The notes beneath the pieces were generated by a model. The model did no database searches, was not told where the DNA came from, and was given only the letters and a program-made list of their open reading frames with translations. Positions 1 through 64,000 of a stretch of 64,000 nt of DNA are shown here, one piece after another. A program made the translations under genes and the position numbers. The stretch comes from Shewanella violacea DSS12 (lineage in GTDB: Bacteria; Pseudomonadota; Gammaproteobacteria; Enterobacterales; Shewanellaceae), in NCBI RefSeq assembly GCF_000091325.1, contig NC_014012.1, forward strand, positions 1,922,001-1,986,000, read 5' to 3'. Numbering within the stretch: position 1 is the stretch's first letter; each line of letters begins with the position of its first letter.

Positions 1-1231
1 CAGCACCTTTGTCGATACGCTCATAAAAATCGTTGTCGGTGAGACCTAGATGCTGGATAAACATCTGACCATCACGACCAGGCTTAATTTCCTGCATTGC
101 GAACATGTTGTCGAGCATCATAGAGTGGGCGAGGTTACCTTGGGTGTGAACACAGATGTTGTAGTCTTTGTTCCAGTAACGCTGCATATCGGCACGCATA
201 GTATCGGCATTACAGTCTTCAAAATCGTACAATAGACCAGTACTACGACCGTCTTTGAATGGTTCTTTCAGCATGATTTCGTAATCCGAAACGGCGCCGT
301 CGGCGAAGAATTTGATAGCTCGAAGCGGGATGACCATAGGGTTGTTTTGGTTGCTGCGGTAATGCTCATCGACGAAGGCAAAGGCCTTGTCATGATCGCA
401 GTCGTTGAACGTATAGGCGCTCTGGAAGTTCATCATATAGGCCTTACGACAGCGTGGCATACCTGGAATACTATCTGCGGCGTTGAGGATGGCCAGCTCG
501 GTCTCTAGACCGGTGAAGCCTATACCCATGTCCATCGCCGTGGTAACACCTTTACGGCGGCCCATTGTCAATACGTCGTTTAGCCCTTTAAAAAGACTCT
601 CTTGAGTTGCAATGATAGGGAACATCTGTGTCTTACAGATGTACATCATCGCCTGTTCGATGAGAATTCCGGTCGATTGGTCCTTGTCATCGACTAGCTT
701 ACCGAACATTTTGTCGTCAAGTTCGTTAACCTTAAACTTTTCAACACAGGCGCTGTTCATAGTGACCTTGTGTATAGATCCACCCCAGATGCACAAGGGT
801 TGGCTAGGGCAGATAGCGTCGAGCATAGCCATGGTGACTTCGCCGTGCAGTGGCTCGTAGTGGCCCCAGACAACGAGTAGTTCGCGGTCGGCTTCTTGGG
901 CGATGATCTCTATTAATTTGTTGCGATAAGTCTCAGGATCGCGCACGCCTGGATAGACCTTGCCGCCCACGGTCCATTCGGTGAAGCTTAGTGGTACAAC
1001 ACCGCCCAGCATAGCTGCGGTTGAAACGAAATGTAGGTGAGGTTCGATAAAGCCTGGATAGATGTACTGCTCAGCAAAATCTGTGTTGACTGTGGCAGCA
1101 GGGAATTGGGTTGAAAGCTGCTCGAAGTTGCCAACGGCTAGAATCTTGTCGTCTTCGATGACTATGGCATTGTGAACTATGAACTGTTCGTCGACGGCAT
1201 AGACTTTTTTAGCTGTAAATAAAGTTTGCAT
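1..1231 (-). CDS. Amidohydrolase family 3 (YtcJ-like), 3' end cut by window edge
   Basis: The translated minus strand gives about 410 residues beginning MQTLFTAKKVYAVDEQ. An early PGFIEPHLHF segment carries the HxH metal-ligand motif of the amidohydrolase superfamily, and KFFADGAVSD and HTQGNLAHSMM segments match the Amidohydro_3/YtcJ layout. The start at 1231 has an AGAGGT Shine-Dalgarno just upstream. There is no signal peptide, so it is probably cytosolic. The gene runs off the left edge and lacks its C-terminus here. It is a paralogue of the lipoprotein amidohydrolase at 4384-6177 (shared EPHLH, ADGA and pre-barrel segments), and the two flank a solute symporter. The substrate is unknown; the family includes amide and formamide hydrolases. 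Confidence 0.85.
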   Translation of the reverse strand, partial: MQTLFTAKKVYAVDEQFIVHNAIVIEDDKILAVGNFEQLSTQFPAATVNTDFAEQYIYPGFIEPHLHFVSTAAMLGGVVPLSFTEWTVGGKVYPGVRDPETYRNKLIEIIAQEADRELLVVWGHYEPLHGEVTMAMLDAICPSQPLCIWGGSIHKVTMNSACVEKFKVNELDDKMFGKLVDDKDQSTGILIEQAMMYICKTQMFPIIATQESLFKGLNDVLTMGRRKGVTTAMDMGIGFTGLETELAILNAADSIPGMPRCRKAYMMNFQSAYTFNDCDHDKAFAFVDEHYRSNQNNPMVIPLRAIKFFADGAVSDYEIMLKEPFKDGRSTGLLYDFEDCNADTMRADMQRYWNKDYNICVHTQGNLAHSMMLDNMFAMQEIKPGRDGQMFIQHLGLTDNDFYERIDKGA

Positions 1232-1985
1232 GATGTACCTCTGTTCAAAGAGACTCTTGATTCAATAGTCTCTGAAATATGGATAAGTAGTGACAAAATT
1301 TTTACGGAAAGAGGTGCGGACGTTAATAAGCAAATTGTCGCCCGCGGAGCCCAGTTTTAAATGAGAGGTCGAAGTTGTTCGAAACTTTGGCGCTAACCTA
1401 TGATCCTATTTCGTCTTGCTTCTTAGTCTCAGTCTTGTTGATCATCAAGGCCCGCTCAGGGAGCAAATAAATATGCCCTTCCCGTAGCGTCTTGTACCTA
1501 TAAATAGGTATGCTTGAGACTAAAGTACTACGCATGATGCCAATAAACATAGACGGGCATCACGAAATAAAGGAAATAAACAATAAAGTGGTCGTAGTGA
1601 ATTGCTGTTCAAAGGGGAGGGAAGAATACTAAACTTTCTAGTCAGTGCTCTTATCCATAGCGAATCTGAGTCACTAAAGTTGAGAATTCAGTTAACAAGC
1701 AGACTGCCAATAATTTTGGTTAGGTATCTCATTTGAGCCGGTGTGCTACTCATTGATTTAAGTATTCTCAATCAAAAACTCTCCTACCTTAGTCTAAGGT
1801 TTAGCCTTGAAATGAGCCCTGGTTTACGTGCGCGTAAACTTTTATCTATTTGTTTACTAAGTGTTTTAACATTTGTCGCTTACTTAGTTGCCGTTAGCGT
1901 TAGACTAAGGTCGCGATTGTTGTTGTGCTCTGCCTTGATAGATTAACTGTGACTTTACATAAGAAATCAGCACAGGGGAGTCGCT
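1232..1985. other. Divergent intergenic region between amidohydrolase and symporter operon
   Basis: These 754 bases separate two divergent transcription units, so they should hold both promoters. No convincing gene is present. The clearest element is a perfect 15-nt palindrome at 1786-1800, listed separately, with a partial copy (TTAGACTAAGGT) near 1900. I could not assign definite -35/-10 boxes. Confidence 0.5.
1786..1800. promoter_or_regulatory. 15-nt palindrome, possible operator
   Basis: ACCTTAG-T-CTAAGGT is a perfect 7+1+7 inverted repeat. A second, partial version (TTAGACTAAGGT) lies about 110 nt downstream, closer to the DUF4212 gene. Two related copies in a divergent promoter region suggest a regulator site. 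The cognate regulator is not identifiable from the sequence. Confidence 0.4.
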
Positions 1986-2252
1986 ATGAGTTTTGAAAGC
2001 AAAGACAAGGCAGAGGGATATTGGCGCGAGAATTTACGCCTAGTACTCAAATTATTAGCTATATGGGCTGCAGTATCTTTTGGATGCGGCATTTTACTGG
2101 TGGATGTACTAAATGAAATTCATTTCATGGGATTCAAGTTGGGATTCTGGTTTGCACAACAAGGTGCCATGTATGTGTTCGTGGCGTTGATTTTTGTCTA
2201 TGTGGCGAAAGCCAATGCATTAGATAAAAAATACAATGTTCACGAAGACTAA
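1986..2252 (+). CDS. DUF4212 small subunit of sodium:solute symporter
   Basis: This 88-residue protein has the layout of the symporter small-subunit family (DUF4212/TIGR03647). A polar N-terminus with YWRENLRLVLKLL leads into two membrane segments (about 22-42 and 54-74) and a charged tail. Members are always encoded just upstream of an SSS-family permease, as here (42-nt gap). A GGGGAG Shine-Dalgarno precedes the ATG. The protein is presumed to form or stabilise the transporter complex in the inner membrane. Confidence 0.9.
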   Translation: MSFESKDKAEGYWRENLRLVLKLLAIWAAVSFGCGILLVDVLNEIHFMGFKLGFWFAQQGAMYVFVALIFVYVAKANALDKKYNVHED

Positions 2253-2293
2253 TACTGGATCGAGATAACCGGACCAAGATAAGGAGCCATGAG

Positions 2294-4012
2294 ATGGACG
2301 TACAAACGTTAACTTATTTGATTGTGGGCACAACATTCGCCCTTTATATCGGAATTGCGATCTGGGCGAGAGCTGGTTCGACAAAAGAATTTTATGTTGC
2401 AGGGGGCGGGGTTCACCCTGTCATGAACGGCATGGCAACGGCGGCAGATTGGATGTCGGCAGCCTCATTTATTTCGCTTGCGGGTATTGTGTCATTTACT
2501 GGTTATGACGGCTCAGTGTATCTGATGGGCTGGACCGGTGGTTATGTGCTGCTGGCATTGTGTATGGCCCCTTACCTGAGAAAGTTCGGTAAGTTTACCG
2601 TGCCTGACTTTATCGGTGACCGTTATTACTCACAAACTGCACGTACCGTGGCGGTTGTGTGTGCCATCTTCATCTGTTTCACCTATATAGCGGGTCAAAT
2701 GCGCGGTGTGGGCGTGGTGTTCTCCCGCTTTTTAGAGGTGGAAGTTGAAACCGGCGTCTACATAGGCATGGCCGTGGTCTTCTTCTACGCCGTACTCGGT
2801 GGTATGAAAGGCATAACCTACACCCAAGTTGCGCAATATTGCGTACTTATCTTCGCCTTTATGGTGCCGGCTATCTTCATCTCTGTGATGATGACAGGTC
2901 ATATTATTCCTCAAATTGGTTTCGGATCTGAGCTTATAGACGCCGCGGGTAATGGCACTGGGGTGTATCTGTTAGATAAACTCGATGGATTGTCCACAGA
3001 ACTCGGATTTGGGCAATATACCGAAGGCTCTAAGAGCATGATTGATGTGTTCTTTATTACTGGCGCTCTGATGTTTGGTACTGCGGGTCTGCCCCATGTG
3101 ATAGTGCGCTTCTTTACCGTACCTAGAGTGAAAGATGCACGGGTATCTGCGGGTTGGGCGCTGGTTTTTATCGCCATTATGTACACTACTATTCCTGCTC
3201 TGGCGGCGTTCTCTCGTGTGAACATGATTGAAACCATTAACGGTCCTGAGTCTAGCGGTGTTGCCTATGAAACGGCTCCCGAGTGGATTAAGAACTGGGA
3301 AAAGACAGGTCTCATTACCTGGGATGATAAGAACCAAGATGGTAAAATATATTATGCCAAGGGTGCTGAAAATGAGATGAAGATTGACCGTGACATCATG
3401 GTTCTGGCGACACCTGAAATTGCTAACTTACCCGCTTGGGTTATCGCCCTTGTGGCTGCGGGTGGCTTAGCGGCTGCACTCTCGACATCAGCGGGTCTCT
3501 TGTTGGTTATCTCCACATCGGTTTCCCATGATTTACTCAAGAAGAACCTGATGCCGCATATCTCAGATAAGAAGGAGTTGATGTTTGCCCGTATTGCGGC
3601 GGCGCTGGGTATTGTGATGGCGGGTTACTTCGGCATTAATCCACCTGGTTTTGTCGCAGCAGTAGTGGCCATCGCCTTTGGACTGGCGGCATCGTCACTC
3701 TTCCCTGCAATCATCATGGGTATCTTCTCTAAGACCATGAATAAAGAAGGTGCAATCACAGGTATGGTTGTGGGTCTGTTATTTACCGCTGGCTATATCG
3801 CCTTCTTCAAGTTTATGAATCCTGAGATGAACAATGCAGAGCATTGGTTCCTGGGTATATCTCCTGAAGGTATAGGTATGCTAGGTATGATGATTAACTT
3901 CGCCGTGGCCTTCGCCGTCAGCAAGGTAACAAGAGAAGTACCAGCAGAGGTGGTCAGTATGGTTGAGTCTATCCGTTTCCCTAAGGGGGCAGGTGAGGCG
4001 CAAGATCACTAG
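2294..4012 (+). CDS. Sodium:solute symporter, SSS family (VC_2705-type)
   Basis: This 572-residue polytopic inner-membrane protein begins with a first helix followed by the family segment AGGGVHPVMNGMATAADWMS. It has a sodium-symporter core and a glycine/serine-rich helix (GGLAAALSTSAGLLLVISTS). Around residues 315-380 sits an extra hydrophilic loop with a DKNQDGKIYY calcium-loop-like stretch, typical of the subfamily that pairs with DUF4212 partners. It resembles acetate/propionate permease ActP but is not the same subfamily. An AGGAG Shine-Dalgarno precedes it, and a strong terminator 40 nt after the stop closes the two-gene operon. The substrate is not deducible; the flanking amidohydrolases suggest an organic acid, amide or amino-acid-like compound. 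Confidence 0.9.
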   Translation: MDVQTLTYLIVGTTFALYIGIAIWARAGSTKEFYVAGGGVHPVMNGMATAADWMSAASFISLAGIVSFTGYDGSVYLMGWTGGYVLLALCMAPYLRKFGKFTVPDFIGDRYYSQTARTVAVVCAIFICFTYIAGQMRGVGVVFSRFLEVEVETGVYIGMAVVFFYAVLGGMKGITYTQVAQYCVLIFAFMVPAIFISVMMTGHIIPQIGFGSELIDAAGNGTGVYLLDKLDGLSTELGFGQYTEGSKSMIDVFFITGALMFGTAGLPHVIVRFFTVPRVKDARVSAGWALVFIAIMYTTIPALAAFSRVNMIETINGPESSGVAYETAPEWIKNWEKTGLITWDDKNQDGKIYYAKGAENEMKIDRDIMVLATPEIANLPAWVIALVAAGGLAAALSTSAGLLLVISTSVSHDLLKKNLMPHISDKKELMFARIAAALGIVMAGYFGINPPGFVAAVVAIAFGLAASSLFPAIIMGIFSKTMNKEGAITGMVVGLLFTAGYIAFFKFMNPEMNNAEHWFLGISPEGIGMLGMMINFAVAFAVSKVTREVPAEVVSMVESIRFPKGAGEAQDH

Positions 4013-4383
4013 TAAGGTGTTAATATAATTCTGGTTTTCACATCAATAAAGAAGAGCGCTTAGGCGCTCTTTTTTATTGCTACCCCAAGTTTAAATCATA
4101 GAGACTCGACTACACTTAGCAAAAACTAAACTTTGATCGGCCACTCAATTTTGAGTTGTGGTGCTCTACAGCACCTATATCTGGTGCTATTATGCGAACC
4201 GCCTTACTTAAGCTATTGCTTATGTTGGGTTATTGCTTTCCTAAGGTTACGGCCTGGAAGCTAATAAGCAAATGCTATGTAAATAGACAAGTCGTCAAAT
4301 AGTGAGTAAGGATATTGCCAACAATAGTGGCATCGTTATTCTTACTCAAATCAGAAGTTACCCAAACGTAAGGGAAGACACTT
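4013..4383. other. Intergenic gap: terminator then presumed promoter region
   Basis: These 371 bases hold the symporter terminator near the left end (listed separately). The rest should contain the promoter for the lipoprotein amidohydrolase. I see no further gene or clear operator. Confidence 0.4.
4052..4075 (+). terminator. Rho-independent terminator of the symporter operon
   Basis: A perfect 8-bp stem AAGAGCGC / GCGCTCTT with a 4-nt loop is followed by a T-run, 40 nt after the symporter stop. Confidence 0.9.
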
Positions 4384-6177
4384 ATGTATAAAAGTATTTT
4401 GGCATTAGCCTTAGTTATGGTCATATCCGGCTGTAACAATCAGGAAGATGCATCTCCAAAAGCCACTCAGCAGGCGGCCACTGAGCAGCAAACTGCTGTC
4501 ACATTACCTTATGAGCTACATCAGACCATCTTCTTCGGCGGTGATATACTGACCATGAATGGTGATAAGCCTGAGTACGCCGAGGCCGTGGTTGAGCGCG
4601 AAGGAAAAATTATTTTCGTCGGCACTAAAGCCGAGGCCTTCAAGCGTTTCGAAGGCAAGGCTGAGCTTCACGATCTTAAGGGTAATACCTTGATGCCAGG
4701 CTTCGTCGAACCTCATCTTCATCCTTCAATTGCGGCAATTATGTTACCCAATGAAGTCATAGCGCCCCATGACTGGGTGCTTCCAGATGGTGTGAAAAAA
4801 GGTGTTAAGACTCCAGAGGCGTATATTAAGCGTCTTGGTCAGTCTATCAAAGACAATGCTAAGGCCGACAAGATGTATTTTGTCTGGGGTTATCATCAGT
4901 TATGGCATGGAGAGTTGAATCGCGACATACTTAATAAGCTATCTCCCGATAAGCCAGTTGCGGTTATTCATCGTTCATTCCATGAGATCTTCCTCAATGA
5001 CAAAGCCATTGAGATGTTCGGCATCAAGGAATCAGATTTTAAGGGCAATCCTCAGGTTAATTGGAAAGAAGGTCACTTCTATGAGGGCGGTTGGTTAGCC
5101 TTAGTGCCTAAAATCAGTAGTTTCTTGCTTGCTCCCGAGTCCTATAAATTAGGCTTGGCGAAAATGACTCAACTTATTCAGAAGAATGGTATCACTACCA
5201 TAGCCGAGCCAGGATTTCCAAGTTCAGACTTCAAGATGGAGTATGGGCTACTGAAGAATGAAATGGACAAGAAGCCTCCCTATGATGTTTATCTGATCCC
5301 TAATGGTACTCAGATATTTCTGATGGCTGGTAACGATAATAAGAAGGCGATGGAGGTGATGGAAACTCTGCCCGCTAACTACAATACTGAGAATATTGAG
5401 TTCCTACCTAAGCAGGTAAAATTGTATGCCGATGGTGCAATATACTCACTGTTAATGCAGATGGAAGATGGTTATCCTGATGGCCATACTGGTGAGTGGA
5501 TGACGCCGCTTGATCTGCTTAAAGAGCAGTTGAGCATGTATTGGAATAACGATTATAAAATTCATGTACATGCTAATGGTGATTTAGGCATTCAGCAGGT
5601 AATGGACTTTAACGAGCTTGATCAGAAGGCATATCCGAGAAAGGATCACCGCTTCACTTTACATCACATGGGCTACTTTACCGATGAACAAGCCGATGAG
5701 ATGAAGAGATTGGGCATGGAAGCTTCGGTTAACCCATTCTATTTATGGGCATTAGCGGATAAGTATGCCGAGAATGGACTCGGAGCCGAGCGTGCCAATT
5801 CTTTGGTTTCGGTGAAGAAGTTAGTTGACAGAGATATTCCTGTATCTTTCCACTCTGATTTTGCCATGGCTCCAGTTGAACCTCTGACATTAGCCTGGAC
5901 TGCGGTAAACCGAGTGACAGCTGAAAATCGCAAGGTATCTCAAGATCAACGTATCGATGCATATACTGCGATGAAGGCGATCACCATCACTGCGGCGAGA
6001 ACACTAAACCTAGAGACCAAGATTGGATCAATCAAAGAAGGTAAGGCTGCTAACTTTACTGTATTAAAATCTAATCCGCTTAAAATTGATACTATGAAGA
6101 TCAAAGATATCGTTATCTTAGGTACGGTTTTCCACGGTAAAATTCACGTCAACAAGTCTGCTAATCTAAAGCGTTAG
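4384..6177 (+). CDS. Amidohydrolase family 3 lipoprotein
   Basis: This 597-residue enzyme has a lipoprotein signal (MYKSILALALVMVISGC, lipobox ISGC, Cys17), so it acts at the periplasmic face of a membrane. Metal-binding features of the amidohydrolase superfamily are visible in order: HLH in EPHLHPS (about 110), LYADGA (about 345), HVHANGD (about 394), LHHMG (about 427) and FHSDFAM with the late Asp (about 490). It belongs to the YtcJ/Amidohydro_3 group, where substrates are mostly undefined. It is monocistronic, with AGGGAAG before the ATG and a terminator after the stop. It is a paralogue of the cytosolic enzyme at 1-1231. A plausible but unproven scenario is periplasmic hydrolysis, uptake by the neighbouring symporter, then further processing inside the cell. 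Confidence 0.88.
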   Translation: MYKSILALALVMVISGCNNQEDASPKATQQAATEQQTAVTLPYELHQTIFFGGDILTMNGDKPEYAEAVVEREGKIIFVGTKAEAFKRFEGKAELHDLKGNTLMPGFVEPHLHPSIAAIMLPNEVIAPHDWVLPDGVKKGVKTPEAYIKRLGQSIKDNAKADKMYFVWGYHQLWHGELNRDILNKLSPDKPVAVIHRSFHEIFLNDKAIEMFGIKESDFKGNPQVNWKEGHFYEGGWLALVPKISSFLLAPESYKLGLAKMTQLIQKNGITTIAEPGFPSSDFKMEYGLLKNEMDKKPPYDVYLIPNGTQIFLMAGNDNKKAMEVMETLPANYNTENIEFLPKQVKLYADGAIYSLLMQMEDGYPDGHTGEWMTPLDLLKEQLSMYWNNDYKIHVHANGDLGIQQVMDFNELDQKAYPRKDHRFTLHHMGYFTDEQADEMKRLGMEASVNPFYLWALADKYAENGLGAERANSLVSVKKLVDRDIPVSFHSDFAMAPVEPLTLAWTAVNRVTAENRKVSQDQRIDAYTAMKAITITAARTLNLETKIGSIKEGKAANFTVLKSNPLKIDTMKIKDIVILGTVFHGKIHVNKSANLKR

Positions 6178-6222
6178 TCGGACTAATATTTAGTACTTTT
6201 TCTAAAAATACTAAATAGTGAT

Positions 6223-6259
6223 AAAAAGAGTGAAATCGGTTGCGGTTTCACTCTTTTTT
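6223..6259 (+). terminator. Rho-independent terminator after amidohydrolase lipoprotein
   Basis: A stem AAAAAGAGTGAAA pairs with TTTCACTCTTTTTT across a short loop, 46 nt after the stop. The A-rich 5' arm makes it potentially bidirectional. Confidence 0.88.
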
Positions 6260-6307
6260 CTTTTTACTCTTCAGTAAATAACCCCGTCTTATTGCTTCAT
6301 TTATCCC

Positions 6308-6337
6308 TAGTCATGTGATTGTTTCAGGTTTTAAAAT
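6308..6337 (+). promoter_or_regulatory. Weak candidate PhoB box and -10 before phosphatase gene
   Basis: TAGTCAT (6308-6314) and TTGTTTC (6319-6325) are spaced 11 nt apart like PhoB half-sites, matching CTGTCAT at 5/7 and about 4/7. A TAAAAT hexamer follows at 6332-6337, the right distance for a PhoB-dependent -10. The match is modest and the call leans on the downstream phosphatase. Confidence 0.3.
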
Positions 6338-6424
6338 CCCCGCGACTTCAGGCAGTGCCTGATATTAAGGCATATACTTACCACATTGCTCATAGCACTG
6401 CTGCCGTTTATAGCTGAAAGTAAA

Positions 6425-9400
6425 ATGCTACAAGTCAGCAAGATTTGGTGGTCTGGTATGTTTGTCCTATTTTTGTTTACTCCCTCTCTTACTAACAGGC
6501 ATTGCGCTAATGGCCTAGTATGCCTCTGCTTACTGCTTATCAGCCTCACATCTGGCGTGATGGCAGAGACGCTAACCCGAGGTCCCTACCTTCAGCTAGG
6601 GACTGAACACACAATGACGGTCAAGTGGAGGACAGATATTCTTGGGCCATCGGTTGTCAAATTCGGCACCGAACTCAGTAATTTAGCCGGTAATGCTACA
6701 GGTCTAGATGAAACCGATCACAGTGTCACCTTAAGTGGCCTAGCGCCCAATACTCGCTACTATTATGCGGTGCTGGATAATCAAGGCGGCGTTCTCACTG
6801 GTGGCGACAGCACACACTTTTTCTTTACCTCGCCAAGTGTCGGTAACACTGGGCTCACTCGGGTGTGGATCATCGGTGACTCAGGCACGGCCAATAGCAA
6901 TGCCAGAGCCGTGCGGGATGCTTATAAGACCCGCACTGGCAGCAGCTATACGGATCTGTGGATCATGCTGGGGGATAATGCCTATTCAACGGGTACTGAT
7001 AGTGAGTATCAGGCAGCTGTGTTCGATATCTATCCTGAATTGTTAAAACAATCTCCGCTCTGGTCAACTTTGGGAAACCATGATGGTGCCACTGCCGACT
7101 CTGCCAGTCAGCAAGGGCCTTACTATGATATTTTTACCTTGCCCACTAATGGTGAGGCGGGCGGTGTACCTTCGGGCACCGAGGCCTATTACTCATTCGA
7201 TTATGGTCAGATCCACTTTGTCTGTTTAGAGTCATATGAGACGGACAGATCCAGTAATGGCGCCATGTTGACCTGGTTGGTTAACGATTTGGAGGCCACT
7301 AGTCAGCCCTGGATAGTGGCTTACTGGCATCATCCGCCTTATACCAAAGGCTCCCATGATTCAGACTCAGAGAGCCGTTTAATCGAGATGCGGGAAAATG
7401 CTCTGCCAATTCTTGAATCATACGGCGTCGATCTTGTGTTATCCGGACACAGCCATTCCTATGAGCGCTCATACCTTATCGACAATCACTATGGTCATTC
7501 GTCTAGTTTCACCGAAGCGATGAAGCTAGACGCGGGTGATGGTAATAAAACGGGAGATGGCAGTTATCAAAAAATAGCCCAGATCCAGCAAGCCAATAAT
7601 GGCGCCGTTTATCTGGTTGCGGGCAGCTCGGGTAAGATTTCTGGAGGTGCGCTCAATCATCCTGCCATGTACGCTTCGATCAATCTGCTGGGCTCGGTTA
7701 TTTTAGAGGTCTTGGATAATGAGATGACGGCCACCTTTATCGACAATACAAATGCCATTCAGGATGAGTTTACCCTGACTAAGGGGCCGGATGTCTTACC
7801 GCCAACAGTGACGTCAATTCAGACGCTAGATTCTATGACTGTGAAACTGAATTTTTCTGAAAATCTGACCCAAGGGAGCGCGACTGATATTTCCCATTAC
7901 CAACTGGATAAGGGGGCAAGTGTTATATCGGCACAATTGAGTGCCAATAAACGCCAAGTGACTCTAACGACATCGGCGCTGGTGGCATCACAAGTCTACA
8001 CCTTGACCATGAATGGCATTCAAGACCTCTCTCTCAACACTATTGTCACCAATACTCAGCAGATGTTTACCTATATTAACTTGATCACCATAGAGTTTCA
8101 GGATGGCGTTAGCCCAGAACCTGGTTATAGCGGTACTCGTGATGCCTATATCAGCGAGCTGAACATAACGACTAACTATGGTGCCAACACCAATCTCTAT
8201 ATAGACGGTGATGATGGTAACGGTAAAGACTTGTCGACTCTGATTAGCTGGGATGTAGATCTGATCCCAGCTAATGCCAACATAGAGTCGGCAGCGATTA
8301 GCTTAGATGTGTTTAATCCAACATCCAGTGGCTATGATATTTTTGCTCTTTCTGTGCCTTGGAGTGAAGCCGAAGTGACTTGGTCTCAGTATTCTGCTGG
8401 CAATGTTTGGCAGCTTGCCGGTGGGCAAGGGGGAGGAGATCGCACCCCAATGTCTCTGGCTTCTATTAGCCCAGCAACCGGGCTATTCATCGTTAATTTA
8501 AATGAGGCGGGGCTTGATGTTATCGAGTCCTGGGTCGATGGCTCATCGAGTAATCATGGTTTTATCATAGCCAATACTTCGTCCAGCGATGGCGCCGACT
8601 TTTATTCCAGAGAATCGAGCAACTTTCATCCGAAACTCACCTTGGTTTATTCACTTCCTGAGCCTGAAGGAGATACAGTGCCACCCACTCAAGTTGAAAA
8701 CTTGTTGTTGATGTCGCTCGGTACAGATACCGCGTCGATTATCTGGGATGCATCGAGTGATAATCTAGCCGTTAGCGGATACAAGGTTTTCCGTGATGAT
8801 GTGATGATAGCGACACCGATTATTACCAGTTTTAATGACAGTGGTCTAACTCCTTCGACAAGTTACATTTATAAGGTTATCGCATTTGATGGTGCCAACA
8901 ATGAGTCTGAACCTAGCATAGGGCTAGATGTGACGACTCAAGCTGTGGCTGCTTCACTTCACGTGGAAGACATTGGTTTGGCGATAGAATTCGTTAACAA
9001 GAAGAAACTCAGGGCAAGGGTGGACGTGTTAGTGGAAGATGCTTTGGGTATACCAGTTAACAATGTCAGTGTGTCGGGCACTTGGTCGGGTCTGTCTAAT
9101 TTATCTGTGACAGGCGTAACAACGAGTGGGGGCAAGGCAAGCTTTGGCTCAAGTAACGTGAGCAAGAGCCAAAGCGGGCAATTTATCTTCTCGGTAAACT
9201 CAGTTAGCCTCACTGGGTATGGTTATCAAGAAGCTGACAACATTGAGACCAGTGACTGTATCGGCTCAGATGCTAATCCTTGTGACGGACTGAGTGCGCC
9301 TACGGAGCTTTCAGGCAGTTTCGATGCCAGCCAGATATTACTTAATTGGAATACTGTGGTTCAAGCAACTCACTATTTTATCTACCGCTCGCAAAGCTCA

Positions 9401-9880
9401 GGTAGTGGCTATAGCTTCTTAGGTCAATCATCTATAACCAGTTATCAAGACAACGAAATTACTCCAGATACCACTTATTACTACAGCATTTCGGCAAGCG
9501 ATGGCGTAGATGAATCTGCTTGGTCAGTAGAAGTGTCGGTGACAACGATTATCTCTCCCCCCACAGTGTTAGCCGCCGATGATGTGTCTTTGTCTCTTAA
9601 GAAAAAAGGGCGAACTTATGATGTTATCGCCCAAATCAGTGTGAAAGATGATTTAGGAAATGATGCATCACAAGCCTTGGTGAGCGGCCACTGGACCTTA
9701 GCCGATGGCTCAAATCTGGCTGATTCTGGTACAACAAGCTCAGCTGGAACCTTAATTCTCAAGTTGACGAAAGAGTCGGCCCTGAGCGGCGATATGTTCT
9801 TTTTTACCGTGTCAGATATTGAGCGAGGCTCAGATAGTTTCAACGGTGTAATGACCTCAAACTCTGTGACTGTGCCTTAA
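6425..9880 (+). CDS. Secreted multidomain purple acid phosphatase-like protein
   Basis: From this ATG the protein has about 1151 residues; an upstream in-frame TTG at 6386 would add 13. A long hydrophobic N-terminus ends with a likely signal cleavage after SGVMA. An N-terminal fibronectin-like domain precedes a calcineurin-type metallophosphatase with all blocks visible: GDSG (about 150), GDNAY (about 183), GNHDG (about 217), HHPPYT and GHSHSYER (about 341). Then come an SbsA-type Ig domain, a DNRLRE/CBM96-like domain (about 570-745) and two FnIII + Ig-like pairs to the C-terminus. Family knowledge supports phosphomonoesterase activity on extracellular substrates, with the tail domains mediating adhesion or carbohydrate binding. 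It may be co-transcribed with the TPR gene 61 nt downstream. Confidence 0.85.
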   Translation: MLQVSKIWWSGMFVLFLFTPSLTNRHCANGLVCLCLLLISLTSGVMAETLTRGPYLQLGTEHTMTVKWRTDILGPSVVKFGTELSNLAGNATGLDETDHSVTLSGLAPNTRYYYAVLDNQGGVLTGGDSTHFFFTSPSVGNTGLTRVWIIGDSGTANSNARAVRDAYKTRTGSSYTDLWIMLGDNAYSTGTDSEYQAAVFDIYPELLKQSPLWSTLGNHDGATADSASQQGPYYDIFTLPTNGEAGGVPSGTEAYYSFDYGQIHFVCLESYETDRSSNGAMLTWLVNDLEATSQPWIVAYWHHPPYTKGSHDSDSESRLIEMRENALPILESYGVDLVLSGHSHSYERSYLIDNHYGHSSSFTEAMKLDAGDGNKTGDGSYQKIAQIQQANNGAVYLVAGSSGKISGGALNHPAMYASINLLGSVILEVLDNEMTATFIDNTNAIQDEFTLTKGPDVLPPTVTSIQTLDSMTVKLNFSENLTQGSATDISHYQLDKGASVISAQLSANKRQVTLTTSALVASQVYTLTMNGIQDLSLNTIVTNTQQMFTYINLITIEFQDGVSPEPGYSGTRDAYISELNITTNYGANTNLYIDGDDGNGKDLSTLISWDVDLIPANANIESAAISLDVFNPTSSGYDIFALSVPWSEAEVTWSQYSAGNVWQLAGGQGGGDRTPMSLASISPATGLFIVNLNEAGLDVIESWVDGSSSNHGFIIANTSSSDGADFYSRESSNFHPKLTLVYSLPEPEGDTVPPTQVENLLLMSLGTDTASIIWDASSDNLAVSGYKVFRDDVMIATPIITSFNDSGLTPSTSYIYKVIAFDGANNESEPSIGLDVTTQAVAASLHVEDIGLAIEFVNKKKLRARVDVLVEDALGIPVNNVSVSGTWSGLSNLSVTGVTTSGGKASFGSSNVSKSQSGQFIFSVNSVSLTGYGYQEADNIETSDCIGSDANPCDGLSAPTELSGSFDASQILLNWNTVVQATHYFIYRSQSSGSGYSFLGQSSITSYQDNEITPDTTYYYSISASDGVDESAWSVEVSVTTIISPPTVLAADDVSLSLKKKGRTYDVIAQISVKDDLGNDASQALVSGHWTLADGSNLADSGTTSSAGTLILKLTKESALSGDMFFFTVSDIERGSDSFNGVMTSNSVTVP

Positions 9881-9941
9881 TGATGAAGGCCTTAATGATG
9901 AAAACTTAAGTAATGAAAATTAGTTGATGGAAAAATGAGTG

Positions 9942-10793
9942 ATGAAGATATTAACTTGCTTATGTCTCAGTTACAGCCTGTTTTGTTCGGCACTTGTGTG
10001 TGCCCATGTCCAGCTAGATGTTCGAGTGCAGCATATAAACGACTTGCTAGCTGCTGATTTAAATAGCCAATTAGCCTCTCAGACTCATACTGCCCAGCTA
10101 TTACTGCAGCGCGGAGAGCTTCATAGTGAGAGTCAACACTGGGATTTAGCCTGGCAAGATTATCAAGGTGCCATGGAAAATACACATGATGCCAATTTGC
10201 GTATGGATATCTGGTATTACATGGGGAGAATGAGGCTGCAGTCCGGGATGCCAGATGAGGCCTATAGGTTACTCTCTAAGGTGATTAAACTCGACCCCAG
10301 CTATGAGTCGGCCAGGCTCAATCTGGCGCGCACTTATATAGAACTTAGTGATTATAGGGCGGCGATGGATGAGATGGATATTTTCATGAGTTTGTTACCG
10401 CGTCCCACGCCGGATCAATATATAGAGCGTGCGAATATGGCAAGGCAGATAGAAAGTGATGGCCAAAGCTTGGTCATAGAGGGGCTCAATGAAGGTGTTA
10501 ATCGGCTAGGTCCTATCGTAAGTCTAGTGGACTTATTGGTCGACAGTTATCTTGCACAAGGTAAGCATAAAGAGGCGTTGAGGGTTATCGAGCTATTACC
10601 CCGTGACATTAATAGCTTGCCTCGTTGGCAACTTAAGAAAGGAGATATCTATCAAGAGCAGAAACAATATCTTGATGCCGAAACAGCCTATAAAAAGGGC
10701 CTAAACAGAATAAATAACATGCCGGAGCATAGACGTTTAACCTCGGCAGTAGAGGCTTTAAGAAACCAACTCGAAGCTAAGCTGTTAAATTAA
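9942..10793 (+). CDS. Exported tetratricopeptide-repeat protein
   Basis: This protein has about 283 residues; a GTG one codon upstream is an alternative start. A signal peptide (MKILTCLCLSYSLFCSALVCA) is followed by TPR-like helical pairs, for example DLAWQDYQGAMENTHDANLR, MPDEAYRLLSKVIKLDPSYESARLNLA and YLDAETAYKKGLNR. TPRs are scaffolds for protein contacts, and no catalytic motif is visible. It follows the secreted phosphatase on the same strand and may assist or anchor it in the periplasm, which is inference from position only. Confidence 0.75.
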   Translation: MKILTCLCLSYSLFCSALVCAHVQLDVRVQHINDLLAADLNSQLASQTHTAQLLLQRGELHSESQHWDLAWQDYQGAMENTHDANLRMDIWYYMGRMRLQSGMPDEAYRLLSKVIKLDPSYESARLNLARTYIELSDYRAAMDEMDIFMSLLPRPTPDQYIERANMARQIESDGQSLVIEGLNEGVNRLGPIVSLVDLLVDSYLAQGKHKEALRVIELLPRDINSLPRWQLKKGDIYQEQKQYLDAETAYKKGLNRINNMPEHRRLTSAVEALRNQLEAKLLN

Positions 10794-10856
10794 TTTCTTT
10801 TATAAATTCCCCCAGATGAATACTGCTTGAAAACCTTCGTTGTCGCCATTGGTCGA

Positions 10857-10883
10857 ATACCCATATTTTTTTGATCTGGGTAT
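10857..10883. repeat. Inverted repeat upstream of the DUF294 gene
   Basis: ATACCCA (10857-10863) and TGGGTAT (10877-10883) form a perfect 7-bp inverted repeat around a T-rich 13-nt centre, about 40 nt before the DUF294-family start. It could be an operator or a weak hairpin ending the TPR transcript. Confidence 0.35.
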
Positions 10884-10924
10884 AGTTTTGTTATCAGTCT
10901 CTTTCGGTTTTCTGGTGACAGTTT

Positions 10925-12787
10925 ATGGATGCAAGTGAGCTACAGCCAATATCTCAGTTTATTAAGGCCCTGGCGCCGTTTGATTGCTTAACAGAAGCCG
11001 CCCTCGAGCGTTGCTGTAGAAGCTTAACTATTGGCTATTACAGCAAGGCATCGATGATAGTTCCCTTAGATGCAAGCCATCCCCAGCTTTATATCGTGCG
11101 CAGTGGGGCATTTGAGGTGCGAGATGATGATGGCGAGTTAGTCGACAGGCTCGGTGAAGGGGATTATTTTGGTTTTCTTTCGCTGCTGTCCGGTGAGAAA
11201 ATCTGTAATCGGGTACAAATATTAGAAGATGGCCTGGTCTATCACTTAGATCCCGATACGTTCAATGACCTGCGTGGTGAAAATCGCCACTTCGATCGTT
11301 TCTTTATCGATCGTTTTTTCAATCGGGCCTTCGCGAAACGACTTCGTCATCAAGACAGATTAAAGGCAAAAGAGCTGGCGACCACGAGTCGGGTAAACAC
11401 CTTGATGTCGACGCAGCCTCTGGTGATCGATAGTAAAGCTTCGGTGGGTGACGCCGCTAAAAAGATGCGCTTGGCGCGGGTCTCCTCGGTGCTGGTCATG
11501 GATAATCACCGCCTGGTGGGGATCTTGACCGACAGAGACTTGAGAAATCGCGTGCTGGCCGAAGGGCAAGGTGTTCATCTACCTGTGCATCAGGCCATGA
11601 CCCCTGGGCCGATAACATTGATATCGAGCTCGCTAGTATTTGAAGCCATGCTACTCATGAGTGAGCAGAGCATTCATCACTTGCCTATAGTGGAGGAGGG
11701 CGTCCCCATAGGGATCCTCACCAGCACAGATATATTGCGTGGCCAAAGCTCTCAACCTTTACTGCTTATCGGTGAGATAAAGAGACAAGATACAGTCGAG
11801 AGTCTTATTAAGGTGAGCAAAAAGATCTCCTTGTTGCTGCAAAACCTGATCAGTGCCGATGCTAGAGCCGAAGAGATTGGCCGGATACTGACGTCGGTGA
11901 CGGATGCTCTGACCAGGCGCCTTATTGTGCTGAATCAGCAGTTACTGGGTGAGGCGCCCATGGCATTTTGTTGGTTGGCGTTTGGTTCTCAGGGGCGACA
12001 AGATCAGGCTGCTTGTTCCGATCAGGACAATGGTCTGTTACTCGCCCATGAACCCGATGAGGCCGCAGCGGCCTATTTTGAGGCCTTGGCTAAATCTGTC
12101 TGCACTGGACTTGATCTGTGTGGTTATGTTTATTGCCCTGGGGAGATAATGGCGCAAAATCCGCAGTGGCGTCTCACCTTGAGCCAGTGGCAACATAAAT
12201 TTGAAACTTGGGTTAATACACCGGATCCCAAGGCGTTGATGCACGCCAGCATCTTCTTCGATATGCGTCCTGTCTACGGCCCAAAATCCTTATTCGATAA
12301 CCTGCAAGATACTGTGCTATCGAATACTAAGGGCAATGATATCTTCCTTGCCGGGATGGCGGGGAATGCCCTTACTGAGTCACCGCCCTTGGGCTTCTTC
12401 AAACAGTTTGTTTTAGAGCGTGATGGCCGTGAGGTCAAGGGCATAGATCTGAAGCATAAGGGCAATGCGCTTATTAATGATATCGCCCGAGTCTATGCCT
12501 TGTCGGCCGGGATCAAGGAGGTGAATACGGCAAAAAGGATCCGTCTATTGATGGAACTCAATATCATTAATCCCAAAGATGGCCTTAATCTGGCCGATGC
12601 CCATGAGTTCATCGCCCATATGCGCCTATCTAATCAAGGCTATCAAGATAAGCACTCACAAGAGATCACTAACTATCTTAAGCCTCAGCATCTGTCTTCT
12701 CTGGTGCGCCATCAGCTTAGGGATGCTTTTAAGGTGGTCTATGACGCCCAATCTGGCATTAAACTTAAATTTACCCGGAGTTTTTAA
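10925..12787 (+). CDS. cNMP-binding/CBS/DUF294 putative nucleotidyltransferase
   Basis: This 620-residue cytosolic protein has a cyclic-nucleotide-binding-like domain (about 10-130, with the turn GEGDYFGFLSLLSGE) and two CBS domains (about 165-290, with ILTDRDLRNRVLAEG and ILTSTDILRG). A GlnD-like nucleotidyltransferase domain DUF294 follows (about 300-440), with signature GSQGRQDQAACSDQDNG giving GS and the DxD metal pair. A DUF294 C-terminal helical domain completes it. This layout is widespread in proteobacteria, usually beside an exonuclease gene as here, and often near acetate metabolism and transport genes. The role is presumed regulatory through ligand sensing; the nucleotidyl target is unknown. 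The 3' end is imperfectly duplicated downstream (see repeat 12752-12870). Confidence 0.9.
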   Translation: MDASELQPISQFIKALAPFDCLTEAALERCCRSLTIGYYSKASMIVPLDASHPQLYIVRSGAFEVRDDDGELVDRLGEGDYFGFLSLLSGEKICNRVQILEDGLVYHLDPDTFNDLRGENRHFDRFFIDRFFNRAFAKRLRHQDRLKAKELATTSRVNTLMSTQPLVIDSKASVGDAAKKMRLARVSSVLVMDNHRLVGILTDRDLRNRVLAEGQGVHLPVHQAMTPGPITLISSSLVFEAMLLMSEQSIHHLPIVEEGVPIGILTSTDILRGQSSQPLLLIGEIKRQDTVESLIKVSKKISLLLQNLISADARAEEIGRILTSVTDALTRRLIVLNQQLLGEAPMAFCWLAFGSQGRQDQAACSDQDNGLLLAHEPDEAAAAYFEALAKSVCTGLDLCGYVYCPGEIMAQNPQWRLTLSQWQHKFETWVNTPDPKALMHASIFFDMRPVYGPKSLFDNLQDTVLSNTKGNDIFLAGMAGNALTESPPLGFFKQFVLERDGREVKGIDLKHKGNALINDIARVYALSAGIKEVNTAKRIRLLMELNIINPKDGLNLADAHEFIAHMRLSNQGYQDKHSQEITNYLKPQHLSSLVRHQLRDAFKVVYDAQSGIKLKFTRSF

Positions 12788-12870
12788 GGTGATTGATGAG
12801 GTGATTAATGAAGTAGTTGATGATGTTGAATCTGATATTAAACGTAAATGTACTCGGAGTTTTTTAAGTG
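12752..12870 (+). repeat. Imperfect tandem duplication of the DUF294 gene 3' end
   Basis: The last ~40 nt of the DUF294-family gene (12752-12791) recur at 12831-12870, an offset of 79 nt, with roughly 35 of 40 positions identical. Both copies contain CGGAG, a T-run and TAAGTG/TAAGGTG. The second copy supplies the GGAG Shine-Dalgarno (12856-12859) of the exonuclease gene, 8 nt before its GTG. Confidence 0.7.
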
Positions 12871-13566
12871 CCAATGGCTAAGTTATTAAACTGCTGGTTA
12901 AGGTCCAGGCTATGTTGGCGTGCTTTTAAAAGCCGTTCACAGGAGATGCAGGGGTATTACCGCGAGCTTATGCCGTTAATGGGTCAAGATGTTTATCGGG
13001 CGAATTTGATGGCACTGGATCTGGAGATGACAGGTCTGGACCCTAATCATGATCAGATATTAAGCATAGGGATAATTCCAATAGAGGCTGGCATGCTCAA
13101 GCTAGACAGAGCCCAGCATAAACTCATTCGAGTCCATGGTAGCGTGGGCCAGAGTGCGACAATACACGGGATCTTAGATAGGCATCTGCAAGATGCGATT
13201 GAGATAGAAGATGGCATCAGCTGGTTTCTGGCTCAAACCAGAGGAAAGGTGCTGGTGGCACATCATGCTCCTCTGGATATAAGCTTCCTGCAAGATGCCA
13301 TCTCCAGAGTCAAAGGGGAACCGGTGACATTACTGGCTATCGATACCTTGGCCGTCGAGCGCAGACGTTTACTGCGTAAACAAGAGGTGTTGCAAACAGG
13401 CTCTCTTAGATTAGGCGCTTGCCGTATTCGATATGGCTTACCTATTTATGGGGCTCATGATGCCTTGGTCGATGCTTTAGCCTGCGGTGAACTCCTATTG
13501 GCTCAGATCTGCGCCATTGCCCAGGGTGAAGGATTGACGGTAGGAGAGTTAGTGTTTATCAAGTAG
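12868..13566 (+). CDS. DEDDh 3'-5' exonuclease (DNA polymerase III epsilon-like)
   Basis: This 232-residue protein has the DnaQ/RNase T exonuclease motifs: DLEMTG (Exo I, DxE), VAHHAPLDISFL (Exo II, Asp) and GAHDALVDALA (Exo IIIe, His..Asp). These are the four acidic ligands and general base of a DEDDh nuclease. GTG at 12868 is chosen because GGAG lies 8 nt upstream; an ATG two codons later is the alternative. It follows the DUF294 gene by 80 nt, a pairing conserved in many gammaproteobacteria. It is not the replicative dnaQ (no extended C-terminal alpha-binding region) and its substrate is unknown. Confidence 0.85.
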   Translation: MPMAKLLNCWLRSRLCWRAFKSRSQEMQGYYRELMPLMGQDVYRANLMALDLEMTGLDPNHDQILSIGIIPIEAGMLKLDRAQHKLIRVHGSVGQSATIHGILDRHLQDAIEIEDGISWFLAQTRGKVLVAHHAPLDISFLQDAISRVKGEPVTLLAIDTLAVERRRLLRKQEVLQTGSLRLGACRIRYGLPIYGAHDALVDALACGELLLAQICAIAQGEGLTVGELVFIK

Positions 13567-14226
13567 GATGTTTTGTTAATTTTGAATACTCACCACAGGT
13601 AGAAATTAAATCTAATCTTGAAATCTAATCTTGAGATCTAAGCAGGCCTGATATGAATTAATCTCTTCTCTTGCTAGCCAGTGGGCTGGGCTTTTAGCCT
13701 GGTTCAATGAAAGAGAGCAAGATTATCAACTGGAACGGGTTTATTTTTAGCTATCAGGAATAGGGTCAATTCGATAAAGAAATTCAGTGAACCTATGCAT
13801 TGTTTTAATATTGAAACAATCATCATCTAGATGTTAATCATCTAAGTATTAGTCGAAGGGTCTAAGGTTGAATACTTTAAAAGTATTCGCTACATGTGGA
13901 TGAAGTTGATAACTAATGTAAATAACTAATATCCGATAGAGATAAGCGGCCCTGTAGCCTCAAGGGTTCTGAATAATTTAATTGACCTCAGCTGCAATTC
14001 TGCAAATTTATTGACCCACAAGCCCAATATCTTGGTATTGTTGATTGTTTTTGTGAACATTAGCAAAACGCCTGATTGTGAGTTTTAAGCCCTTGCGAGC
14101 AGAAATTAACCCTATGCGTTATTTGTTATACCTAAAACGAACTAAAAATATTCGCTATTCCATGACTGAGTTTATATCTTAGGGATCAGCATTAGAAAAC
14201 ATCACTATTGATACCAGGAAGACACT
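13567..14226. other. 660-nt intergenic region upstream of pntA
   Basis: I see no gene here. An exact tandem repeat of the 13-mer AAATCTAATCTTG lies at 13608-13633. The pntA promoter must lie in the right part, but no strong consensus could be fixed. A TTTGTGA-n6-CAAAAC stretch near 14050 faintly resembles a CRP site and is not claimed. Confidence 0.4.
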
Positions 14227-15771
14227 ATGATAATCGGAATACCAAGGGAGATCCTCGCGCAGGAGAGCCGGGTAGCCGCGACACCAGCCACTGTGATACA
14301 GCTTAAGAAATTAGGCTTCAGTGTTGTGGTACAAAGCGGTGCCGGAGAACTAGCTAATTTCAAAGATGAGGCGTATCGAGAAGCTGGCGCCGAGATTGTT
14401 AGCCTTGAAGATGCATTTCAAGCCGATCTTATACTGAAAGTTAATGCACCGACTATCAATAGTGATACGGGTGTTGACGAGGCAGATTTATTAAAACCTG
14501 GTGCTACGGTAGCAAGTTTTGTATGGCCGGCTCAGAACCCTGACCTGTTAGAAAAATTTAAGGCTAAAGGTATTAATCTACTGGCTATGGATATGGTGCC
14601 ACGTATTTCACGTGCACAATCTCTCGATGCCCGTAGCTCTTTAGCCAACGTCGATGGTTATCGCGCCGTTATCGAAGCTGCGAATCATTTTGGACGTTTC
14701 TTCACTGGACAAATCACCGCCGCGGGTAAAGTTCCGCCGGCAAAAGTCTTGATTATCGGTGCCGGTGTTGCTGGTCTTTCAGCCTTAGGTGCCGCGGGGA
14801 GTATGGGCGCCATAGTGCGAGCCTTCGATACTCGTCCCGAAGTGAAAGAGCAGATTAACTCCATGGGCGCCGAATTTCTGGAGCTGGATTTCGAAGAGGA
14901 GTCTGGATCTGGTGATGGTTATGCCAAGGTGATGAGCAAGGCATTTATCGATGCCGAGATGGAACTCTTCCGCGAGCAGGCCAAAGATGTCGATATTATT
15001 ATCACTACGGCACTGATCCCTGGTAAGCCCGCTCCCAAGCTTATTCTTGAAGACATGGTCTACCTGATGAAGCCTGGCAGTGTGATTGTCGATCTTGCTG
15101 CGGCTAACGGCGGTAACTGTGAACTCACGGTACCGGGTGAAGTCACAGTGGTTAACAATGTGACCATTATCGGTTATACCGAGCTATCCCGTCGTCTTCC
15201 GACTCAAGCCAGTCAGCTATATGGTACTAACCTAGTTAACCTGCTTAAAATCATGGTGCCTGAGAAAGACGGTAACTATGAGATTAACTTCGATGACGAA
15301 GTTATCCGCGGCTTGACTGCCGTGAAGGAAGGGGAGATCACTTTTCCGCCACCAGTTATCCAAGTCAGCGCTCAGCCCAAAGCTAAGGAAGAAGCCGTAG
15401 CCGAAGTGATTGAGCCTAAGCCTAAGAACCCTTGGGTAAAGCCTGGACTTGCCCTAGTTGCTGCTGGCTTGTTTGGTATGATTGCCAACGCGGCCCCGAT
15501 TGAGTTTATTCAGCACTTCAGCGTATTCGTGCTTTCCTGCATCGTGGGTTACTACGTGGTGTGGAACGTAAGCCATTCACTACATACACCATTGATGAGT
15601 GTGACCAACGCCATTAGTGGCATCATAGTGGTAGGTGCATTAGTGCAGATGAACAGTGACAATACCGCTGTATTGGTATTGTCGGGGATTGCGATATTGA
15701 TCGCCTCAATCAACATTGCCGGTGGTTTCACCGTCACTCAGCGCATGCTGAAAATGTTCCGTAAAGACTAA
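14227..15771 (+). CDS. pntA: NAD(P) transhydrogenase alpha subunit
   Basis: This 514-residue subunit of the proton-translocating transhydrogenase couples proton flow to hydride transfer from NADH to NADP+. An AlaDH/PNT-type NAD-binding domain opens with [20 protein letters not shown]. The Rossmann segment [22 protein letters not shown] lies near 175-196 and [12 protein letters not shown] near 200. The C-terminus (about 395-510) carries membrane helices. Length matches the E. coli protein (510). A GGAAG Shine-Dalgarno precedes the ATG, and pntB follows after 14 nt in one operon. Confidence 0.97.
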
Positions 15772-15785
15772 GGGAAAAGATCAAA

Positions 15786-17186
15786 ATGTCTATAGGATTA
15801 TTAAGTGCTGCCTATCTTATCGCAGCAGTCCTGTTTATCTTTAGTCTCGCAGGCTTAAGTAAACAAGAAACCGCACAGCGCGGTAACCTCTTGGGTATTA
15901 TCGGTATGGTTATCGCTGTAGTGGCGACCCTGGCGAGTACTCAAGTTGGTGGTAATAGTTGGATCATTACTGTTGCCATGGCTATAGGTGCCGGGATAGG
16001 TATCCGTTTAGCATTAAAAGTCGAGATGACTGAGATGCCAGAGCTTGTGGCTATCTTGCACAGTTTCGTGGGTCTGGCTGCCGTATTGGTAGGTTTTTCC
16101 AGCGCCTTAGATCACAGTATCTTGATGGATGCGGTTACTGGGAACATAGATCCCGTGGCTAAGACTATTCACGATGTGGAAGTCTTCCTGGGTATCTTTA
16201 TCGGTGGTGTCACCTTTACTGGTTCAATCGTCGCCTTTGCTAAACTTCGTGGCTTAGTGAAGAGTACCCCTAAATCTCTGCCTGGAGCCCATTGGCTTAA
16301 TCTGGCCATGCTAGTTGCCTCAGTGGTATTGGGTATCTACTACATGCAAACAGATGCCATATCAGCTTTAGTATTGATGACGGCTATCTCGTTTGTATTC
16401 GGTTATAACCTGGTATCGGCCATCGGCGGCGCGGATATGCCAGTGGTTGTCTCCATGCTTAACTCCTATTCTGGCTGGGCCGCGGCTGCAGCTGGTTTCA
16501 TGTTAGGTAATGATCTGCTGATCATCACGGGTGCCTTGGTGGGTAGCTCGGGCGCCATTCTGTCCTACATCATGTGTAAGGCGATGAACCGTTCATTTAT
16601 CTCAGTTATCTTAGGCGGTTTTGGTACCTCTGGCGGAACTGTGGTTATCGGTGACGGTGAGCTAGGTGAACATCGTGAGACTCAAGCTGCAGATGTGGCT
16701 GAGCTGCTGAAAAATGCGCGCACAGTTATCATAGCCCCAGGTTATGGTATGGCGGTGGCTCAGGCTCAGTATCCGGTTGCAGAGATCACCAAAAAATTGC
16801 GTGACCGTGGTGTCAAAGTGCGTTTTGCTATCCACCCTGTCGCGGGTCGTCTACCTGGTCACATGAATGTCTTGTTGGCCGAAGCAAAACTTCCCTATGA
16901 CATAGTGATGGAGATGGATGAGATCAATGATGATTTTGCCAATACCGATGTGGTGCTGGTTATCGGTGCTAACGATACGGTCAACCCCGCTGCGAAAGAG
17001 CCTGGAAGTCCGATTGCAGGAATGCCGGTTCTCGAAGTGTGGAATGCCGATAACGTAGTGGTCTTCAAGCGCTCTATGGCGACTGGTTATGCCGGAGTTC
17101 AGAACCCATTATTCTTCAAAGAGAATACCGAGATGCTCTTTGGCGATGCTAAGGATTCTGTATCTAAGATTTTAGCCAGCATCTAA
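15786..17186 (+). CDS. pntB: NAD(P) transhydrogenase beta subunit
   Basis: This 466-residue subunit begins with membrane helices (about 1-260), followed by the NADP(H)-binding domain III. That domain shows the segments [38 protein letters not shown] and [16 protein letters not shown], which are near-invariant in PntB. It pairs with PntA in the inner membrane to supply NADPH at the expense of proton motive force. An AGGGAAA Shine-Dalgarno lies in the 14-nt gap. The stop is followed by a strong terminator. Confidence 0.97.
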
Positions 17187-17223
17187 GCCTCTATGCCCAA
17201 GGGCAGTCTGAGTGTTACCGCTG

Positions 17224-17254
17224 AATGCCAGTCAGAAATGACTGGCATTTTTTT
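17224..17254 (+). terminator. Rho-independent terminator of pntAB
   Basis: A perfect 11-bp stem AATGCCAGTCA / TGACTGGCATT with a GAAA tetraloop is followed by a run of seven T. Confidence 0.95.
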
Positions 17255-17299
17255 ATGCAATAAAACTGATAATCATTTTGTTAACTAAATCATTAAAAC

Positions 17300-17313
17300 T
17301 TGATGTAAATCAA
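17300..17313. promoter_or_regulatory. FNR/EtrA-type operator
   Basis: TTGATGTAAATCAA is an exact match to the FNR consensus TTGAT-N4-ATCAA. In Shewanella this site type is read by the FNR homologue EtrA and partly overlaps CRP recognition. It lies about 300 nt upstream of the molybdopterin oxidoreductase operon. Confidence 0.6.
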
Positions 17314-17384
17314 TGCAAAGTTGATGAGTGTTATTCATCTTGATTGAGTGATGTTGGTTTTATGTCGCCCTTTTACTGGCAAAT

Positions 17385-17398
17385 GTGATTTATATCAA
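17385..17398. promoter_or_regulatory. Second FNR-like operator (one mismatch)
   Basis: GTGATTTATATCAA matches TTGAT-N4-ATCAA at nine of ten fixed positions. It lies 85 nt after the perfect site and about 200 nt before the operon start. Confidence 0.5.
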
Positions 17399-17597
17399 TA
17401 TACTGAATTAGTACTCGATGTTTTCTAACTTAGATCCCTAATGTTAAGCATGAGTATGTACGATGCCAATCCTATAGAAAATTAACCGTCAGTTTCATGA
17501 TGAACTTTTCCGAATAAAGATTTTTCCGTTTTTAATTTTTACAGTTAATTCGATGGATTCGGCACGCCTGAAAAAAATAAATACAAAAGGAAAGACT

Positions 17598-20438
17598 ATG
17601 TCTAGATTCGATCTTTCGCGTCGGTCATTTATAAAGCAATGTGTGGTGGGCGGAGTCGCCGTGTACAGTGCGCCTATGCTGTTTAACGCAGGCAAGGCGA
17701 ATGCAGCAATGGTTTCTGATGCTTTGATGGAGCAGTGGAAAGGGACGGGTAAACCTAAATTTCGTCTAGACGGTATCGCTAAAGTCACCGGGCAGAAGAT
17801 TTATGGCCGCGATTACCGCGCCATGGACATGGATGGCTGGCCCGATACTCAGCACTATGGATTTATTTTACGTGCTAATAAAGCCGATCACCGTTTCGAA
17901 GGCATAAACCTTTCAGCAATCCCGGAAAGTGCTAAACCAAGTCTGGTGATCACATCTACAACACTTAAAGAGGCTGGCATTAAATTACCGGGCTTTTTCG
18001 GCGATAAGATGTTGTTAGCCAAAGGTCAAACGCCTGATTACTTAGGTCACGCGGTTGCCCTGTTGATATTTAGTGATTTTACTTCCTTTAAAGCCGCTAA
18101 GCTCAGGCTGCAGTTTAGCGAGAGCGCCATTATTTATGGTGAGAAAACGTCATTAACCAGCGAGAGTAAAGATCCCTTAGCCAGTTGGCGTATCGTTCGC
18201 TCTGAGGGGAAAAATGGTGCCAATGGCGTGGATAATTACAGTACCTTGAGCGATGGACTCTTCTTCCCTAATTATGTCGACCATCAGGCAGTCTGGCCTA
18301 CAGATAGTGACAAATCTGGTTCAACGGCCCAGCGCGCCATCTATTATGCCGATGATATGGCGAAGCAGATGGATGAAGAGGACTGGTTTATCTTTGAGCA
18401 AGATTATCAGACTCAGTCTATCGAGCCCATGATGATGGAGCCAGAAGCATTCAACGGTTGGTTCGACCGCGCCAGTGGCACTCTACATACTGTGCTCACC
18501 ATACAATCTCCCCATGATTTTTATCTGCAAGCCGGTGAGATGATTGAACACAGTAAGTATAAACATCAGATCACTAAGCTAGTCGTGCATTCGCCCTTCA
18601 TAGGTGGTGGCTTCGGCGCAAAGGATCATTCCATATTTCCTTATTATGGCCTGATGGCATCTCTGTTAAGTGATAAGCCAGTGCATATCGCCAACGATAG
18701 ATTTGAGCAATTTCAGGCGGGTCTAAAACGTCATCCGTTTAAGATGCATCATAAGCTGGCCATCGATAAGAAAACCCTTAAATTTAAGGCATTAATCTCA
18801 GATATGGTGATTGATGGCGGTGGACGCTTAAACTTTACCGGCTCTGTGACTATGGTGGGGGCCAGTGCACTGCAAGGTGTGTACTATCTGCCACAAAACG
18901 ATATCACAGCCGTGGCTTATGCTTCACAGAATCCTGATTGTGGTTCGATGCGAGGCTATGGCACCTTACAAGCTATGTCTGCCATGGAGATGATGGTCAA
19001 CGAGTCGGCAGAGAAACTTAATGTCGACCCATTCGACCTCAGGCTCGCCAACATCATGCAGCCTGGTTATCGTAACACTCAGGGCGCAATTCCCAATGGG
19101 GCACTGCGTTATCAGGAGATGTTGGAACTGGCGCAAAAGCACGATATTTGGGTTAACCGCGAACAGAAAAAACAAGAGTTTGAAGCAAGTAATCCGGGTA
19201 AAAAATATGGCGTAGGTTTTGGCATAGTGACCAAAGATTATGGTACCGGGGCCAATGCACCTTCGACTCAGATTTCTATCACTAAAGAAGGCAAGATTGT
19301 CGTTCGTCTCGCTTCCATGGAGATGGGAACCGGCACTGACACCTCTCAAGGAACCCTTGTTCAGCAGTATCTGGGTAACATGGCCGATGAAGTCTTCCTC
19401 GGTGAGGTGACGCTTTGGGATGTGATGAAGCTTAAAGAGACAGATTCTCCCTATTTAATCTCGCAAGATAAGCAAGATGTGATGGAGAAAGATCCTCGTT
19501 GGACGCCATCTATCGCGATGGCCTCTTCGGCATCTCAATCTTCATACTTTCAGAGTCACACCACAAATATTGCCGCTAAGATCATCTTAGAGCAGGGCTT
19601 ATGGCCCGCAGCAATTGAGATCTGGCGAACACAATTTTTCAATAATGACCACGCGCCTGCTGACTTTACCGATGTTAACAATGCCCATTGGATTGACGGT
19701 AAATTAACGGCGGCAGGTTACCCACCACTGTCTATCGATATTCTGGCTCATAAAGCCCACACCATGGGACTTGTGACTGGAGTGATGGTCCATGCATTCA
19801 ATCGCTGGTCTTGGGCCGAGAGTGAATTCGTTATCGCAGGAAAAAGCAACAAGCTTTCCATCGATGCCTTAGCGCTCCAATACGGCAGTGGTGCGAGTAA
19901 AGCTAAGCAAGCCTTGATGGGTGATACAGGCTATCACTTACTCGACAGAAGCAGAGTGAACTACCCGAGCACCACCATGAATAATGCCATGGTCACTTAC
20001 TACGCGCCGTGTGCCACTCTATGTGAAATAGCCGTACAGGAAGGCAGTGGCGAGGTCGAGATATTAGCGACCCATACTTGGCTGGAATGTGGCCGGGTTA
20101 TCGTTGAAAAACTGGTAGAAGGCCAGATAGAAGGTGGCCTAGTCATGGGACTTGGTCATGTGCTGCATGAGTATTTGCCATTGGGTGAGGAGGGCGCAGG
20201 TAACGGCACCTGGAACCTTAACCGTTATCAGGTTCCTCTGGCTAAGCATGTAGGGGTATGGAATTTAACCCATACTATATTGCCGCCCTTGTCGGAATCA
20301 GATCCAACCAAAGGTATGGCTGAAGTGGTGATGATCCCCATAGTTCCGGCCGTTGTGGAAGCCGTTTATCAGGCAATAGGTACACGTTTTTATCATTTAC
20401 CTATCAGTAAGAAAGAGATTAAGAAGGCATTATCATGA
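17598..20438 (+). CDS. Tat-exported molybdopterin-binding oxidoreductase, large subunit
   Basis: This protein has about 946 residues and belongs to the xanthine dehydrogenase/aldehyde oxidase superfamily (IorB/nicotinate-dehydrogenase-like). A twin-arginine signal (RRSFIKQ, hydrophobic core, cleavage near AGKANA) places it in the periplasm. ATG 17598 is preferred because AAGGAAAG precedes it; an ATG at 17553 would add 15 residues before the Tat motif. Cofactor segments visible are GGGFGAKDHS, DCGSMRGYGTLQ and the C-terminal GMAEVVMIPIVPA with the catalytic Glu. It overlaps the 2Fe-2S gene by ATGA. With a cytochrome c subunit, electrons probably pass to the respiratory chain. The substrate (aldehyde or N-heterocycle) is not deducible. 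Confidence 0.9.
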   Translation: MSRFDLSRRSFIKQCVVGGVAVYSAPMLFNAGKANAAMVSDALMEQWKGTGKPKFRLDGIAKVTGQKIYGRDYRAMDMDGWPDTQHYGFILRANKADHRFEGINLSAIPESAKPSLVITSTTLKEAGIKLPGFFGDKMLLAKGQTPDYLGHAVALLIFSDFTSFKAAKLRLQFSESAIIYGEKTSLTSESKDPLASWRIVRSEGKNGANGVDNYSTLSDGLFFPNYVDHQAVWPTDSDKSGSTAQRAIYYADDMAKQMDEEDWFIFEQDYQTQSIEPMMMEPEAFNGWFDRASGTLHTVLTIQSPHDFYLQAGEMIEHSKYKHQITKLVVHSPFIGGGFGAKDHSIFPYYGLMASLLSDKPVHIANDRFEQFQAGLKRHPFKMHHKLAIDKKTLKFKALISDMVIDGGGRLNFTGSVTMVGASALQGVYYLPQNDITAVAYASQNPDCGSMRGYGTLQAMSAMEMMVNESAEKLNVDPFDLRLANIMQPGYRNTQGAIPNGALRYQEMLELAQKHDIWVNREQKKQEFEASNPGKKYGVGFGIVTKDYGTGANAPSTQISITKEGKIVVRLASMEMGTGTDTSQGTLVQQYLGNMADEVFLGEVTLWDVMKLKETDSPYLISQDKQDVMEKDPRWTPSIAMASSASQSSYFQSHTTNIAAKIILEQGLWPAAIEIWRTQFFNNDHAPADFTDVNNAHWIDGKLTAAGYPPLSIDILAHKAHTMGLVTGVMVHAFNRWSWAESEFVIAGKSNKLSIDALALQYGSGASKAKQALMGDTGYHLLDRSRVNYPSTTMNNAMVTYYAPCATLCEIAVQEGSGEVEILATHTWLECGRVIVEKLVEGQIEGGLVMGLGHVLHEYLPLGEEGAGNGTWNLNRYQVPLAKHVGVWNLTHTILPPLSESDPTKGMAEVVMIPIVPAVVEAVYQAIGTRFYHLPISKKEIKKALS

Positions 20439-20968
20439 GCATAATTTCACTGAGTATTAACAACAAGGCTATAGGTCCAATTGAGACCAGTGACGATGTC
20501 ATGATGATTGAATTTCTTCATGAACATCTGAATATGACTGGCACCAAATTCGGTTGTGGTGTGGGTGTCTGTCATGCTTGTACTGTGATCATAGATAACC
20601 AAGATGGCACCAGTGAATCCGTGCGTACCTGTATCAATGGTGTGTCGAGATTCAATGGCAAGAAGATAAGAACTGTCGAAGGTCACGCCAAGGCGAATGA
20701 ATTTGGTGAGATCATTAAGCTGTCTCCGGTACAGGAGACTTTTATTGAGAATTTCTCCTTCCAGTGTGGTTGGTGTACCTCAGGCTTCGTCAATGAAACC
20801 ACTGTCTTGGTAGAGCGATTAAAACTCATGCCAATTCGAGTGTCTGAGATTGAAACCGTTATCGAGAAAGCCTTAGGCGATCACGTCTGTCGCTGCACCG
20901 GGTATGTTAAATACTACAAGGCAGTGAAAGAGTTAATCTTATCGACAGAAGGACTCACACGCCCATGA
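20435..20968 (+). CDS. [2Fe-2S] subunit of the molybdopterin oxidoreductase
   Basis: This 177-residue protein has two iron-sulfur modules. The N-terminal ferredoxin-like module has Cys in FGCGVGVCHAC and a later CINGV. The C-terminal four-helix module has CGWCTSG and CRCTGY. This is the standard small subunit (CoxS/IorA type) carrying electrons from the molybdenum centre. The start codon overlaps the previous stop (ATGA), and the next gene again overlaps by ATGA, showing tight translational coupling. No signal peptide is present, so it is probably exported as a complex with the Tat-signalled large subunit. Confidence 0.93.
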   Translation: MSIISLSINNKAIGPIETSDDVMMIEFLHEHLNMTGTKFGCGVGVCHACTVIIDNQDGTSESVRTCINGVSRFNGKKIRTVEGHAKANEFGEIIKLSPVQETFIENFSFQCGWCTSGFVNETTVLVERLKLMPIRVSEIETVIEKALGDHVCRCTGYVKYYKAVKELILSTEGLTRP

Positions 20969-22197
20969 AGATGAATGTCAATATACTCAAATTATCGGCC
21001 CTGTGTTTGGCCTTGCCTCTAACAGCCAATGCCACGCAGAATGACCTCGTTGAGCAGGGTAAGTATCTTGCTAAACTTGGTGACTGTACCGCTTGTCATA
21101 CCATAGATGAAGGTCAGGCCAATGGTGGCGGCCTGCCATTTACGACCCCATTTGGTATCGTCTATTCCACCAATATCAGCTCAAACAAAGAGTTTGGCAT
21201 AGGTCATTACAGCCTGGAAGATTTCACCGATGCGATGCGTGGCGGTGTAGCGCCTAAGGGAAATCTCTATCCTGCCATGCCTTACACCTCTTATCATCTG
21301 CTGACAGATCAAGATATAGAGGCCCTATACCGTTACTTTATGAGCACTAAGCCGGTCAAACAGGAAAACAGGGATAATGACCTGATGTTCCCAACGAATA
21401 TTCGAATGGGGCTTAAGGCATGGAACTTAGTTAACCATGACTCGAAGGTCTTCGAGGCAGATGCTGATAAGAGCGAGAAGTGGAATCGAGGCAGTTATAT
21501 AGTTAATGGCCTGGGTCACTGTGGTGAGTGCCATACTCCAAGAGATGCTATGTTCGCCATGGATCAGTCCAGGCACTTTGAGGGTGAGCTTATCGGTGGT
21601 GCGTTGGCATCCAATATTACCCCGAAAGAGCTAAACCGTCAGGGCTGGACTAAGCAAGATCTCGATGACGTGCTGCGTAAAGGTTATTCGAGAAAAGGTA
21701 CTGTGTTTGCTGGCATGTATCCCGTGGTTTTCCATAGCTTTAGTCACCTAACTAACGATGATATGTCGGCTGTGACCAGCTATTTATTGGATAATGACGG
21801 TGAAATTACTGCTAAGAGCGATACCTTTAATGGCCATGATAAATCAGATCCAGGATATGATCTTTATAAAGGTTATTGCGCCGGTTGTCATGGTATCGAT
21901 GGTGAAGGTAAGCCCAATGTGAGTCCGGCATTGATTGCTAATGCCACCATAGACAAGGCAGTACCAATCAATACCCTGTCTGTGATGCTCAATGGCGTAG
22001 AGGAGCAGAGATACAGCTATACTCATGGTTTTTATGCCATGCCATCTTATCGTGACACATTGAGTGTTAAGCAGTTAACTGAGCTGACTAACTACATACG
22101 TAAGGTATGGACTAAGCAGCCATCGGATTTAACTGAGTCTCAGGTTCAGGAGTGGGTGGATCAGATTGAGGACAGCATTGCCGATGCAGCTCACTGA
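20965..22197 (+). CDS. Triheme cytochrome c electron-transfer subunit
   Basis: This 410-residue exported protein has a signal peptide ending near TANA. Three CXXCH haem sites (CTACH 41-45, CGECH about 186-190, CAGCH about 305-309) define three cytochrome c domains, as in alcohol and aldehyde dehydrogenase cytochrome subunits. Its place directly after the 2Fe-2S subunit, overlapping by ATGA, indicates that it accepts electrons from the molybdoenzyme in the periplasm. Its 3' end overlaps the XdhC-type gene by 14 nt. Confidence 0.93.
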   Translation: MKMNVNILKLSALCLALPLTANATQNDLVEQGKYLAKLGDCTACHTIDEGQANGGGLPFTTPFGIVYSTNISSNKEFGIGHYSLEDFTDAMRGGVAPKGNLYPAMPYTSYHLLTDQDIEALYRYFMSTKPVKQENRDNDLMFPTNIRMGLKAWNLVNHDSKVFEADADKSEKWNRGSYIVNGLGHCGECHTPRDAMFAMDQSRHFEGELIGGALASNITPKELNRQGWTKQDLDDVLRKGYSRKGTVFAGMYPVVFHSFSHLTNDDMSAVTSYLLDNDGEITAKSDTFNGHDKSDPGYDLYKGYCAGCHGIDGEGKPNVSPALIANATIDKAVPINTLSVMLNGVEEQRYSYTHGFYAMPSYRDTLSVKQLTELTNYIRKVWTKQPSDLTESQVQEWVDQIEDSIADAAH

Positions 22198-23170
22198 TAT
22201 TTCGGTATTAGACACAATATCTGACTGGCTCAATGAGCGCCGTCAGGTATGGCTCTGCACCGTTGTGAGCACTTATGGGTCTGCGCCAAGACCCATAGGG
22301 TCCTTGTTTGCGACCGACGGCCAGTTTCGCGCCGGTTCTATCTCTGGGGGCTGTCTCGAAGAGGCATTCCTCGAGATGATTAACCAAGGTGAGTTTAACG
22401 GGCCTGCCTGCTTATTCGATTATGGCAAACACCATAACAAAGAGGGCAGTGTATTCGAGCTTCCTTGCGGTGGCACTATTCGTCTGTTGATTGAGAAGCT
22501 GGAGCCTAATCAAGATTCGATAAATCAGCTGTTGGTTTGGCTTAAGGCCGAGCAATCTAGCCTAAGCTATTGCCGGCGGGTGGATCTTGTGTCTGGTATA
22601 AGCCGTATTGAAGCTGAAGATCAGTCTTCAAACCAAGCCGTGTCAGTGGAAGATAACTCAGTATTATTGCACTATTCTCAAGCCTGGAATGTCTTGCTAT
22701 TGGGGATAAGTCTGGTGAGTCAGCATGTGGCTCAACTCGCACGCCTTGCGGGTTACACAGTCAAGATATGTGATATTCGTAAACAACTTGCCGGCGACTG
22801 GGAATATTCTTCAGCCAACGGCGGCGTAGACGTTAGCTGGCAATCACCGGATCAGTTTGTTGAGCAAAATGTGAATTCCTGCTCAGTGGTGCTAGCCTTA
22901 GCACACGATCCTAGGGTGGATGATTTAGGCTTGATGGCGGCGCTGGAGTCCAATGCATTCTACATAGGTGCTATGGGCTCAAAACGTACCACGGCGACGC
23001 GAATTGAACGCTTAAAGCGCATAGGTGAATACAGCGAGCAAGATATATCACGCTTGCATGCCCCCATAGGTTTAGACATAGGCAGTAAAACGCCGGTGGA
23101 AATTGCGATTTCAATCATGGCCGAAGTGATCGCTAAACGTAATGGCATCGAGCTCGCTAAGGTTAGTTAG
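22184..23170 (+). CDS. XdhC/CoxI family molybdenum cofactor maturation protein
   Basis: This 328-residue protein has an N-terminal XdhC/CoxI domain (VSTYGSAPRPIGSLFATDG, SGGCLEEAFLE) and a C-terminal Rossmann-like XdhC_C domain (LLLGISLVSQHVAQLARLAGY, then FYIGAMGSKRTTATR and GLDIGSKTPVEIAISIMAEV). Family members bind, sulfurate and insert the cofactor into xanthine-oxidase-type enzymes. ATG 22184 is chosen because GAGGA lies 11 nt upstream; an earlier in-frame TTG at 22166 is less likely. It is cytosolic, last in the operon, and followed by a terminator. Confidence 0.9.
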   Translation: MQLTDISVLDTISDWLNERRQVWLCTVVSTYGSAPRPIGSLFATDGQFRAGSISGGCLEEAFLEMINQGEFNGPACLFDYGKHHNKEGSVFELPCGGTIRLLIEKLEPNQDSINQLLVWLKAEQSSLSYCRRVDLVSGISRIEAEDQSSNQAVSVEDNSVLLHYSQAWNVLLLGISLVSQHVAQLARLAGYTVKICDIRKQLAGDWEYSSANGGVDVSWQSPDQFVEQNVNSCSVVLALAHDPRVDDLGLMAALESNAFYIGAMGSKRTTATRIERLKRIGEYSEQDISRLHAPIGLDIGSKTPVEIAISIMAEVIAKRNGIELAKVS

Positions 23171-23217
23171 CCTAGGCGTGTTAAATACGCTTGTTAAATA
23201 CTCTTGTTAAATGAAAG

Positions 23218-23245
23218 TGCCGGTTCAGTTTGAACCGGCATTTTT
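23218..23245 (+). terminator. Rho-independent terminator of the molybdoenzyme operon
   Basis: A perfect 10-bp stem TGCCGGTTCA / TGAACCGGCA with a 3-nt loop is followed by five T. Confidence 0.93.
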
Positions 23246-23308
23246 GTACCTGTTAAACCATAATCCTCTTCATGTGACATCTATTCAGTTTGGCTTAAAA
23301 TCGCGCCA

Positions 23309-23348
23309 TGGTCATAAGTCTGTTTTCTATCCGTCATGTTAGTGTCAT
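23309..23348 (+). promoter_or_regulatory. Two tandem PhoB boxes (four phased half-sites)
   Basis: Four heptamers begin exactly 11 nt apart: TGGTCAT (23309), CTGTTTT (23320), CCGTCAT (23331) and GTGTCAT (23342). Against the PhoB half-site CTGTCAT they match 5, 5, 6 and 6 of 7 positions. The 7+4 phasing is that of Pho boxes. A TAGAGT hexamer at 23359-23364 sits where a PhoB-dependent -10 is expected. The downstream gene encodes a PhoX-type phosphatase. Confidence 0.75.
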
Positions 23349-23406
23349 CTATTCTCGTTAGAGTTCAGCTCAAAATATGTCAGCAATTAGTCGTACTGAG
23401 GATATT

Positions 23407-25443
23407 ATGAGTAAAGCAACCCACAATAGTACTGTATATAACAAAAGCAATAATGAAGCCTTTTCAAGGATCTTAGATAAGCATATTTCGAGAAGAAGTA
23501 TGTTAAAAACCGGTTTAGGCACCGCTGGTTTTTCACTCTTTAGCAGTGTCGGCCTCACTGGGTGTTTTAGCAGTGATACTAAGCCTGATCCGATACCTGA
23601 ACTTAAATTAGGTTTTAGCTCCATTGCCTGCGCTAAGAAAGACAGTGTTGTGGTTGCAAAAGGGTACTCGGCTCAGGTGTTGGCACCATGGGGGACACCG
23701 CTCAACGATATGGCTCAGGAGTGGCTGAGTGATGGCAGTAATACAGCGTTAGATCAGGCTAACTCTGTCGGACAGAACCATGATGGTATGCATTTCTATC
23801 CCCTGAATGGATCTTCAACCGATGGTCTCATGTGTATTAACCATGAGTATATTCAGCAAGAAGCACTGCACCCGAATGGAGCGAGTGTAGATCCAATCTC
23901 AGGTTTAAGAAACAGCGCCGAAGAGATAAGAAAAGAGATAAATGCCCATGGCATCACAGTTGTACGTATCAGTTTGCTTGCTGGTGAGTGGCGAGTGATA
24001 AAAAATGATCCCCACAATCGCCGCATTACTGCCGCCACTGAGTTGCAAATAGCGGGACCTTTGTCTGGTCATGCATCCCTAATCACGCCTTTCTCTCCAA
24101 AAGGAAAGAGGGCTCGGGGTACTTCTAACAATTGCGGTAATGGTTTTACCCCTTGGGGAACCTATCTGACCTGTGAAGAGAACTGGCCTGGTTACTTTAT
24201 CAATAGGGATACGCGGTCTGAGCAGCAGATAAGAATCGGGATCAAGAAAAAGGATGATAAGCACACCAAGTATTCTTGGGAAGATCTTGCCGGAGATGAA
24301 AGTGAGCAAGAAAGTGAGTTTTCTCGGTTCAATATTACGCCAACGGGGAATAACTCGCTGGAAGATTATCGAAATGAAGCCAATGGTTACGGCTATATCG
24401 TCGAGATAGACCCTCACGATCCTCAGTCTGTCGCCGTTAAACGTACGGCACTGGGTCGCTTTCGTCATGAAGGTATCGCCTATGGCAAGTTAAAAGAGGG
24501 CCATAGCTTAAGCTGTTATATGGGACACGATACCAACAATGAGTATCTCTATAAATTTGTTTCCGAAGCTTTATGGGATCCGGCGGATGCCGAACGGACA
24601 GACAGGTTGACTGTGGGCCAAAAGTACATGGATACGGGAACCTTGTATGTGGCTCGATTCGATGAAGAAGGTAAAGGTGTATGGTTGCCTTTGACTTTAG
24701 ATAGTCCGAAGCAAGAGGGAGGCACGCTAGGGGATGATTTCGACTCTTTGGCCGATATCATACTCAATACGGCCGGTGCGGCCGATAGAGTGGGAGCTAC
24801 TCCCATGGATCGCCCCGAGTGGACCACAGTGGATCCTATTACAGGTAGCGTTTATTTGTCCTTAACCAATAACAAGGCACGAGAAGAGCCCAATATTGCA
24901 AATCCGAGAGCACCCAATGATTTTGGTCATATCATTCGCTGGAATGATGTCGATGGCAGTGATGAGTTTAGTTGGGATATATTTGTATTTGGCGCACCAT
25001 CGGATGGCGCGAATGATATCAACCTGTCTGGCCTGACCGAGTCTAATGAGTTCGCATGTCCTGACGGTCTGTCATTCGATGCTCGTGGCATACTCTGGGT
25101 ACAAACCGATAACAGTGGCTCGATGGAAGTTAAAGATAAGACCAATGATCAGATGTTGGCTGTGATCCCAAGTAAACTCGTCGATAAGGACGGTAAGGCT
25201 GACATCATACATGGTGATAACCAAGCTGAGCTGAGACGTTTCTTCGTGGGACCAAATGCTTGTGAGATCACAGGGCTTACCTTTACCCCAGATCAGAAAA
25301 ATTGCTTCTTGAATATTCAGCATCCTGGAAATTGGCCTTATAACATGGACGCTACAGCTGAGACCCCAGAGGGGCAGATTATTAGGCCGCGCTCGGCCAC
25401 TGTGTTCATACGTAAAGATGATGGCGGTGAGATTGGTGTTTAA
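23407..25443 (+). CDS. PhoX family phosphatase (DUF839), Tat-exported
   Basis: This protein has about 678 residues. A twin-arginine signal (SRRSMLKTGLG, hydrophobic core ending LTGC) directs export, and the terminal Cys suggests possible lipidation. DUF839/PhoX segments follow: DGMHFYPL, LMCINHEY, NNCGNGFTPWGTYLTCEENW, GRFRHEGIAYGK, YMGHDTNNEYLYKFVS and the C-terminal ITGLTFTPDQKNCFLNIQHPG. PhoX enzymes are calcium/iron alkaline phosphatases. ATG 23407 is preferred over the in-frame ATG 23377 because GAGGA precedes it and the predicted Pho promoter would leave almost no leader for 23377. Tandem PhoB boxes upstream predict induction by phosphate starvation. Confidence 0.88.
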   Translation: MSKATHNSTVYNKSNNEAFSRILDKHISRRSMLKTGLGTAGFSLFSSVGLTGCFSSDTKPDPIPELKLGFSSIACAKKDSVVVAKGYSAQVLAPWGTPLNDMAQEWLSDGSNTALDQANSVGQNHDGMHFYPLNGSSTDGLMCINHEYIQQEALHPNGASVDPISGLRNSAEEIRKEINAHGITVVRISLLAGEWRVIKNDPHNRRITAATELQIAGPLSGHASLITPFSPKGKRARGTSNNCGNGFTPWGTYLTCEENWPGYFINRDTRSEQQIRIGIKKKDDKHTKYSWEDLAGDESEQESEFSRFNITPTGNNSLEDYRNEANGYGYIVEIDPHDPQSVAVKRTALGRFRHEGIAYGKLKEGHSLSCYMGHDTNNEYLYKFVSEALWDPADAERTDRLTVGQKYMDTGTLYVARFDEEGKGVWLPLTLDSPKQEGGTLGDDFDSLADIILNTAGAADRVGATPMDRPEWTTVDPITGSVYLSLTNNKAREEPNIANPRAPNDFGHIIRWNDVDGSDEFSWDIFVFGAPSDGANDINLSGLTESNEFACPDGLSFDARGILWVQTDNSGSMEVKDKTNDQMLAVIPSKLVDKDGKADIIHGDNQAELRRFFVGPNACEITGLTFTPDQKNCFLNIQHPGNWPYNMDATAETPEGQIIRPRSATVFIRKDDGGEIGV

Positions 25444-25959
25444 CGCATTTGAGTGGAAGCTTGGCTTATAGCGTTAAAGAGCGCTGTAAACTTGTAACCC
25501 TTCATAGTAAAAGCCAGTGGTGGTGGCAAGGTGTCACTGCCATTGCCTCTAATTGCTGACATTAACTTCCGCATTTCAGATTATTTATCTTGGTTGATTA
25601 CTCAGTGCCATGAGTCACTACTTATGGCTCATGGCAGATTACTCATGGCTCATGCCCATTACCCATCGCCTTATGCCTATTTGCATTAGATGTTGAAGCT
25701 TGGCTCGAGTGACTATTCAAATACTCAAATACAAACTTTTAAAATGGACTATTGAATATTTTATACGATAATGTATTGTTGGTTAGGTACTAACACTTAA
25801 GTTTTATTGTTAGATACTTACAAACACTGAGTTTATTGTCTAATTATTTTATCAGTTGGAATTATTTAGTACCTGGTACCTATTGGTATAAGAGAGAAAC
25901 GCTAAATTTTCCTCAAGCTGACTTCGTGGTCAAACACCTGGGTATTTAAAGGATGTATT
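25444..25959. other. 516-nt AT-rich gap before a small peptide gene
   Basis: No gene is apparent. A cluster of short repeated words (ATGGCTCATG twice, with related CCATGAGTCA and CATGCCCATTA) occupies about 25605-25680. The right half is AT-rich and contains an AGTACCTGGTACCT palindrome near 25870, close to where the promoter of the small gene should be. Confidence 0.35.
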
Positions 25960-26139
25960 ATGAATAATTCAAAAAAAATAGTCTTAAAGAATGATCAAAA
26001 TAATCACCTGAATGATCAGATAGAAGGTTTTGGTGAGTTTTCAATGGCGAGTGCCAATAAGAAAGAATACCAAGCATATAATGCCGAGTCTAACATGAGC
26101 GACGATGTGACCTGGAACTATGTGCGTGGTTATAACTAG
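25960..26139 (+). CDS. Unrecognised 59-residue small protein
   Basis: An ATG preceded by AAAGGA opens a 59-residue frame. The product begins MNNSKKIVLKNDQNNHLNDQ, is rich in Asn/Asp/Glu/Lys, has a central GFGEFSMASANKKEYQAYN stretch and ends TWNYVRGYN. There is no signal peptide, membrane segment or Cys. It is isolated, 520 nt after the PhoX gene, and is followed by a bidirectional terminator shared with fabH. The layout resembles small precursor peptides (polar leader, aromatic C-terminus), but no modification enzyme lies nearby. I do not recognise a family; being real is supported by the Shine-Dalgarno and terminator only. Confidence 0.5.
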   Translation: MNNSKKIVLKNDQNNHLNDQIEGFGEFSMASANKKEYQAYNAESNMSDDVTWNYVRGYN

Positions 26140-26245
26140 GCCTTATTTTATTAGGTATTAGTAGGGAACTAGCAGTTGCTGCCGATCGATATCCCCTGAC
26201 TCTGACTGGCGGGGATAATTCTTTATTAGTGAAGTCCTTATACAC

Positions 26246-26273
26246 AAAAACACCAGCCTAGGCTGGTGTTTTT
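26246..26273. terminator. Bidirectional terminator between small gene and fabH
   Basis: A perfect 13-bp stem AAAAACACCAGCC / GGCTGGTGTTTTT with a 2-nt loop gives a U-run on either strand. It serves the plus-strand small gene and the convergent minus-strand fabH. Confidence 0.92.
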
Positions 26274-26320
26274 CGTTGAAGCTGATATTGCGCACTAATA
26301 TTGACAATATTAGTTAGCGG

Positions 26321-27385
26321 TTAGCCACAGAAGTGTTTAACGGCTTTGCTGACCAGTTCGATACCTGTTTTATCACAAGGTGGCAAGTCTGCGTCGCTTT
26401 GCTTGATAGGTGTGACTCTGTCACCCCATTTGATTAACGCTGCAGCCGAGGTGAGTCCAGCGCCGAAGGCACAAGATAGAATCGTCTGGCCTGGCTTAAT
26501 CTTACCTTGTTCTAAAGCATCACAGATGGCGATAGGTATGGTTGCTGCCGAGGTATTACCATAGTTAGCTATGTTTATGAAGGCTTTCTCTTTCGGGATC
26601 TTCATGCGGTTGATGAGGGTATCGATAATACGCTCGTTAGCCTGATGAGGAATAACCAAATCGATATCATCTTTAGATATCTCGCACTTCTCCAGTACCT
26701 TAGTACTTAGCTTACTCATACCAGCGATGGCACGTTTGAAGATCTCCTGACCATTAAACTCGATGTAGAAGTCTAATGATGAAGCTTCGAATCTGTCCAT
26801 AGCCGTGCCAAATTGTGACTTGAGTATGTCGCGTCCGGCAGGGTCGTTGCTCAGCTCGTAGCCTAAGACACCGATAGCTTCATTTGTCGCTTCTAATACG
26901 ACGGCACCGGCACCATCACCGAACAGCACGGCTGTATCACGACGTGCCCAATCTAAATAGAATGACAAGCGCTCGGCACCGATAACCAATACCTTCTTGC
27001 ACTGGCCACTTTTAATCTGAGAACTCGCCAGACCTATGCCATACAAGAAGCCACTGCATGCGGCATTGATATCAAACGCCGCACAGGTCGCACCTACATC
27101 GGCTTGAACCGTAGAGGCAATATTTGGAATCAAGGTATCTGGGCTGGCAGTAGCAAGAATAATCATATCCAGCTCGCTACCCTCTATGCCTGCAGCAGCA
27201 AGTGCATGCTGGGCAGCAACTGAAGCCAGCGCAGAGGTATTCACGTGACTGATATGACGTTGGCTTATGCCGGTACGTGATTTGATCCACTCATCTGAAG
27301 TCTCGATGAAAGTGGATAGGTCATCGTTGGTTAATGTGGCTGGTGGAACGCATTTTCCCCAACCTGTAATCGTTGCGTACTGCAT
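26321..27385 (-). CDS. fabH: 3-oxoacyl-ACP synthase III family protein
   Basis: About 354 residues from the ATG at 27385, where GAGAAAG precedes; an in-frame upstream start would add 16. The beta-ketoacyl-ACP synthase III triad is visible: Cys in [10 protein letters not shown], His in [10 protein letters not shown] and Asn in [10 protein letters not shown]. The enzyme condenses acyl-CoA with malonyl-ACP. The C-terminus extends about 35 residues beyond the core and has a Cys-containing end (KHFCG). It is not in a fatty-acid operon; it lies 94 nt after the GntR regulator on the same strand. It is probably a second FabH paralogue, and a link to hydroxyproline metabolism is not evident. Confidence 0.88.
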
Positions 27386-27479
27386 GTGCTTTCTCTCAAA
27401 TAAAAAGGCAGAACCTGAGCTCTGCCTCATCAAACATAATTAACTTAGCTTAGCGCTTCTTAATCTCTACAACTGTGAC

Positions 27480-28151
27480 TTATGCCACTTGTTGTGCGAC
27501 GAGCTCGCGTATTGCTTCAGCCGCATGCAAAATATGCGCGCGCAAAAGCTGGACGGCCTTGTCGATGTCTTTGTTTTTACAATGGGTAAGCAGTTCTCGG
27601 TGATCTTGCTCCGCACGCGGTATTCCGCCAGCGAGTAAGAGTTGCAATCGGATATAACGATCGCAATTGGTATTGAGTCCGTGAACCACATCTAGTGTGT
27701 GTGGGCGTTCTGCAGCCTGATAAAGGCAAGTATGGAATTGAGTATTGAGCTCACTCCAACTCGCTACAGCATCTTCTTTTTTGAATGCTGACTCGAGTTC
27801 ATCGAGTACTTTTTCGGCCTGAAGCAGGTGCTCATCTTGTAAGTTTGGAATAGCTTTAGCCAACAGATCGGTTTCAATCAGGGCTCTAAGCTCGAATAAC
27901 TCAGTGACTTGCTCGACAGAAAGTTCGGTGGCTGTTGCACCTTTATGCGCCTCAAATTTGACCAAACCTTCGGCTTCAAGTTGCAATAGGGCTTCACGAA
28001 CCGGGATCCGACTGACATTTAATTCATCGGCTAGTGCACTTTGTCTAAGGGGCTCTCCGGCAGCTATATCGCCAGAAAGAATTTTTTCCCTAAGCACCTC
28101 AACAACGACTTGCGTACGTGTTTTATGGATAATTGGTGTAGATCGGCTCAT
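27480..28151 (-). CDS. GntR family (FCD) transcriptional regulator
   Basis: This 223-residue protein has an N-terminal winged helix (LRQSALADELNVSRIPVREALLQLEAEGLV) typical of the FadR/FCD subfamily. A helical FCD effector domain follows, with LFELRALIETDLL and the metal-type His/Asp positions. GGGAA precedes the ATG. It lies downstream of the hydroxyproline degradation genes on the same strand. It is the natural candidate to bind the palindromes in the divergent promoter at 32064-32154 and respond to a pathway intermediate. That assignment is inference from context. Confidence 0.88.
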   Translation of the reverse strand: MSRSTPIIHKTRTQVVVEVLREKILSGDIAAGEPLRQSALADELNVSRIPVREALLQLEAEGLVKFEAHKGATATELSVEQVTELFELRALIETDLLAKAIPNLQDEHLLQAEKVLDELESAFKKEDAVASWSELNTQFHTCLYQAAERPHTLDVVHGLNTNCDRYIRLQLLLAGGIPRAEQDHRELLTHCKNKDIDKAVQLLRAHILHAAEAIRELVAQQVA

Positions 28152-28224
28152 AATTCCCGTTTAAATCTTTTCGTTATTCTATATTCGTCCATCTAAGATT
28201 ACCGCTAAAGCGGGTTAAAATAAA

Positions 28225-28241
28225 GGGAAACTGTGTTTCCC
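28225..28241 (-). terminator. Terminator after ketoglutarate-semialdehyde dehydrogenase gene
   Basis: A perfect 7-bp stem GGGAAAC / GTTTCCC with a 3-nt loop is followed, on the minus strand, by TTTATTTTA. It lies 30 nt after the dehydrogenase stop and may partly separate the regulator gene. Confidence 0.65.
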
Positions 28242-28270
28242 GTTATTTATTTTCAGATTTCAAGCAAGTA

Positions 28271-29836
28271 TTAAAAGCTGATGACTTTAGTTGAGCTGTT
28301 TTTTAACTCATCGGGGAGTAATGAGGCGGGCATATTCTGATAACATATTGGACGCTCAAAGCGTTTCATGGCCTGACTGCCTACGGACGTTGTGCGGCTA
28401 TCCGTGCTTGCAGGGTAAGGACCGCCGTGATTCATCGAGTGACAGACTTCGACTCCCGTGGGCATTTGATTGAAGATGATACGGCCAACATTAAAAGCCA
28501 CCGCCTCAATTAATGACTGATTGTCTGCAAGCTCAGCTTCATCCCCGTGAATAGTCGCCGTGAGCTGACCTTCCAATTCAGTCGCTATATTGAGCATCTG
28601 AGCTGTATCTTCACATTCGACTATTACTACACAAGGGCCGAAGATCTCTTGCTGAAGCTCTGGCGTTGTCAGGTAATCGTCGGCATTGACGCGTACTGCC
28701 GTAGGTCTAGTTAAATGGCTCGCTTGAGCCGATTGACCTTGAGCAACTAACTCAACACTGGTGTCTTTAAGCAAGGCTTCAACTTGGGCTTGATAGGTTG
28801 AGGCTATGCCTGGGGTGAGCATGGCCGCCGCCGGCAGTGCAGCTATGGTCTCAGACATAGTCGCGAGATAACGGTTAAGTGCTTCACCTTTAACTGCAAC
28901 AACAACGCCTGGGCTGGTACAAAACTGACCATGACCCATCATCATAGATTGGACTTGGGTCTGTGCCATCTGCTCTGCGGTTGCAGTCAATATATTGTTG
29001 AGCAAGAATTGTGGGTTAGTCGAGCCTAATTCGCCATAAAATGGAATCGGCTCGGGACGTGCGGCGCAGAGATCCGCTAAAATGCGTCCCACCTTGAGTG
29101 AACCAGTAAAACCAACGGCTTTAATGGCACTGTGGGTGACGAGATCAGTTGAGACTTGTGGCATAGCGCCTTGAACCAGATTAAATACTCCGGCAGGCAT
29201 ATCACAGGCTATGATGGCTTTTTCGATAGCGCGGGTAACAAGTTCACTGGTTGCTGGGTGAGCGGGGTGGCCCTTAACGATCACCGGACAACCTGCGGCT
29301 AATGCCGATGCTGTGTCACCACCTGCGGTTGAGAATGCTAATGGAAAGTTTGATGCACCAAATACGGCAACCGGTCCAATTGGCAATACGCTCAGACGGC
29401 TGTCGGCTTTTGGTAGCGGAGCTCTGTCAGGCTTGGCTAAATCGATAAATTTAGGATCCAGTGGCTCACGCAATGTGCCGGCAAACAGTCTCAGTTGATT
29501 ACAGGTTCTGCCAGTTTCGCCTTGGACTCGTGCCATAGGCAGTCCTGACTCACGGTTTGCCGCCATGGTGATGGCTTCTATATCTGCTTCCAGTTCACTG
29601 GCGATGGCATCCAGAAAATCGGCTCTTTGCACTGGAGTCTTGGCTCGATATTGAACAAATGCCGACTTGGCCGCTTTAGCAGCACTATCTATATCATTTT
29701 TACTCGCATTGGCAAACTGCCAGTCTAGCTTGAGGTTTGTTACTGGATCAAAGCTAGTAAATGCATTGGCATCACCAGTCCAAGCGCCGTTAATAAAGTG
29801 TTGGCCAGTAATTTTTGAAGTAACTAAATCTGTCAT
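28271..29836 (-). CDS. Alpha-ketoglutaric semialdehyde dehydrogenase (2,5-dioxovalerate dehydrogenase)
   Basis: This 521-residue aldehyde dehydrogenase has the catalytic Cys in MMGHGQFCTSPG and the Glu segment FYGELGSTNPQF. The N-terminus (TGQHFINGAW) and the GASNFPLAFSTAGGDTASALAAGCPVIVKGHPAHP block are those of the NADP-type KGSADH subfamily. The reaction oxidises 2,5-dioxopentanoate to 2-oxoglutarate, the last step of hydroxyproline degradation. It lies 65 nt downstream of the epimerase gene in the same operon. AGGGAA precedes the ATG. Confidence 0.9.
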   Translation of the reverse strand: MTDLVTSKITGQHFINGAWTGDANAFTSFDPVTNLKLDWQFANASKNDIDSAAKAAKSAFVQYRAKTPVQRADFLDAIASELEADIEAITMAANRESGLPMARVQGETGRTCNQLRLFAGTLREPLDPKFIDLAKPDRAPLPKADSRLSVLPIGPVAVFGASNFPLAFSTAGGDTASALAAGCPVIVKGHPAHPATSELVTRAIEKAIIACDMPAGVFNLVQGAMPQVSTDLVTHSAIKAVGFTGSLKVGRILADLCAARPEPIPFYGELGSTNPQFLLNNILTATAEQMAQTQVQSMMMGHGQFCTSPGVVVAVKGEALNRYLATMSETIAALPAAAMLTPGIASTYQAQVEALLKDTSVELVAQGQSAQASHLTRPTAVRVNADDYLTTPELQQEIFGPCVVIVECEDTAQMLNIATELEGQLTATIHGDEAELADNQSLIEAVAFNVGRIIFNQMPTGVEVCHSMNHGGPYPASTDSRTTSVGSQAMKRFERPICYQNMPASLLPDELKNSSTKVISF

Positions 29837-29901
29837 ATTATTCCCTATTTGGTTTGCTTCTTAGATGGTGTCCAGAAACAAACTGATGTTAAGTTATGGG
29901 G

Positions 29902-30903
29902 TTAAGTAACTTGAAAGCCAAAGGCGTATGGGTCACTGTCATCTATGGTTATTGAGTTTTGGCCGGTGATTCTGGCCCAGCCTTGAATACTCGGCATGAT
30001 CCCCTTGTGTTCACCAACAAGAGTGGCTGATTCGATGCAGCCGATAAATTGACTGCCTATGATGCTTTCATGGGTGTATTTATCGCCAACGTTTAACGTT
30101 CCCTTGGCATATAACTGAGCCAAGCGAGCGCTGGTACCTGTCCCGCAAGGAGAGCGGTCTATGGCCTTGTCGCCATAAAATACTGCATTGGCACCATCGG
30201 ATCCTTCACTGATCGTTTCGCCGGTCCAGAGAACATGGGTGATACCAGATACTGTTGGGTCATCAGGATGCACACAGGTTAACTGCTCATGGGCAATCTG
30301 GCGGACGATAGGGCTCCACCTGAGAATATCGGCAGCGGTCCACTCTCTTAATCCGGGGAAGTTGGCTTGGGGCTCGACGATGACATAATAGTTACCGCCA
30401 TAAGATACATCTATTTTTAGGGTGCCAAGTTCCGGGATATCTAAGATAACATCTTGATGAGCAAGGTAAGCTGGGACGTTGTAGATCTTGACCCAATCGA
30501 CTTTTTCTCCTGTCTGCTTATATTCGATACGGATCTGGCCCGCAGGTACATCTATAACGAGTTTACCTGGCTCTTTGGCCGTCAACAGGCCTGATTCGAT
30601 AGCCGCTGTGATGGTACCTATGGTGCCGTGTCCACACATGGGCAGGCAGCCACTGGTTTCGATAAACAAGATTGATGCGTCGGCGTTGTCACTGCATGGC
30701 GGATACAAAAAAGCCCCCGACATCATATCGTGGCCTCTTGGTTCGAACATTAATCCTTTACGGATCCAATCATATTCTTTGAGAAAGTGCTGGCGCTTCT
30801 CACTCATAGTGCGGCCCTTGAGATCCGGATGGCCACTGGTGACCAAGCGTACAGGATTTCCGCATGTATGAGCATCGACGCAAAAGTAAGTGCCTTTTAA
30901 CAT
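29902..30903 (-). CDS. 4-hydroxyproline 2-epimerase (proline racemase family)
   Basis: This 333-residue protein has both catalytic Cys of the racemase/epimerase type: MCGHGTIG and DRSPCGTGTSARLAQLYAKG. Two cysteines plus the hydroxyproline gene context indicate conversion of trans-4-hydroxy-L-proline to cis-4-hydroxy-D-proline, not dehydration. The start has GGAG about 10 nt upstream. The gene order on this strand is deaminase, epimerase, semialdehyde dehydrogenase, regulator. Proline racemase activity is the alternative, less likely given the neighbours. Confidence 0.9.
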   Translation of the reverse strand: MLKGTYFCVDAHTCGNPVRLVTSGHPDLKGRTMSEKRQHFLKEYDWIRKGLMFEPRGHDMMSGAFLYPPCSDNADASILFIETSGCLPMCGHGTIGTITAAIESGLLTAKEPGKLVIDVPAGQIRIEYKQTGEKVDWVKIYNVPAYLAHQDVILDIPELGTLKIDVSYGGNYYVIVEPQANFPGLREWTAADILRWSPIVRQIAHEQLTCVHPDDPTVSGITHVLWTGETISEGSDGANAVFYGDKAIDRSPCGTGTSARLAQLYAKGTLNVGDKYTHESIIGSQFIGCIESATLVGEHKGIMPSIQGWARITGQNSITIDDSDPYAFGFQVT

Positions 30904-30962
30904 CTTTACTTTACTCCGTTTGCTTCAATCGTGGTTTCTGACCCTTAATTTTTATTTGATAA

Positions 30963-31000
30963 TGGTGACTAAGCTTGACTCGAGTCAATCAAAGTCACCA
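30963..31000. repeat. 38-nt extended hairpin in the hydroxyproline operon
   Basis: TGGTGACT and AGTCACCA (outer 8 bp) enclose the 14-nt palindrome TTGACTCGAGTCAA, with a mostly unpaired 4-nt bulge on each side. It lies between the deaminase and epimerase genes. No U-run follows on either strand, so it is not a standard terminator. An mRNA-stability element or a protein-binding site is possible. Confidence 0.6.
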
Positions 31001-31025
31001 GGGGTCATCAACATTTAGCGATTTC

Positions 31026-31041
31026 TAGTATAAGAATACTA
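31026..31041. repeat. Small palindrome after the deaminase gene
   Basis: TAGTAT-AAGA-ATACTA is a perfect 6-bp inverted repeat, 10 nt past the deaminase stop. It could be a short mRNA hairpin or operator. Confidence 0.35.
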
Positions 31042-31051
31042 AGGTGTAAAA

Positions 31052-31966
31052 TTAATCCAGGTTGTACTTGTCTAGATTGATGCGAGTGTCCATCGCTTCT
31101 TTAATCACTTTCTCTACCATGGCACGCTCATCACCAATCAAGGTCATGCGTGGCATACGGACATTTTCACTGCCACGGCCAAGTAGTTGTTCTGCAAACT
31201 TGATGCACTGCACTAACGTCGGGATTGTGTCTAATCTAAGTAGAGGCATAAACCAACGGTAGATCTCGCGGGCCTCTTCGATGCGACCGGCGCGAGCAAG
31301 CTTAAATAGGGTGACCGATTCACGTGGGAATACGTTGGTCAGGCCAGAAATCCAGCCAGTTGCACCTAAGAATATGCTTTCTAGGGCGATGTCATCGACG
31401 CCACAAAGTATGCTGAAACGATCACCGAAGCGGCTCTGCAGCTCAGTTAGGCGGCGTGTATCTGTTGTGGATTCTTTAATGGCAACTATGTTCTCTTCTT
31501 CTGCAAGAATCGCTGTCATTTCTAAGTTGATGTCTATGCCATAACCAACAGGGTTGTTGTAGATCATGATAGGCAATTTAGTCGAGCGAGCCACTGTCTG
31601 AAAATGAGCTACAACTTCACGGTCAGTACCACGATAAACCATAGCTGGAAGTAGCATTAAACCATCTACACCTAGTTTCTCAACATCTTGAGCATAAAGG
31701 CTAGCTTGTTCTGCCGTGTTTTCAGTACAGCCTGTGAGTACCAAGATTCGGCCATTCACTGTTTCAACTGTGTGCTTAATAAATTCACGCTTCTCTTCAG
31801 GGCTCAATGAGGCATTTTCACCAATAGTGCCTAAAGCAATGATGCCGTCGATACCGTCTCTGATGAGATCTTCAAGCATGCGGGCATTGGATTCATAGTT
31901 AATTGAACCATCATCGTTGAATTGAGTTGAGATTGCTGGAAAAACACCTTGCCAATTTACTTTCAT
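31052..31966 (-). CDS. DHDPS-family deaminase, probably pyrroline-4-hydroxy-2-carboxylate deaminase
   Basis: This 304-residue TIM-barrel of the dihydrodipicolinate synthase family has the substrate carboxylate loop GTIGENASLSPEEK, the Tyr in IMIYNNPVGY and the Schiff-base Lys in IVAIKEST. In hydroxyproline clusters this family deaminates 1-pyrroline-4-hydroxy-2-carboxylate to 2,5-dioxopentanoate. The neighbours (epimerase, D-hydroxyproline dehydrogenase, KGSADH) fit that role and not lysine biosynthesis. AGAGG precedes the ATG. It is first in the minus-strand operon, divergent from the dehydratase gene. Confidence 0.87.
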   Translation of the reverse strand: MKVNWQGVFPAISTQFNDDGSINYESNARMLEDLIRDGIDGIIALGTIGENASLSPEEKREFIKHTVETVNGRILVLTGCTENTAEQASLYAQDVEKLGVDGLMLLPAMVYRGTDREVVAHFQTVARSTKLPIMIYNNPVGYGIDINLEMTAILAEEENIVAIKESTTDTRRLTELQSRFGDRFSILCGVDDIALESIFLGATGWISGLTNVFPRESVTLFKLARAGRIEEAREIYRWFMPLLRLDTIPTLVQCIKFAEQLLGRGSENVRMPRMTLIGDERAMVEKVIKEAMDTRINLDKYNLD

Positions 31967-32063
31967 GTTTAAGACCTCTTGAGCTATTAATGCTTCATAT
32001 AAAAGATGTAATTAACCGGAAAAACGTATGCTTAATTTGGCTTGTTCCGAGAAGTTATAGTAT

Positions 32064-32075
32064 ATTGTATACAAT
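32064..32075. promoter_or_regulatory. Palindromic operator 1 in the divergent hydroxyproline promoter
   Basis: ATTGTATACAAT is a perfect 12-nt palindrome about 100 nt upstream of both divergent genes. Its GT-N2-AC core is like those bound by GntR/FCD regulators. Confidence 0.6.
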
Positions 32076-32132
32076 TTTAAGGGGAATAAAAGCCCCTATT
32101 AGATTTTAATTATCCTTGCTGTCGATAAATAC

Positions 32133-32154
32133 TATATATTGCATGCAAAATATA
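32133..32154. promoter_or_regulatory. Palindromic operator 2 in the divergent hydroxyproline promoter
   Basis: A 22-nt palindrome centred on TTGCATGCAA has only one mismatched pair. It shares the TTG-N4-CAA form with operator 1, 69 nt away. It lies just before the dehydratase Shine-Dalgarno, a position suited to repression. Confidence 0.6.
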
Positions 32155-32169
32155 AGGAAGGAGTAGGCC

Positions 32170-33210
32170 TTGAATTTGAATTATCTCCCTGCTGAATTAT
32201 TAGAAAAGTGTCAACAATTCATAACAATCGATGCTCATACCGAAGGGGAGCCTTTGCGGATAATTATCTCAGGTTATCCTGAGATCAAAGGCGAAACCAT
32301 ACTTGAGATGCGTCAATATGTAACACGTCATCTGGACAGGTACCGCACTTTACTCATGCATGAACCAAGAGGGCATGCGGACATGTATGGGGCGCTGATT
32401 ACCCGGCCAGTTACGCCAGGTGCCGATTTCGGCGTATTGTTTCTACATAATGAAGGCTATAGCAGCATGTGCGGTCATGGCATTCTTGCTCTAGTTAAGG
32501 TTGCCTGTGAAATGGGCGCTATCAGTTTAGGCGTTGAATCAAAACTGATTAAAATCGATGCACCTGCTGGACTGATCACCGCCAAGGCTATCCGAGATAG
32601 TCAGGGCAAGATCCATGTGAGCTTTTTAAATGTCTCTTCTTGGGCTGAGTCTTTAGCGTGCACTGTGATGGTGGATGGTTTCGGTAGTGTTAACTATGAT
32701 ATAGGTTTCGGGGGGGCTTATTATGCCTATGTGGATGCAGATGCCCATGGGATCTCATGTGGTCAAGAAAATGTGGCGCAACTCATCGATATGGGTAGGC
32801 GGATAAAGCAAGCTGTGATGGCTGCTCATCCCTTAGTACACCCAATCGAAGAGGATTTAAGTTTTCTCTATGGCACTATTTTTACCTCTAAAAAGGTCAC
32901 AGATAAACAAGCTCATTCCCGTCATGTGTGTATTTTTGCCGACGGTGAAGTGGACAGATCGCCCACTGGTACCGGGGTTGCTGGCCGCATAGCACTCCTG
33001 TATGCCAAGGGAGAGGTTGAGCTCAATCAAGAGCTGATGATAGAAAGTATTGTCGATGGTAGGATGATCGTAAGTGCCACTGTAGAAAATGAATATTTTG
33101 GCAAGCGTGCTGTGATACCACAAGTATCAGGCCGTTCATATATCACCGGCCGCCATCAGTTCATCATAGATCCTGATGATCAGTTTCAAAATGGATTTAT
33201 GTTACGTTAA
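32170..33210 (+). CDS. Trans-3-hydroxy-L-proline dehydratase (proline racemase family, Cys/Thr type)
   Basis: This 346-residue protein keeps the first catalytic Cys ([11 protein letters not shown]), but the second is replaced by Thr ([20 protein letters not shown]). In this family that substitution marks trans-3-hydroxy-L-proline dehydratase, which yields pyrroline-2-carboxylate. The start is TTG 32170, supported by AGGAAGGAG ending 6 nt upstream. The gene opens the plus-strand arm of the cluster, 41 nt before the D-hydroxyproline dehydrogenase gene. The pyrroline-2-carboxylate reductase needed to finish the 3-hydroxyproline route is not in the window. Confidence 0.88.
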
Positions 33211-33251
33211 ATGATGCTGCTTATAATAGACACGCTGATAAGAGATTAAAA

Positions 33252-34532
33252 ATGAGTGATAACACAAATAGCTTAGTAACAAGAACCGTGACTATTGTAG
33301 GCGCTGGGATAATAGGCTTAGCGACTGGCATTGAGTTACAGCGAGCTGGGCACAAGGTCCGAATTTTAGATAAAGAGGGCATTGCCGCCGGCGCATCTAA
33401 AGGTAATGCCGGTCATTTTGCCAGTGAGCAGGTTTTTCCTTTAGCCGATCCAGGCATGTTACCTAAGTTGCCTGGCATGTTACTTGACCCCCTTGGGCCA
33501 TTTCGCATTCAACCTGCCTATTTCTTCAAAGCGTTACCTTGGTTTATGCGATTTATAGTGAACATGTTGCCGGGTAAGAGGGCGCACAATGGCCAAGCCA
33601 TTAAGCGATTAAATCAGGCATCTATTGCGGCGTTAGTAGAATTAACCGATTTTTGTGACTGCTCAGACTTAGTGACACTCAATGGCAGTTTACTGGTTTT
33701 TGAAGGTACTCCTCTCGATGAAGTCACCAAGGAATATCATCACTATGCAGATGCTGGGGTACACGTGCGTTTACTCTCGGGAGAGGAGGTCAGGCAGCTA
33801 GAACCTAGCTTGAGCAGTAATATTAGTCATGGCCTGTATTTCACCCATGTGGGCCACACCCAAGATCCATATCGTTTATGTAAAGCCTTTGCCGATAAGT
33901 TTATCGCCCTTGGTGGAGAGATCATCACAGATGAGTTGGTTGCTATCGATTGTTCTCCCATGAATGAGGTCAATGTTTCAATCCGCTTAAGCTCGGGCGA
34001 GCAGCACTGGGTCGATAAGCTGGTGATAGCCTCTGGTGCCTGGTCCAAACCTTTTGCCAAGCAGTTAGGTCACAACGTGCCCCTGGAAACCGAGCGAGGT
34101 TATCACCTGATGATGCCGCAGAAGAGTTCCCTGTCTCGGCCGGTGGCATCCTATAATCGAAAATTTATCATCACACCTATGCTTGATGGCACTCGACTCG
34201 CCGGTACGGTTGAGTTTGGAGGGCTTAAAGCCCCCTTAGTTGAGGCTCGTGCAGACTGCTTATTTCCTCACGGTAAGGCCTTACTGCCTGAGCTGTTTGC
34301 CGATGCAACTGCTACAGATGGTGAACGTTGGATGGGATTTAGACCTTCTATGCCAGACAGCCTTCCAGTGCTTGGTCGCAGTGATAAACACAAGAATGTA
34401 TTCTTCTCTTTTGGTCATCAGCACATGGGACTGACCTGGTCAGCAATCACAGCTAAGTTGGTCAGCCAAGAGATGGCTGGTAAGCAAACCGAAATTGATT
34501 TGAGTGATTATCGCATCGATAGGTTTAACTAA
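33252..34532 (+). CDS. FAD-dependent D-amino acid dehydrogenase, probably D-hydroxyproline dehydrogenase
   Basis: This 426-residue DadA-like flavoprotein has an N-terminal dinucleotide site (TIVGAGIIGLATGIELQRAG). Later segments GASKGNAGHF, LETERGYHLMMP, WMGFRPSMPDSLPVLGRS and GHQHMGLTWSA are typical of the DAO family. In the pathway it would oxidise cis-4-hydroxy-D-proline to 1-pyrroline-4-hydroxy-2-carboxylate. It is cotranscribed with the dehydratase, and a hairpin terminator follows the stop. General D-amino-acid dehydrogenase activity is the alternative. Confidence 0.87.
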   Translation: MSDNTNSLVTRTVTIVGAGIIGLATGIELQRAGHKVRILDKEGIAAGASKGNAGHFASEQVFPLADPGMLPKLPGMLLDPLGPFRIQPAYFFKALPWFMRFIVNMLPGKRAHNGQAIKRLNQASIAALVELTDFCDCSDLVTLNGSLLVFEGTPLDEVTKEYHHYADAGVHVRLLSGEEVRQLEPSLSSNISHGLYFTHVGHTQDPYRLCKAFADKFIALGGEIITDELVAIDCSPMNEVNVSIRLSSGEQHWVDKLVIASGAWSKPFAKQLGHNVPLETERGYHLMMPQKSSLSRPVASYNRKFIITPMLDGTRLAGTVEFGGLKAPLVEARADCLFPHGKALLPELFADATATDGERWMGFRPSMPDSLPVLGRSDKHKNVFFSFGHQHMGLTWSAITAKLVSQEMAGKQTEIDLSDYRIDRFN

Positions 34533-34581
34533 ATCTGCTTGTATTTAGCATTGAAAGTCAGGTGTTTTTCAATAAAGTGTG

Positions 34582-34612
34582 CTCGTCTTCCCATGAAGAC
34601 GAGTGCTATTTT
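34582..34612 (+). terminator. Terminator of the dehydratase/dehydrogenase operon
   Basis: A perfect 9-bp stem CTCGTCTTC / GAAGACGAG with a CCAT loop is followed by a T-rich stretch that merges into the decamer repeat. Confidence 0.85.
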
Positions 34613-34660
34613 TCTCTTGGTTTCTCTTGGTTTCTCTTGGTTTCTCTTGGTTTCTCTTGG
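34611..34660 (+). repeat. Five tandem copies of a 10-bp unit
   Basis: TTTCTCTTGG is repeated five times without a mismatch, directly after a terminator. Such arrays vary in copy number by slippage. It lies outside any gene I can support. Confidence 0.95.
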
Positions 34661-35163
34661 TTCATTTCGTTTCATGTTGTTTTGGTCGATACTCTGCGTC
34701 ATTCCGGCAGAACTTTTGAGCCGGAATTCAGTGATTTTTGCTGTTGGGGTATGTGATCTAAGCTCGCTTCTTCCATGTTACCTATTGGCTGGCGTGCTGG
34801 GTATATGCACTCTTTATTTTAGAAGGTTCGTGAGTCGGTGAGTGAAGCATAGGTTCAAGCTAACGAACGAGAAGCAGGATGCTGAACTGGCCTTTATGCA
34901 CGCTTTTCTATTGTTAAAAAATGTTAAAGCATGTAACTTCAATGGGATAAAGCATTAACTTACTTGTTTTGCTGGCTATTCAATTCAATGCGAGGCAAGT
35001 GAAATGTGCATTCTCGTTTTTGCAGAAAGTGTTTTAGGGTCAATGGCTAAAAGCCATTAATAATTAGATGATTAGCTATGCGCGTGTTCACTGGTCCAAG
35101 CGGGTAAATGCGCAAGGCGTGCACATAAATATTATACAGATATTATGCAAAAAAAGGTTCGTT

Positions 35164-35793
35164 ATGAAATTATCTATTACGTTATTATTATGTTTTTTTG
35201 CTTTTAATGTTAGTGCTGTTCAAAAAGCAGTAACAGAAGAAGGCGATATTGTGATTCTAAATGGCGATGGAACTTGGCTTTATGAAGATGACAAAGCCTC
35301 TCGTGATATCGAAATAAACACAAACCCTACTGTTTTCAATAAGCCGACTAACTCAAAATTTGTTCTGAAAAGTAAGAAAAATAACTCAGCTTTTGCTCTA
35401 AATACTAAAGAGTGGGCATTTGTTAAAAGTAAAAGTGATGATGCCGCTATTGAATATAATTTAGGTCTTAAAGCTGGAGATTTATATGGAATGGCTATAA
35501 CAGAACGTATTGAAATTGAGCTGGAAAAATTGGTTGAAATTGCTTTCGACAACGCTAGAGAAGCAGCCCCTGATACCAAAGTAGTAAAGAAAGAATATAG
35601 AGTTGTAAATGGAATGAAACTTATATACATGGAAATGATTGGCACAATGAAAGGAATCAAATTTAAATATATGGGTTACTACTTTTCGGACTCTTCTGGC
35701 TCTACTCAGTTTGTAGTATACACTGGCGCAAGTTTAGTAAATAAATACAAAACAGAGATTAATAATCTCTTGAATGGTTTTTCTGTTCAATAA
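35164..35793 (+). CDS. Exported protein of unknown function, cassette-like gene
   Basis: This protein has 209 residues from the ATG at 35164, preceded by AAAGG; an upstream in-frame start would add 32 residues before the signal peptide. The signal peptide is MKLSITLLLCFFAFNVSA. The mature N-terminus VQKAVTEEGDIVILNGDGTWLY is a motif seen at the start of various short exported marine proteobacterial proteins. The rest (about 85-205) is a mixed alpha/beta domain that may resemble the DcrB/PsbP fold. Composition is AT-rich. It is followed 8 nt after the stop by an attC-like site, as integron cassette genes are. Function unknown. Confidence 0.7.
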   Translation: MKLSITLLLCFFAFNVSAVQKAVTEEGDIVILNGDGTWLYEDDKASRDIEINTNPTVFNKPTNSKFVLKSKKNNSAFALNTKEWAFVKSKSDDAAIEYNLGLKAGDLYGMAITERIEIELEKLVEIAFDNAREAAPDTKVVKKEYRVVNGMKLIYMEMIGTMKGIKFKYMGYYFSDSSGSTQFVVYTGASLVNKYKTEINNLLNGFSVQ

Positions 35794-35801
35794 ATATGTT
35801 G

Positions 35802-35888
35802 TATAACAAATTGCTTAAACGGAACTAAACAGTTGGTCATCGGTTCGCGATTATAGCCAATCATTTTATCCGATTAGAAAAGCGTTAG
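35802..35888 (+). repeat. attC-like recombination site 1
   Basis: It begins TATAACAAATTGC and ends GCGTTAG, the termini of VCR/attC sites. The inner arms are TTGG (in AGTTGGTCAT) and CCAA (in TAGCCAAT), separated by a TTCG-containing centre. At ~87 nt it fits integron attC length. Confidence 0.7.
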
Positions 35889-35968
35889 CAATACTCAATA
35901 TTATGAGTGTGTTTTTAAGTTTAGGTTTATATCTTCATAGAATTTATATGAATCGACAAGGGAATGTT

Positions 35969-36184
35969 ATGAATAACGATATTAAAGGTATGTGTCTTTT
36001 ATTAGGTTTAATAGGCATAGGATATGTGGCATTACTTATACTTTTTGCATTGTTCACAGGCGCTAAAATTTTCAAAAGTATTATGTTTATCTCAGTTTTT
36101 TCATCAGCCCTCATAAGTTTAGGTTTAACTGTTCAAGTTAAAAACCGCTTATTTGGTTACGCTAAGTCTTTTATATCTAAATAG
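35969..36184 (+). CDS. Small two-helix membrane protein, cassette-like gene
   Basis: This 71-residue protein starts at the ATG preceded by AAGGGA; longer in-frame starts exist at 35903 and 35948. Two hydrophobic helices (about 8-30 and 36-57) end in a basic tail (KNRLFGYAKSFISK). No family is recognised. It sits between attC-like sites 1 and 2, which is the arrangement of a single-gene integron cassette. Confidence 0.6.
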   Translation: MNNDIKGMCLLLGLIGIGYVALLILFALFTGAKIFKSIMFISVFSSALISLGLTVQVKNRLFGYAKSFISK

Positions 36185-36185
36185 T

Positions 36186-36287
36186 TATGTAAACAAGCTA
36201 ATTAAGACGGAACACGCAACAGTTGGCTGCGCTTCGTTCCTCGCTCATTTTAGCCAACTATTACTTAGCCCCTTATTGGGGCGTTTG
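36186..36287 (+). repeat. attC-like recombination site 2
   Basis: A perfect inverted repeat AGTTGGCT (36221-36228) / AGCCAACT (36252-36259) surrounds the typical GCGCTTCGTTCCTCGCTC centre. The outer arms are TTATGTAAACAAGC and GGGGCGTTTG. The right core is GCGTTTG instead of GCGTTAG. The site follows the previous stop directly. Confidence 0.75.
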
Positions 36288-36304
36288 TTGACTGAGGCTA
36301 GCTG

Positions 36305-36703
36305 GTGCTAAACGGACTAAATCACATCACAATGGCAGTAAATGATTTAGATAAATCCTTTGCCTTTTATGTGGATCTTCTTGGTATGAAACCTCACGCA
36401 AGATGGAACAAAGGTGCCTATCTATCATTAGGTAAACTTTGGTTTTGTTTATCTTGCGATGAACCTATACCCAACCAAGATTACACTCATATTGCCTTTG
36501 ATATTTCAGCCTCAAACTTCCCCAAATTAAAATCACAATTGATGTCCGCTGGAATTAAGCAATGGAAACAGAATAAAAGTGAGGGTGACTCGCTCTATAT
36601 TTTAGATCCTAACGGGCATAAATTGGAATTACACGTGGGTAATTTAGCCATGCGGCTTGAATTTTTAAAAGCAAACCCATACGATGGCTTTCACTTGTAT
36701 TAA
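36305..36703 (+). CDS. fosA: FosA-type fosfomycin resistance metalloenzyme
   Basis: This 132-residue VOC-fold protein closely follows FosA. It has the N-terminal LNHITMAVNDLDKSFAFY with metal His7, then HARWNKGAYLSLGKLWFCLS, THIAFDI with the second metal His, the potassium-loop-type stretch WKQNKSEGDSLYILDPNGHK, and ELHVGNLAMRL with the metal Glu. FosA adds glutathione to fosfomycin and opens its epoxide. GTG 36305 has GAGG 7 nt upstream. The gene lies between attC-like sites 2 and 3, so it appears to be a cassette. Whether it gives resistance in this host is untested. Confidence 0.88.
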   Translation: MLNGLNHITMAVNDLDKSFAFYVDLLGMKPHARWNKGAYLSLGKLWFCLSCDEPIPNQDYTHIAFDISASNFPKLKSQLMSAGIKQWKQNKSEGDSLYILDPNGHKLELHVGNLAMRLEFLKANPYDGFHLY

Positions 36704-36710
36704 ACGGAAG

Positions 36711-36807
36711 TATTACAAGCTGTTAAATCAGGATCGCATACAGTTTACTGTATTTCGTTCATCATCATTTTAACCAACAATATTTTGCCCATTAACGAGG
36801 GCGTTAT
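36711..36807 (+). repeat. attC-like recombination site 3
   Basis: It begins TATTACAAGC 7 nt after the fosA stop and ends GAGGGCGTTAT, a VCR-like right end. The centre carries CAGTTTACTGTATTTCG and TTTTAACCAAC. The inner stem is more degenerate than in sites 2 and 4. Confidence 0.65.
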
Positions 36808-36823
36808 GTAATCAGGAAGATTT

Positions 36824-37264
36824 ATGAAATATATTCTAGCACTAGTGCTATCTTTATTTATCTCTAGCACAAGTGCAAATAACTTAGCTGATATTAAGGA
36901 TGGAAGCACTGAAATGACTAAAAACAATCAAATAAATTATATTGAGATTCCAGCAAAGAATATTGAAGCTACAAAGACTTTCTTTAGTGACGTGTTCGGC
37001 TGGTCATTTGTGGACTATGGCCCAGATTATAGTAGTTTTGCTGCTCAAGGCGTTGATGGCGGTTTTTTTAAATCCGATTTAGTTGTTTCTACTAAAAATG
37101 GAAGTCCCCTAATAGTTCTGTATAGTAACTTACTTGAAACGACCCAAGATAATATTGAGAAAGCAGGTGGTAAGATAGTTAAACCTATATTTTCTTTTCC
37201 TGGTGGGAGAAGGTTTCACTTTAGTGATCCAAATGGCAATGAGTTCGCAGTTTGGTCGGAGTGA
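36824..37264 (+). CDS. VOC (glyoxalase-like) family protein with signal-like N-terminus
   Basis: This 146-residue protein has a hydrophobic N-terminus (MKYILALVLSLFISSTSA) resembling a signal peptide. One VOC half-domain pair follows: NYIEIPAKNIEATKTFFSDVFGW, then SPLIVLYSN, then FPGGRRFHFSDPNGNEFAVWSE. The closing Glu region and FxDPNGNEF are typical VOC metal-site features. AGGAAG precedes the ATG, and the ATG at Met31 would give a cytosolic form. It lies between attC-like sites 3 and 4. The substrate is unknown; related proteins include bleomycin-resistance-like and lactoylglutathione-lyase-like members. Confidence 0.8.
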   Translation: MKYILALVLSLFISSTSANNLADIKDGSTEMTKNNQINYIEIPAKNIEATKTFFSDVFGWSFVDYGPDYSSFAAQGVDGGFFKSDLVVSTKNGSPLIVLYSNLLETTQDNIEKAGGKIVKPIFSFPGGRRFHFSDPNGNEFAVWSE

Positions 37265-37265
37265 T

Positions 37266-37366
37266 TACATCATAAGCCATTCAAGCAGGACTTTTAACAG
37301 TTAGTTGGGTTGCGCTTCGCTACACATTTTAGCCAACTATCAAAAGCCTCTTAATGGGGTGTTAGC
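37266..37366 (+). repeat. attC-like recombination site 4
   Basis: Inner arms AGTTGGGT (37303-37310) and AGCCAACT (37331-37338), separated by TGCGCTTCGCTACACATTTT, pair with one G:T. The right end is GGGGTGTTAGC. It starts directly after the VOC gene stop. Confidence 0.7.
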
Positions 37367-37380
37367 ACTCTTTGGGATGC

Positions 37381-37548
37381 ATGGATATTAACTACGTAAC
37401 TCAAATCGTAAATGGCAAGGTTAGTGTTTCTGACCAAGATGCTTCATTGCCATATTCTACAGACGAAGAACTGGTGAGTATTATCATTGGTCTCATTGAG
37501 AACGGGTATGCATTTACTGATGAGCCGCCCGGACTCCAGCTGCAATAG
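37381..37548 (+). CDS. Small acidic 55-residue protein, possible cassette gene
   Basis: An ATG 15 nt after attC-like site 4, with GGGATG just before it, opens a 55-residue frame beginning MDINYVTQIVNGKVSVSD and ending GYAFTDEPPGLQLQ. The product is acidic and soluble, with no recognised family. Position right after an attC end is typical of cassette genes. No attC-like site is evident after it, so it may be the last gene of the array. Confidence 0.45.
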   Translation: MDINYVTQIVNGKVSVSDQDASLPYSTDEELVSIIIGLIENGYAFTDEPPGLQLQ

Positions 37549-37745
37549 TACAAAGCCTTAAAGATAAAAGGTTACTTCACCGGTCTTTCCCAGCAATAAC
37601 GTGGGCAGGGCCAAATGATTTCCGCACCTACGAAGTGGTATAGAATATCTAATCCACCCATACTTATTGGAATTTGCCAGTAAGAAATCATGCTGAGTAA
37701 CATGTCTTAAGTTAAAGGCGTACAGTTTAATATGCGAGATGACCT

Positions 37746-38117
37746 ATGATAATTGTTAAATACCTATTTGCAGCTGTAATAAGTAGTGTTTTATTTTTTG
37801 CGATATTTTTCTGGCTTTATCTCAGCGGTACTAACACCAGATACTGTCCGCTATCCCATATCTTAGACGATTTGTCGGTATGCTTTATCTTAGACAGTGT
37901 AGACGACAGGGTGCTGATACAGCATGGCGAACTCGATACTAACGATTTTTATTTAGAGATAATAGAGAGTGGAGAATCGAGTAAGTTTCAATTTCCGTCA
38001 TCGGTTGTTAATGTTGGCAGAAGTGGTTATTCGGCTCAGTTAATTGCCAATGACAGGGCCGCTATATTGATTAATGATGAGATATTTGTCCTCAAAAAAT
38101 ACACAGGAAGTTATTAA
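37746..38117 (+). CDS. Membrane-anchored protein of unknown function
   Basis: This 123-residue protein has one N-terminal transmembrane helix (about 4-27, VKYLFAAVISSVLFFAIFFWLYL). A soluble beta-rich domain follows, with two Cys early on (RYCPLSH, SVCFILD) that could form a disulfide if periplasmic. No family is recognised. The Shine-Dalgarno is weak (GAGATGACC). It lies past the last clear attC-like site. Confidence 0.55.
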   Translation: MIIVKYLFAAVISSVLFFAIFFWLYLSGTNTRYCPLSHILDDLSVCFILDSVDDRVLIQHGELDTNDFYLEIIESGESSKFQFPSSVVNVGRSGYSAQLIANDRAAILINDEIFVLKKYTGSY

Positions 38118-38729
38118 AGCCAATTAATCAAGCCACTCATCCTTAAATTTTCAAGCTATCCATTCTTAATTATCTTTTAGATAAACGACGACGGAATATC
38201 TCTAAAATTTGTCAATATCTTCAAGCTAGTTGATAGTCTCAATCATTTCTTCTGCTAACAAAGGCTCAATATACATTGAGTCGTTTAGCACTGCCTAGAT
38301 GTCATTAACTTCTCTTAAAACCACTCAGTTTCACCATTTTACTAACTTCAGAGCTGCTAATTATCTTATTGGTTGTGCTTATAGGCGAGTAGCACATTGA
38401 TAACTTGTTCCCAATAGGGAAGGTATGTGAGTTGATTAAAATGTGCTGCTCGTTTTTTAGCTTATTTCATAAAGAAAAACCTAATAAAGACTGCACGCAG
38501 GCAAGTAGTCATTTCAATCGGTTATGGTTATCGCGGCGCATTATTTAATCGTTATCAAACGCTTGTATAGTTTAATGTTCTGTTAATGATGTGGTTGATA
38601 GGTTATCGTCTCGCCATTATTCACGATGTTTATTTCTGTTTTACTCGTTTATAGAATATATAGTGTGCATTTCAATAGTCACTATATTCTGAAACTGCAG
38701 TTACGACATATACCAAAAAATACAAATTA
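38118..38729. other. 612-nt gap rich in hairpins, no gene seen
   Basis: The gap contains a short hairpin CTCAAT/ATTGAG near 38268-38281 and a large stem ending in a T-run at 38386-38458 (listed separately). An imperfect inverted repeat AGAATATATAGTG / CACTATATTCT lies about 38653-38690, just before the lipoprotein gene. Confidence 0.4.
38386..38458 (+). ncRNA. Candidate structured RNA ending in an intrinsic terminator
   Basis: CGAGTAGCACATT (38386-38398) pairs over 13 bp, with one G:U, with AATGTGCTGCTCG (38440-38452), directly followed by six T. The 41-nt loop contains a second hairpin TTCCC-AATA-GGGAA. The stem/inner hairpin/U-tail arrangement fits a small RNA or a long-looped terminator. 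There is no coding gene within 270 nt on either side. No known RNA family is recognised. Confidence 0.4.
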
Positions 38730-40766
38730 ATGACAAATACTATGTATAACAAAATGATTTTGTGCTCATTGTTGAGCTTTATCTTATTTGGCTGTGGTGG
38801 CGGCAGTGGCGGAGAGAAAAAACCCACAATTCTTCCTTTTGCCTACAATGTAACAATCGATGGCAATACTAGAATTGGTGAACTAGTGCGAGGTCAATAT
38901 GAGTTTGAAGCCAATGACAAGAGTGAAAGTGATGCCTCTACCACTTACTGGCTAAAAGGTGATGGCACTAAAATTTCCGATGGTGATAGATTACTTCTTG
39001 ATGATACATCCCTTGAAGGAGGTGAAGTTAAGTTTTGTGTACTGCCTATCAATGCAGGTAATCGACTGAAAGGTGATCTTGTATGTAGCCAATCTGCCTA
39101 CGTTGATAGTCGAGTAATCATACACATTCCCACGGTCTCTTTTCTTTTCGTATCAGAAGCAAGCAGAGTAGGGCATGAGCTTACCGTACTTGTTGATGGC
39201 AGTATCCAAGAATTGACGTATCACTGGTATAAAGACGATGTACAGATCCCTGATATTAGAGTGGGCACTCTGGCTTTAACAAAAAAATACGAAGGTTTAC
39301 GTATTCACGTTTGCACCACTTATGATTCTAGTAGCAATGATAAATCTTGTTCTGAAAAAACAGCACCAATTCGTGCGGCAATGGGCAGTGCCCCAACAGT
39401 GGATTCGCTCTCTTTAAATTTCGGCGCAGATGAAATAAAAGTCGGTGAAACGATCACAGTTGAAGCTGTTTACATCGATATTGATGATGATAAAGAAGAC
39501 TCTGTTCGTCGGCAATATCGCTGGTACAGTAAGGAGTCAATTGTTGGAAATGCCAAATCCTTGCTTGTTTCTCCCCAGGTTGTTAATCAATCAATTAAAG
39601 CCTGTGTCACTGTGTATGCTAAAACAGGAAGTCCCAAAGCCAGTGAGCAAACGTGTTCAAAAGATGTATACGTTATAGAGAAAGATCCCGTTGCACCTAT
39701 TGTCTCAGGTGTCTCCATTCGAGGGATTAACATTGAAGGCTATAGGCTGAAAGGTGAATACAGGTACTTTGATGGTAACAATGATACAGAAGGAAAAAGC
39801 CTTCTGGAGTGGAAGCTTGATGCTGACCATAGCCCTGCGCTGACAGAAGGAGATACAATCCGCCTCAGTGCAAGTATTGTTGAACAAGCGAGTCTAATCA
39901 ATAAGGCAACACCGTCGATTTACTTCTGTGTAACGCCATATGACGAACTAGGCACAAAAGGCAAAACAGCTTGTGAAGCGCAACGTTTGGCTACAATCAG
40001 CTTTAAAGGTTCATTGACGCCAGGTGGTGAGTTGGCTATTGAAAATTTTTACTACCCTGAATTTACGCAGTCATGGTGGCAAGCAAAAGGTAGTGAGTTT
40101 CAGTATTCCATGTCATTTAAGAGCAATTTTTTCAATTCCTGGAAAGGAAGCGTGTTCTATGACTCTATTGTCTTTACTCGGTATAGACCTGTTCAGTTCT
40201 GTGTTAAAGCGACGGATATAGATGGTGATGAGCAGGATATCTGTAAAGAAGTGACTTATGATGAAAAATACGAGAATGTCTCGGGTGCTCCTCTAGGCGG
40301 CAACAAGGTCGCTTTTGAACCCATGAAGGAATATAACGTCGATGTTGATGGCAACAAATATCGTTTATATCGTCCGATTCTGGCAAGCGAGTTTACTATT
40401 ATCTCTGGAGGAGAATTTCTATCTGCAGAGTCTGTTATATACGATACCTTCCTTGGTAAAGAAACTGATGCTGCGAGAGGGATCAAGTTAACACCTAATG
40501 AAGCTATTAAGTATTGCCAAAGAACATCGGGAGGTGTTGTACCTAATAAAGTGCTTAAAGCTGCATTTTTTAGTAACAGTGAAGATAGTATCATTCGAAA
40601 TTGGTCAAGTTTCGAGAGTGCTGAATGGCTGGTGATCAGCGAAAGAGGTAAGCCTGTTGAGTATGGTACATGGGCTGCAGATGCGTTTGAAGAAACACCA
40701 ATCGAAGCCGACCCAAATAAAACCTACCGCTTTATTTGTCACCATAAACTAGGTGCACAATTGTAA
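38730..40766 (+). CDS. Large Ig-like-repeat lipoprotein of unknown function
   Basis: This 678-residue protein has a lipoprotein signal (LLSFILFGCGGGSGG; lipobox FGC). Several Ig/PKD-like beta-sandwich repeats of about 95-110 residues follow. They are marked by recurring W/Y and paired Cys segments: KFCVLPINAGNRLKGDLVCSQ, IHVCTTYDSSSNDKSCSE, KACVTVYAKTGSPKASEQTCS, YFCVTPYDELGTKGKTACE and QFCVKATDIDGDEQDICK. Each repeat therefore carries a likely disulfide. The last 140 residues form a different domain. An ATG four codons downstream is an alternative start; neither has a good Shine-Dalgarno. A terminator follows. Surface or periplasmic exposure is expected; the function is unknown. Confidence 0.75.
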   Translation: MTNTMYNKMILCSLLSFILFGCGGGSGGEKKPTILPFAYNVTIDGNTRIGELVRGQYEFEANDKSESDASTTYWLKGDGTKISDGDRLLLDDTSLEGGEVKFCVLPINAGNRLKGDLVCSQSAYVDSRVIIHIPTVSFLFVSEASRVGHELTVLVDGSIQELTYHWYKDDVQIPDIRVGTLALTKKYEGLRIHVCTTYDSSSNDKSCSEKTAPIRAAMGSAPTVDSLSLNFGADEIKVGETITVEAVYIDIDDDKEDSVRRQYRWYSKESIVGNAKSLLVSPQVVNQSIKACVTVYAKTGSPKASEQTCSKDVYVIEKDPVAPIVSGVSIRGINIEGYRLKGEYRYFDGNNDTEGKSLLEWKLDADHSPALTEGDTIRLSASIVEQASLINKATPSIYFCVTPYDELGTKGKTACEAQRLATISFKGSLTPGGELAIENFYYPEFTQSWWQAKGSEFQYSMSFKSNFFNSWKGSVFYDSIVFTRYRPVQFCVKATDIDGDEQDICKEVTYDEKYENVSGAPLGGNKVAFEPMKEYNVDVDGNKYRLYRPILASEFTIISGGEFLSAESVIYDTFLGKETDAARGIKLTPNEAIKYCQRTSGGVVPNKVLKAAFFSNSEDSIIRNWSSFESAEWLVISERGKPVEYGTWAADAFEETPIEADPNKTYRFICHHKLGAQL

Positions 40767-40826
40767 ATACCCTTAAATTTAATTAGGTGTTAGCTGTAAC
40801 TTATTACCAATTCACAGCCCATCATT

Positions 40827-40862
40827 CGCCCTACTCATTCGTTGAAATTAGTAGGGCGTTTT
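40827..40862. terminator. Terminator between lipoprotein gene and tetR-type gene
   Basis: A perfect 9-bp stem CGCCCTACT / AGTAGGGCG with a 14-nt loop is followed by TTTT on the plus strand. The convergent minus-strand regulator may share it. Confidence 0.8.
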
Positions 40863-40919
40863 GTATTGGGGCACTGACATGTTGAACTAGGCTTAGCGCC
40901 GATTATTAACGTGTGAGTA

Positions 40920-41474
40920 CTAAAAACTCTGCCTTAGCTTTTTAAGGATTTCAATGCTCTTCTTCGCTGCTGTATGATCATTAGCAACATAAGCTGCAGT
41001 AATAACGCCTTCTTGCATAATACAAACGGCATCAATAAAAAGAGGATCGCTATTGGGCATAAATTTAGTGATAACTTGATGAACCTGCCGTTTATGATCA
41101 CGGCAATAAAGTGAGATATCACTACTTGGTTCACTAAACTCCGCTGATGTATTAATAAAGAAACAGCCACGAAAGCTACCAAGTTTAGGGTCTGTATTAG
41201 CTATCCAAGCTTCTAATGCTATAAATAACCTAGATACAAGGTCTTCATCTGTATTTGCTCTTTGAAGTTTATCTTCTAGCCAGTCAATAAAAATCAAATG
41301 TCTTTGTTCAAGTGCAGCCAGTATTAATGCGTCTTTACTTTCAAAGTGACTATAAAGTGTTTTTTTTGCTACGCCTGAAACTTTGAGTATTTCGTTTATC
41401 CCGATGGAATTTATTCCATACATGTAGAAAAGGTCTAAAGCTGTATCGATTAATAGTTGGCGTTTTTTACTCAT
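40920..41474 (-). CDS. TetR family transcriptional repressor
   Basis: This 184-residue protein has an N-terminal helix-turn-helix (GINSIGINEILKVSGVAKKTLYSHFESKDALILAAL) of the TetR/AcrR family and a helical ligand-binding domain. GGAGG precedes the ATG. It is divergent from the HPP gene, and the 100-nt shared region contains two near-identical palindromes. Autoregulation and repression of the HPP gene are therefore likely. The inducer is unknown. Confidence 0.9.
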   Translation of the reverse strand: MSKKRQLLIDTALDLFYMYGINSIGINEILKVSGVAKKTLYSHFESKDALILAALEQRHLIFIDWLEDKLQRANTDEDLVSRLFIALEAWIANTDPKLGSFRGCFFINTSAEFSEPSSDISLYCRDHKRQVHQVITKFMPNSDPLFIDAVCIMQEGVITAAYVANDHTAAKKSIEILKKLRQSF

Positions 41475-41498
41475 ACATACCTCCGTTATTTAACTATA

Positions 41499-41528
41499 TT
41501 GACAAGTGTAGACAGATTTGTCTACTAT
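41499..41528 (+). promoter_or_regulatory. Promoter of the HPP gene
   Basis: TTGACA (41499-41504) and TACTAT (41523-41528) are separated by 18 nt. The spacer is covered by the first TetR-type operator. Confidence 0.7.
41508..41525. promoter_or_regulatory. TetR-type operator 1
   Basis: GTAGACA-GATT-TGTCTAC is an 18-nt palindrome with 7-bp arms, lying inside the spacer and -10 of the HPP promoter. Confidence 0.8.
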
Positions 41529-41535
41529 GATGGCG

Positions 41536-41553
41536 GTAGACAGGTCTGTCTAC
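41536..41553. promoter_or_regulatory. TetR-type operator 2
   Basis: GTAGACA-GGTC-TGTCTAC has the same arms as operator 1, centred 28 nt downstream. Two identical arms around one promoter are strong evidence for repressor binding. Confidence 0.8.
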
Positions 41554-41574
41554 TTTGTAGGAGGGAGAATTTAT

Positions 41575-42027
41575 ATGAACAAACTTATACCACATTTAAT
41601 CGCTGGACTTGGGGCCTCTATTGCGATTGGTCTACTCTCATTTCTGGATACAAATCTGACAAATGTTGTACTGATTATGGCTCCATTTGGGGCCACTGCA
41701 GTGCTTGTTTTTGGTTTGCCTGACAGTCCTTTAGCGCAGCCCAAAAATGTAGTATTTGGTCACTTGATCACTGCATTTATAGGTTTGTTTTTTGTGCATT
41801 TTATTGAGGTGTCGCCGTTAACCTTAGGTTTAGCTACGGGAATAGGTGTGAGTGCAATGTTAATGTCAAAAACAACTCATCCACCTGCTGGCGCTAATCC
41901 ATTATTAATTATGCTATCCGGTCAAAGTTTGGGCTGGTTTTTTCTAGTTACACCTGTTCTAATCGGTGCGCTAGTTATCGTCTTGATTGGTAAATTTATG
42001 CAAGAATTACAAAAGAAATTTAACTGA
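41575..42027 (+). CDS. HPP family integral membrane protein
   Basis: This 150-residue protein is predicted to have about four transmembrane helices and carries the family signature THPPAGANPLL (about 101-111). The motif MAPFGATAVLVFGLPDSPLAQPKNV is also typical of HPP proteins. Some cyanobacterial HPP proteins take part in nitrite transport, but the function here is not known. The ATG at 41575 follows GGAGG by 10 nt. It is controlled by the divergent TetR-type repressor. Confidence 0.85.
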   Translation: MNKLIPHLIAGLGASIAIGLLSFLDTNLTNVVLIMAPFGATAVLVFGLPDSPLAQPKNVVFGHLITAFIGLFFVHFIEVSPLTLGLATGIGVSAMLMSKTTHPPAGANPLLIMLSGQSLGWFFLVTPVLIGALVIVLIGKFMQELQKKFN

Positions 42028-42030
42028 TCA

Positions 42031-42136
42031 AACAATGCTATTAAAAACTTCAATTGAACGGATTTACTGTCGATTTTTTGAAGGCTGAAGCGCAAAAATA
42101 ACGGCGCCAATATGCCGCCGGTTAGCTTGGCGTTAT
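42031..42136 (+). repeat. Degenerate attC-like element before the SMR gene
   Basis: The right end AACGGCGCC-AATAT-GCCGCCGGTT followed by GCTTGGCGTTAT resembles attC right ends of gene cassettes. The left end CAAACAATGC is weak. SMR genes are among the commonest integron cassettes, which motivates the call. Confidence 0.4.
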
Positions 42137-42157
42137 AATTTTATTGAGGTTAAGAGT

Positions 42158-42487
42158 ATGGGTTACTGGTATTTGGCTATAGCTATAGGTGCAGAAGTTA
42201 TCGCAACATTAGCACTTAAAGCATCAGATGGTTTTTCTCATTCAACCTCTAGTACGGTTTGTGTTATTGGGTATGCAGTTGCATTTTACTTCTTATCCTT
42301 GGTATTAAAAACTGTGCCTGTGGGTATCGCTTATGCCATTTGGGCAGGCATGGGAATAGTCTTAATAGCATCAATCAGTGCTGTAATTTACAAACAAATA
42401 CCAGATGCTCCCGCCATAATCGGTATGGTATTAATATTAGCGGGTGTCCTTGTTATTAATGTATTTTCAAAGACGGTGAGCCATTGA
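42158..42487 (+). CDS. Small multidrug resistance (SMR) efflux protein
   Basis: This 109-residue protein has four predicted helices. The membrane-embedded Glu is in AIAIGAEVIATLALKAS (Glu13, equivalent to EmrE Glu14). Further family segments are YFLSLVLKTVPVGIAYAIWAGMGIV and the last helix GMVLILAGVLVINV. SMR proteins exchange protons for lipophilic cations such as quaternary ammonium compounds. A GAGG lies about 11 nt before the ATG. Flanking attC-like sequences suggest it arrived as a cassette. Confidence 0.9.
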   Translation: MGYWYLAIAIGAEVIATLALKASDGFSHSTSSTVCVIGYAVAFYFLSLVLKTVPVGIAYAIWAGMGIVLIASISAVIYKQIPDAPAIIGMVLILAGVLVINVFSKTVSH

Positions 42488-42489
42488 TT

Positions 42490-42542
42490 AATAATGAGCC
42501 GCAGGGAATTCAATTTTAGTTATATTGAATTTCGGTGTTATT
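42490..42542 (+). repeat. Possible short attC-like hairpin after the SMR gene
   Basis: GAATTCAAT (42506-42514) pairs with ATTGAATTTC (42524-42533), leaving one extra T as in attC extrahelical bases. The outer AATAA and TTATT also pair, and the right end is GGTGTTAT. At 53 nt it is near the minimum attC length. A transcription hairpin is equally possible. Confidence 0.3.
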
Positions 42543-42544
42543 TA

Positions 42545-42576
42545 ATGGAGGTAACATCTAATGGAGGTAAGATTTA
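42545..42576 (+). repeat. Tandem 16-nt duplication carrying two Shine-Dalgarno sequences
   Basis: ATGGAGGTAACATCTA is followed by ATGGAGGTAAGATTTA (14/16 identical). Each copy contains GGAGGT. The first ATG opens a 10-codon frame (MEVTSNGGKI) whose TAA overlaps the ATG of the next gene as TAATG, allowing translational coupling. Confidence 0.8.
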
Positions 42577-43227
42577 ATGGAACTTATAAAATATCTGAAT
42601 GATAATTTCTTCACCAAAAAGGAATTGCTCGATGTTTCAAAAGTTACCGAACTAGAATTATTAAGCTATCAAAATGATAGGCTAATGCCAAAGTGCTCTT
42701 ATAAGTTAACGCTAAATGTAAAAAGTGATTCATTCTTCGGTGTTCATAATGATGAGCAAGAAATTGAGTATTATGCTAAAGGTTATGCTTCTTGGTTAGC
42801 GATTGTTCAATCATTAAAATCCCCTGAATCTATTTACGCTATATTTTATAATCGTTATAAGATAGCAATTGAAAACCTTAAAGAACAAGGTCACTATTCT
42901 ATTAGTTATAAACTAAAAAGTGGACTGGATGAGCACATTAAAGAAGAGTGGAATAACTTTTTGAATGGTATTTATGGTTTATGTACCCAAACAGGCTTAC
43001 CTGAAGATATTGCAGCTAAAGAGTTTTCAATCCTTGAAATTAACGAGATTTCAGAGTTCAATGAGTTAACCTCTCAACAGATGAATAAGCTAACTCTAGC
43101 TGTTAATCTCTTAGATTCAGTGAGTTCATTATTTGCACCACATGAACGACTTAAAAGTTCAAGGCATAGATTGGTAAATGAAATCCGTCGTAAATATAAG
43201 CTACCAAATAACCAAATAACCAAATAA
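42577..43227 (+). CDS. DUF6058-like protein of unknown function
   Basis: This 216-residue soluble protein begins MELIKYLNDNFFTKKELLD, then SFFGVHNDEQEIEYYAKGYASWL. This reminds me of DUF6058 proteins, annotated as associated with natural-product biosynthesis, but that match is from memory and unverified. No catalytic motif is visible. The start is supported by GGAGGT 9 nt upstream. The 3' end runs through four copies of an 8-bp repeat that set the last residues (PNNQITK) and the stop. It is AT-rich like the rest of the accessory region. Confidence 0.6.
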   Translation: MELIKYLNDNFFTKKELLDVSKVTELELLSYQNDRLMPKCSYKLTLNVKSDSFFGVHNDEQEIEYYAKGYASWLAIVQSLKSPESIYAIFYNRYKIAIENLKEQGHYSISYKLKSGLDEHIKEEWNNFLNGIYGLCTQTGLPEDIAAKEFSILEINEISEFNELTSQQMNKLTLAVNLLDSVSSLFAPHERLKSSRHRLVNEIRRKYKLPNNQITK

Positions 43228-43234
43228 CCAAATA
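43203..43234 (+). repeat. Four tandem copies of an 8-bp unit at a gene 3' end
   Basis: ACCAAATA is repeated four times exactly. The array spans the stop codon of the preceding gene, so a change in copy number would alter its C-terminus. Confidence 0.95.
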
Positions 43235-43370
43235 ATAAGCTAGGGCACACAAAAGTGGTGGTTTGAACTTGGCTACACCTTGTAACCTGGATAACTGAGA
43301 GCGTTTGTCTTATATATGTATGAATTCGGCATCGAGCGGAAATATTTTTGTTCCGCTCGATGATAATAAG

Positions 43371-44690
43371 TTACTTTGCCATAATATTTTCTATTTCGGC
43401 AATGGTGCGTGGCACCTTTACCGATAGGTTTTCATGGCCTGTTTGGGTGACTAATATATCATCTTCGATGCGTATTCCCATGCCACGGTAGCCCTCGGGG
43501 ACATCGGTTGCCGATAGGGGGATATAGATCCCTGGCTCTATGGTAAATGTCATACCAGGCTCAAGTTTTCGCCACTGGGCTTGTTCATCGTGATAGGGAC
43601 CCACATCATGAACATCCATGCCAAGCCAATGACCTGTCTTGTGAACAGTGAAACGTTTATAGGTTTCATTTTTCATTATGTCATCAATATTACCGCTTAA
43701 CAGACCAAGTTCCAGTAAACCTTTGGCCATCACTTCCATGCAAGTTTCATGGAGGCGGTTCCAGCTAGCGCCGGGTTTAACTTGTGCTATGGCTGAATCT
43801 AGGGCGGTTAATACCAGACTATAAATGGCTTTTTGTTCCCTTGTGAACGTGCCATTTACCGGATAACTGCGGGTGATATCAGATGCATAGTGAGCGAGTT
43901 CGGCGCCGGCATCAATAAGCAGTATCTGACCGTCTTCGACTGTGCAGCAGTTTTCTTCATAATGCAGACAACAGGCATTGTTGCCCGAGGCGACGATATT
44001 GGGATAAGCCACATCGGTAGCGCCATATTTGGCTATGGTAAAGTTAAAGGTGGCTGCGAGTTCCGCTTCATTTATCCCAGGTTTACAGGCTTTCATCACG
44101 GTCATATGAGCGTCGGTAGACGCTTTGACTGCGGCTTTGATCTTAGCTATCTCATCTGGGCTCTTTATTACTCTCATCGGATGAAGCACTTTGGCCAGGG
44201 GAGTCACGCTGAGGTGCTGTTTTATGGTATCGAATGAGGCTGTGTTTCTTTGATGATTCATCCAGTCCATGACTCGACTTGAGAAGCGGCCCAGCTCATC
44301 GCAGATGAAAATGTGTTGATGGGATGCAAGCTGTGAGAGCAGTACAGCCTCTAATTCGGCAATATCATAAGCCTCATCGGCATTAAAATCCGTGATGGCT
44401 CCATGGATGCCGGCGCGTTCTCCGAAACTGACTTCCTGGGCTTTATCTTTAGGGCGGCAAAATAAGCTGTAATTAAAGCCTGAATCTTTAGTCTTATCGG
44501 AGCAGAGTAGGGCTACGGCATCGGGTTCGGCAAAGCCGGTCAGATAGAGAAAGTCATTGTCTTGCCTGAAATGATACTTGATGTTCTTACTGCGAACTTT
44601 CTGGCTATAGCCAGCAAGAATGACAAAACTGCCTTCGGGCAGTTGGTCGTATAGGGCTTTTCTTCTTGTTTGGTATAAATCACAGCTCAT
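43371..44690 (-). CDS. pepP: Xaa-Pro aminopeptidase (M24B family)
   Basis: About 439 residues from ATG 44690, preceded by GAAGAG; a GTG at 44729 would add 13. It has an N-terminal AMP_N domain (TRRKALYDQLPEGSFVILAG, FRQDNDFLYLTGF) and a pita-bread catalytic domain. All five dinuclear metal ligands are visible: Asp in LLIDAGAE, Asp in SDITRSYP, His in KTGHWLGMDVHDVG, Glu in TIEPGIYI and Glu in GIRIEDDI. It removes N-terminal residues preceding proline. Length matches E. coli PepP (441). The start lies 260 nt from the divergent gmhB. Confidence 0.9.
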   Translation of the reverse strand: MSCDLYQTRRKALYDQLPEGSFVILAGYSQKVRSKNIKYHFRQDNDFLYLTGFAEPDAVALLCSDKTKDSGFNYSLFCRPKDKAQEVSFGERAGIHGAITDFNADEAYDIAELEAVLLSQLASHQHIFICDELGRFSSRVMDWMNHQRNTASFDTIKQHLSVTPLAKVLHPMRVIKSPDEIAKIKAAVKASTDAHMTVMKACKPGINEAELAATFNFTIAKYGATDVAYPNIVASGNNACCLHYEENCCTVEDGQILLIDAGAELAHYASDITRSYPVNGTFTREQKAIYSLVLTALDSAIAQVKPGASWNRLHETCMEVMAKGLLELGLLSGNIDDIMKNETYKRFTVHKTGHWLGMDVHDVGPYHDEQAQWRKLEPGMTFTIEPGIYIPLSATDVPEGYRGMGIRIEDDILVTQTGHENLSVKVPRTIAEIENIMAK

Positions 44691-44950
44691 TTTATTTGTC
44701 TCTTCATTGGTGTGTTTATGTGAATTCACCTTGGGATAAGCTCTCTGTAAACAGCCTCTGGTAGCTTACTTGAGCCTGCCATGAGTCTTGAGTGTTTCTT
44801 GGCTGCTCCAGGTTGTAACATATAAGTGAAGTTAGCATGTTTGTATATTTTATTCAGTGTAAATATTCTTAAGATAAATAGATAAGTTCGCGGTGCAATC
44901 TGCTGCAATGGATGGGATAATGTCTGGAATCAGACTTAGGAGTTAAACAC

Positions 44951-45502
44951 GTGAGCCCAGCAGTTTTTTTAGACAGAGATGGTGTGATCAATATCGATCA
45001 TGGTTATGTGCATCAGGTTGATGACTTTGAGTACGTAGAAGGTGTATTCGATGCGTGTCGCTCTCTTAAAGAGATGGGGTATAAGCTGGCTGTGGTAACC
45101 AATCAATCGGGTATTGCGCGTGGCATGTATAGTGAAGATCAATTTCATAGCCTAACCGAATGGATGGATTGGAACTTCGCCGATAAAGGCGTCGAACTCG
45201 ATGGCATTTATTATTGCCCCCATCACGCCGAGAAGGGCTTAGGTGATTACAAGCAAGATTGTGATTGTCGTAAACCAAAACCCGGCATGATGTTAACCGC
45301 GGCTGAATTTCTTAGTATAGATCTGAGTCAGTCAGTTATGGTCGGAGATAAGCGAGATGATATGTTGGCAGCTAAAGCGGCTGGTATCCCCACTCGAATT
45401 CTGGTTCGCACCGGCAAGTCAGTCACAGATGAAGCCATTGCCGCCGCGACGATAGTGCTCGACTCTATAGCCGATGTACCTGCATACCTTAAAAGCTGTT
45501 AG
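44951..45502 (+). CDS. gmhB: D-glycero-beta-D-manno-heptose 1,7-bisphosphate 7-phosphatase
   Basis: This 183-residue HAD-family phosphatase has the nucleophile motif [11 protein letters not shown] and motif [13 protein letters not shown]. The zinc loop [18 protein letters not shown] is diagnostic of GmhB, and motif IV is [18 protein letters not shown]. It acts in ADP-heptose synthesis for the lipopolysaccharide inner core. The start is GTG 44951, supported by AGGAG ending 8 nt upstream. Confidence 0.95.
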
Positions 45503-46556
45503 TTTGGCTGGTGCATCGAGTCAATGGCATCATCGACTCGGTAATTGATGACTTCAAGTTCCTGCGAACCTTAGGAGCTTGAGGTCTGGATATTAGCCCA
45601 ACATTTTTGTTTGAGTATAGTGATTAGCTGTGGCGGATTACTATTCTCTGGCTTTCCCTCTAGCTCTACTAATGGCTTTACTTCTGTCTCCCCTCTAGCT
45701 TGCCCTTATCTTCAACACTTATGGCTAACGCTCTGTCTAATTTATTCTATGTCTTTTGCTTATATATTTATCAAACAAGTGGTTCAATTCCTCTAACTAA
45801 ACCTGCATTCAATATATTTTCTACAGGCACTTGTAGACTAAAGGTTAACATGTAAGCGCTCACATAAGTCTGCTTAATTATCTATATTCACCGGCATTAT
45901 CTATTGTGCTACTTGTTTAACCGGAAGTGATAAGTGTATTGAATAATCGTTATGTGGTGTTGAAATTTAACATTTGGGGGTAACTGGTTTTTTGTTAATT
46001 TAAACAGTGCTTTATTCCTGTTGTTGATGAAATTTTAGTTTATAAACTTTCATATGTCTGAGTAGCAAAGCAATAACATATGCTGGATATTTGTATCTCA
46101 ATATTACACCCGATTTTATTGTTGCGTTTTGTTTAAAATTGGCAGGCATACGCCCTTGAATTGTCAATCTTTGATCTTCTTTGTTTGGGAGTGCTGCGTT
46201 TTTGTTGCGCCTAAGGGTCTGCGTGTTGCGGTGGTTGTTGTTTGGCAAGTTAGGTCCACTTCCACTTAATCGGAATGTTAGATTATCCCCAATCGGTAAA
46301 ACTGATTGGAAGTGGATTTAATTCGTTTTTGTTATCTGAATAGTAACAAGTGCGCAACCACCTCTTCTTGATTAAACGTAAAGTGTGATCTGCGTATCTT
46401 TACTTTTCCCTCTTTAATGTTATTTGGCTTTTATTGAGATTAGCTAGGTTTGAGTACCGAGCCATTAATAATTACTCTGTCTCATATTCTTGGTGTATCT
46501 CTTTCGGTGTTTTTAACATCTTAAACTTATCTATTTTATTGGTGGTGATTTAATTT
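45503..46556. other. 1054-nt AT-rich non-coding region upstream of the giant surface gene
   Basis: No convincing gene is seen. A 14-bp imperfect hairpin without a U-run at 45550-45586 follows gmhB. A second structured element lies at 46255-46316 (listed separately). AT content is high through 45.8-46.5 kb. The promoter of the giant gene must be here, but I could not pinpoint it. Confidence 0.4.
46255..46316 (+). promoter_or_regulatory. Structured leader element with alternative pairings
   Basis: TCCACTTCCA (46255-46264) pairs perfectly with TGGAAGTGGA (46307-46316). The latter overlaps a competing hairpin CCAATCGG-TAAAA-CTGATTGG (46289-46309). Two overlapping stems cannot both form fully, which is the geometry of a switch. 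The element lies about 240 nt before the giant gene. Confidence 0.35.
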
Positions 46557-49500
46557 ATGTTTTCAAGGATGCGAATTTTATTTATTGGATCTCTGCTGAT
46601 ATCGCTCGGGTTAATACCCGCAGTGGCAAGTGCAAGTGATCTCGTTACATTCGAGTTATCGACCGGCTCCAAGGTTTATGATAACGAGTTAATAATGAAA
46701 TATGACTTAGTCGTCACTAATAACGGCGGCAAGCTGGTGAAGGGACTCTCGGTGACAGCCGGACTGCTTGATATCAAGACGTCTGACATCAATGGCAACC
46801 CTGTTGATGCCTTTACGAGTGTGTCTGTCGATGCGACGGCAACGGTAGGCTCTCAAGCCGGGGAGTTCAATTCCCACGGAGACTTGAATGCTAAGCAGGT
46901 CACGTTAGCCGAAGGTGGAGTGGTGACTTACCACATAAAGGCTAAAGTAAGCCCCACGGCCGCACAAGAGATAGAGGTGACCGCTCAATTAACATCAAGT
47001 TTTCTCTCCCTTGAATCCAATTCGGTCACGACCCCGAGAGCACCTTATGAGCTCGACGTGATTAAGAGTGCAGACAATTTGCTTTACTCCCCCGGCGGTA
47101 AGGTCAGTTTTACCATCAAGGTGAGTAACACGGGTCAATGGAAGATTCGTCATGCCCTTGTTGAGGATAACTTATCTGGTATCACAGCCGAAGACATGGA
47201 AGGCAATACTATACCGGCCTTTAGCTCTATCGATAATATTACGGCGACGACTCAAGGTAAGGGTTCTAGTGGCGGGGTATTTGATGCCCATGGCCCAGAT
47301 TTACAGGCTAAGGACGTAGTTGTCGCTAAGGGAGGCTGGGTCGAATATCGAATTACGGCCACAGTCGCAGACACATTAATTGGCGATATTCTTAACTACG
47401 CCGAGGCTACGGCCCATGATGACTCAACACTTTCGAATCCAGTCGTTATTGAGCCTGAAGAAGCTAATGTGGTTATCACCAAGCAGGTAAGCCCAACCGC
47501 AGACTATCAGGTCGGAGATACACTCACATATACGATAAAGCTTGAAAACACTGGCTTAGGTATAGCGAATCATTATCAGGTAGAAGACAAGATAAATGAC
47601 ATAGTCGTCGATCTGGCTAATAACGATTTGGCTGAATATAACCACATTAATGTTACTGCTAGTCCATTTGAGACTTGGCAGATAGAGGTGAAGGATCTTG
47701 GCTCTCACAGTCTGTCTGAATTTATGGCCTCAGGCGGCACATCATCGAATAATGACCTTAACGATCTGATCAGCCTCTACCCGAATGAGTCGGTGACTTA
47801 TATTATCACTGCCACATCTAAGGCCGTGGCCATATCTGATATTACAAATACAGCCTCTGTAAACTCAGATTCTACTGTCGAGAAAACGGCGAGTGCCACA
47901 GTGACCGCATTGGCTACCATCAAAGATTTCACCGCCCACAAGTCACCCAATGGCACTGAATATATGCCGGGCGATTGGGTAAGCTACACCATTGAGGTGA
48001 GTAACACTAACGCGACTCAGTTCGCGGATAATATTAGTTTAACTGATAAGATTGCGACCTGTAACACCACAGAACTTGTGGATGGCTCTACTGGTTCACC
48101 GTTTGAGAAGTGGAAGCTCAGCGTCAAGAGTGTCGATGTGGAGGGCAGCGATCCCGGCAGTTTCGCCTTTGGCGTCGAAAAAACAGGTGATATCGATCTA
48201 GTATTAGACTTAGCGCCAAAAGGTAAGGTGGTTTATCAACTGGATGTGTTAGTTAATCCTGATGCTATCGGAACCATAATAGATAACCCAAGTTGTGATG
48301 ATACCGTTCCCGAAGACGGCTCTGGTATCAATATGCCAGATGGTAAGGTTGAGGTGAAGAAGCTGGTTGATCAACGTGAGTTTGCTCCCGGTGATGACTT
48401 AACCTACACAATAACCATTAAAAACTCGGGTAAAGGTTACCTGCATAATGTACCTGTAGTCGATGCAATTTCGGCCATCACAGCAGATGGCGTCACAGGT
48501 TCGGCATTTACAAGTTGGACTATCACTACCAGCGTCACCGACAGCAGTGGCGCACCATCAAGCCACAGTAACCCAGATCTTGACGGAAGCATTGCTGCAG
48601 ATAATGATCTCGATACCCATGCCAATGTGTTCCCCGGTGACACCATCACTTATACCATAGTGGCCACCACCAAGAACACCATCACAAGTATAGTCAGAAA
48701 CAAGGTAATGGTTGACGGCAGTGCCTATTCTGATGTTGGCGCCGAACCTTACAAGTACGATCTTTCCGTGGAAAAAACCGTGGATAAAATTCGCTACACA
48801 CAAGGCGACGATACTCTTAGGTATACCATAGTAATAAGCAATGCCGATATTGCCGGTTACGCTAAAGATATCCCGGTATTCGATGATATTGCCGGCATTC
48901 AGGCCGAACTTCTGCATCAGAAGGGGGAGATGGCGCCAGCGTTCGAGTCATGGACCATCACGGCCGCCCTTGACGGTAGGCCCAATCAAGACTCGGGCTT
49001 ACCAGGTAATGTCTCAAGCAATGTTAATCTAGACACCAAGTTCAGTCTCGCGGCGGGGGGCACGCTCACCTACACCATAGAGGCCAAAATACCTGAACGT
49101 ACTCAGGACCATATCGTCTGGGGGCACATAGTCAATAATGTGGTCGTAGATAAAACTGAGACTGCATCGGCAGAAAGTTATTATAGATTACCCAATCTAG
49201 TGGTAGATAAGCAGGTTTCTGAGACAAACTATACGCCTGGAGATACAGTCTCATACACGATAACCGTGAAGAATATCGGTGCAGGATATGCTAATAACAC
49301 AGATGTAAAAGATGATATAGCCGCCCTAGGCCTGTTCAACCACTGGACTGTAAAAGATGAGTCCTTTGGTATAGGTAGTCGCATCGTGGGCGGTAAGGTT
49401 GCGGATGATAAAAATATCGATACCAAGGTGGATATCGCCCCAGGGGGAAGAATTGTCTTCGTCATCACAGGAGTCGTGGTTAATAACATACACGGTCAGG

Positions 49501-52500
49501 TGACAAACACGGTAAAGGTTCATGAGCCTCTGGATAACAGAGACAGTGAGTCATCGGCGGATATTTTTCCTATCACAGATCCAGAACTGCCTAGTGTCGA
49601 TATACACAAGGAGTCATCACCGTTGCATTATAGGCCTGGGGGAGTTCAGACCTATACCATCACGGTGAGAAACGACAGCGATGTTCTGGTTGAAAACTTG
49701 CGGGTATTCGATGGGATGTCTGCAATCGAGTCGACCTTAGCGAACGATAAAGATAATCATTTTGCCGATATTGTCGGTAGCCCGTTCGAAAGCTGGACCA
49801 TAGAGTCAACGAGTAAAACCTTAGCGAAAAACAGCACAAGTGCCGATCTCGACGAGGTGATAACGCTGGCACCTAATTCATCTAAGGTCTACACCATAAA
49901 AGCCATCATCAAAGATAACGTGGTTGATGAAACTGTGACTAACCGTGTGTGTCTGTTCCGCGAGAATGGTGATGATGCCGGTTGCGCCGAGGCAGAAAAC
50001 CACAGAGAAATGTCAGGTGGAGAAGTGGTGCGTGAAGTCTTCCCGGCTAAGTATAAGCCAGGAGATACCATTACCTATAAGATCACCGCAAGTTCCAAGT
50101 TAGGTTATTACAACAACATCCACATTCTGGATGAGCTGGAAAATCTCAGTGTCGATCTGATAGATAAAGACGGCAAACACACACAAGGCCATCCTTTCAA
50201 TGACAAGTTTAATGTTGATGTCACCAAAACCACTCTCAATGGCGATGGCACGACCGATGGCACATTAGACGGTCAGGTGGAAAACAACAAAAACTTAGAT
50301 ACCACGATAGATGTTGGCCCAGGTGACAAGGTGGTTTATACCATTACTGGTGTGGTACGAGATGACGCCGCCGGTGACATCATCAATGGCGAGCTAGTGG
50401 TTAAGCCCTTTAAACCTAACTGGGATTACAGTAAAGAGTCGGACAATAAAAACTATCAGCCGGGTCAGACTCTGACCTATCGCCTGTCGATCAAGAACAC
50501 GGGTAAGGGACATGCAGTAGGCATCAAGGTTCAGGATTTGCTGAGCGAGGTGATGGTCGATGATATCAAGGGGCGTTCGGTGAAGGCCTATGAATCTTGG
50601 TCTTTCACTAAGGTTAAGCAAAAGCCAATCGCGACAAATTCCGCGACTGGGGCAAAGCCTGAGTTTGAACTGTATTACAATGCTGGTTCTTATAGTGATA
50701 ATAACGATCTTGATACCGAGATTAACTTGCCAATTGGCGGTGAGATTGTTTATACCGTGGTGGCTAAAGTCATAGACAGAGCCGAAGGTGAGATAACCAA
50801 CGTACTTAAAGTTAATAACGATACTACCAGTGTCAGTCACTCCCAGAGCACAGAAAACTATAAGCTGACTAAGCAAGTCATTGGCTATTTCGATGCAAGT
50901 CACAACAAGCTCAGCGGTGAGGGATACACTCCCGGTGGCTATGTGGCCTATAAGATCCGCGTGGAAAACAGTGGTAAGGGCAGCATACAACAGCTAAAGG
51001 TCGTTGATGATCTTGAAGGCGTGACAGCTGCTTGGTTCGACGGCAATACAGGTCCTGTGTTCGAGAGTTGGACTATTAAGGCTAAAACCGATGGTGGTAT
51101 GGTGTCCAATTATGGCGTATTCACTGCCAATAATAATATCGATACCTTAGTGGATATTGGCACCGGTGGCTATGTCGAGTACTACATCTCGGCCAAGATC
51201 AATCAAGAGGTAGTTGGTGATTTTCATAATAGTGTAACCGCGGGAAGAACCACTAAAAACAGTGAAATATCTGTGATGCAGCAAGCTCAATTTAGCTTGA
51301 GTAAAATTGCCTATTCGGATGCCTTGTTCACTAGTCGAAAGAGCGATTATGCCCCCGAAGATAAGGTCTTTTACCAGATTAAGCTGGAAAACAAGGGCTG
51401 GGGCACGGTTTATGCGGTGCATATTAGAGATATGCTCAAAAATATTAAATCGGAAATAGCGGAAGACACCTTACCAGCTGGATCTTGGGTTACGGCGGAG
51501 CCGTTCACTGAGTGGAAGGTCACGGCGCATTATACTCCGGGCCGAGTCACTAACATTGGCGGTTTCAGTGATGGTGACAACATAAATATCGACACGGATT
51601 TTGATCTGGCACCCAATGAAGCTATCGAGTTCAGCGTCGAGGCTAAGTTGGATTATGTCGTGCTGGGCGAGGTCAGGAACCATGTGGAAGCAGCCAGCGA
51701 AAAGAAGAATGCAACGCTTAAGGCTCAGGTAAAAGATATCAGCCACAGCAAGGTTATCACCAGTATTGGTGGTAAGCCTTATCAGGCCAATAGCCATTAT
51801 CGCCCCGGCGATGAGGTGGTATATACCATCAAGATCACCAACAATCACAATGCCTGGGCCAACAATGTGGCTATTAAGGACAAGATTGGCGACATCAAGA
51901 CCTTGCTTGCCGGTGGTAGTCGTGGTCAGGCGTTTAGCAGCTGGCGTGTCGAGTATGAAGTTGCCTCTGGTAGCGATAGCCGTACCGACACTCAGGTACC
52001 TGTAAATTCAGCCGATAGCGATATCGATTTCATCACAGATATCGGACCTTTAGATGAGATAACCATACGCATCACAGCTGTGATCAAAGACACGGCAACC
52101 GGTGATGTAGACAGTAACCATCTGCTGGTGGACGGTAACACCGACGCCACTCAAGTGATCCCACCTTTTGCGCCTAAGTTGACCTATGGCAAGGAAGTCA
52201 TCAAGACCTCGGCCGATGGAAATGATAAAACCGAATATGCGCCTAAGGGTGAGGTGAAGTATCGCGTATGGGTGAGTAATAGTGGTGAAGGTTTTGCCCA
52301 TGATCTGCTAATCACTGACCCTATCGACAAAATCGTTTCCGCCGATGGCCAGAAGGCCTTTACTGCATGGTCTGTAGAGCAAGATCCAAAGTTTGCTCCT
52401 GTCCTGTCCGTTGTGACTGGTGATATCAGTGGCAATGTGCCTCTTAATGCCCATGGGGATATCGCGCCGGGAGAAACCTTGAGCTTTTTTGTCACAGGTA

Positions 52501-55500
52501 AAGTGGCTGGAGATGTAACGGGTTTAGTGCGCAATACTCTGTTTGTTAACGATGCAGATGTTGCCCATGTGGATCTCAACTCTGGGGTGATGAGTATCAC
52601 CTCAAGCAAGCATACAGATACGCCAAATTATACGCCGGGAAGTGAGGTCAGATTTCAAATCGAGATCACTAACACCTCAGATTCTATCGCTATCGTGCCG
52701 GTGGAGGATGATCTTAATGCCATCATGGTCATGACGGCCGATGGCACCATGCAGCCTGCACTGACCGATATAGTGATCAGTGCCAGAGTGGTGGGCGATA
52801 AGGTTAACTCACAAATACCAGCTAGCTTAGGCACACCGGGTAAGCTCAATACTGAGATAAGAATTGCCGCCAGAGATTCGTCTGCGACGCCGGTGAATAC
52901 CAGCATCATTTTCGATATCAGCGCCAAGGTTAACGACAGCGCTGTAGGAGAATTCACCAATACCGCAAGCATAGATGACAAAGACTTTGGGCTTATCGAA
53001 GGTAACATCAAGCCCTTGCCTGCAAAAATCAGCTTAGATGAACATGCCATCAAGGTACCCGCTGTCTATGCACCAGGGGAGAGCATAGGTTTTGAAGTTG
53101 TCATCAAGAATATAGGTTCAGGATATGCGCTCAATACTGAGCTGGCTAACCTTCTGGACAAAACCACAGCTTTTGCCGCGGGAAGCACTGACAAGGTGCG
53201 GGTATTTGATAAGTGGGACAAGGTAACTGTAACAAGCAGCTCTAGCCTGACCACTATTATTGCCGGTAAGGAGCTCAATAATAGTGAAGGCTATTTCAAT
53301 GAGTTCAATATCCACCCTGGCGACTCTGTGACCTTGCAGTTATTTGGTACCGTTAAGCCAGAGATATTAGGCGACATAGATAATATGACCCAGGTCACTC
53401 AGGGTAATAATATCTTAATGGATGACGCGATTTATACGCCGGTTGAAGGTGAGTTGCTCATCTTGAAAACCGCAGATAGTCCTACTTATCTTCCTGGAAA
53501 CAGGGTCGGCTATAACATCAAACTAGAGAACCGTGGTGACGGTTGGTTAAATGATGTGAAGATATCTGATTTGTTGTCCGATATCGAAACGGAACTTGCT
53601 GGCGGCATTACCGACAAGGCATTTGTGCCGTCGAGCATGGTGCTGGACTCTGTAGTTTCGACGCCATTGGTACCAGGAGACTTAGGTGATATAAAAGTTG
53701 TAGATAACCAGCTTATCGGCACCGCCGATATCGCTCCGCACCAGGTCATCAACATCCGTTTTAGCGCCGAGGTTAAGGACACGGCTCTTGGGGAGATAGT
53801 CAATATCGCCAAGGCAAATGAGCTTAGCTCTGAGATTGCGATTAATCCACCTGTGGCAACAGTTAAGTTGAGCAAAACCGTTGGCAAGCCTACTTATATG
53901 CCAGGTGAACTCATCACTTATACCGTGACAGTGGCTAATACCAGCCAGACATGGGCAAATGATGTGGAATTGGTTGACGATCTCGCCGGTATCATGACCG
54001 AACAGGCGGGTGGCGCCATGGTCAATGCATTTGTTCCAGGCACATTAACGGCGACCAATACCAGTACTGTTGAATTGGTGAAGATGCAGGTTAAGGATAA
54101 TCGCCTCAGCGCGACCATGGACATAGCTCCCATGAGTGAAGTGAGCTTTACCCTAGAAGCTAAGTTGCAAGACACCATTTTAGGAGAAGTGACCAACATA
54201 GCCAATCTTGGAGATCAAGATGCCTCGGCCGTGATAACACCTCAAGATACCCCTAAGGTGCAGATAACTAAGCTGGCCAATAACCCTATCTATCTACCTG
54301 GAGGGCTAGTTACCTATACAGTTACGGTAAAAAATAACGCCGATACTTGGGCCAATGATGTTCAGGTGTCTGACGATCTGGGCAAGATAACCACAGAGCA
54401 TGCCAGTGGCGTGACTTTTGACGCGTTTGTCAAAGATAGCCTGAGCGTGACCAGTGACAGTAAGCCTAATCTTATCGAGATGACAATCTTAGATAATAAG
54501 CTCACGGCTCAGGTCGATATCGCGCCTAAATCTGAAGTGAATTTCACCATTCGCGCCAAGCTTAATAACACAGTGCTAGGAGAGATAGTCAATACAGCCA
54601 TCGCCGATGGCAATGAAGCCGAAGCTAAGATTAATCCGGCTCCGAGTGAGGTGGAGATAAAGAAAACCGTCAGTCATGTGAGGTACATACCTGGTGGAAT
54701 GGTGACTTATCAGGTGACTGTGAGTAACACGACAGAGGCTTGGGCCAACGATGTCAGCATTGTAGATGACATGTCCGCGATAACCACTCAGCTTGCTGGC
54801 GGTATTCCTGGTAGTTCAGGTTTGGCATTCGTGGCGAATTCTATGGTGGCAAACCATGATACTAGACCTGAATTGGTTACTATGTCGGTGGCGAATAATA
54901 AGCTCCAAGCCAGTGCCGATATCGCGCCAATGACGGATCTGGTCTTTACCATTAAGGCTTTGCTCGTGGATACTGCTCTGGGTCCGGTAATTAACCAGGC
55001 ATCTGCCGATGGTAAAACCTCAGATGTGATGATAACCCCTGTGGCTAATCCGATTCTAAGCCTGACTAAAACGGTATCTAAACCTACCTATTTGGTGGAT
55101 GAAGATGTGGTTTATACGGTAACGCTAATCAATGCCGGCGACGCTTGGGCTCATGATGTCCAGCTTGAAGATGACCTCAATGCTATCACCACAGAGCTTG
55201 CTGGTGGAGAGATGGGCACGCCATTTGTCGATGCTAGCCTAGTGGTCAGCCATACCAGTAAACCTGAACTGATTGTACTGGGTACTGAGCCCAATAAACT
55301 CAGTGCACGTCTGGATATAGCCCCTCACAGTCAGGTGGTGTTCACCTTGACAGCCAAGATGAAGTCTTCGGCTCTAGGAGAAGTGGTCAACACGGTAACG
55401 GCGGACGAGGAAACTGCGGGCGTGAGCATATTGCCCGAGGATGCAGATCTTATCTTCACCAAGTCGGTGGATAAGGAAAACTATTTACCTGGTGATCTGC

Positions 55501-58500
55501 TGACTTATACCTTAGTTATCGAAAACAGAGGCTTAGGTTGGGCCAATGATGTACTGATCCAAGATGCTATTGCCGGTATCAATACCGATCTAGCCGGTGG
55601 CCTCAATGGCCAGGCTTTTGTGCCTGGTTCTTTGGAAGTCACTCACGATAGCACTGATGAATTGGTACAGATGGCTCTAGACGGTGGTGTATTAGTGGCG
55701 CATGCCGATATTGCCGCCAATAGCAGTTTGACCTTTGTCATTAAGGCGCAGCTTAAAGATACAGCCCTAGGCGAGGTGCTCAACAAGGCATCGGCTAATG
55801 ACCTCAATGATGAGGCATTATCGATTCCTTCTAAGGCGACTGTTACCTTAGTCAAAACCGTAGATTCTCCCGTTTATCAAGATGGTGGCAAGGTGACCTA
55901 TCACCTGACATTAACCAACCAAACCGATGCTTTCGCTCATCAAGTTAATCTCAAAGATATGATCAAAGAGATTAAGGTGCTGACCATAGATGGCGTCGAG
56001 GAGAGAGCGTTTAAGTCATGGGAATATAGTTACCAGTCTGGTGATAGTAATACCAGCGTGGTGAGCCAATCACGTAAGAGAAGTGATAGTGCGAACAATA
56101 CTAATATCGAGGTCATGATCGATTTGGCACCGAAAGATACTTTAGTGTTCACCGTAGACGCAGTCGTACGAGACGATGCCGTTGGCGAGATAAGCAACAC
56201 GGCAGATATCAAGTTCGATGGTGCTCATCAGGAATCAAATGTTGTCATTAACCCAGATGTTGCAGTGCTTGAGTCGGAAAAAGTCAGTGTGGAAACTGAA
56301 TATGTACCCGGCGAGACTCTCAACTTCACTCTTACCATGAAGAACACCTCTAATAACTATATCTTCGATACGCTAGTGTCTGACGATATGTCGGCGATAC
56401 AAGTTGAGTACGCCGATTCAACTCTGGGTGCGGCATTCGTACCAGGAAGTTTGAGTTTCACCCCGAGCGAGATAGGCAAGGGCAGCAGTGCTAAACCTAC
56501 CTCAAACAGTGAATATGAGGTGGATATCGCACCTGGCAGTGAGATTATTTTCAATGTCAGTGGCATTGTGAATGAGAATGCCGTGGGAGATATTCAAAAT
56601 ATCGCCCAGGTAGATGGCGAAGAGGTTGAAAGTAATCTGGTTCCAACCGCTGTGGCTAATGTCGTGGGAGAGCTGTTCACTCGTGCGCAATATTATGTAC
56701 CCGGCGAGCCAGTTGAATATCACCTGGTGTTGAAAAACGAAGGTCAGGGCGTGGCGAAAGATGTCTATCTCTTGACCCAGTTTGCTAAATCTACGGGCAC
56801 TTGGATTAATCAAGAACAGGGATTGGCATTCGACAGTTGGACCATAAGTGCAGCAACAAGCGGTAATAACACCACAAGCGGTGAATTTACCGATAACGAG
56901 GATATCGCGACTAAGCTCAATATCGCCCCGGGTGGCAGTGTGGATTTCACCATCACGACCACAGTGGATCTGGATATGTTGACCAATATCGACGTATATG
57001 GTTTCTTCCTCGGCTCAACTTATCATAAGTCTCTTAAAGTGAATCAGAGTATTGATGGGATTGGAGGTGCAGACAAATTATCATATCTGGATCTTCCGCC
57101 GGTAGGTGCCAAGATGCAGGTAGAGAAAACCGTAGAGAAAACCAACTATATCGACAGCGATACCCAAGTTATCTATCACTTGAGTGCTGTCAATATTGGT
57201 GAGGGCAACGCGCCTTTGGTTAACTTGTTCGATGATATTGCTGGTTTGAATAGTCCAAAGGGAATCGATGTCTTCACCGATTGGAGCATAGAGGGAACTG
57301 AGTATGAGGGCAGCAGTGTGGTTGACCAGTTTACTCTCAAGGGTGATCAGCTCAACAAGCATAATCTGAATATTCAGAGAAACTTTAAGTCTAAGGGAAG
57401 AAGTCGGATTGAGTTGGTGATCAGCGCGACCATTGCCAAGCATCTGGATGATGATGTGACTAACACCTTTGTGGTGACTGAGCAAAACGGCACAGTGACT
57501 CAAGATGATGCGACCACACATATCAAGAAGATCCCGGACAATCAGGGCGAGCTTAAGATAACTAAGCAGGCTTCGAAAAACACGGCTCAGGTTGGTGAGG
57601 TGATAGAATATGAAATCATCATAGATAACGACAATGAATCCTACTTCAAGGATGTGGCCGTGTTCGATAAGTTGCCCGCTGGTTTCCGTTATCAGCTCGA
57701 TACCACAGAGATGACCCTGAGTGGTATAGATGGCAAGTTCGATACTCAAGACGATGTGGTTCTCACTAAACAACCAACACTGTCAGGTCAACTCAGGTTT
57801 GCCAATGTCGATTTTGAACCGTTCGAAAAGTTGCGGATCCGTTATCTGCTTAAGGTCTCAGTTGGAGTGACCTTCGGTAAATATATCAACACGGCTCAGG
57901 CGAAGATCAAGGGCGTTAATGTCTCTGATATTGCCACTGCGACGGTTGAGATTCAGGGTGATAAACTCTTCGATACCGCCTCTATTATAGGTAAGGTGTT
58001 CGAGGATATTAATGGTGATGGATATCAAGCCGATGCAGGTGCGTTCGACATCAAGGTGATGGCCGACTTACCAAGAGACGCTTATGTGGCCGACTCGACC
58101 AAGTTAAAGCTGACGGATAAGTTTGAGCCTGTCGATGACTTAGATGATGCTAGTGCTAAGATCTTGGCGCCGATTCAATCTGGAATCGAAATAGATAAAT
58201 TGATGGGACAGTCACGCAATCGCACTTTAGATGAATCTCATCTTGCGGTAATTCGTTTCCAGACCAGAACGCCTGATTCATTCCCGTTAACTCTCACCAC
58301 TGGAGAGGGAACACGAATCGAGTTTTCGTCTGAGGGACAAGTGACTCGTAGCCTAAACGGAGACGTGAAGACTGGCTTGTCGGCGGAAGTTATCAATGTT
58401 ACCCGTAACTTGTATCGCATCAAGGCTGTAGAGCCGCGTTACCTGTGGGAGATAGTCATAGATAACATAGGTGTCTATGAAGATGGTATTCCAGGAGCAC

Positions 58501-58784
58501 GTCTGATCACTACTGAAGGTATTAAGATAGAGACAGATGAGTTTGGTCGTTACCATGTACCAGATCAGTGGGTAACGGACAAGAAGGGTCGCAACTTCCT
58601 GGTAAAACTTGATAGTGATTCACTGCCTACAGGCATGAAGGTGATAAGCGAGAATCCTAAGGTTAAACGTATTTCGCCTTATGGATTAGCTAAATTCAAT
58701 TTCAGCGTGCAAGCAGCCAGTGTTAAAACCACTGACAACTCGGCTTCTAAGGCATCAGCCACGAAAAGCCAAGATACGGAATAA
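46557..58784 (+). CDS. Giant (4075-residue) exported protein of about 27 DUF11-like repeats
   Basis: A signal peptide (MFSRMRILFIGSLLISLGLIPAVASA) is followed by about 27 beta-sandwich repeats. Each opens with a Y-x-PG-x-x-(V/L)-x-YT-(I/V) block and TN/KN-x-G, continues to DDL-x-x-I, and closes with IAPG-x-x-(V/F)-x-(Y/F)-T-(I/V) and a GE(I/V)-x-N segment. The last repeat (about 3670-3800) looks most like classical DUF11/TIGR01451. The C-terminus has an SdrD_B-like unit (FEDINGDGYQADAG, later GIPGARLITTEGIKIETDEFGRYHVP), then a low-complexity Ser/Lys/Thr end. Repeats at about 2296-3090 have a near-constant ~131-residue period, suggesting recent duplication. No sortase, autotransporter or type I signal is visible. 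It heads a unit with a large beta-barrel protein and an OmpA lipoprotein; a surface filament or layer is the best guess. Confidence 0.85.
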   Translation: MFSRMRILFIGSLLISLGLIPAVASASDLVTFELSTGSKVYDNELIMKYDLVVTNNGGKLVKGLSVTAGLLDIKTSDINGNPVDAFTSVSVDATATVGSQAGEFNSHGDLNAKQVTLAEGGVVTYHIKAKVSPTAAQEIEVTAQLTSSFLSLESNSVTTPRAPYELDVIKSADNLLYSPGGKVSFTIKVSNTGQWKIRHALVEDNLSGITAEDMEGNTIPAFSSIDNITATTQGKGSSGGVFDAHGPDLQAKDVVVAKGGWVEYRITATVADTLIGDILNYAEATAHDDSTLSNPVVIEPEEANVVITKQVSPTADYQVGDTLTYTIKLENTGLGIANHYQVEDKINDIVVDLANNDLAEYNHINVTASPFETWQIEVKDLGSHSLSEFMASGGTSSNNDLNDLISLYPNESVTYIITATSKAVAISDITNTASVNSDSTVEKTASATVTALATIKDFTAHKSPNGTEYMPGDWVSYTIEVSNTNATQFADNISLTDKIATCNTTELVDGSTGSPFEKWKLSVKSVDVEGSDPGSFAFGVEKTGDIDLVLDLAPKGKVVYQLDVLVNPDAIGTIIDNPSCDDTVPEDGSGINMPDGKVEVKKLVDQREFAPGDDLTYTITIKNSGKGYLHNVPVVDAISAITADGVTGSAFTSWTITTSVTDSSGAPSSHSNPDLDGSIAADNDLDTHANVFPGDTITYTIVATTKNTITSIVRNKVMVDGSAYSDVGAEPYKYDLSVEKTVDKIRYTQGDDTLRYTIVISNADIAGYAKDIPVFDDIAGIQAELLHQKGEMAPAFESWTITAALDGRPNQDSGLPGNVSSNVNLDTKFSLAAGGTLTYTIEAKIPERTQDHIVWGHIVNNVVVDKTETASAESYYRLPNLVVDKQVSETNYTPGDTVSYTITVKNIGAGYANNTDVKDDIAALGLFNHWTVKDESFGIGSRIVGGKVADDKNIDTKVDIAPGGRIVFVITGVVVNNIHGQVTNTVKVHEPLDNRDSESSADIFPITDPELPSVDIHKESSPLHYRPGGVQTYTITVRNDSDVLVENLRVFDGMSAIESTLANDKDNHFADIVGSPFESWTIESTSKTLAKNSTSADLDEVITLAPNSSKVYTIKAIIKDNVVDETVTNRVCLFRENGDDAGCAEAENHREMSGGEVVREVFPAKYKPGDTITYKITASSKLGYYNNIHILDELENLSVDLIDKDGKHTQGHPFNDKFNVDVTKTTLNGDGTTDGTLDGQVENNKNLDTTIDVGPGDKVVYTITGVVRDDAAGDIINGELVVKPFKPNWDYSKESDNKNYQPGQTLTYRLSIKNTGKGHAVGIKVQDLLSEVMVDDIKGRSVKAYESWSFTKVKQKPIATNSATGAKPEFELYYNAGSYSDNNDLDTEINLPIGGEIVYTVVAKVIDRAEGEITNVLKVNNDTTSVSHSQSTENYKLTKQVIGYFDASHNKLSGEGYTPGGYVAYKIRVENSGKGSIQQLKVVDDLEGVTAAWFDGNTGPVFESWTIKAKTDGGMVSNYGVFTANNNIDTLVDIGTGGYVEYYISAKINQEVVGDFHNSVTAGRTTKNSEISVMQQAQFSLSKIAYSDALFTSRKSDYAPEDKVFYQIKLENKGWGTVYAVHIRDMLKNIKSEIAEDTLPAGSWVTAEPFTEWKVTAHYTPGRVTNIGGFSDGDNINIDTDFDLAPNEAIEFSVEAKLDYVVLGEVRNHVEAASEKKNATLKAQVKDISHSKVITSIGGKPYQANSHYRPGDEVVYTIKITNNHNAWANNVAIKDKIGDIKTLLAGGSRGQAFSSWRVEYEVASGSDSRTDTQVPVNSADSDIDFITDIGPLDEITIRITAVIKDTATGDVDSNHLLVDGNTDATQVIPPFAPKLTYGKEVIKTSADGNDKTEYAPKGEVKYRVWVSNSGEGFAHDLLITDPIDKIVSADGQKAFTAWSVEQDPKFAPVLSVVTGDISGNVPLNAHGDIAPGETLSFFVTGKVAGDVTGLVRNTLFVNDADVAHVDLNSGVMSITSSKHTDTPNYTPGSEVRFQIEITNTSDSIAIVPVEDDLNAIMVMTADGTMQPALTDIVISARVVGDKVNSQIPASLGTPGKLNTEIRIAARDSSATPVNTSIIFDISAKVNDSAVGEFTNTASIDDKDFGLIEGNIKPLPAKISLDEHAIKVPAVYAPGESIGFEVVIKNIGSGYALNTELANLLDKTTAFAAGSTDKVRVFDKWDKVTVTSSSSLTTIIAGKELNNSEGYFNEFNIHPGDSVTLQLFGTVKPEILGDIDNMTQVTQGNNILMDDAIYTPVEGELLILKTADSPTYLPGNRVGYNIKLENRGDGWLNDVKISDLLSDIETELAGGITDKAFVPSSMVLDSVVSTPLVPGDLGDIKVVDNQLIGTADIAPHQVINIRFSAEVKDTALGEIVNIAKANELSSEIAINPPVATVKLSKTVGKPTYMPGELITYTVTVANTSQTWANDVELVDDLAGIMTEQAGGAMVNAFVPGTLTATNTSTVELVKMQVKDNRLSATMDIAPMSEVSFTLEAKLQDTILGEVTNIANLGDQDASAVITPQDTPKVQITKLANNPIYLPGGLVTYTVTVKNNADTWANDVQVSDDLGKITTEHASGVTFDAFVKDSLSVTSDSKPNLIEMTILDNKLTAQVDIAPKSEVNFTIRAKLNNTVLGEIVNTAIADGNEAEAKINPAPSEVEIKKTVSHVRYIPGGMVTYQVTVSNTTEAWANDVSIVDDMSAITTQLAGGIPGSSGLAFVANSMVANHDTRPELVTMSVANNKLQASADIAPMTDLVFTIKALLVDTALGPVINQASADGKTSDVMITPVANPILSLTKTVSKPTYLVDEDVVYTVTLINAGDAWAHDVQLEDDLNAITTELAGGEMGTPFVDASLVVSHTSKPELIVLGTEPNKLSARLDIAPHSQVVFTLTAKMKSSALGEVVNTVTADEETAGVSILPEDADLIFTKSVDKENYLPGDLLTYTLVIENRGLGWANDVLIQDAIAGINTDLAGGLNGQAFVPGSLEVTHDSTDELVQMALDGGVLVAHADIAANSSLTFVIKAQLKDTALGEVLNKASANDLNDEALSIPSKATVTLVKTVDSPVYQDGGKVTYHLTLTNQTDAFAHQVNLKDMIKEIKVLTIDGVEERAFKSWEYSYQSGDSNTSVVSQSRKRSDSANNTNIEVMIDLAPKDTLVFTVDAVVRDDAVGEISNTADIKFDGAHQESNVVINPDVAVLESEKVSVETEYVPGETLNFTLTMKNTSNNYIFDTLVSDDMSAIQVEYADSTLGAAFVPGSLSFTPSEIGKGSSAKPTSNSEYEVDIAPGSEIIFNVSGIVNENAVGDIQNIAQVDGEEVESNLVPTAVANVVGELFTRAQYYVPGEPVEYHLVLKNEGQGVAKDVYLLTQFAKSTGTWINQEQGLAFDSWTISAATSGNNTTSGEFTDNEDIATKLNIAPGGSVDFTITTTVDLDMLTNIDVYGFFLGSTYHKSLKVNQSIDGIGGADKLSYLDLPPVGAKMQVEKTVEKTNYIDSDTQVIYHLSAVNIGEGNAPLVNLFDDIAGLNSPKGIDVFTDWSIEGTEYEGSSVVDQFTLKGDQLNKHNLNIQRNFKSKGRSRIELVISATIAKHLDDDVTNTFVVTEQNGTVTQDDATTHIKKIPDNQGELKITKQASKNTAQVGEVIEYEIIIDNDNESYFKDVAVFDKLPAGFRYQLDTTEMTLSGIDGKFDTQDDVVLTKQPTLSGQLRFANVDFEPFEKLRIRYLLKVSVGVTFGKYINTAQAKIKGVNVSDIATATVEIQGDKLFDTASIIGKVFEDINGDGYQADAGAFDIKVMADLPRDAYVADSTKLKLTDKFEPVDDLDDASAKILAPIQSGIEIDKLMGQSRNRTLDESHLAVIRFQTRTPDSFPLTLTTGEGTRIEFSSEGQVTRSLNGDVKTGLSAEVINVTRNLYRIKAVEPRYLWEIVIDNIGVYEDGIPGARLITTEGIKIETDEFGRYHVPDQWVTDKKGRNFLVKLDSDSLPTGMKVISENPKVKRISPYGLAKFNFSVQAASVKTTDNSASKASATKSQDTE

Positions 58785-58807
58785 GTAACCACCCCAACAT
58801 CAAGTAT

Positions 58808-58836
58808 GCCGATGGGATCACTTCCATCGGCTCTTT
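58808..58836 (+). terminator. Hairpin between giant gene and barrel gene (attenuator-like)
   Basis: A perfect 8-bp stem GCCGATGG / CCATCGGC with an 8-nt loop is followed by the weak U-tract TCTTTGTTGTT. It may reduce read-through and so set the ratio of giant protein to barrel. Confidence 0.6.
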
Positions 58837-58909
58837 GTTGTTAAGCGCCCCCGGATTTAGGCTTGGAAGCCTGCCGAGTTTGTGGGTGGAAAGCTAAAGG
58901 AATATATGC

Positions 58910-61900
58910 GTGAAAAAATTTAAATTAAATCATTTATCGTTAATGATCATCACTTGCCTGCCCTTGATGGCACAAGCAGGAGTCGACTCGAACAATCAAG
59001 TGTCGGCTAATCAAACTCCAGACAGTCAAACTCCGGCTAAGCAAGCTTCGGACAATCAAGTACCGGATAGTCGAATTTCCTACCGTCAAGTTTTGGCTAA
59101 GCCAACTCCGGCGAGTCAAACTTCGGTTAGTCGAACTTCCTACCGTCAAGTTTCGGGTAAGCAAGCTCCGGCTAAGCAAATTTCGGACATTAACACTCCT
59201 GCCAACTTTGTGTACACAGAGGTGATTCAGCCAGGTACAGAGCCTCAACGGGTTAAAGCGCCTGAGTCGGATAAACAAGCTCAGCCAGAGGATCTGGCTC
59301 TGGAATTGATTCAATCTGAGTCCACAGATCTTAAACAGACCATTCATGAGCAGACAGATAATTCACGTATCTATCTGGATGAAGGTGCCATCTGGGCTAG
59401 CCGTGACATCACTAAGGTCGACCCACAACTCGAATTGTCTGTCAGCGATGCCATCGAAGTCGATCAGGGCAAGATAAGTGACTCGGTTAGTTTTAATCTA
59501 GTGACTAACTATAGCTATTACATCAAACGTTGGCAGCTTGAAGTGTATCGCGGTAAGGACATTCACTTGAGCGAGCCACTCAAGGTATTAACCGGTGATA
59601 CCTTAAGTAATGAATTCGATGTTCAGTGGGATGGTGTTACAGATATTCCCTATGAGATGAAGAAGGGTCAACAACTCCTGTACCGCCTAAAATTGTGGGA
59701 CAAGGATGGCAACATGGATGTGACTTCAATAGGGGTGACAGATCTTATCCGTGGTTCACAAGAGGTGGAGATGGATAAGTTTGATCATCAGCAAGCCACC
59801 ACCACAGGAACTGGCTCTGGTGATACTGACACGGATAAAGGCTCACGCAGTTACGGCGTAGCGAAATTACTGCGCCATAATATTCCCACCTCGGCAGGCA
59901 TGGCAAAATTGATGGGCACGGGCCTTAAGGGAGTCGATCGCGTCTTTATTGGCGAAGATGAGTACACCATCGAAGATAATCGCCTCTATGTGGAACAGTA
60001 TCTGCCAACGGATGCCTATATGTTTCCGGTCAAGGTGAAGTATGACGATGGTCATGAGAGAAACTATAAGCTGTTTGTTCGTATTCCCGATACCTATTAT
60101 GCTCAAACGGCTCTGGCTGATCTGTATGTCGGTAAGAATCGTGTCTCGGGCAATAAAGATGTGTTGGGTGTTAACGACCAATATAAAGGGGACATCTATA
60201 ATCGAGGGCGCCTGGCCTATTTCGGCGAAGGTAAGTTTGGTGACAAGCTGAGAGTGGTGGCCCATGTGGATACCAAAGATCAAGAACTGAAAGATATGTT
60301 CAAGAATCCTTTCGCCTCGGATACCACCACAGTTTTCGATATTCTCGAGGACGATGATGAGCTTTATTACGGTAACTATGGTGACAATGCCAATATTCAG
60401 AAGGTGGTCAATACCAAGGGCAAGGTCTATCTGGATGTGCAATACGATAAATCCAGCGTCTTGTGGGGTAACTATAATACCGGGATCTCGGGTACCGAGA
60501 ATGCTCAATACAATCGTAGTCTCTATGGTTTCAGAGGGGATTACCGTACACGAAGCACCACAGAATTTGGTGATGACAGATTCAACCTAGTTGGATTTGC
60601 CTCACAGGCAGACAGTCTATATTCCCACGATGAGTTTCGTAGCACAGGCCTGAGTCTCTATTTCCTACGCCACGGAGAGGTACTCCCAGGTAGTGACAAG
60701 GTTGTGGTACGTCAGGTGGATGACCGCAACAACCGAATCGTCAATGAGGTCATACTTCAAGAGGGGCGTGATTACGAGTTTGATGCCTATCAAGGACGAA
60801 TACTCCTGACACGCCCGCTATCAGCCATTGCTGGTGACAGCTTTGGTAGCGTTATCTCGAATACACCTTCAGGGGATCTGAAAAACTATCTGGCTGTGGA
60901 TTATGAATATATTCCTAGAGGCACTGAAGCGCTGGAAAAGATGGCCATGGGCGGCAGGGCAAAAGGTTGGGTTAACGATCATATTGGTATAGGTGCCAGT
61001 TATGTGGAGGAGGAGAAGGAAAATCAGGATTATCAGTTAAGCTCGGCGGATCTGACCTTTAAACTCACCGAAGGAAGCTTTCTAAAGGCGGAATTTAGTC
61101 ACAGTGAAGGCACTCAGGCCGACAGTAACTTCGTTTCCGATGATGGTGGCCTGACATTCGAAGAGATTAGCCGGGTCGGTAAGACTCGTAAGGGCGATGC
61201 TATCTCCATATCCGGTGTCGCTAACTTGTATGACTTTATGCCAGAAACCTTCGGCGCCGTGGGTAACGATCTGCGTGTCTGGTATAAGGACAAGGATGGT
61301 GGTTACTCCTATGCAAGTCAGAATGACGACTTAGCCCAGACTTCCCTAGGCACAGAGTTAAGATTACAGACTGGAGAGGAGTCGCAACTGCTGGCCAGTT
61401 TCCAAACGATAGAGGAGACTGACCAAACGGGTAAAAAGGTCACAGATACTCAAGATGTGAAGCTAGAAGCTCAGGTCATGTTGACTGATCATATTAAGCT
61501 AGGTATTGCTGGTCAACAGATCCAAGAGCTGAATCAGAATGATGAAGAAAGTGATGCTAGCTTGCTAGGTGCCCGCCTAGAATATGTATTCGATGATAGT
61601 AATAATATCTACATCAAGGCGCAGAAAACCATAGATAGCAGCGATGGCTTCGATGAAAACGACAGTGCTTCTATCGGTGGTGAGGCCAAGATAACCGAAG
61701 ACTTGTCACTACTAGGTGAGTACACCACAGGTGATCGTGGAGATTCGGCTCAGGCCACAATCAACTATGATATCAATGATGATCACTCCACTTATTTGAC
61801 CTTAGTAAAAGATGATTATGAAGACAGTAATAATATCATCATAGGGCAGAGGGCCAGCCTGACAAGTAATCTGGACGGTTATCTGGAGAATAAGTTTGTC

Positions 61901-62752
61901 GATGAGAATAACGGCAAGGGCCGCATCGACTCAACAGGTCTGGACTATGATGTGAACCAAGACATTCGTGCAGGCATAGGCTATCAGCAAGGCTATATCG
62001 ATTACCGCGATGAAACAGATGTAAAGCGTACTGGCTATACGGCCTATATCGACTTTGATCAGGATAACTATCAGCTGGGTACTAAGTTTGAATACCGTGT
62101 GGATAAGGGCGAAGAGGAGATAGAGCAGTATGTGACGACCAACCACTATACTCATCACCTTACCGATGAATACACCTTGTACGCCAAGGTGAATTATTCA
62201 CGAACTAAGAATAAGACCACTAAGCAGCAGGTTGCTAAGTTTGTTGAAAGTTATGTGGGTCTGGCATACCGCCCTGTCTATAACGATAAGTTGAATTTCT
62301 TGAGTCGTTATACATACCTGGAAGATTTTGACAGTTTAGATAGAGATGTATCCTATACAGATGAAGAGAGTCATATCGTTGAAGCTGAAGGCATATATTC
62401 TGTCAATGCAAGAGTCGATGTCGGTGCCAAAGTTGCCTATAAGCATAAAAAAGAGAAGTTTAAGCGTGAGTCAGGCGAACTCTTCCCCGTTGAATCTAAA
62501 ATCTATCTGACCGGGCTTTCGGCATCATACTCTGTGATGAAGGACTGGGATGTAACTGGGGAATATCATTGGAAGAAAGATGATTCTATGGATGCTTTAG
62601 AGCAAGGTGCTTTAGTCTCGGTGAATAAAGAGCTTAGTGACAACTTTAAGGTTGGCATTGGCTATAACTTCTCTAATTTTGAAGATGACCTGGTCCATGA
62701 AGATGATTATGACGCAAAGGGCGTGTTTATCAATCTTGTCGGTAAGATCTAA
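58910..62752 (+). CDS. Large outer-membrane beta-barrel protein with N-terminal pentapeptide repeats
   Basis: This 1280-residue protein starts at GTG 58910, with AAAGG 9 nt upstream. Order of parts: signal peptide (to about 23); 13 pentapeptide units (29-93); a linker; a FlgD-Ig-like domain (about 170-290, WQLEVYRGKDIH, QWDGVTDIPYEM, LLYRLKLWDKDGN); a small domain (about 320-400, GVDRVFIGEDEYTIEDNRLYVEQ). Then comes a long run of amphipathic strands to the end, with EGRDYEFDAYQGRILLTRPL near 620-640. The ending FKVGIGYNFSNFEDDLVHED...GVFINLVGKI is typical of a barrel closing strand. It lies in the same unit as the giant repeat protein and an OmpA lipoprotein. It probably anchors or exports the giant protein, which is inference. 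I know of no characterised member. Confidence 0.8.
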   Translation: MKKFKLNHLSLMIITCLPLMAQAGVDSNNQVSANQTPDSQTPAKQASDNQVPDSRISYRQVLAKPTPASQTSVSRTSYRQVSGKQAPAKQISDINTPANFVYTEVIQPGTEPQRVKAPESDKQAQPEDLALELIQSESTDLKQTIHEQTDNSRIYLDEGAIWASRDITKVDPQLELSVSDAIEVDQGKISDSVSFNLVTNYSYYIKRWQLEVYRGKDIHLSEPLKVLTGDTLSNEFDVQWDGVTDIPYEMKKGQQLLYRLKLWDKDGNMDVTSIGVTDLIRGSQEVEMDKFDHQQATTTGTGSGDTDTDKGSRSYGVAKLLRHNIPTSAGMAKLMGTGLKGVDRVFIGEDEYTIEDNRLYVEQYLPTDAYMFPVKVKYDDGHERNYKLFVRIPDTYYAQTALADLYVGKNRVSGNKDVLGVNDQYKGDIYNRGRLAYFGEGKFGDKLRVVAHVDTKDQELKDMFKNPFASDTTTVFDILEDDDELYYGNYGDNANIQKVVNTKGKVYLDVQYDKSSVLWGNYNTGISGTENAQYNRSLYGFRGDYRTRSTTEFGDDRFNLVGFASQADSLYSHDEFRSTGLSLYFLRHGEVLPGSDKVVVRQVDDRNNRIVNEVILQEGRDYEFDAYQGRILLTRPLSAIAGDSFGSVISNTPSGDLKNYLAVDYEYIPRGTEALEKMAMGGRAKGWVNDHIGIGASYVEEEKENQDYQLSSADLTFKLTEGSFLKAEFSHSEGTQADSNFVSDDGGLTFEEISRVGKTRKGDAISISGVANLYDFMPETFGAVGNDLRVWYKDKDGGYSYASQNDDLAQTSLGTELRLQTGEESQLLASFQTIEETDQTGKKVTDTQDVKLEAQVMLTDHIKLGIAGQQIQELNQNDEESDASLLGARLEYVFDDSNNIYIKAQKTIDSSDGFDENDSASIGGEAKITEDLSLLGEYTTGDRGDSAQATINYDINDDHSTYLTLVKDDYEDSNNIIIGQRASLTSNLDGYLENKFVDENNGKGRIDSTGLDYDVNQDIRAGIGYQQGYIDYRDETDVKRTGYTAYIDFDQDNYQLGTKFEYRVDKGEEEIEQYVTTNHYTHHLTDEYTLYAKVNYSRTKNKTTKQQVAKFVESYVGLAYRPVYNDKLNFLSRYTYLEDFDSLDRDVSYTDEESHIVEAEGIYSVNARVDVGAKVAYKHKKEKFKRESGELFPVESKIYLTGLSASYSVMKDWDVTGEYHWKKDDSMDALEQGALVSVNKELSDNFKVGIGYNFSNFEDDLVHEDDYDAKGVFINLVGKI
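58994..59188 (+). repeat. Thirteen tandem 15-nt units (pentapeptide repeat)
   Basis: Thirteen consecutive 15-nt units encode pentapeptides of the form [SKNR]-[QRP]-x-[PSL]-x, for example NQVSA, NQTPD, SQTPA, KQASD and SRISY. Units 6-9 and 10-13 form a 60-nt higher-order duplication (SRISY RQVLA KPTPA SQTSV against SRTSY RQVSG KQAPA KQISD). No indel breaks the 15-nt phase. Confidence 0.95.
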
Positions 62753-62764
62753 GGAGGATCCGTT

Positions 62765-63358
62765 ATGCCAATATTCAACCATTTAATGTCGACATTAAGC
62801 ATCTCTTCACTGAGTACTTTGTCGAAAAAGTTAGTCTCAAAAGCATCAATGCAGAAAACGGCTTTGGTATTGATAACAGGCTTAAGTCTGGTTGCTTGCT
62901 CGACTCAGACTTATGTCAGTGAGGAAAACCTAGATAAGTTTGCCGGGATCAACGTAGAGAAGTTTTTGATAGCAGAAATTGTGACCGAGATTAAACAGAT
63001 ACTGCCGCCAAATAAGAAGGTCTTTATTTCGCTTATCTCCCATTTTGACTTTGATTCAAGTCTGCTCAAAGATGAAGATAAGATGGAGCTGGATAAGCTT
63101 ATTGCTCTGGTGAACTCACTGGACGGGAAATTGGTGATCAAGGGACATACGGATTACCAAGGCAGCAATGCTTATAATGAAAACCTGTCCATGCGAAGAG
63201 CTAGAACTATTCAAGATTATCTCGAAGGGCAATTAACCCAAGGCGAGTATGAATATTCTGTAGAGCATTTTGGCGAGTTGCAACCCATTATCGAGTCGCA
63301 CACCCTCCAGGCTAATGCACTGAACAGAAGAGCCATGGTGATATTTACCGAGAAATAG
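62765..63358 (+). CDS. OmpA-family lipoprotein, peptidoglycan-binding
   Basis: This 197-residue protein has a lipobox (LSLVACS) preceded by an unusually long N-region (about 28 residues before the MQKTALVLITG hydrophobic stretch). ATG 62765 is nevertheless favoured by a perfect AAGGAGG 7 nt upstream; Met29 (62849) has no Shine-Dalgarno. The C-terminal OmpA domain shows FDFDSSLLKDED, GHTDYQGSNAYNENLSMRRARTIQDYL (diaminopimelate-binding Asp and Arg) and NRRAMVIF. It would tie the outer membrane to peptidoglycan. Only 12 nt separate it from the barrel gene, so they are translated together and likely work as a complex. Confidence 0.92.
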   Translation: MPIFNHLMSTLSISSLSTLSKKLVSKASMQKTALVLITGLSLVACSTQTYVSEENLDKFAGINVEKFLIAEIVTEIKQILPPNKKVFISLISHFDFDSSLLKDEDKMELDKLIALVNSLDGKLVIKGHTDYQGSNAYNENLSMRRARTIQDYLEGQLTQGEYEYSVEHFGELQPIIESHTLQANALNRRAMVIFTEK

Positions 63359-63384
63359 AGCTGGGTATTAAGCACAAGCTAACT

Positions 63385-63421
63385 AAAGCCCCAGTAAAAC
63401 CACGTGTTTTACTGGGGCTTT
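63385..63421 (+). terminator. Strong terminator of the surface-protein operon
   Basis: A perfect 16-bp stem AAAGCCCCAGTAAAAC / GTTTTACTGGGGCTTT with a 5-nt loop lies 26 nt after the OmpA-lipoprotein stop. It insulates the rRNA operon. Confidence 0.95.
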
Positions 63422-63527
63422 ACTGTTTTAAAACTGGGGTTAGCCATGTTATTAGGTCGGGATTTGAACGTATTGTTTGATATGTGAGCGCTTGAGCGGT
63501 TTTTTGAAAACTATCGGATTAAAGGGG

Positions 63528-63555
63528 TTGACGATAAAACCGAAATCAGTAGAAT
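63528..63555 (+). promoter_or_regulatory. rRNA operon promoter
   Basis: TTGACG (63528-63533) and TAGAAT (63550-63555) are separated by 16 nt, followed by the GC-rich discriminator ACGCAGCCC. An A/T-rich stretch precedes the -35. This is the usual rrn P1 layout and lies about 330 nt before the 16S gene. Confidence 0.85.
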
Positions 63556-63644
63556 ACGCAGCCCAAGCCAAGGCGAAACGTCTTGCAAGGTAAATGAAAG
63601 CCAACGACCTAGCGTCACGGCAGCATATGAAAGATGATGCAAAA

Positions 63645-63655
63645 GCTCTTTAACA
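63645..63655 (+). promoter_or_regulatory. rRNA leader boxA antitermination site
   Basis: GCTCTTTAACA matches the boxA core (TGCTCTTTAACA), the NusB/S10 loading site of rRNA antitermination complexes, in the expected leader position. Confidence 0.88.
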
Positions 63656-63884
63656 ATTTATCAAGTAATCTGTGTGGGCACTCACAGGTGTTGAGTTATT
63701 CGAAATTGCTTCACTCTTTCTAGTAAAGGATGAGCAATCAAAAATTTAACTCAATGAACCACTGAGTGACCATAGCAATATGTAACTTCGAAAGTACTAC
63801 CTAGCAATAGAGAGTGACTTTTGAAAAACAGTATAATTCATTGAGCCGATGTCATCTTCGAAAGAGGATGCATCAAAAGAACTT

Positions 63885-64000
63885 TAATTGAAGAGTTTGA
63901 TCATGGCTCAGATTGAACGCTGGCGGCAGGCCTAACACATGCAAGTCGAGCGGAAACAGAAAGTAGCTTGCTACTTTGCTGTCGAGCGGCGGACGGGTGA
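63885..64000 (+). rRNA. rrs: 16S ribosomal RNA, 5' end only
   Basis: AATTGAAGAGTTTGATCATGG and the following CTCAGATTGAACGCTGGCGG, GCCTAACACATGCAAGTCGA and GAGCGGCGGACGGGTGA are the universal 16S 5' segments. The V1 loop (GGAAACAGAAAGTAGCTTGC) is of the gammaproteobacterial Shewanella/Alteromonadales type. The gene continues beyond the window. Confidence 0.98.

What the first reader, a model, noticed from the sequence alone, without database searches (positions are those of the whole stretch)
46557..63358. Uncharacterised three-gene giant surface system: DUF11 mega-protein, beta-barrel, OmpA anchor
A 12.2-kb gene for a 4075-residue repeat protein, a 1280-residue outer-membrane barrel protein and an OmpA lipoprotein lie in one orientation, with a mild hairpin after the first gene and a strong terminator after the last. 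The giant protein has a Sec signal but no visible autotransporter, RTX or sortase signal, so the barrel protein is a natural exporter or anchor and the OmpA lipoprotein a peptidoglycan tether. Estimated fully extended length of ~27 beta-sandwich domains would be on the order of 100 nm. I know of no named system with this trio.
Basis: partly seen in the sequence, partly recalled or inferred. Interest (0 to 1): 0.75.

Follow-up and report, generated by a model that had tools for sequence, protein, structure and literature searches.

The report
Giant adhesin with its own barrel
A deep-sea bacterium carries a recurring but unnamed gene set for a giant stalk protein, an unusually large outer-membrane barrel that probably exports or holds it, and a cell-wall anchor; the same parts recur, sometimes fused into one protein, across many bacteria.

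Summary
In detail: three same-strand genes encode a 4075-aa protein with 27 DUF11 repeats, a 1280-aa outer-membrane barrel protein and an OmpA lipoprotein. It is a real system. Among 117 barrel loci examined, a signature 'tail' domain at the giant's C-terminus lies in a neighbouring gene or the same chain in 115. In 397 Pseudomonadota genomes, all 31 with the tail also have the barrel (4 expected by chance). OmpA moves: separate gene, giant C-terminus, barrel N-terminus, inside one fused chain, or apparently split between giant and barrel; it was not found in 25 of 117 loci. The barrel reaches no Pfam or NCBIfam cut-off and no PDB sequence; AlphaFold2 suggests a closed barrel of roughly 36-40 strands, nearest to SprA of type 9 secretion. 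In other lineages the stalk is built of other adhesin repeats while tail and barrel stay. Eighteen repeats carry the Lys-Asp-Asn isopeptide triad. Best reading: a fibrillar adhesin with its own wide exporter/anchor, held at the wall by OmpA. Linkage and fusion are shown; surface location and export through the barrel are inferred. DUF11 adhesins are known; ten literature searches found no description of this barrel.

The parts
46557..58784 (+). giant stalk protein, 4075 aa, 27 DUF11 (CLIPPER) repeats
46557..46634 (+). Sec signal peptide of the giant (26 aa, ends ...AVASA)
   Evidence: read by eye; no predictor run
47049..57917 (+). repeat array (residues 165-3787); Lys-Asp-Asn isopeptide triad in 18 of the 27 repeats
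57945..58712 (+). tail domain (residues 3797-4052), SdrD_B/carboxypeptidase-regulatory-like, signature ..TDEFGRYH..GRNFLVKLD..LP.G...SENPKV.R
58808..58831 (+). intergenic hairpin, terminator-like, between giant and barrel genes
58910..62752 (+). outer-membrane barrel protein, 1280 aa, GTG start
59366..60097 (+). 'bridge' region of the barrel protein (residues 153-396), beta-rich, presumed periplasmic
60092..62749 (+). predicted transmembrane barrel (about residue 395 to 1280), roughly 36-40 strands
62765..63358 (+). OmpA-family lipoprotein, 197 aa (lipobox Cys45; OmpA domain residues 85-194 = 63017-63346)
63384..63422 (+). intrinsic terminator after the third gene

Best explanation
The three genes make one envelope-spanning fibrillar adhesin complex. 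The giant goes to the periplasm by Sec; its DUF11 Ig-type domains fold and most staple themselves with an internal Lys-Asn isopeptide bond. Because stapled domains cannot be fully unfolded, they leave, probably N-terminus first and folded, through the dedicated barrel, whose predicted size is near that of SprA. The conserved C-terminal tail stays behind on the periplasmic side, docked on the bridge or N-terminal part of the barrel protein, and an OmpA domain (here a separate outer-membrane lipoprotein) ties the base to peptidoglycan. The result would be a stalk of roughly 100 nm for adhesion or cell-cell contact. Shown here: gene set, conservation, co-occurrence, natural fusions, moving and apparently split OmpA module, triad residues, predicted large barrel. 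Inferred: bond formation, docking, direction of export, surface location, adhesive role.
Confidence: 0.6

Rival explanations
1. The array stays in the periplasm: the giant is an internal spacer or tether linking barrel, outer membrane and cell wall, laid along the cell rather than displayed.
For: Fused order array-tail-OmpA-bridge-barrel places OmpA, a periplasmic domain, between array and barrel; no export motif recognised on the giant.
Against: Array modules in other lineages are those of surface adhesins; arrays of up to 31 repeats (L141) are far longer than a periplasm is deep (established knowledge); a very wide barrel would have no task.
Confidence: 0.17
2. The barrel only anchors: the giant crosses the outer membrane by another route and the barrel and OmpA hold its tail.
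For: No energy source identified; tail and barrel go together, which anchoring alone would explain. In one plasmid a type II secretion-like cluster lies about 3 kb away on the other strand.
Against: No neighbour family recurs in more than 15 of 117 loci; predicted barrel size is near that of a known protein translocon.
Confidence: 0.15
3. The barrel is an uptake receptor (records call some relatives 'TonB-dependent receptor') and the giant a surface capture protein.
For: Names in plasmid records; TonB-dependent receptors are among the structural hits.
Against: No TonB-receptor family found in the barrel; such receptors align over about 270-355 residues, SprA over 590-656.
Confidence: 0.06
4. 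Chance neighbours of three unrelated envelope genes.
For: Few Shewanella have the barrel: 3 of the 36 same-genus genomes gave a match, the own genome included, one of them weak.
Against: Co-occurrence, adjacency and fusion over several phyla.
Confidence: 0.01

Closest known systems
Gram-negative fibrillar adhesins with DUF11/CLIPPER stalk, e.g. Acinetobacter silvestris B9T28_05395 (PMC12617251, passages read)
   Same: Tandem DUF11 stalk with Lys-Asp-Asn isopeptide triad, long chain, OmpA-like anchoring domain at the C-terminus of that protein.
   Different: The passages read name no barrel partner; in the window OmpA is a separate lipoprotein and the giant ends in the tail domain. Whether B9T28_05395 has this tail and barrel was not tested.
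Type 9 secretion translocon SprA (PMC10994853, passages read)
   Same: Very large single-chain outer-membrane barrel (36 strands there); best structural match here by VIA and Foldseek.
   Different: No sequence relation found; presence of other T9SS parts was not surveyed; here the presumed substrate is one cognate giant with a retained base.
Type Va autotransporters (recalled)
   Same: One-chain forms carry passenger N-terminal and barrel C-terminal.
   Different: No PF03797 barrel found; OmpA between passenger and barrel in several; commonest form here is two or three genes; stalk domains with isopeptide triad.
Two-partner secretion, type Vb (recalled)
   Same: Large exported protein gene next to its own barrel gene.
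   Different: No TPS, POTRA or FhaC-type family found; the conserved partner domain is C-terminal.
Myxococcus TraAB (PMC3325183, passages read)
   Same: Surface repeat protein and an OmpA-domain envelope protein from one operon.
   Different: TraA has PA14 and MYXO-CTERM; TraB carries OmpA at its C-terminus; the NCBIfam TraB hit here covers only the shared OmpA domain.
RTX/LapA adhesins and intimin (anchors mentioned in PMC8286594, passages read; details recalled)
   Same: Long stalk retained at the outer membrane.
   Different: No RTX family in the giant; no N-terminal intimin-type barrel.

Membership tests
Fibrillar adhesin | tandem stalk domains of a known stalk family | tested here: met
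   27 DUF11 repeats, E 4.4e-91; DUF11 is called a stalk domain in PMC9210967 (passages read)
Fibrillar adhesin | adhesive domain, usually N-terminal | tested here: inconclusive
   no adhesive Pfam family in the window's giant; CshA repeat and GEVED families in two other giants (L062, L065)
Fibrillar adhesin | known Gram-negative anchor (YadA anchor, PF03797, LapG plus RTX) | tested here: not met
   none in the giant; the LapG motif itself was not searched for
Fibrillar adhesin | surface location | not testable with these tools
   needs cells
Type Va autotransporter | C-terminal PF03797 barrel on the passenger | tested here: not met
   barrel in its own gene in the window
Two-partner secretion | TPS domain on exoprotein, POTRA plus Omp85-type barrel on partner | tested here: not met
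   no such Pfam family at E 0.001 and none for 21 barrels at E 1
Type 9 secretion (SprA) | SprA sequence family | tested here: not met
   no SprA Pfam family among 21 barrels at E 1; no PDB sequence match at E 10
Type 9 secretion (SprA) | very large barrel fold | tested here: inconclusive
   SprA is the top VIA match but at 13.7-13.9 A rmsd
Type 9 secretion (SprA) | PorV carrier and PorL/M motor | not tested
   the genomes were not searched for them
OmpA-family peptidoglycan-binding lipoprotein | PF00691 domain with GHTD...RRA residues and a lipobox | tested here: met
   E 4.1e-14; GHTD, RRA and LVAC read; lipidation and binding not tested
DUF11/CLIPPER isopeptide domain | Lys, Asp, Asn triad | tested here: met
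   18 of 27 repeats carry all three in the alignment; bond formation not tested

The most novel reading that the evidence does not exclude
A new outer-membrane secretion and display system: a SprA-sized (about 36-40-strand) barrel that exports one folded, isopeptide-stapled giant stalk N-terminus first and keeps its base by a handshake in which an OmpA fold is completed from two chains (N-terminal two thirds from the giant, last third from the barrel protein) and bound to peptidoglycan. In the window's lineage that OmpA is a separate lipoprotein. The system is spread over Pseudomonadota, Fusobacteriota, Campylobacterota and Thermodesulfobacteriota.
Probability: 0.4. Interest if true: 0.9.

Novelty: new variant of a known kind. 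Interest (0 to 1): 0.72.

Why it matters
Isopeptide-stapled stalks are known in Gram-negative bacteria, but how such chains cross and stay in the outer membrane is open. This gives a candidate exporter/anchor with its own partner tail, found in 51 of 397 sampled Pseudomonadota genomes, without a Pfam or NCBIfam model at cut-off, and predicted to rank with the largest single-chain barrels (ranking recalled). It also supplies a signature tail that finds the partner pairs, and an apparent split-domain attachment that a complex prediction or pull-down can test. If right, it adds an export and anchoring class beside type V, type 9 and RTX adhesins.

Tried and rejected
R5.7/R5.8 of oyster-associated Vibrio (PMC6246604, PMC8519021, passages read): considered because they are exported proteins of unknown function; dropped, since they are described as a two-gene locus of the Splendidus clade while this barrel occurs across Vibrio; no sequence comparison was made.

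Phage families (PHROGs): no hit at E 0.001 for giant or barrel. Solved structures by sequence: only a chance-level hit at E 0.19 for the barrel and none for its profile. Pfam DUF2490 matches 12 of 21 barrels (best E 1.4e-5), in the window below the family's cut-off; I take it as generic barrel similarity. Literature: ten searches listed no paper that I could recognise as being on this barrel or trio; several lists were capped, the library is open-licence PubMed Central only and matching is by words. PMC8877628 (passages) counts one DUF11 protein in V. parahaemolyticus; PMC3751524 (passage) was a false lead.

The second DUF11 giant of the same genome was tested as a paralogous system and rejected: no tail, bridge, large-barrel or periplasmic OmpA hit. 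The first AF2 model (21 sequences, pLDDT 69.3, pTM 0.55) was replaced by the second (59 sequences). My strand count (about 40) is from the DSSP list and was not checked on coordinates; only 25 of the 51 listed strands are 7 or more residues long and pass my crude amphipathicity test, a result against a simple count. OmpA C-part test: 12 of 98 barrel N-termini against 0 of 1960 shuffles by the strict rule; by the loose rule (score over 3 anywhere) 18 of 98 against 16 of 1960. About half of the 98 come from loci where OmpA is a separate gene; several two-gene barrels scored near zero or below though aligned to the same model region. An NRRVDV-like motif is in the barrel N-terminus in 29 of 35 loci with OmpA on the giant, by a loose pattern without a control (my count). 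The hydrophobic stretch inside OmpA of one-chain forms: no more hydrophobic 15-mer elsewhere in L061 (0 of 1167), 1 of 4281 in L084, 2 of 2030 in L059 (where the top 15-mer is not the stretch I had read), 5 of 1721 in L089; the place I gave for L057 missed the stretch.

Neighbour survey: 704 non-system ORFs of 150 aa or more from the 117 loci were clustered; the most widespread family is in 15 loci (mechanosensitive-channel-like, all of Vibrionaceae type); the largest found only outside that type is in 9 (hybrid histidine kinase). No secretion partner emerged; the stretches are short.

Rows and counts: the 117 loci are 77 (from 313 relatives of which keeps the best 80) plus 40 regions that I picked from the matches; some species occur in both (L028/L124 and L039/L126 share contig lengths), so they are not independent. 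Of the five loci marked 'none' by the script, three were re-assigned by reading; L056 (contig ends inside the barrel, no tail in 8,970 upstream bases) and L082 (398 upstream bases, carrying OmpA) remain without a tail. Some of the 25 'no OmpA' loci are cut by contig ends.

Full report
What is there. The window holds three same-strand genes, 46557-58784, 58910-62752 and 62765-63358. The first encodes 4075 residues with a Sec signal, 27 DUF11 repeats and a C-terminal tail domain; the second a 1280-residue protein with a Sec signal and a beta-rich, barrel-like remainder that reaches no Pfam or NCBIfam cut-off (DUF2490 lies below its cut-off); the third an OmpA-family lipoprotein. Genes 2 and 3 are 12 nt apart; between genes 1 and 2 lies a strong, terminator-like hairpin. 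A strong terminator follows gene 3 and a 16S rRNA gene starts at 63885. The genome is one contig of 4,962,103 bases; from that size and from kinship of the barrel to Shewanella benthica I take it to be Shewanella violacea (recall).

Is it a system. A protein search gave 61 barrel relatives, 55 of them at 51% identity or more; those with names are Shewanella, Photobacterium, Vibrio, Aliivibrio, Psychromonas and a Cellvibrionales MAG. Two distant ones carry DUF11 and barrel in one chain, one also with OmpA (P0060, P0061). A scan of named genomes found 313 relatives; the 77 loci kept span Vibrionaceae, Shewanella, Psychromonas, Kangiella, Lysobacteraceae, Orbaceae, Thiotrichaceae, Fusobacteriota, Campylobacterota and Desulfobulbaceae. 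I built profiles for tail, OmpA, DUF11, bridge and barrel and mapped them on these 77 loci and on 40 regions picked from an even sample of 397 Pseudomonadota genomes, of which 51, the own one included, have the barrel at E 1e-3. The tail lies in an upstream gene in 94 of 117 loci (within 800 nt) and in the same chain in 18; three more were assigned by reading (L061, L091, and L148, whose giant with tail is downstream), giving 115 of 117. The other two lie on cut contigs. In 82 of the 94 upstream cases the gap is at most 50 nt, and in 25 stop and start codons overlap by the ATGA-type spacing. The tail profile, run on the same 397 genomes at E 1e-5, hits 31, all among the 51 barrel genomes, where 4 are expected; some of these are one-chain forms, and the genomes are related, so the p-value is only a guide.

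The moving OmpA. OmpA is a separate gene downstream in 45 loci, on the giant's C-terminus in 35, on the barrel's N-terminus in 4, inside one chain in 8, and not found in 25. In the 35, the giant usually stops after the second OmpA helix, and the barrel protein, after its own signal peptide, carries the missing last third ending in an NRRVDV-like strand. A profile made only from 74 intact lipoprotein OmpA domains finds that last third (model positions about 75-110, over 5 bits) in 12 of 98 barrel N-termini and in 0 of 1960 shuffles (looser rule 18 of 98 against 16 of 1960). Some one-chain forms have, inside the OmpA domain at this point, a hydrophobic stretch ending in AHA like a signal peptide (clearest in L061 and L084). 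This looks like gene fission or fusion through the domain, and suggests that giant and barrel protein complete one OmpA fold between them. In the window's lineage OmpA is instead a whole lipoprotein. The split is read from sequence; no complex was modelled.

What varies and what does not. Against Vibrio relatives the tail is about 55% and the barrel about 60% identical to the window, the OmpA protein about 45%, the array about 32%; against S. benthica they are 85, 86, 78 and 85%. In nine giants from other lineages the array includes other modules: Big_6, CshA repeat, SdrD_B, SpaA, He_PIG, Calx-beta, cadherin, GEVED, DUF7933. A variable stalk on a constant base is what an adhesin display device should look like. 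Eighteen of the 27 repeats of the window's giant have the Lys-Asp-Asn triad of the isopeptide bond solved in a DUF11 domain of Acinetobacter silvestris (PMC12617251 passages).

Neighbours. No other gene family recurs in more than 15 of the 117 loci. EAL-domain (cyclic-di-GMP phosphodiesterase) relatives lie near the system in 12 loci, eight of them of Vibrionaceae type; whether this exceeds the genomic background was not tested.

How it most likely works. Isopeptide-stapled domains cannot be threaded fully unfolded, so export needs a wide pore, and this barrel would offer one. The array leaves, the tail stays, and OmpA holds the base at the wall. Shown: genes, linkage, fusion, triad residues, predicted barrel. 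Inferred: export route, docking, surface location, adhesion. The main difficulty is the one-chain order array-tail-OmpA-barrel: a C-first autotransporter route would pull OmpA out, so either the array leaves N-first or as a loop, or it does not leave at all (rival 1).

Spread. 4 of 60 relatives had a match, the own genome included. The barrel tree places the window with S. benthica next to Photobacterium inside a group otherwise of Vibrionaceae and Psychromonas (support 98 and 100, quick method). In PLSDB 22 records match, one of them a 2.06-Mb Vibrio replicon; a Croceibacterium plasmid has an adjacent pair annotated 'OmpA family protein' and 'hypothetical protein'. Horizontal spread is likely.

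Verdict. The stalk half belongs to a known kind, the fibrillar adhesins; the barrel with its tail, and the wandering OmpA, are the new part.

Noticed in passing
G000:C1, locus L010:3429-15677 (+): A second giant of 4083 aa in the same genome: DUF11 and cadherin-like repeats, then a GlyGly-CTERM-like hydrophobic stretch (my reading), then an OmpA-type membrane barrel (PF01389, E 2.9e-16). No tail or large barrel.
   Followed up: partly
L142:16849-19203 and homologues in L026, L030, L034, L035, L037, L040, L055, L063, L085, L130, L158: EAL-domain genes (in L142 with CHASE2; the others by BLAST to its EAL part) lie near the system in 12 of 117 loci, a possible link to cyclic-di-GMP control; background frequency not tested. 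A CHASE2 gene also flanks the pair in an Eleftheria plasmid.
   Followed up: partly
L012, L015 (genome G010): In a near relative (92% identity) the barrel frame is interrupted near its 3' end (pieces 122-1223 and 1222-1280 in separate frames).
   Followed up: no
L023, L031, L033, L051: Giants, and in some the barrel or OmpA gene, are broken into several frames; sequencing error or decay was not decided.
   Followed up: no
L024 and L035: Vibrio jasicida carries two copies of the trio close together on one contig.
   Followed up: no
L151-L155, L158-L163: One-chain forms of about 1600-2400 aa with few DUF11 domains have one or more small DUF11 genes beside them, possibly stalk subunits.
   Followed up: no
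L141, L143-L149: In one family of the sample the giants' ends that I read carry a degenerate OmpA-like half and several barrel N-termini an RRTDI-like strand, with no standard OmpA found.
   Followed up: partly
window 63885-64000: The trio lies directly upstream of a 16S rRNA gene.
   Followed up: no
L017-L019, L046, L076: Several of the nearest carriers (S. benthica, P. profundum, P. frigidiphilum, a Psychromonas) are cold or deep-sea bacteria (ecology recalled).
   Followed up: no
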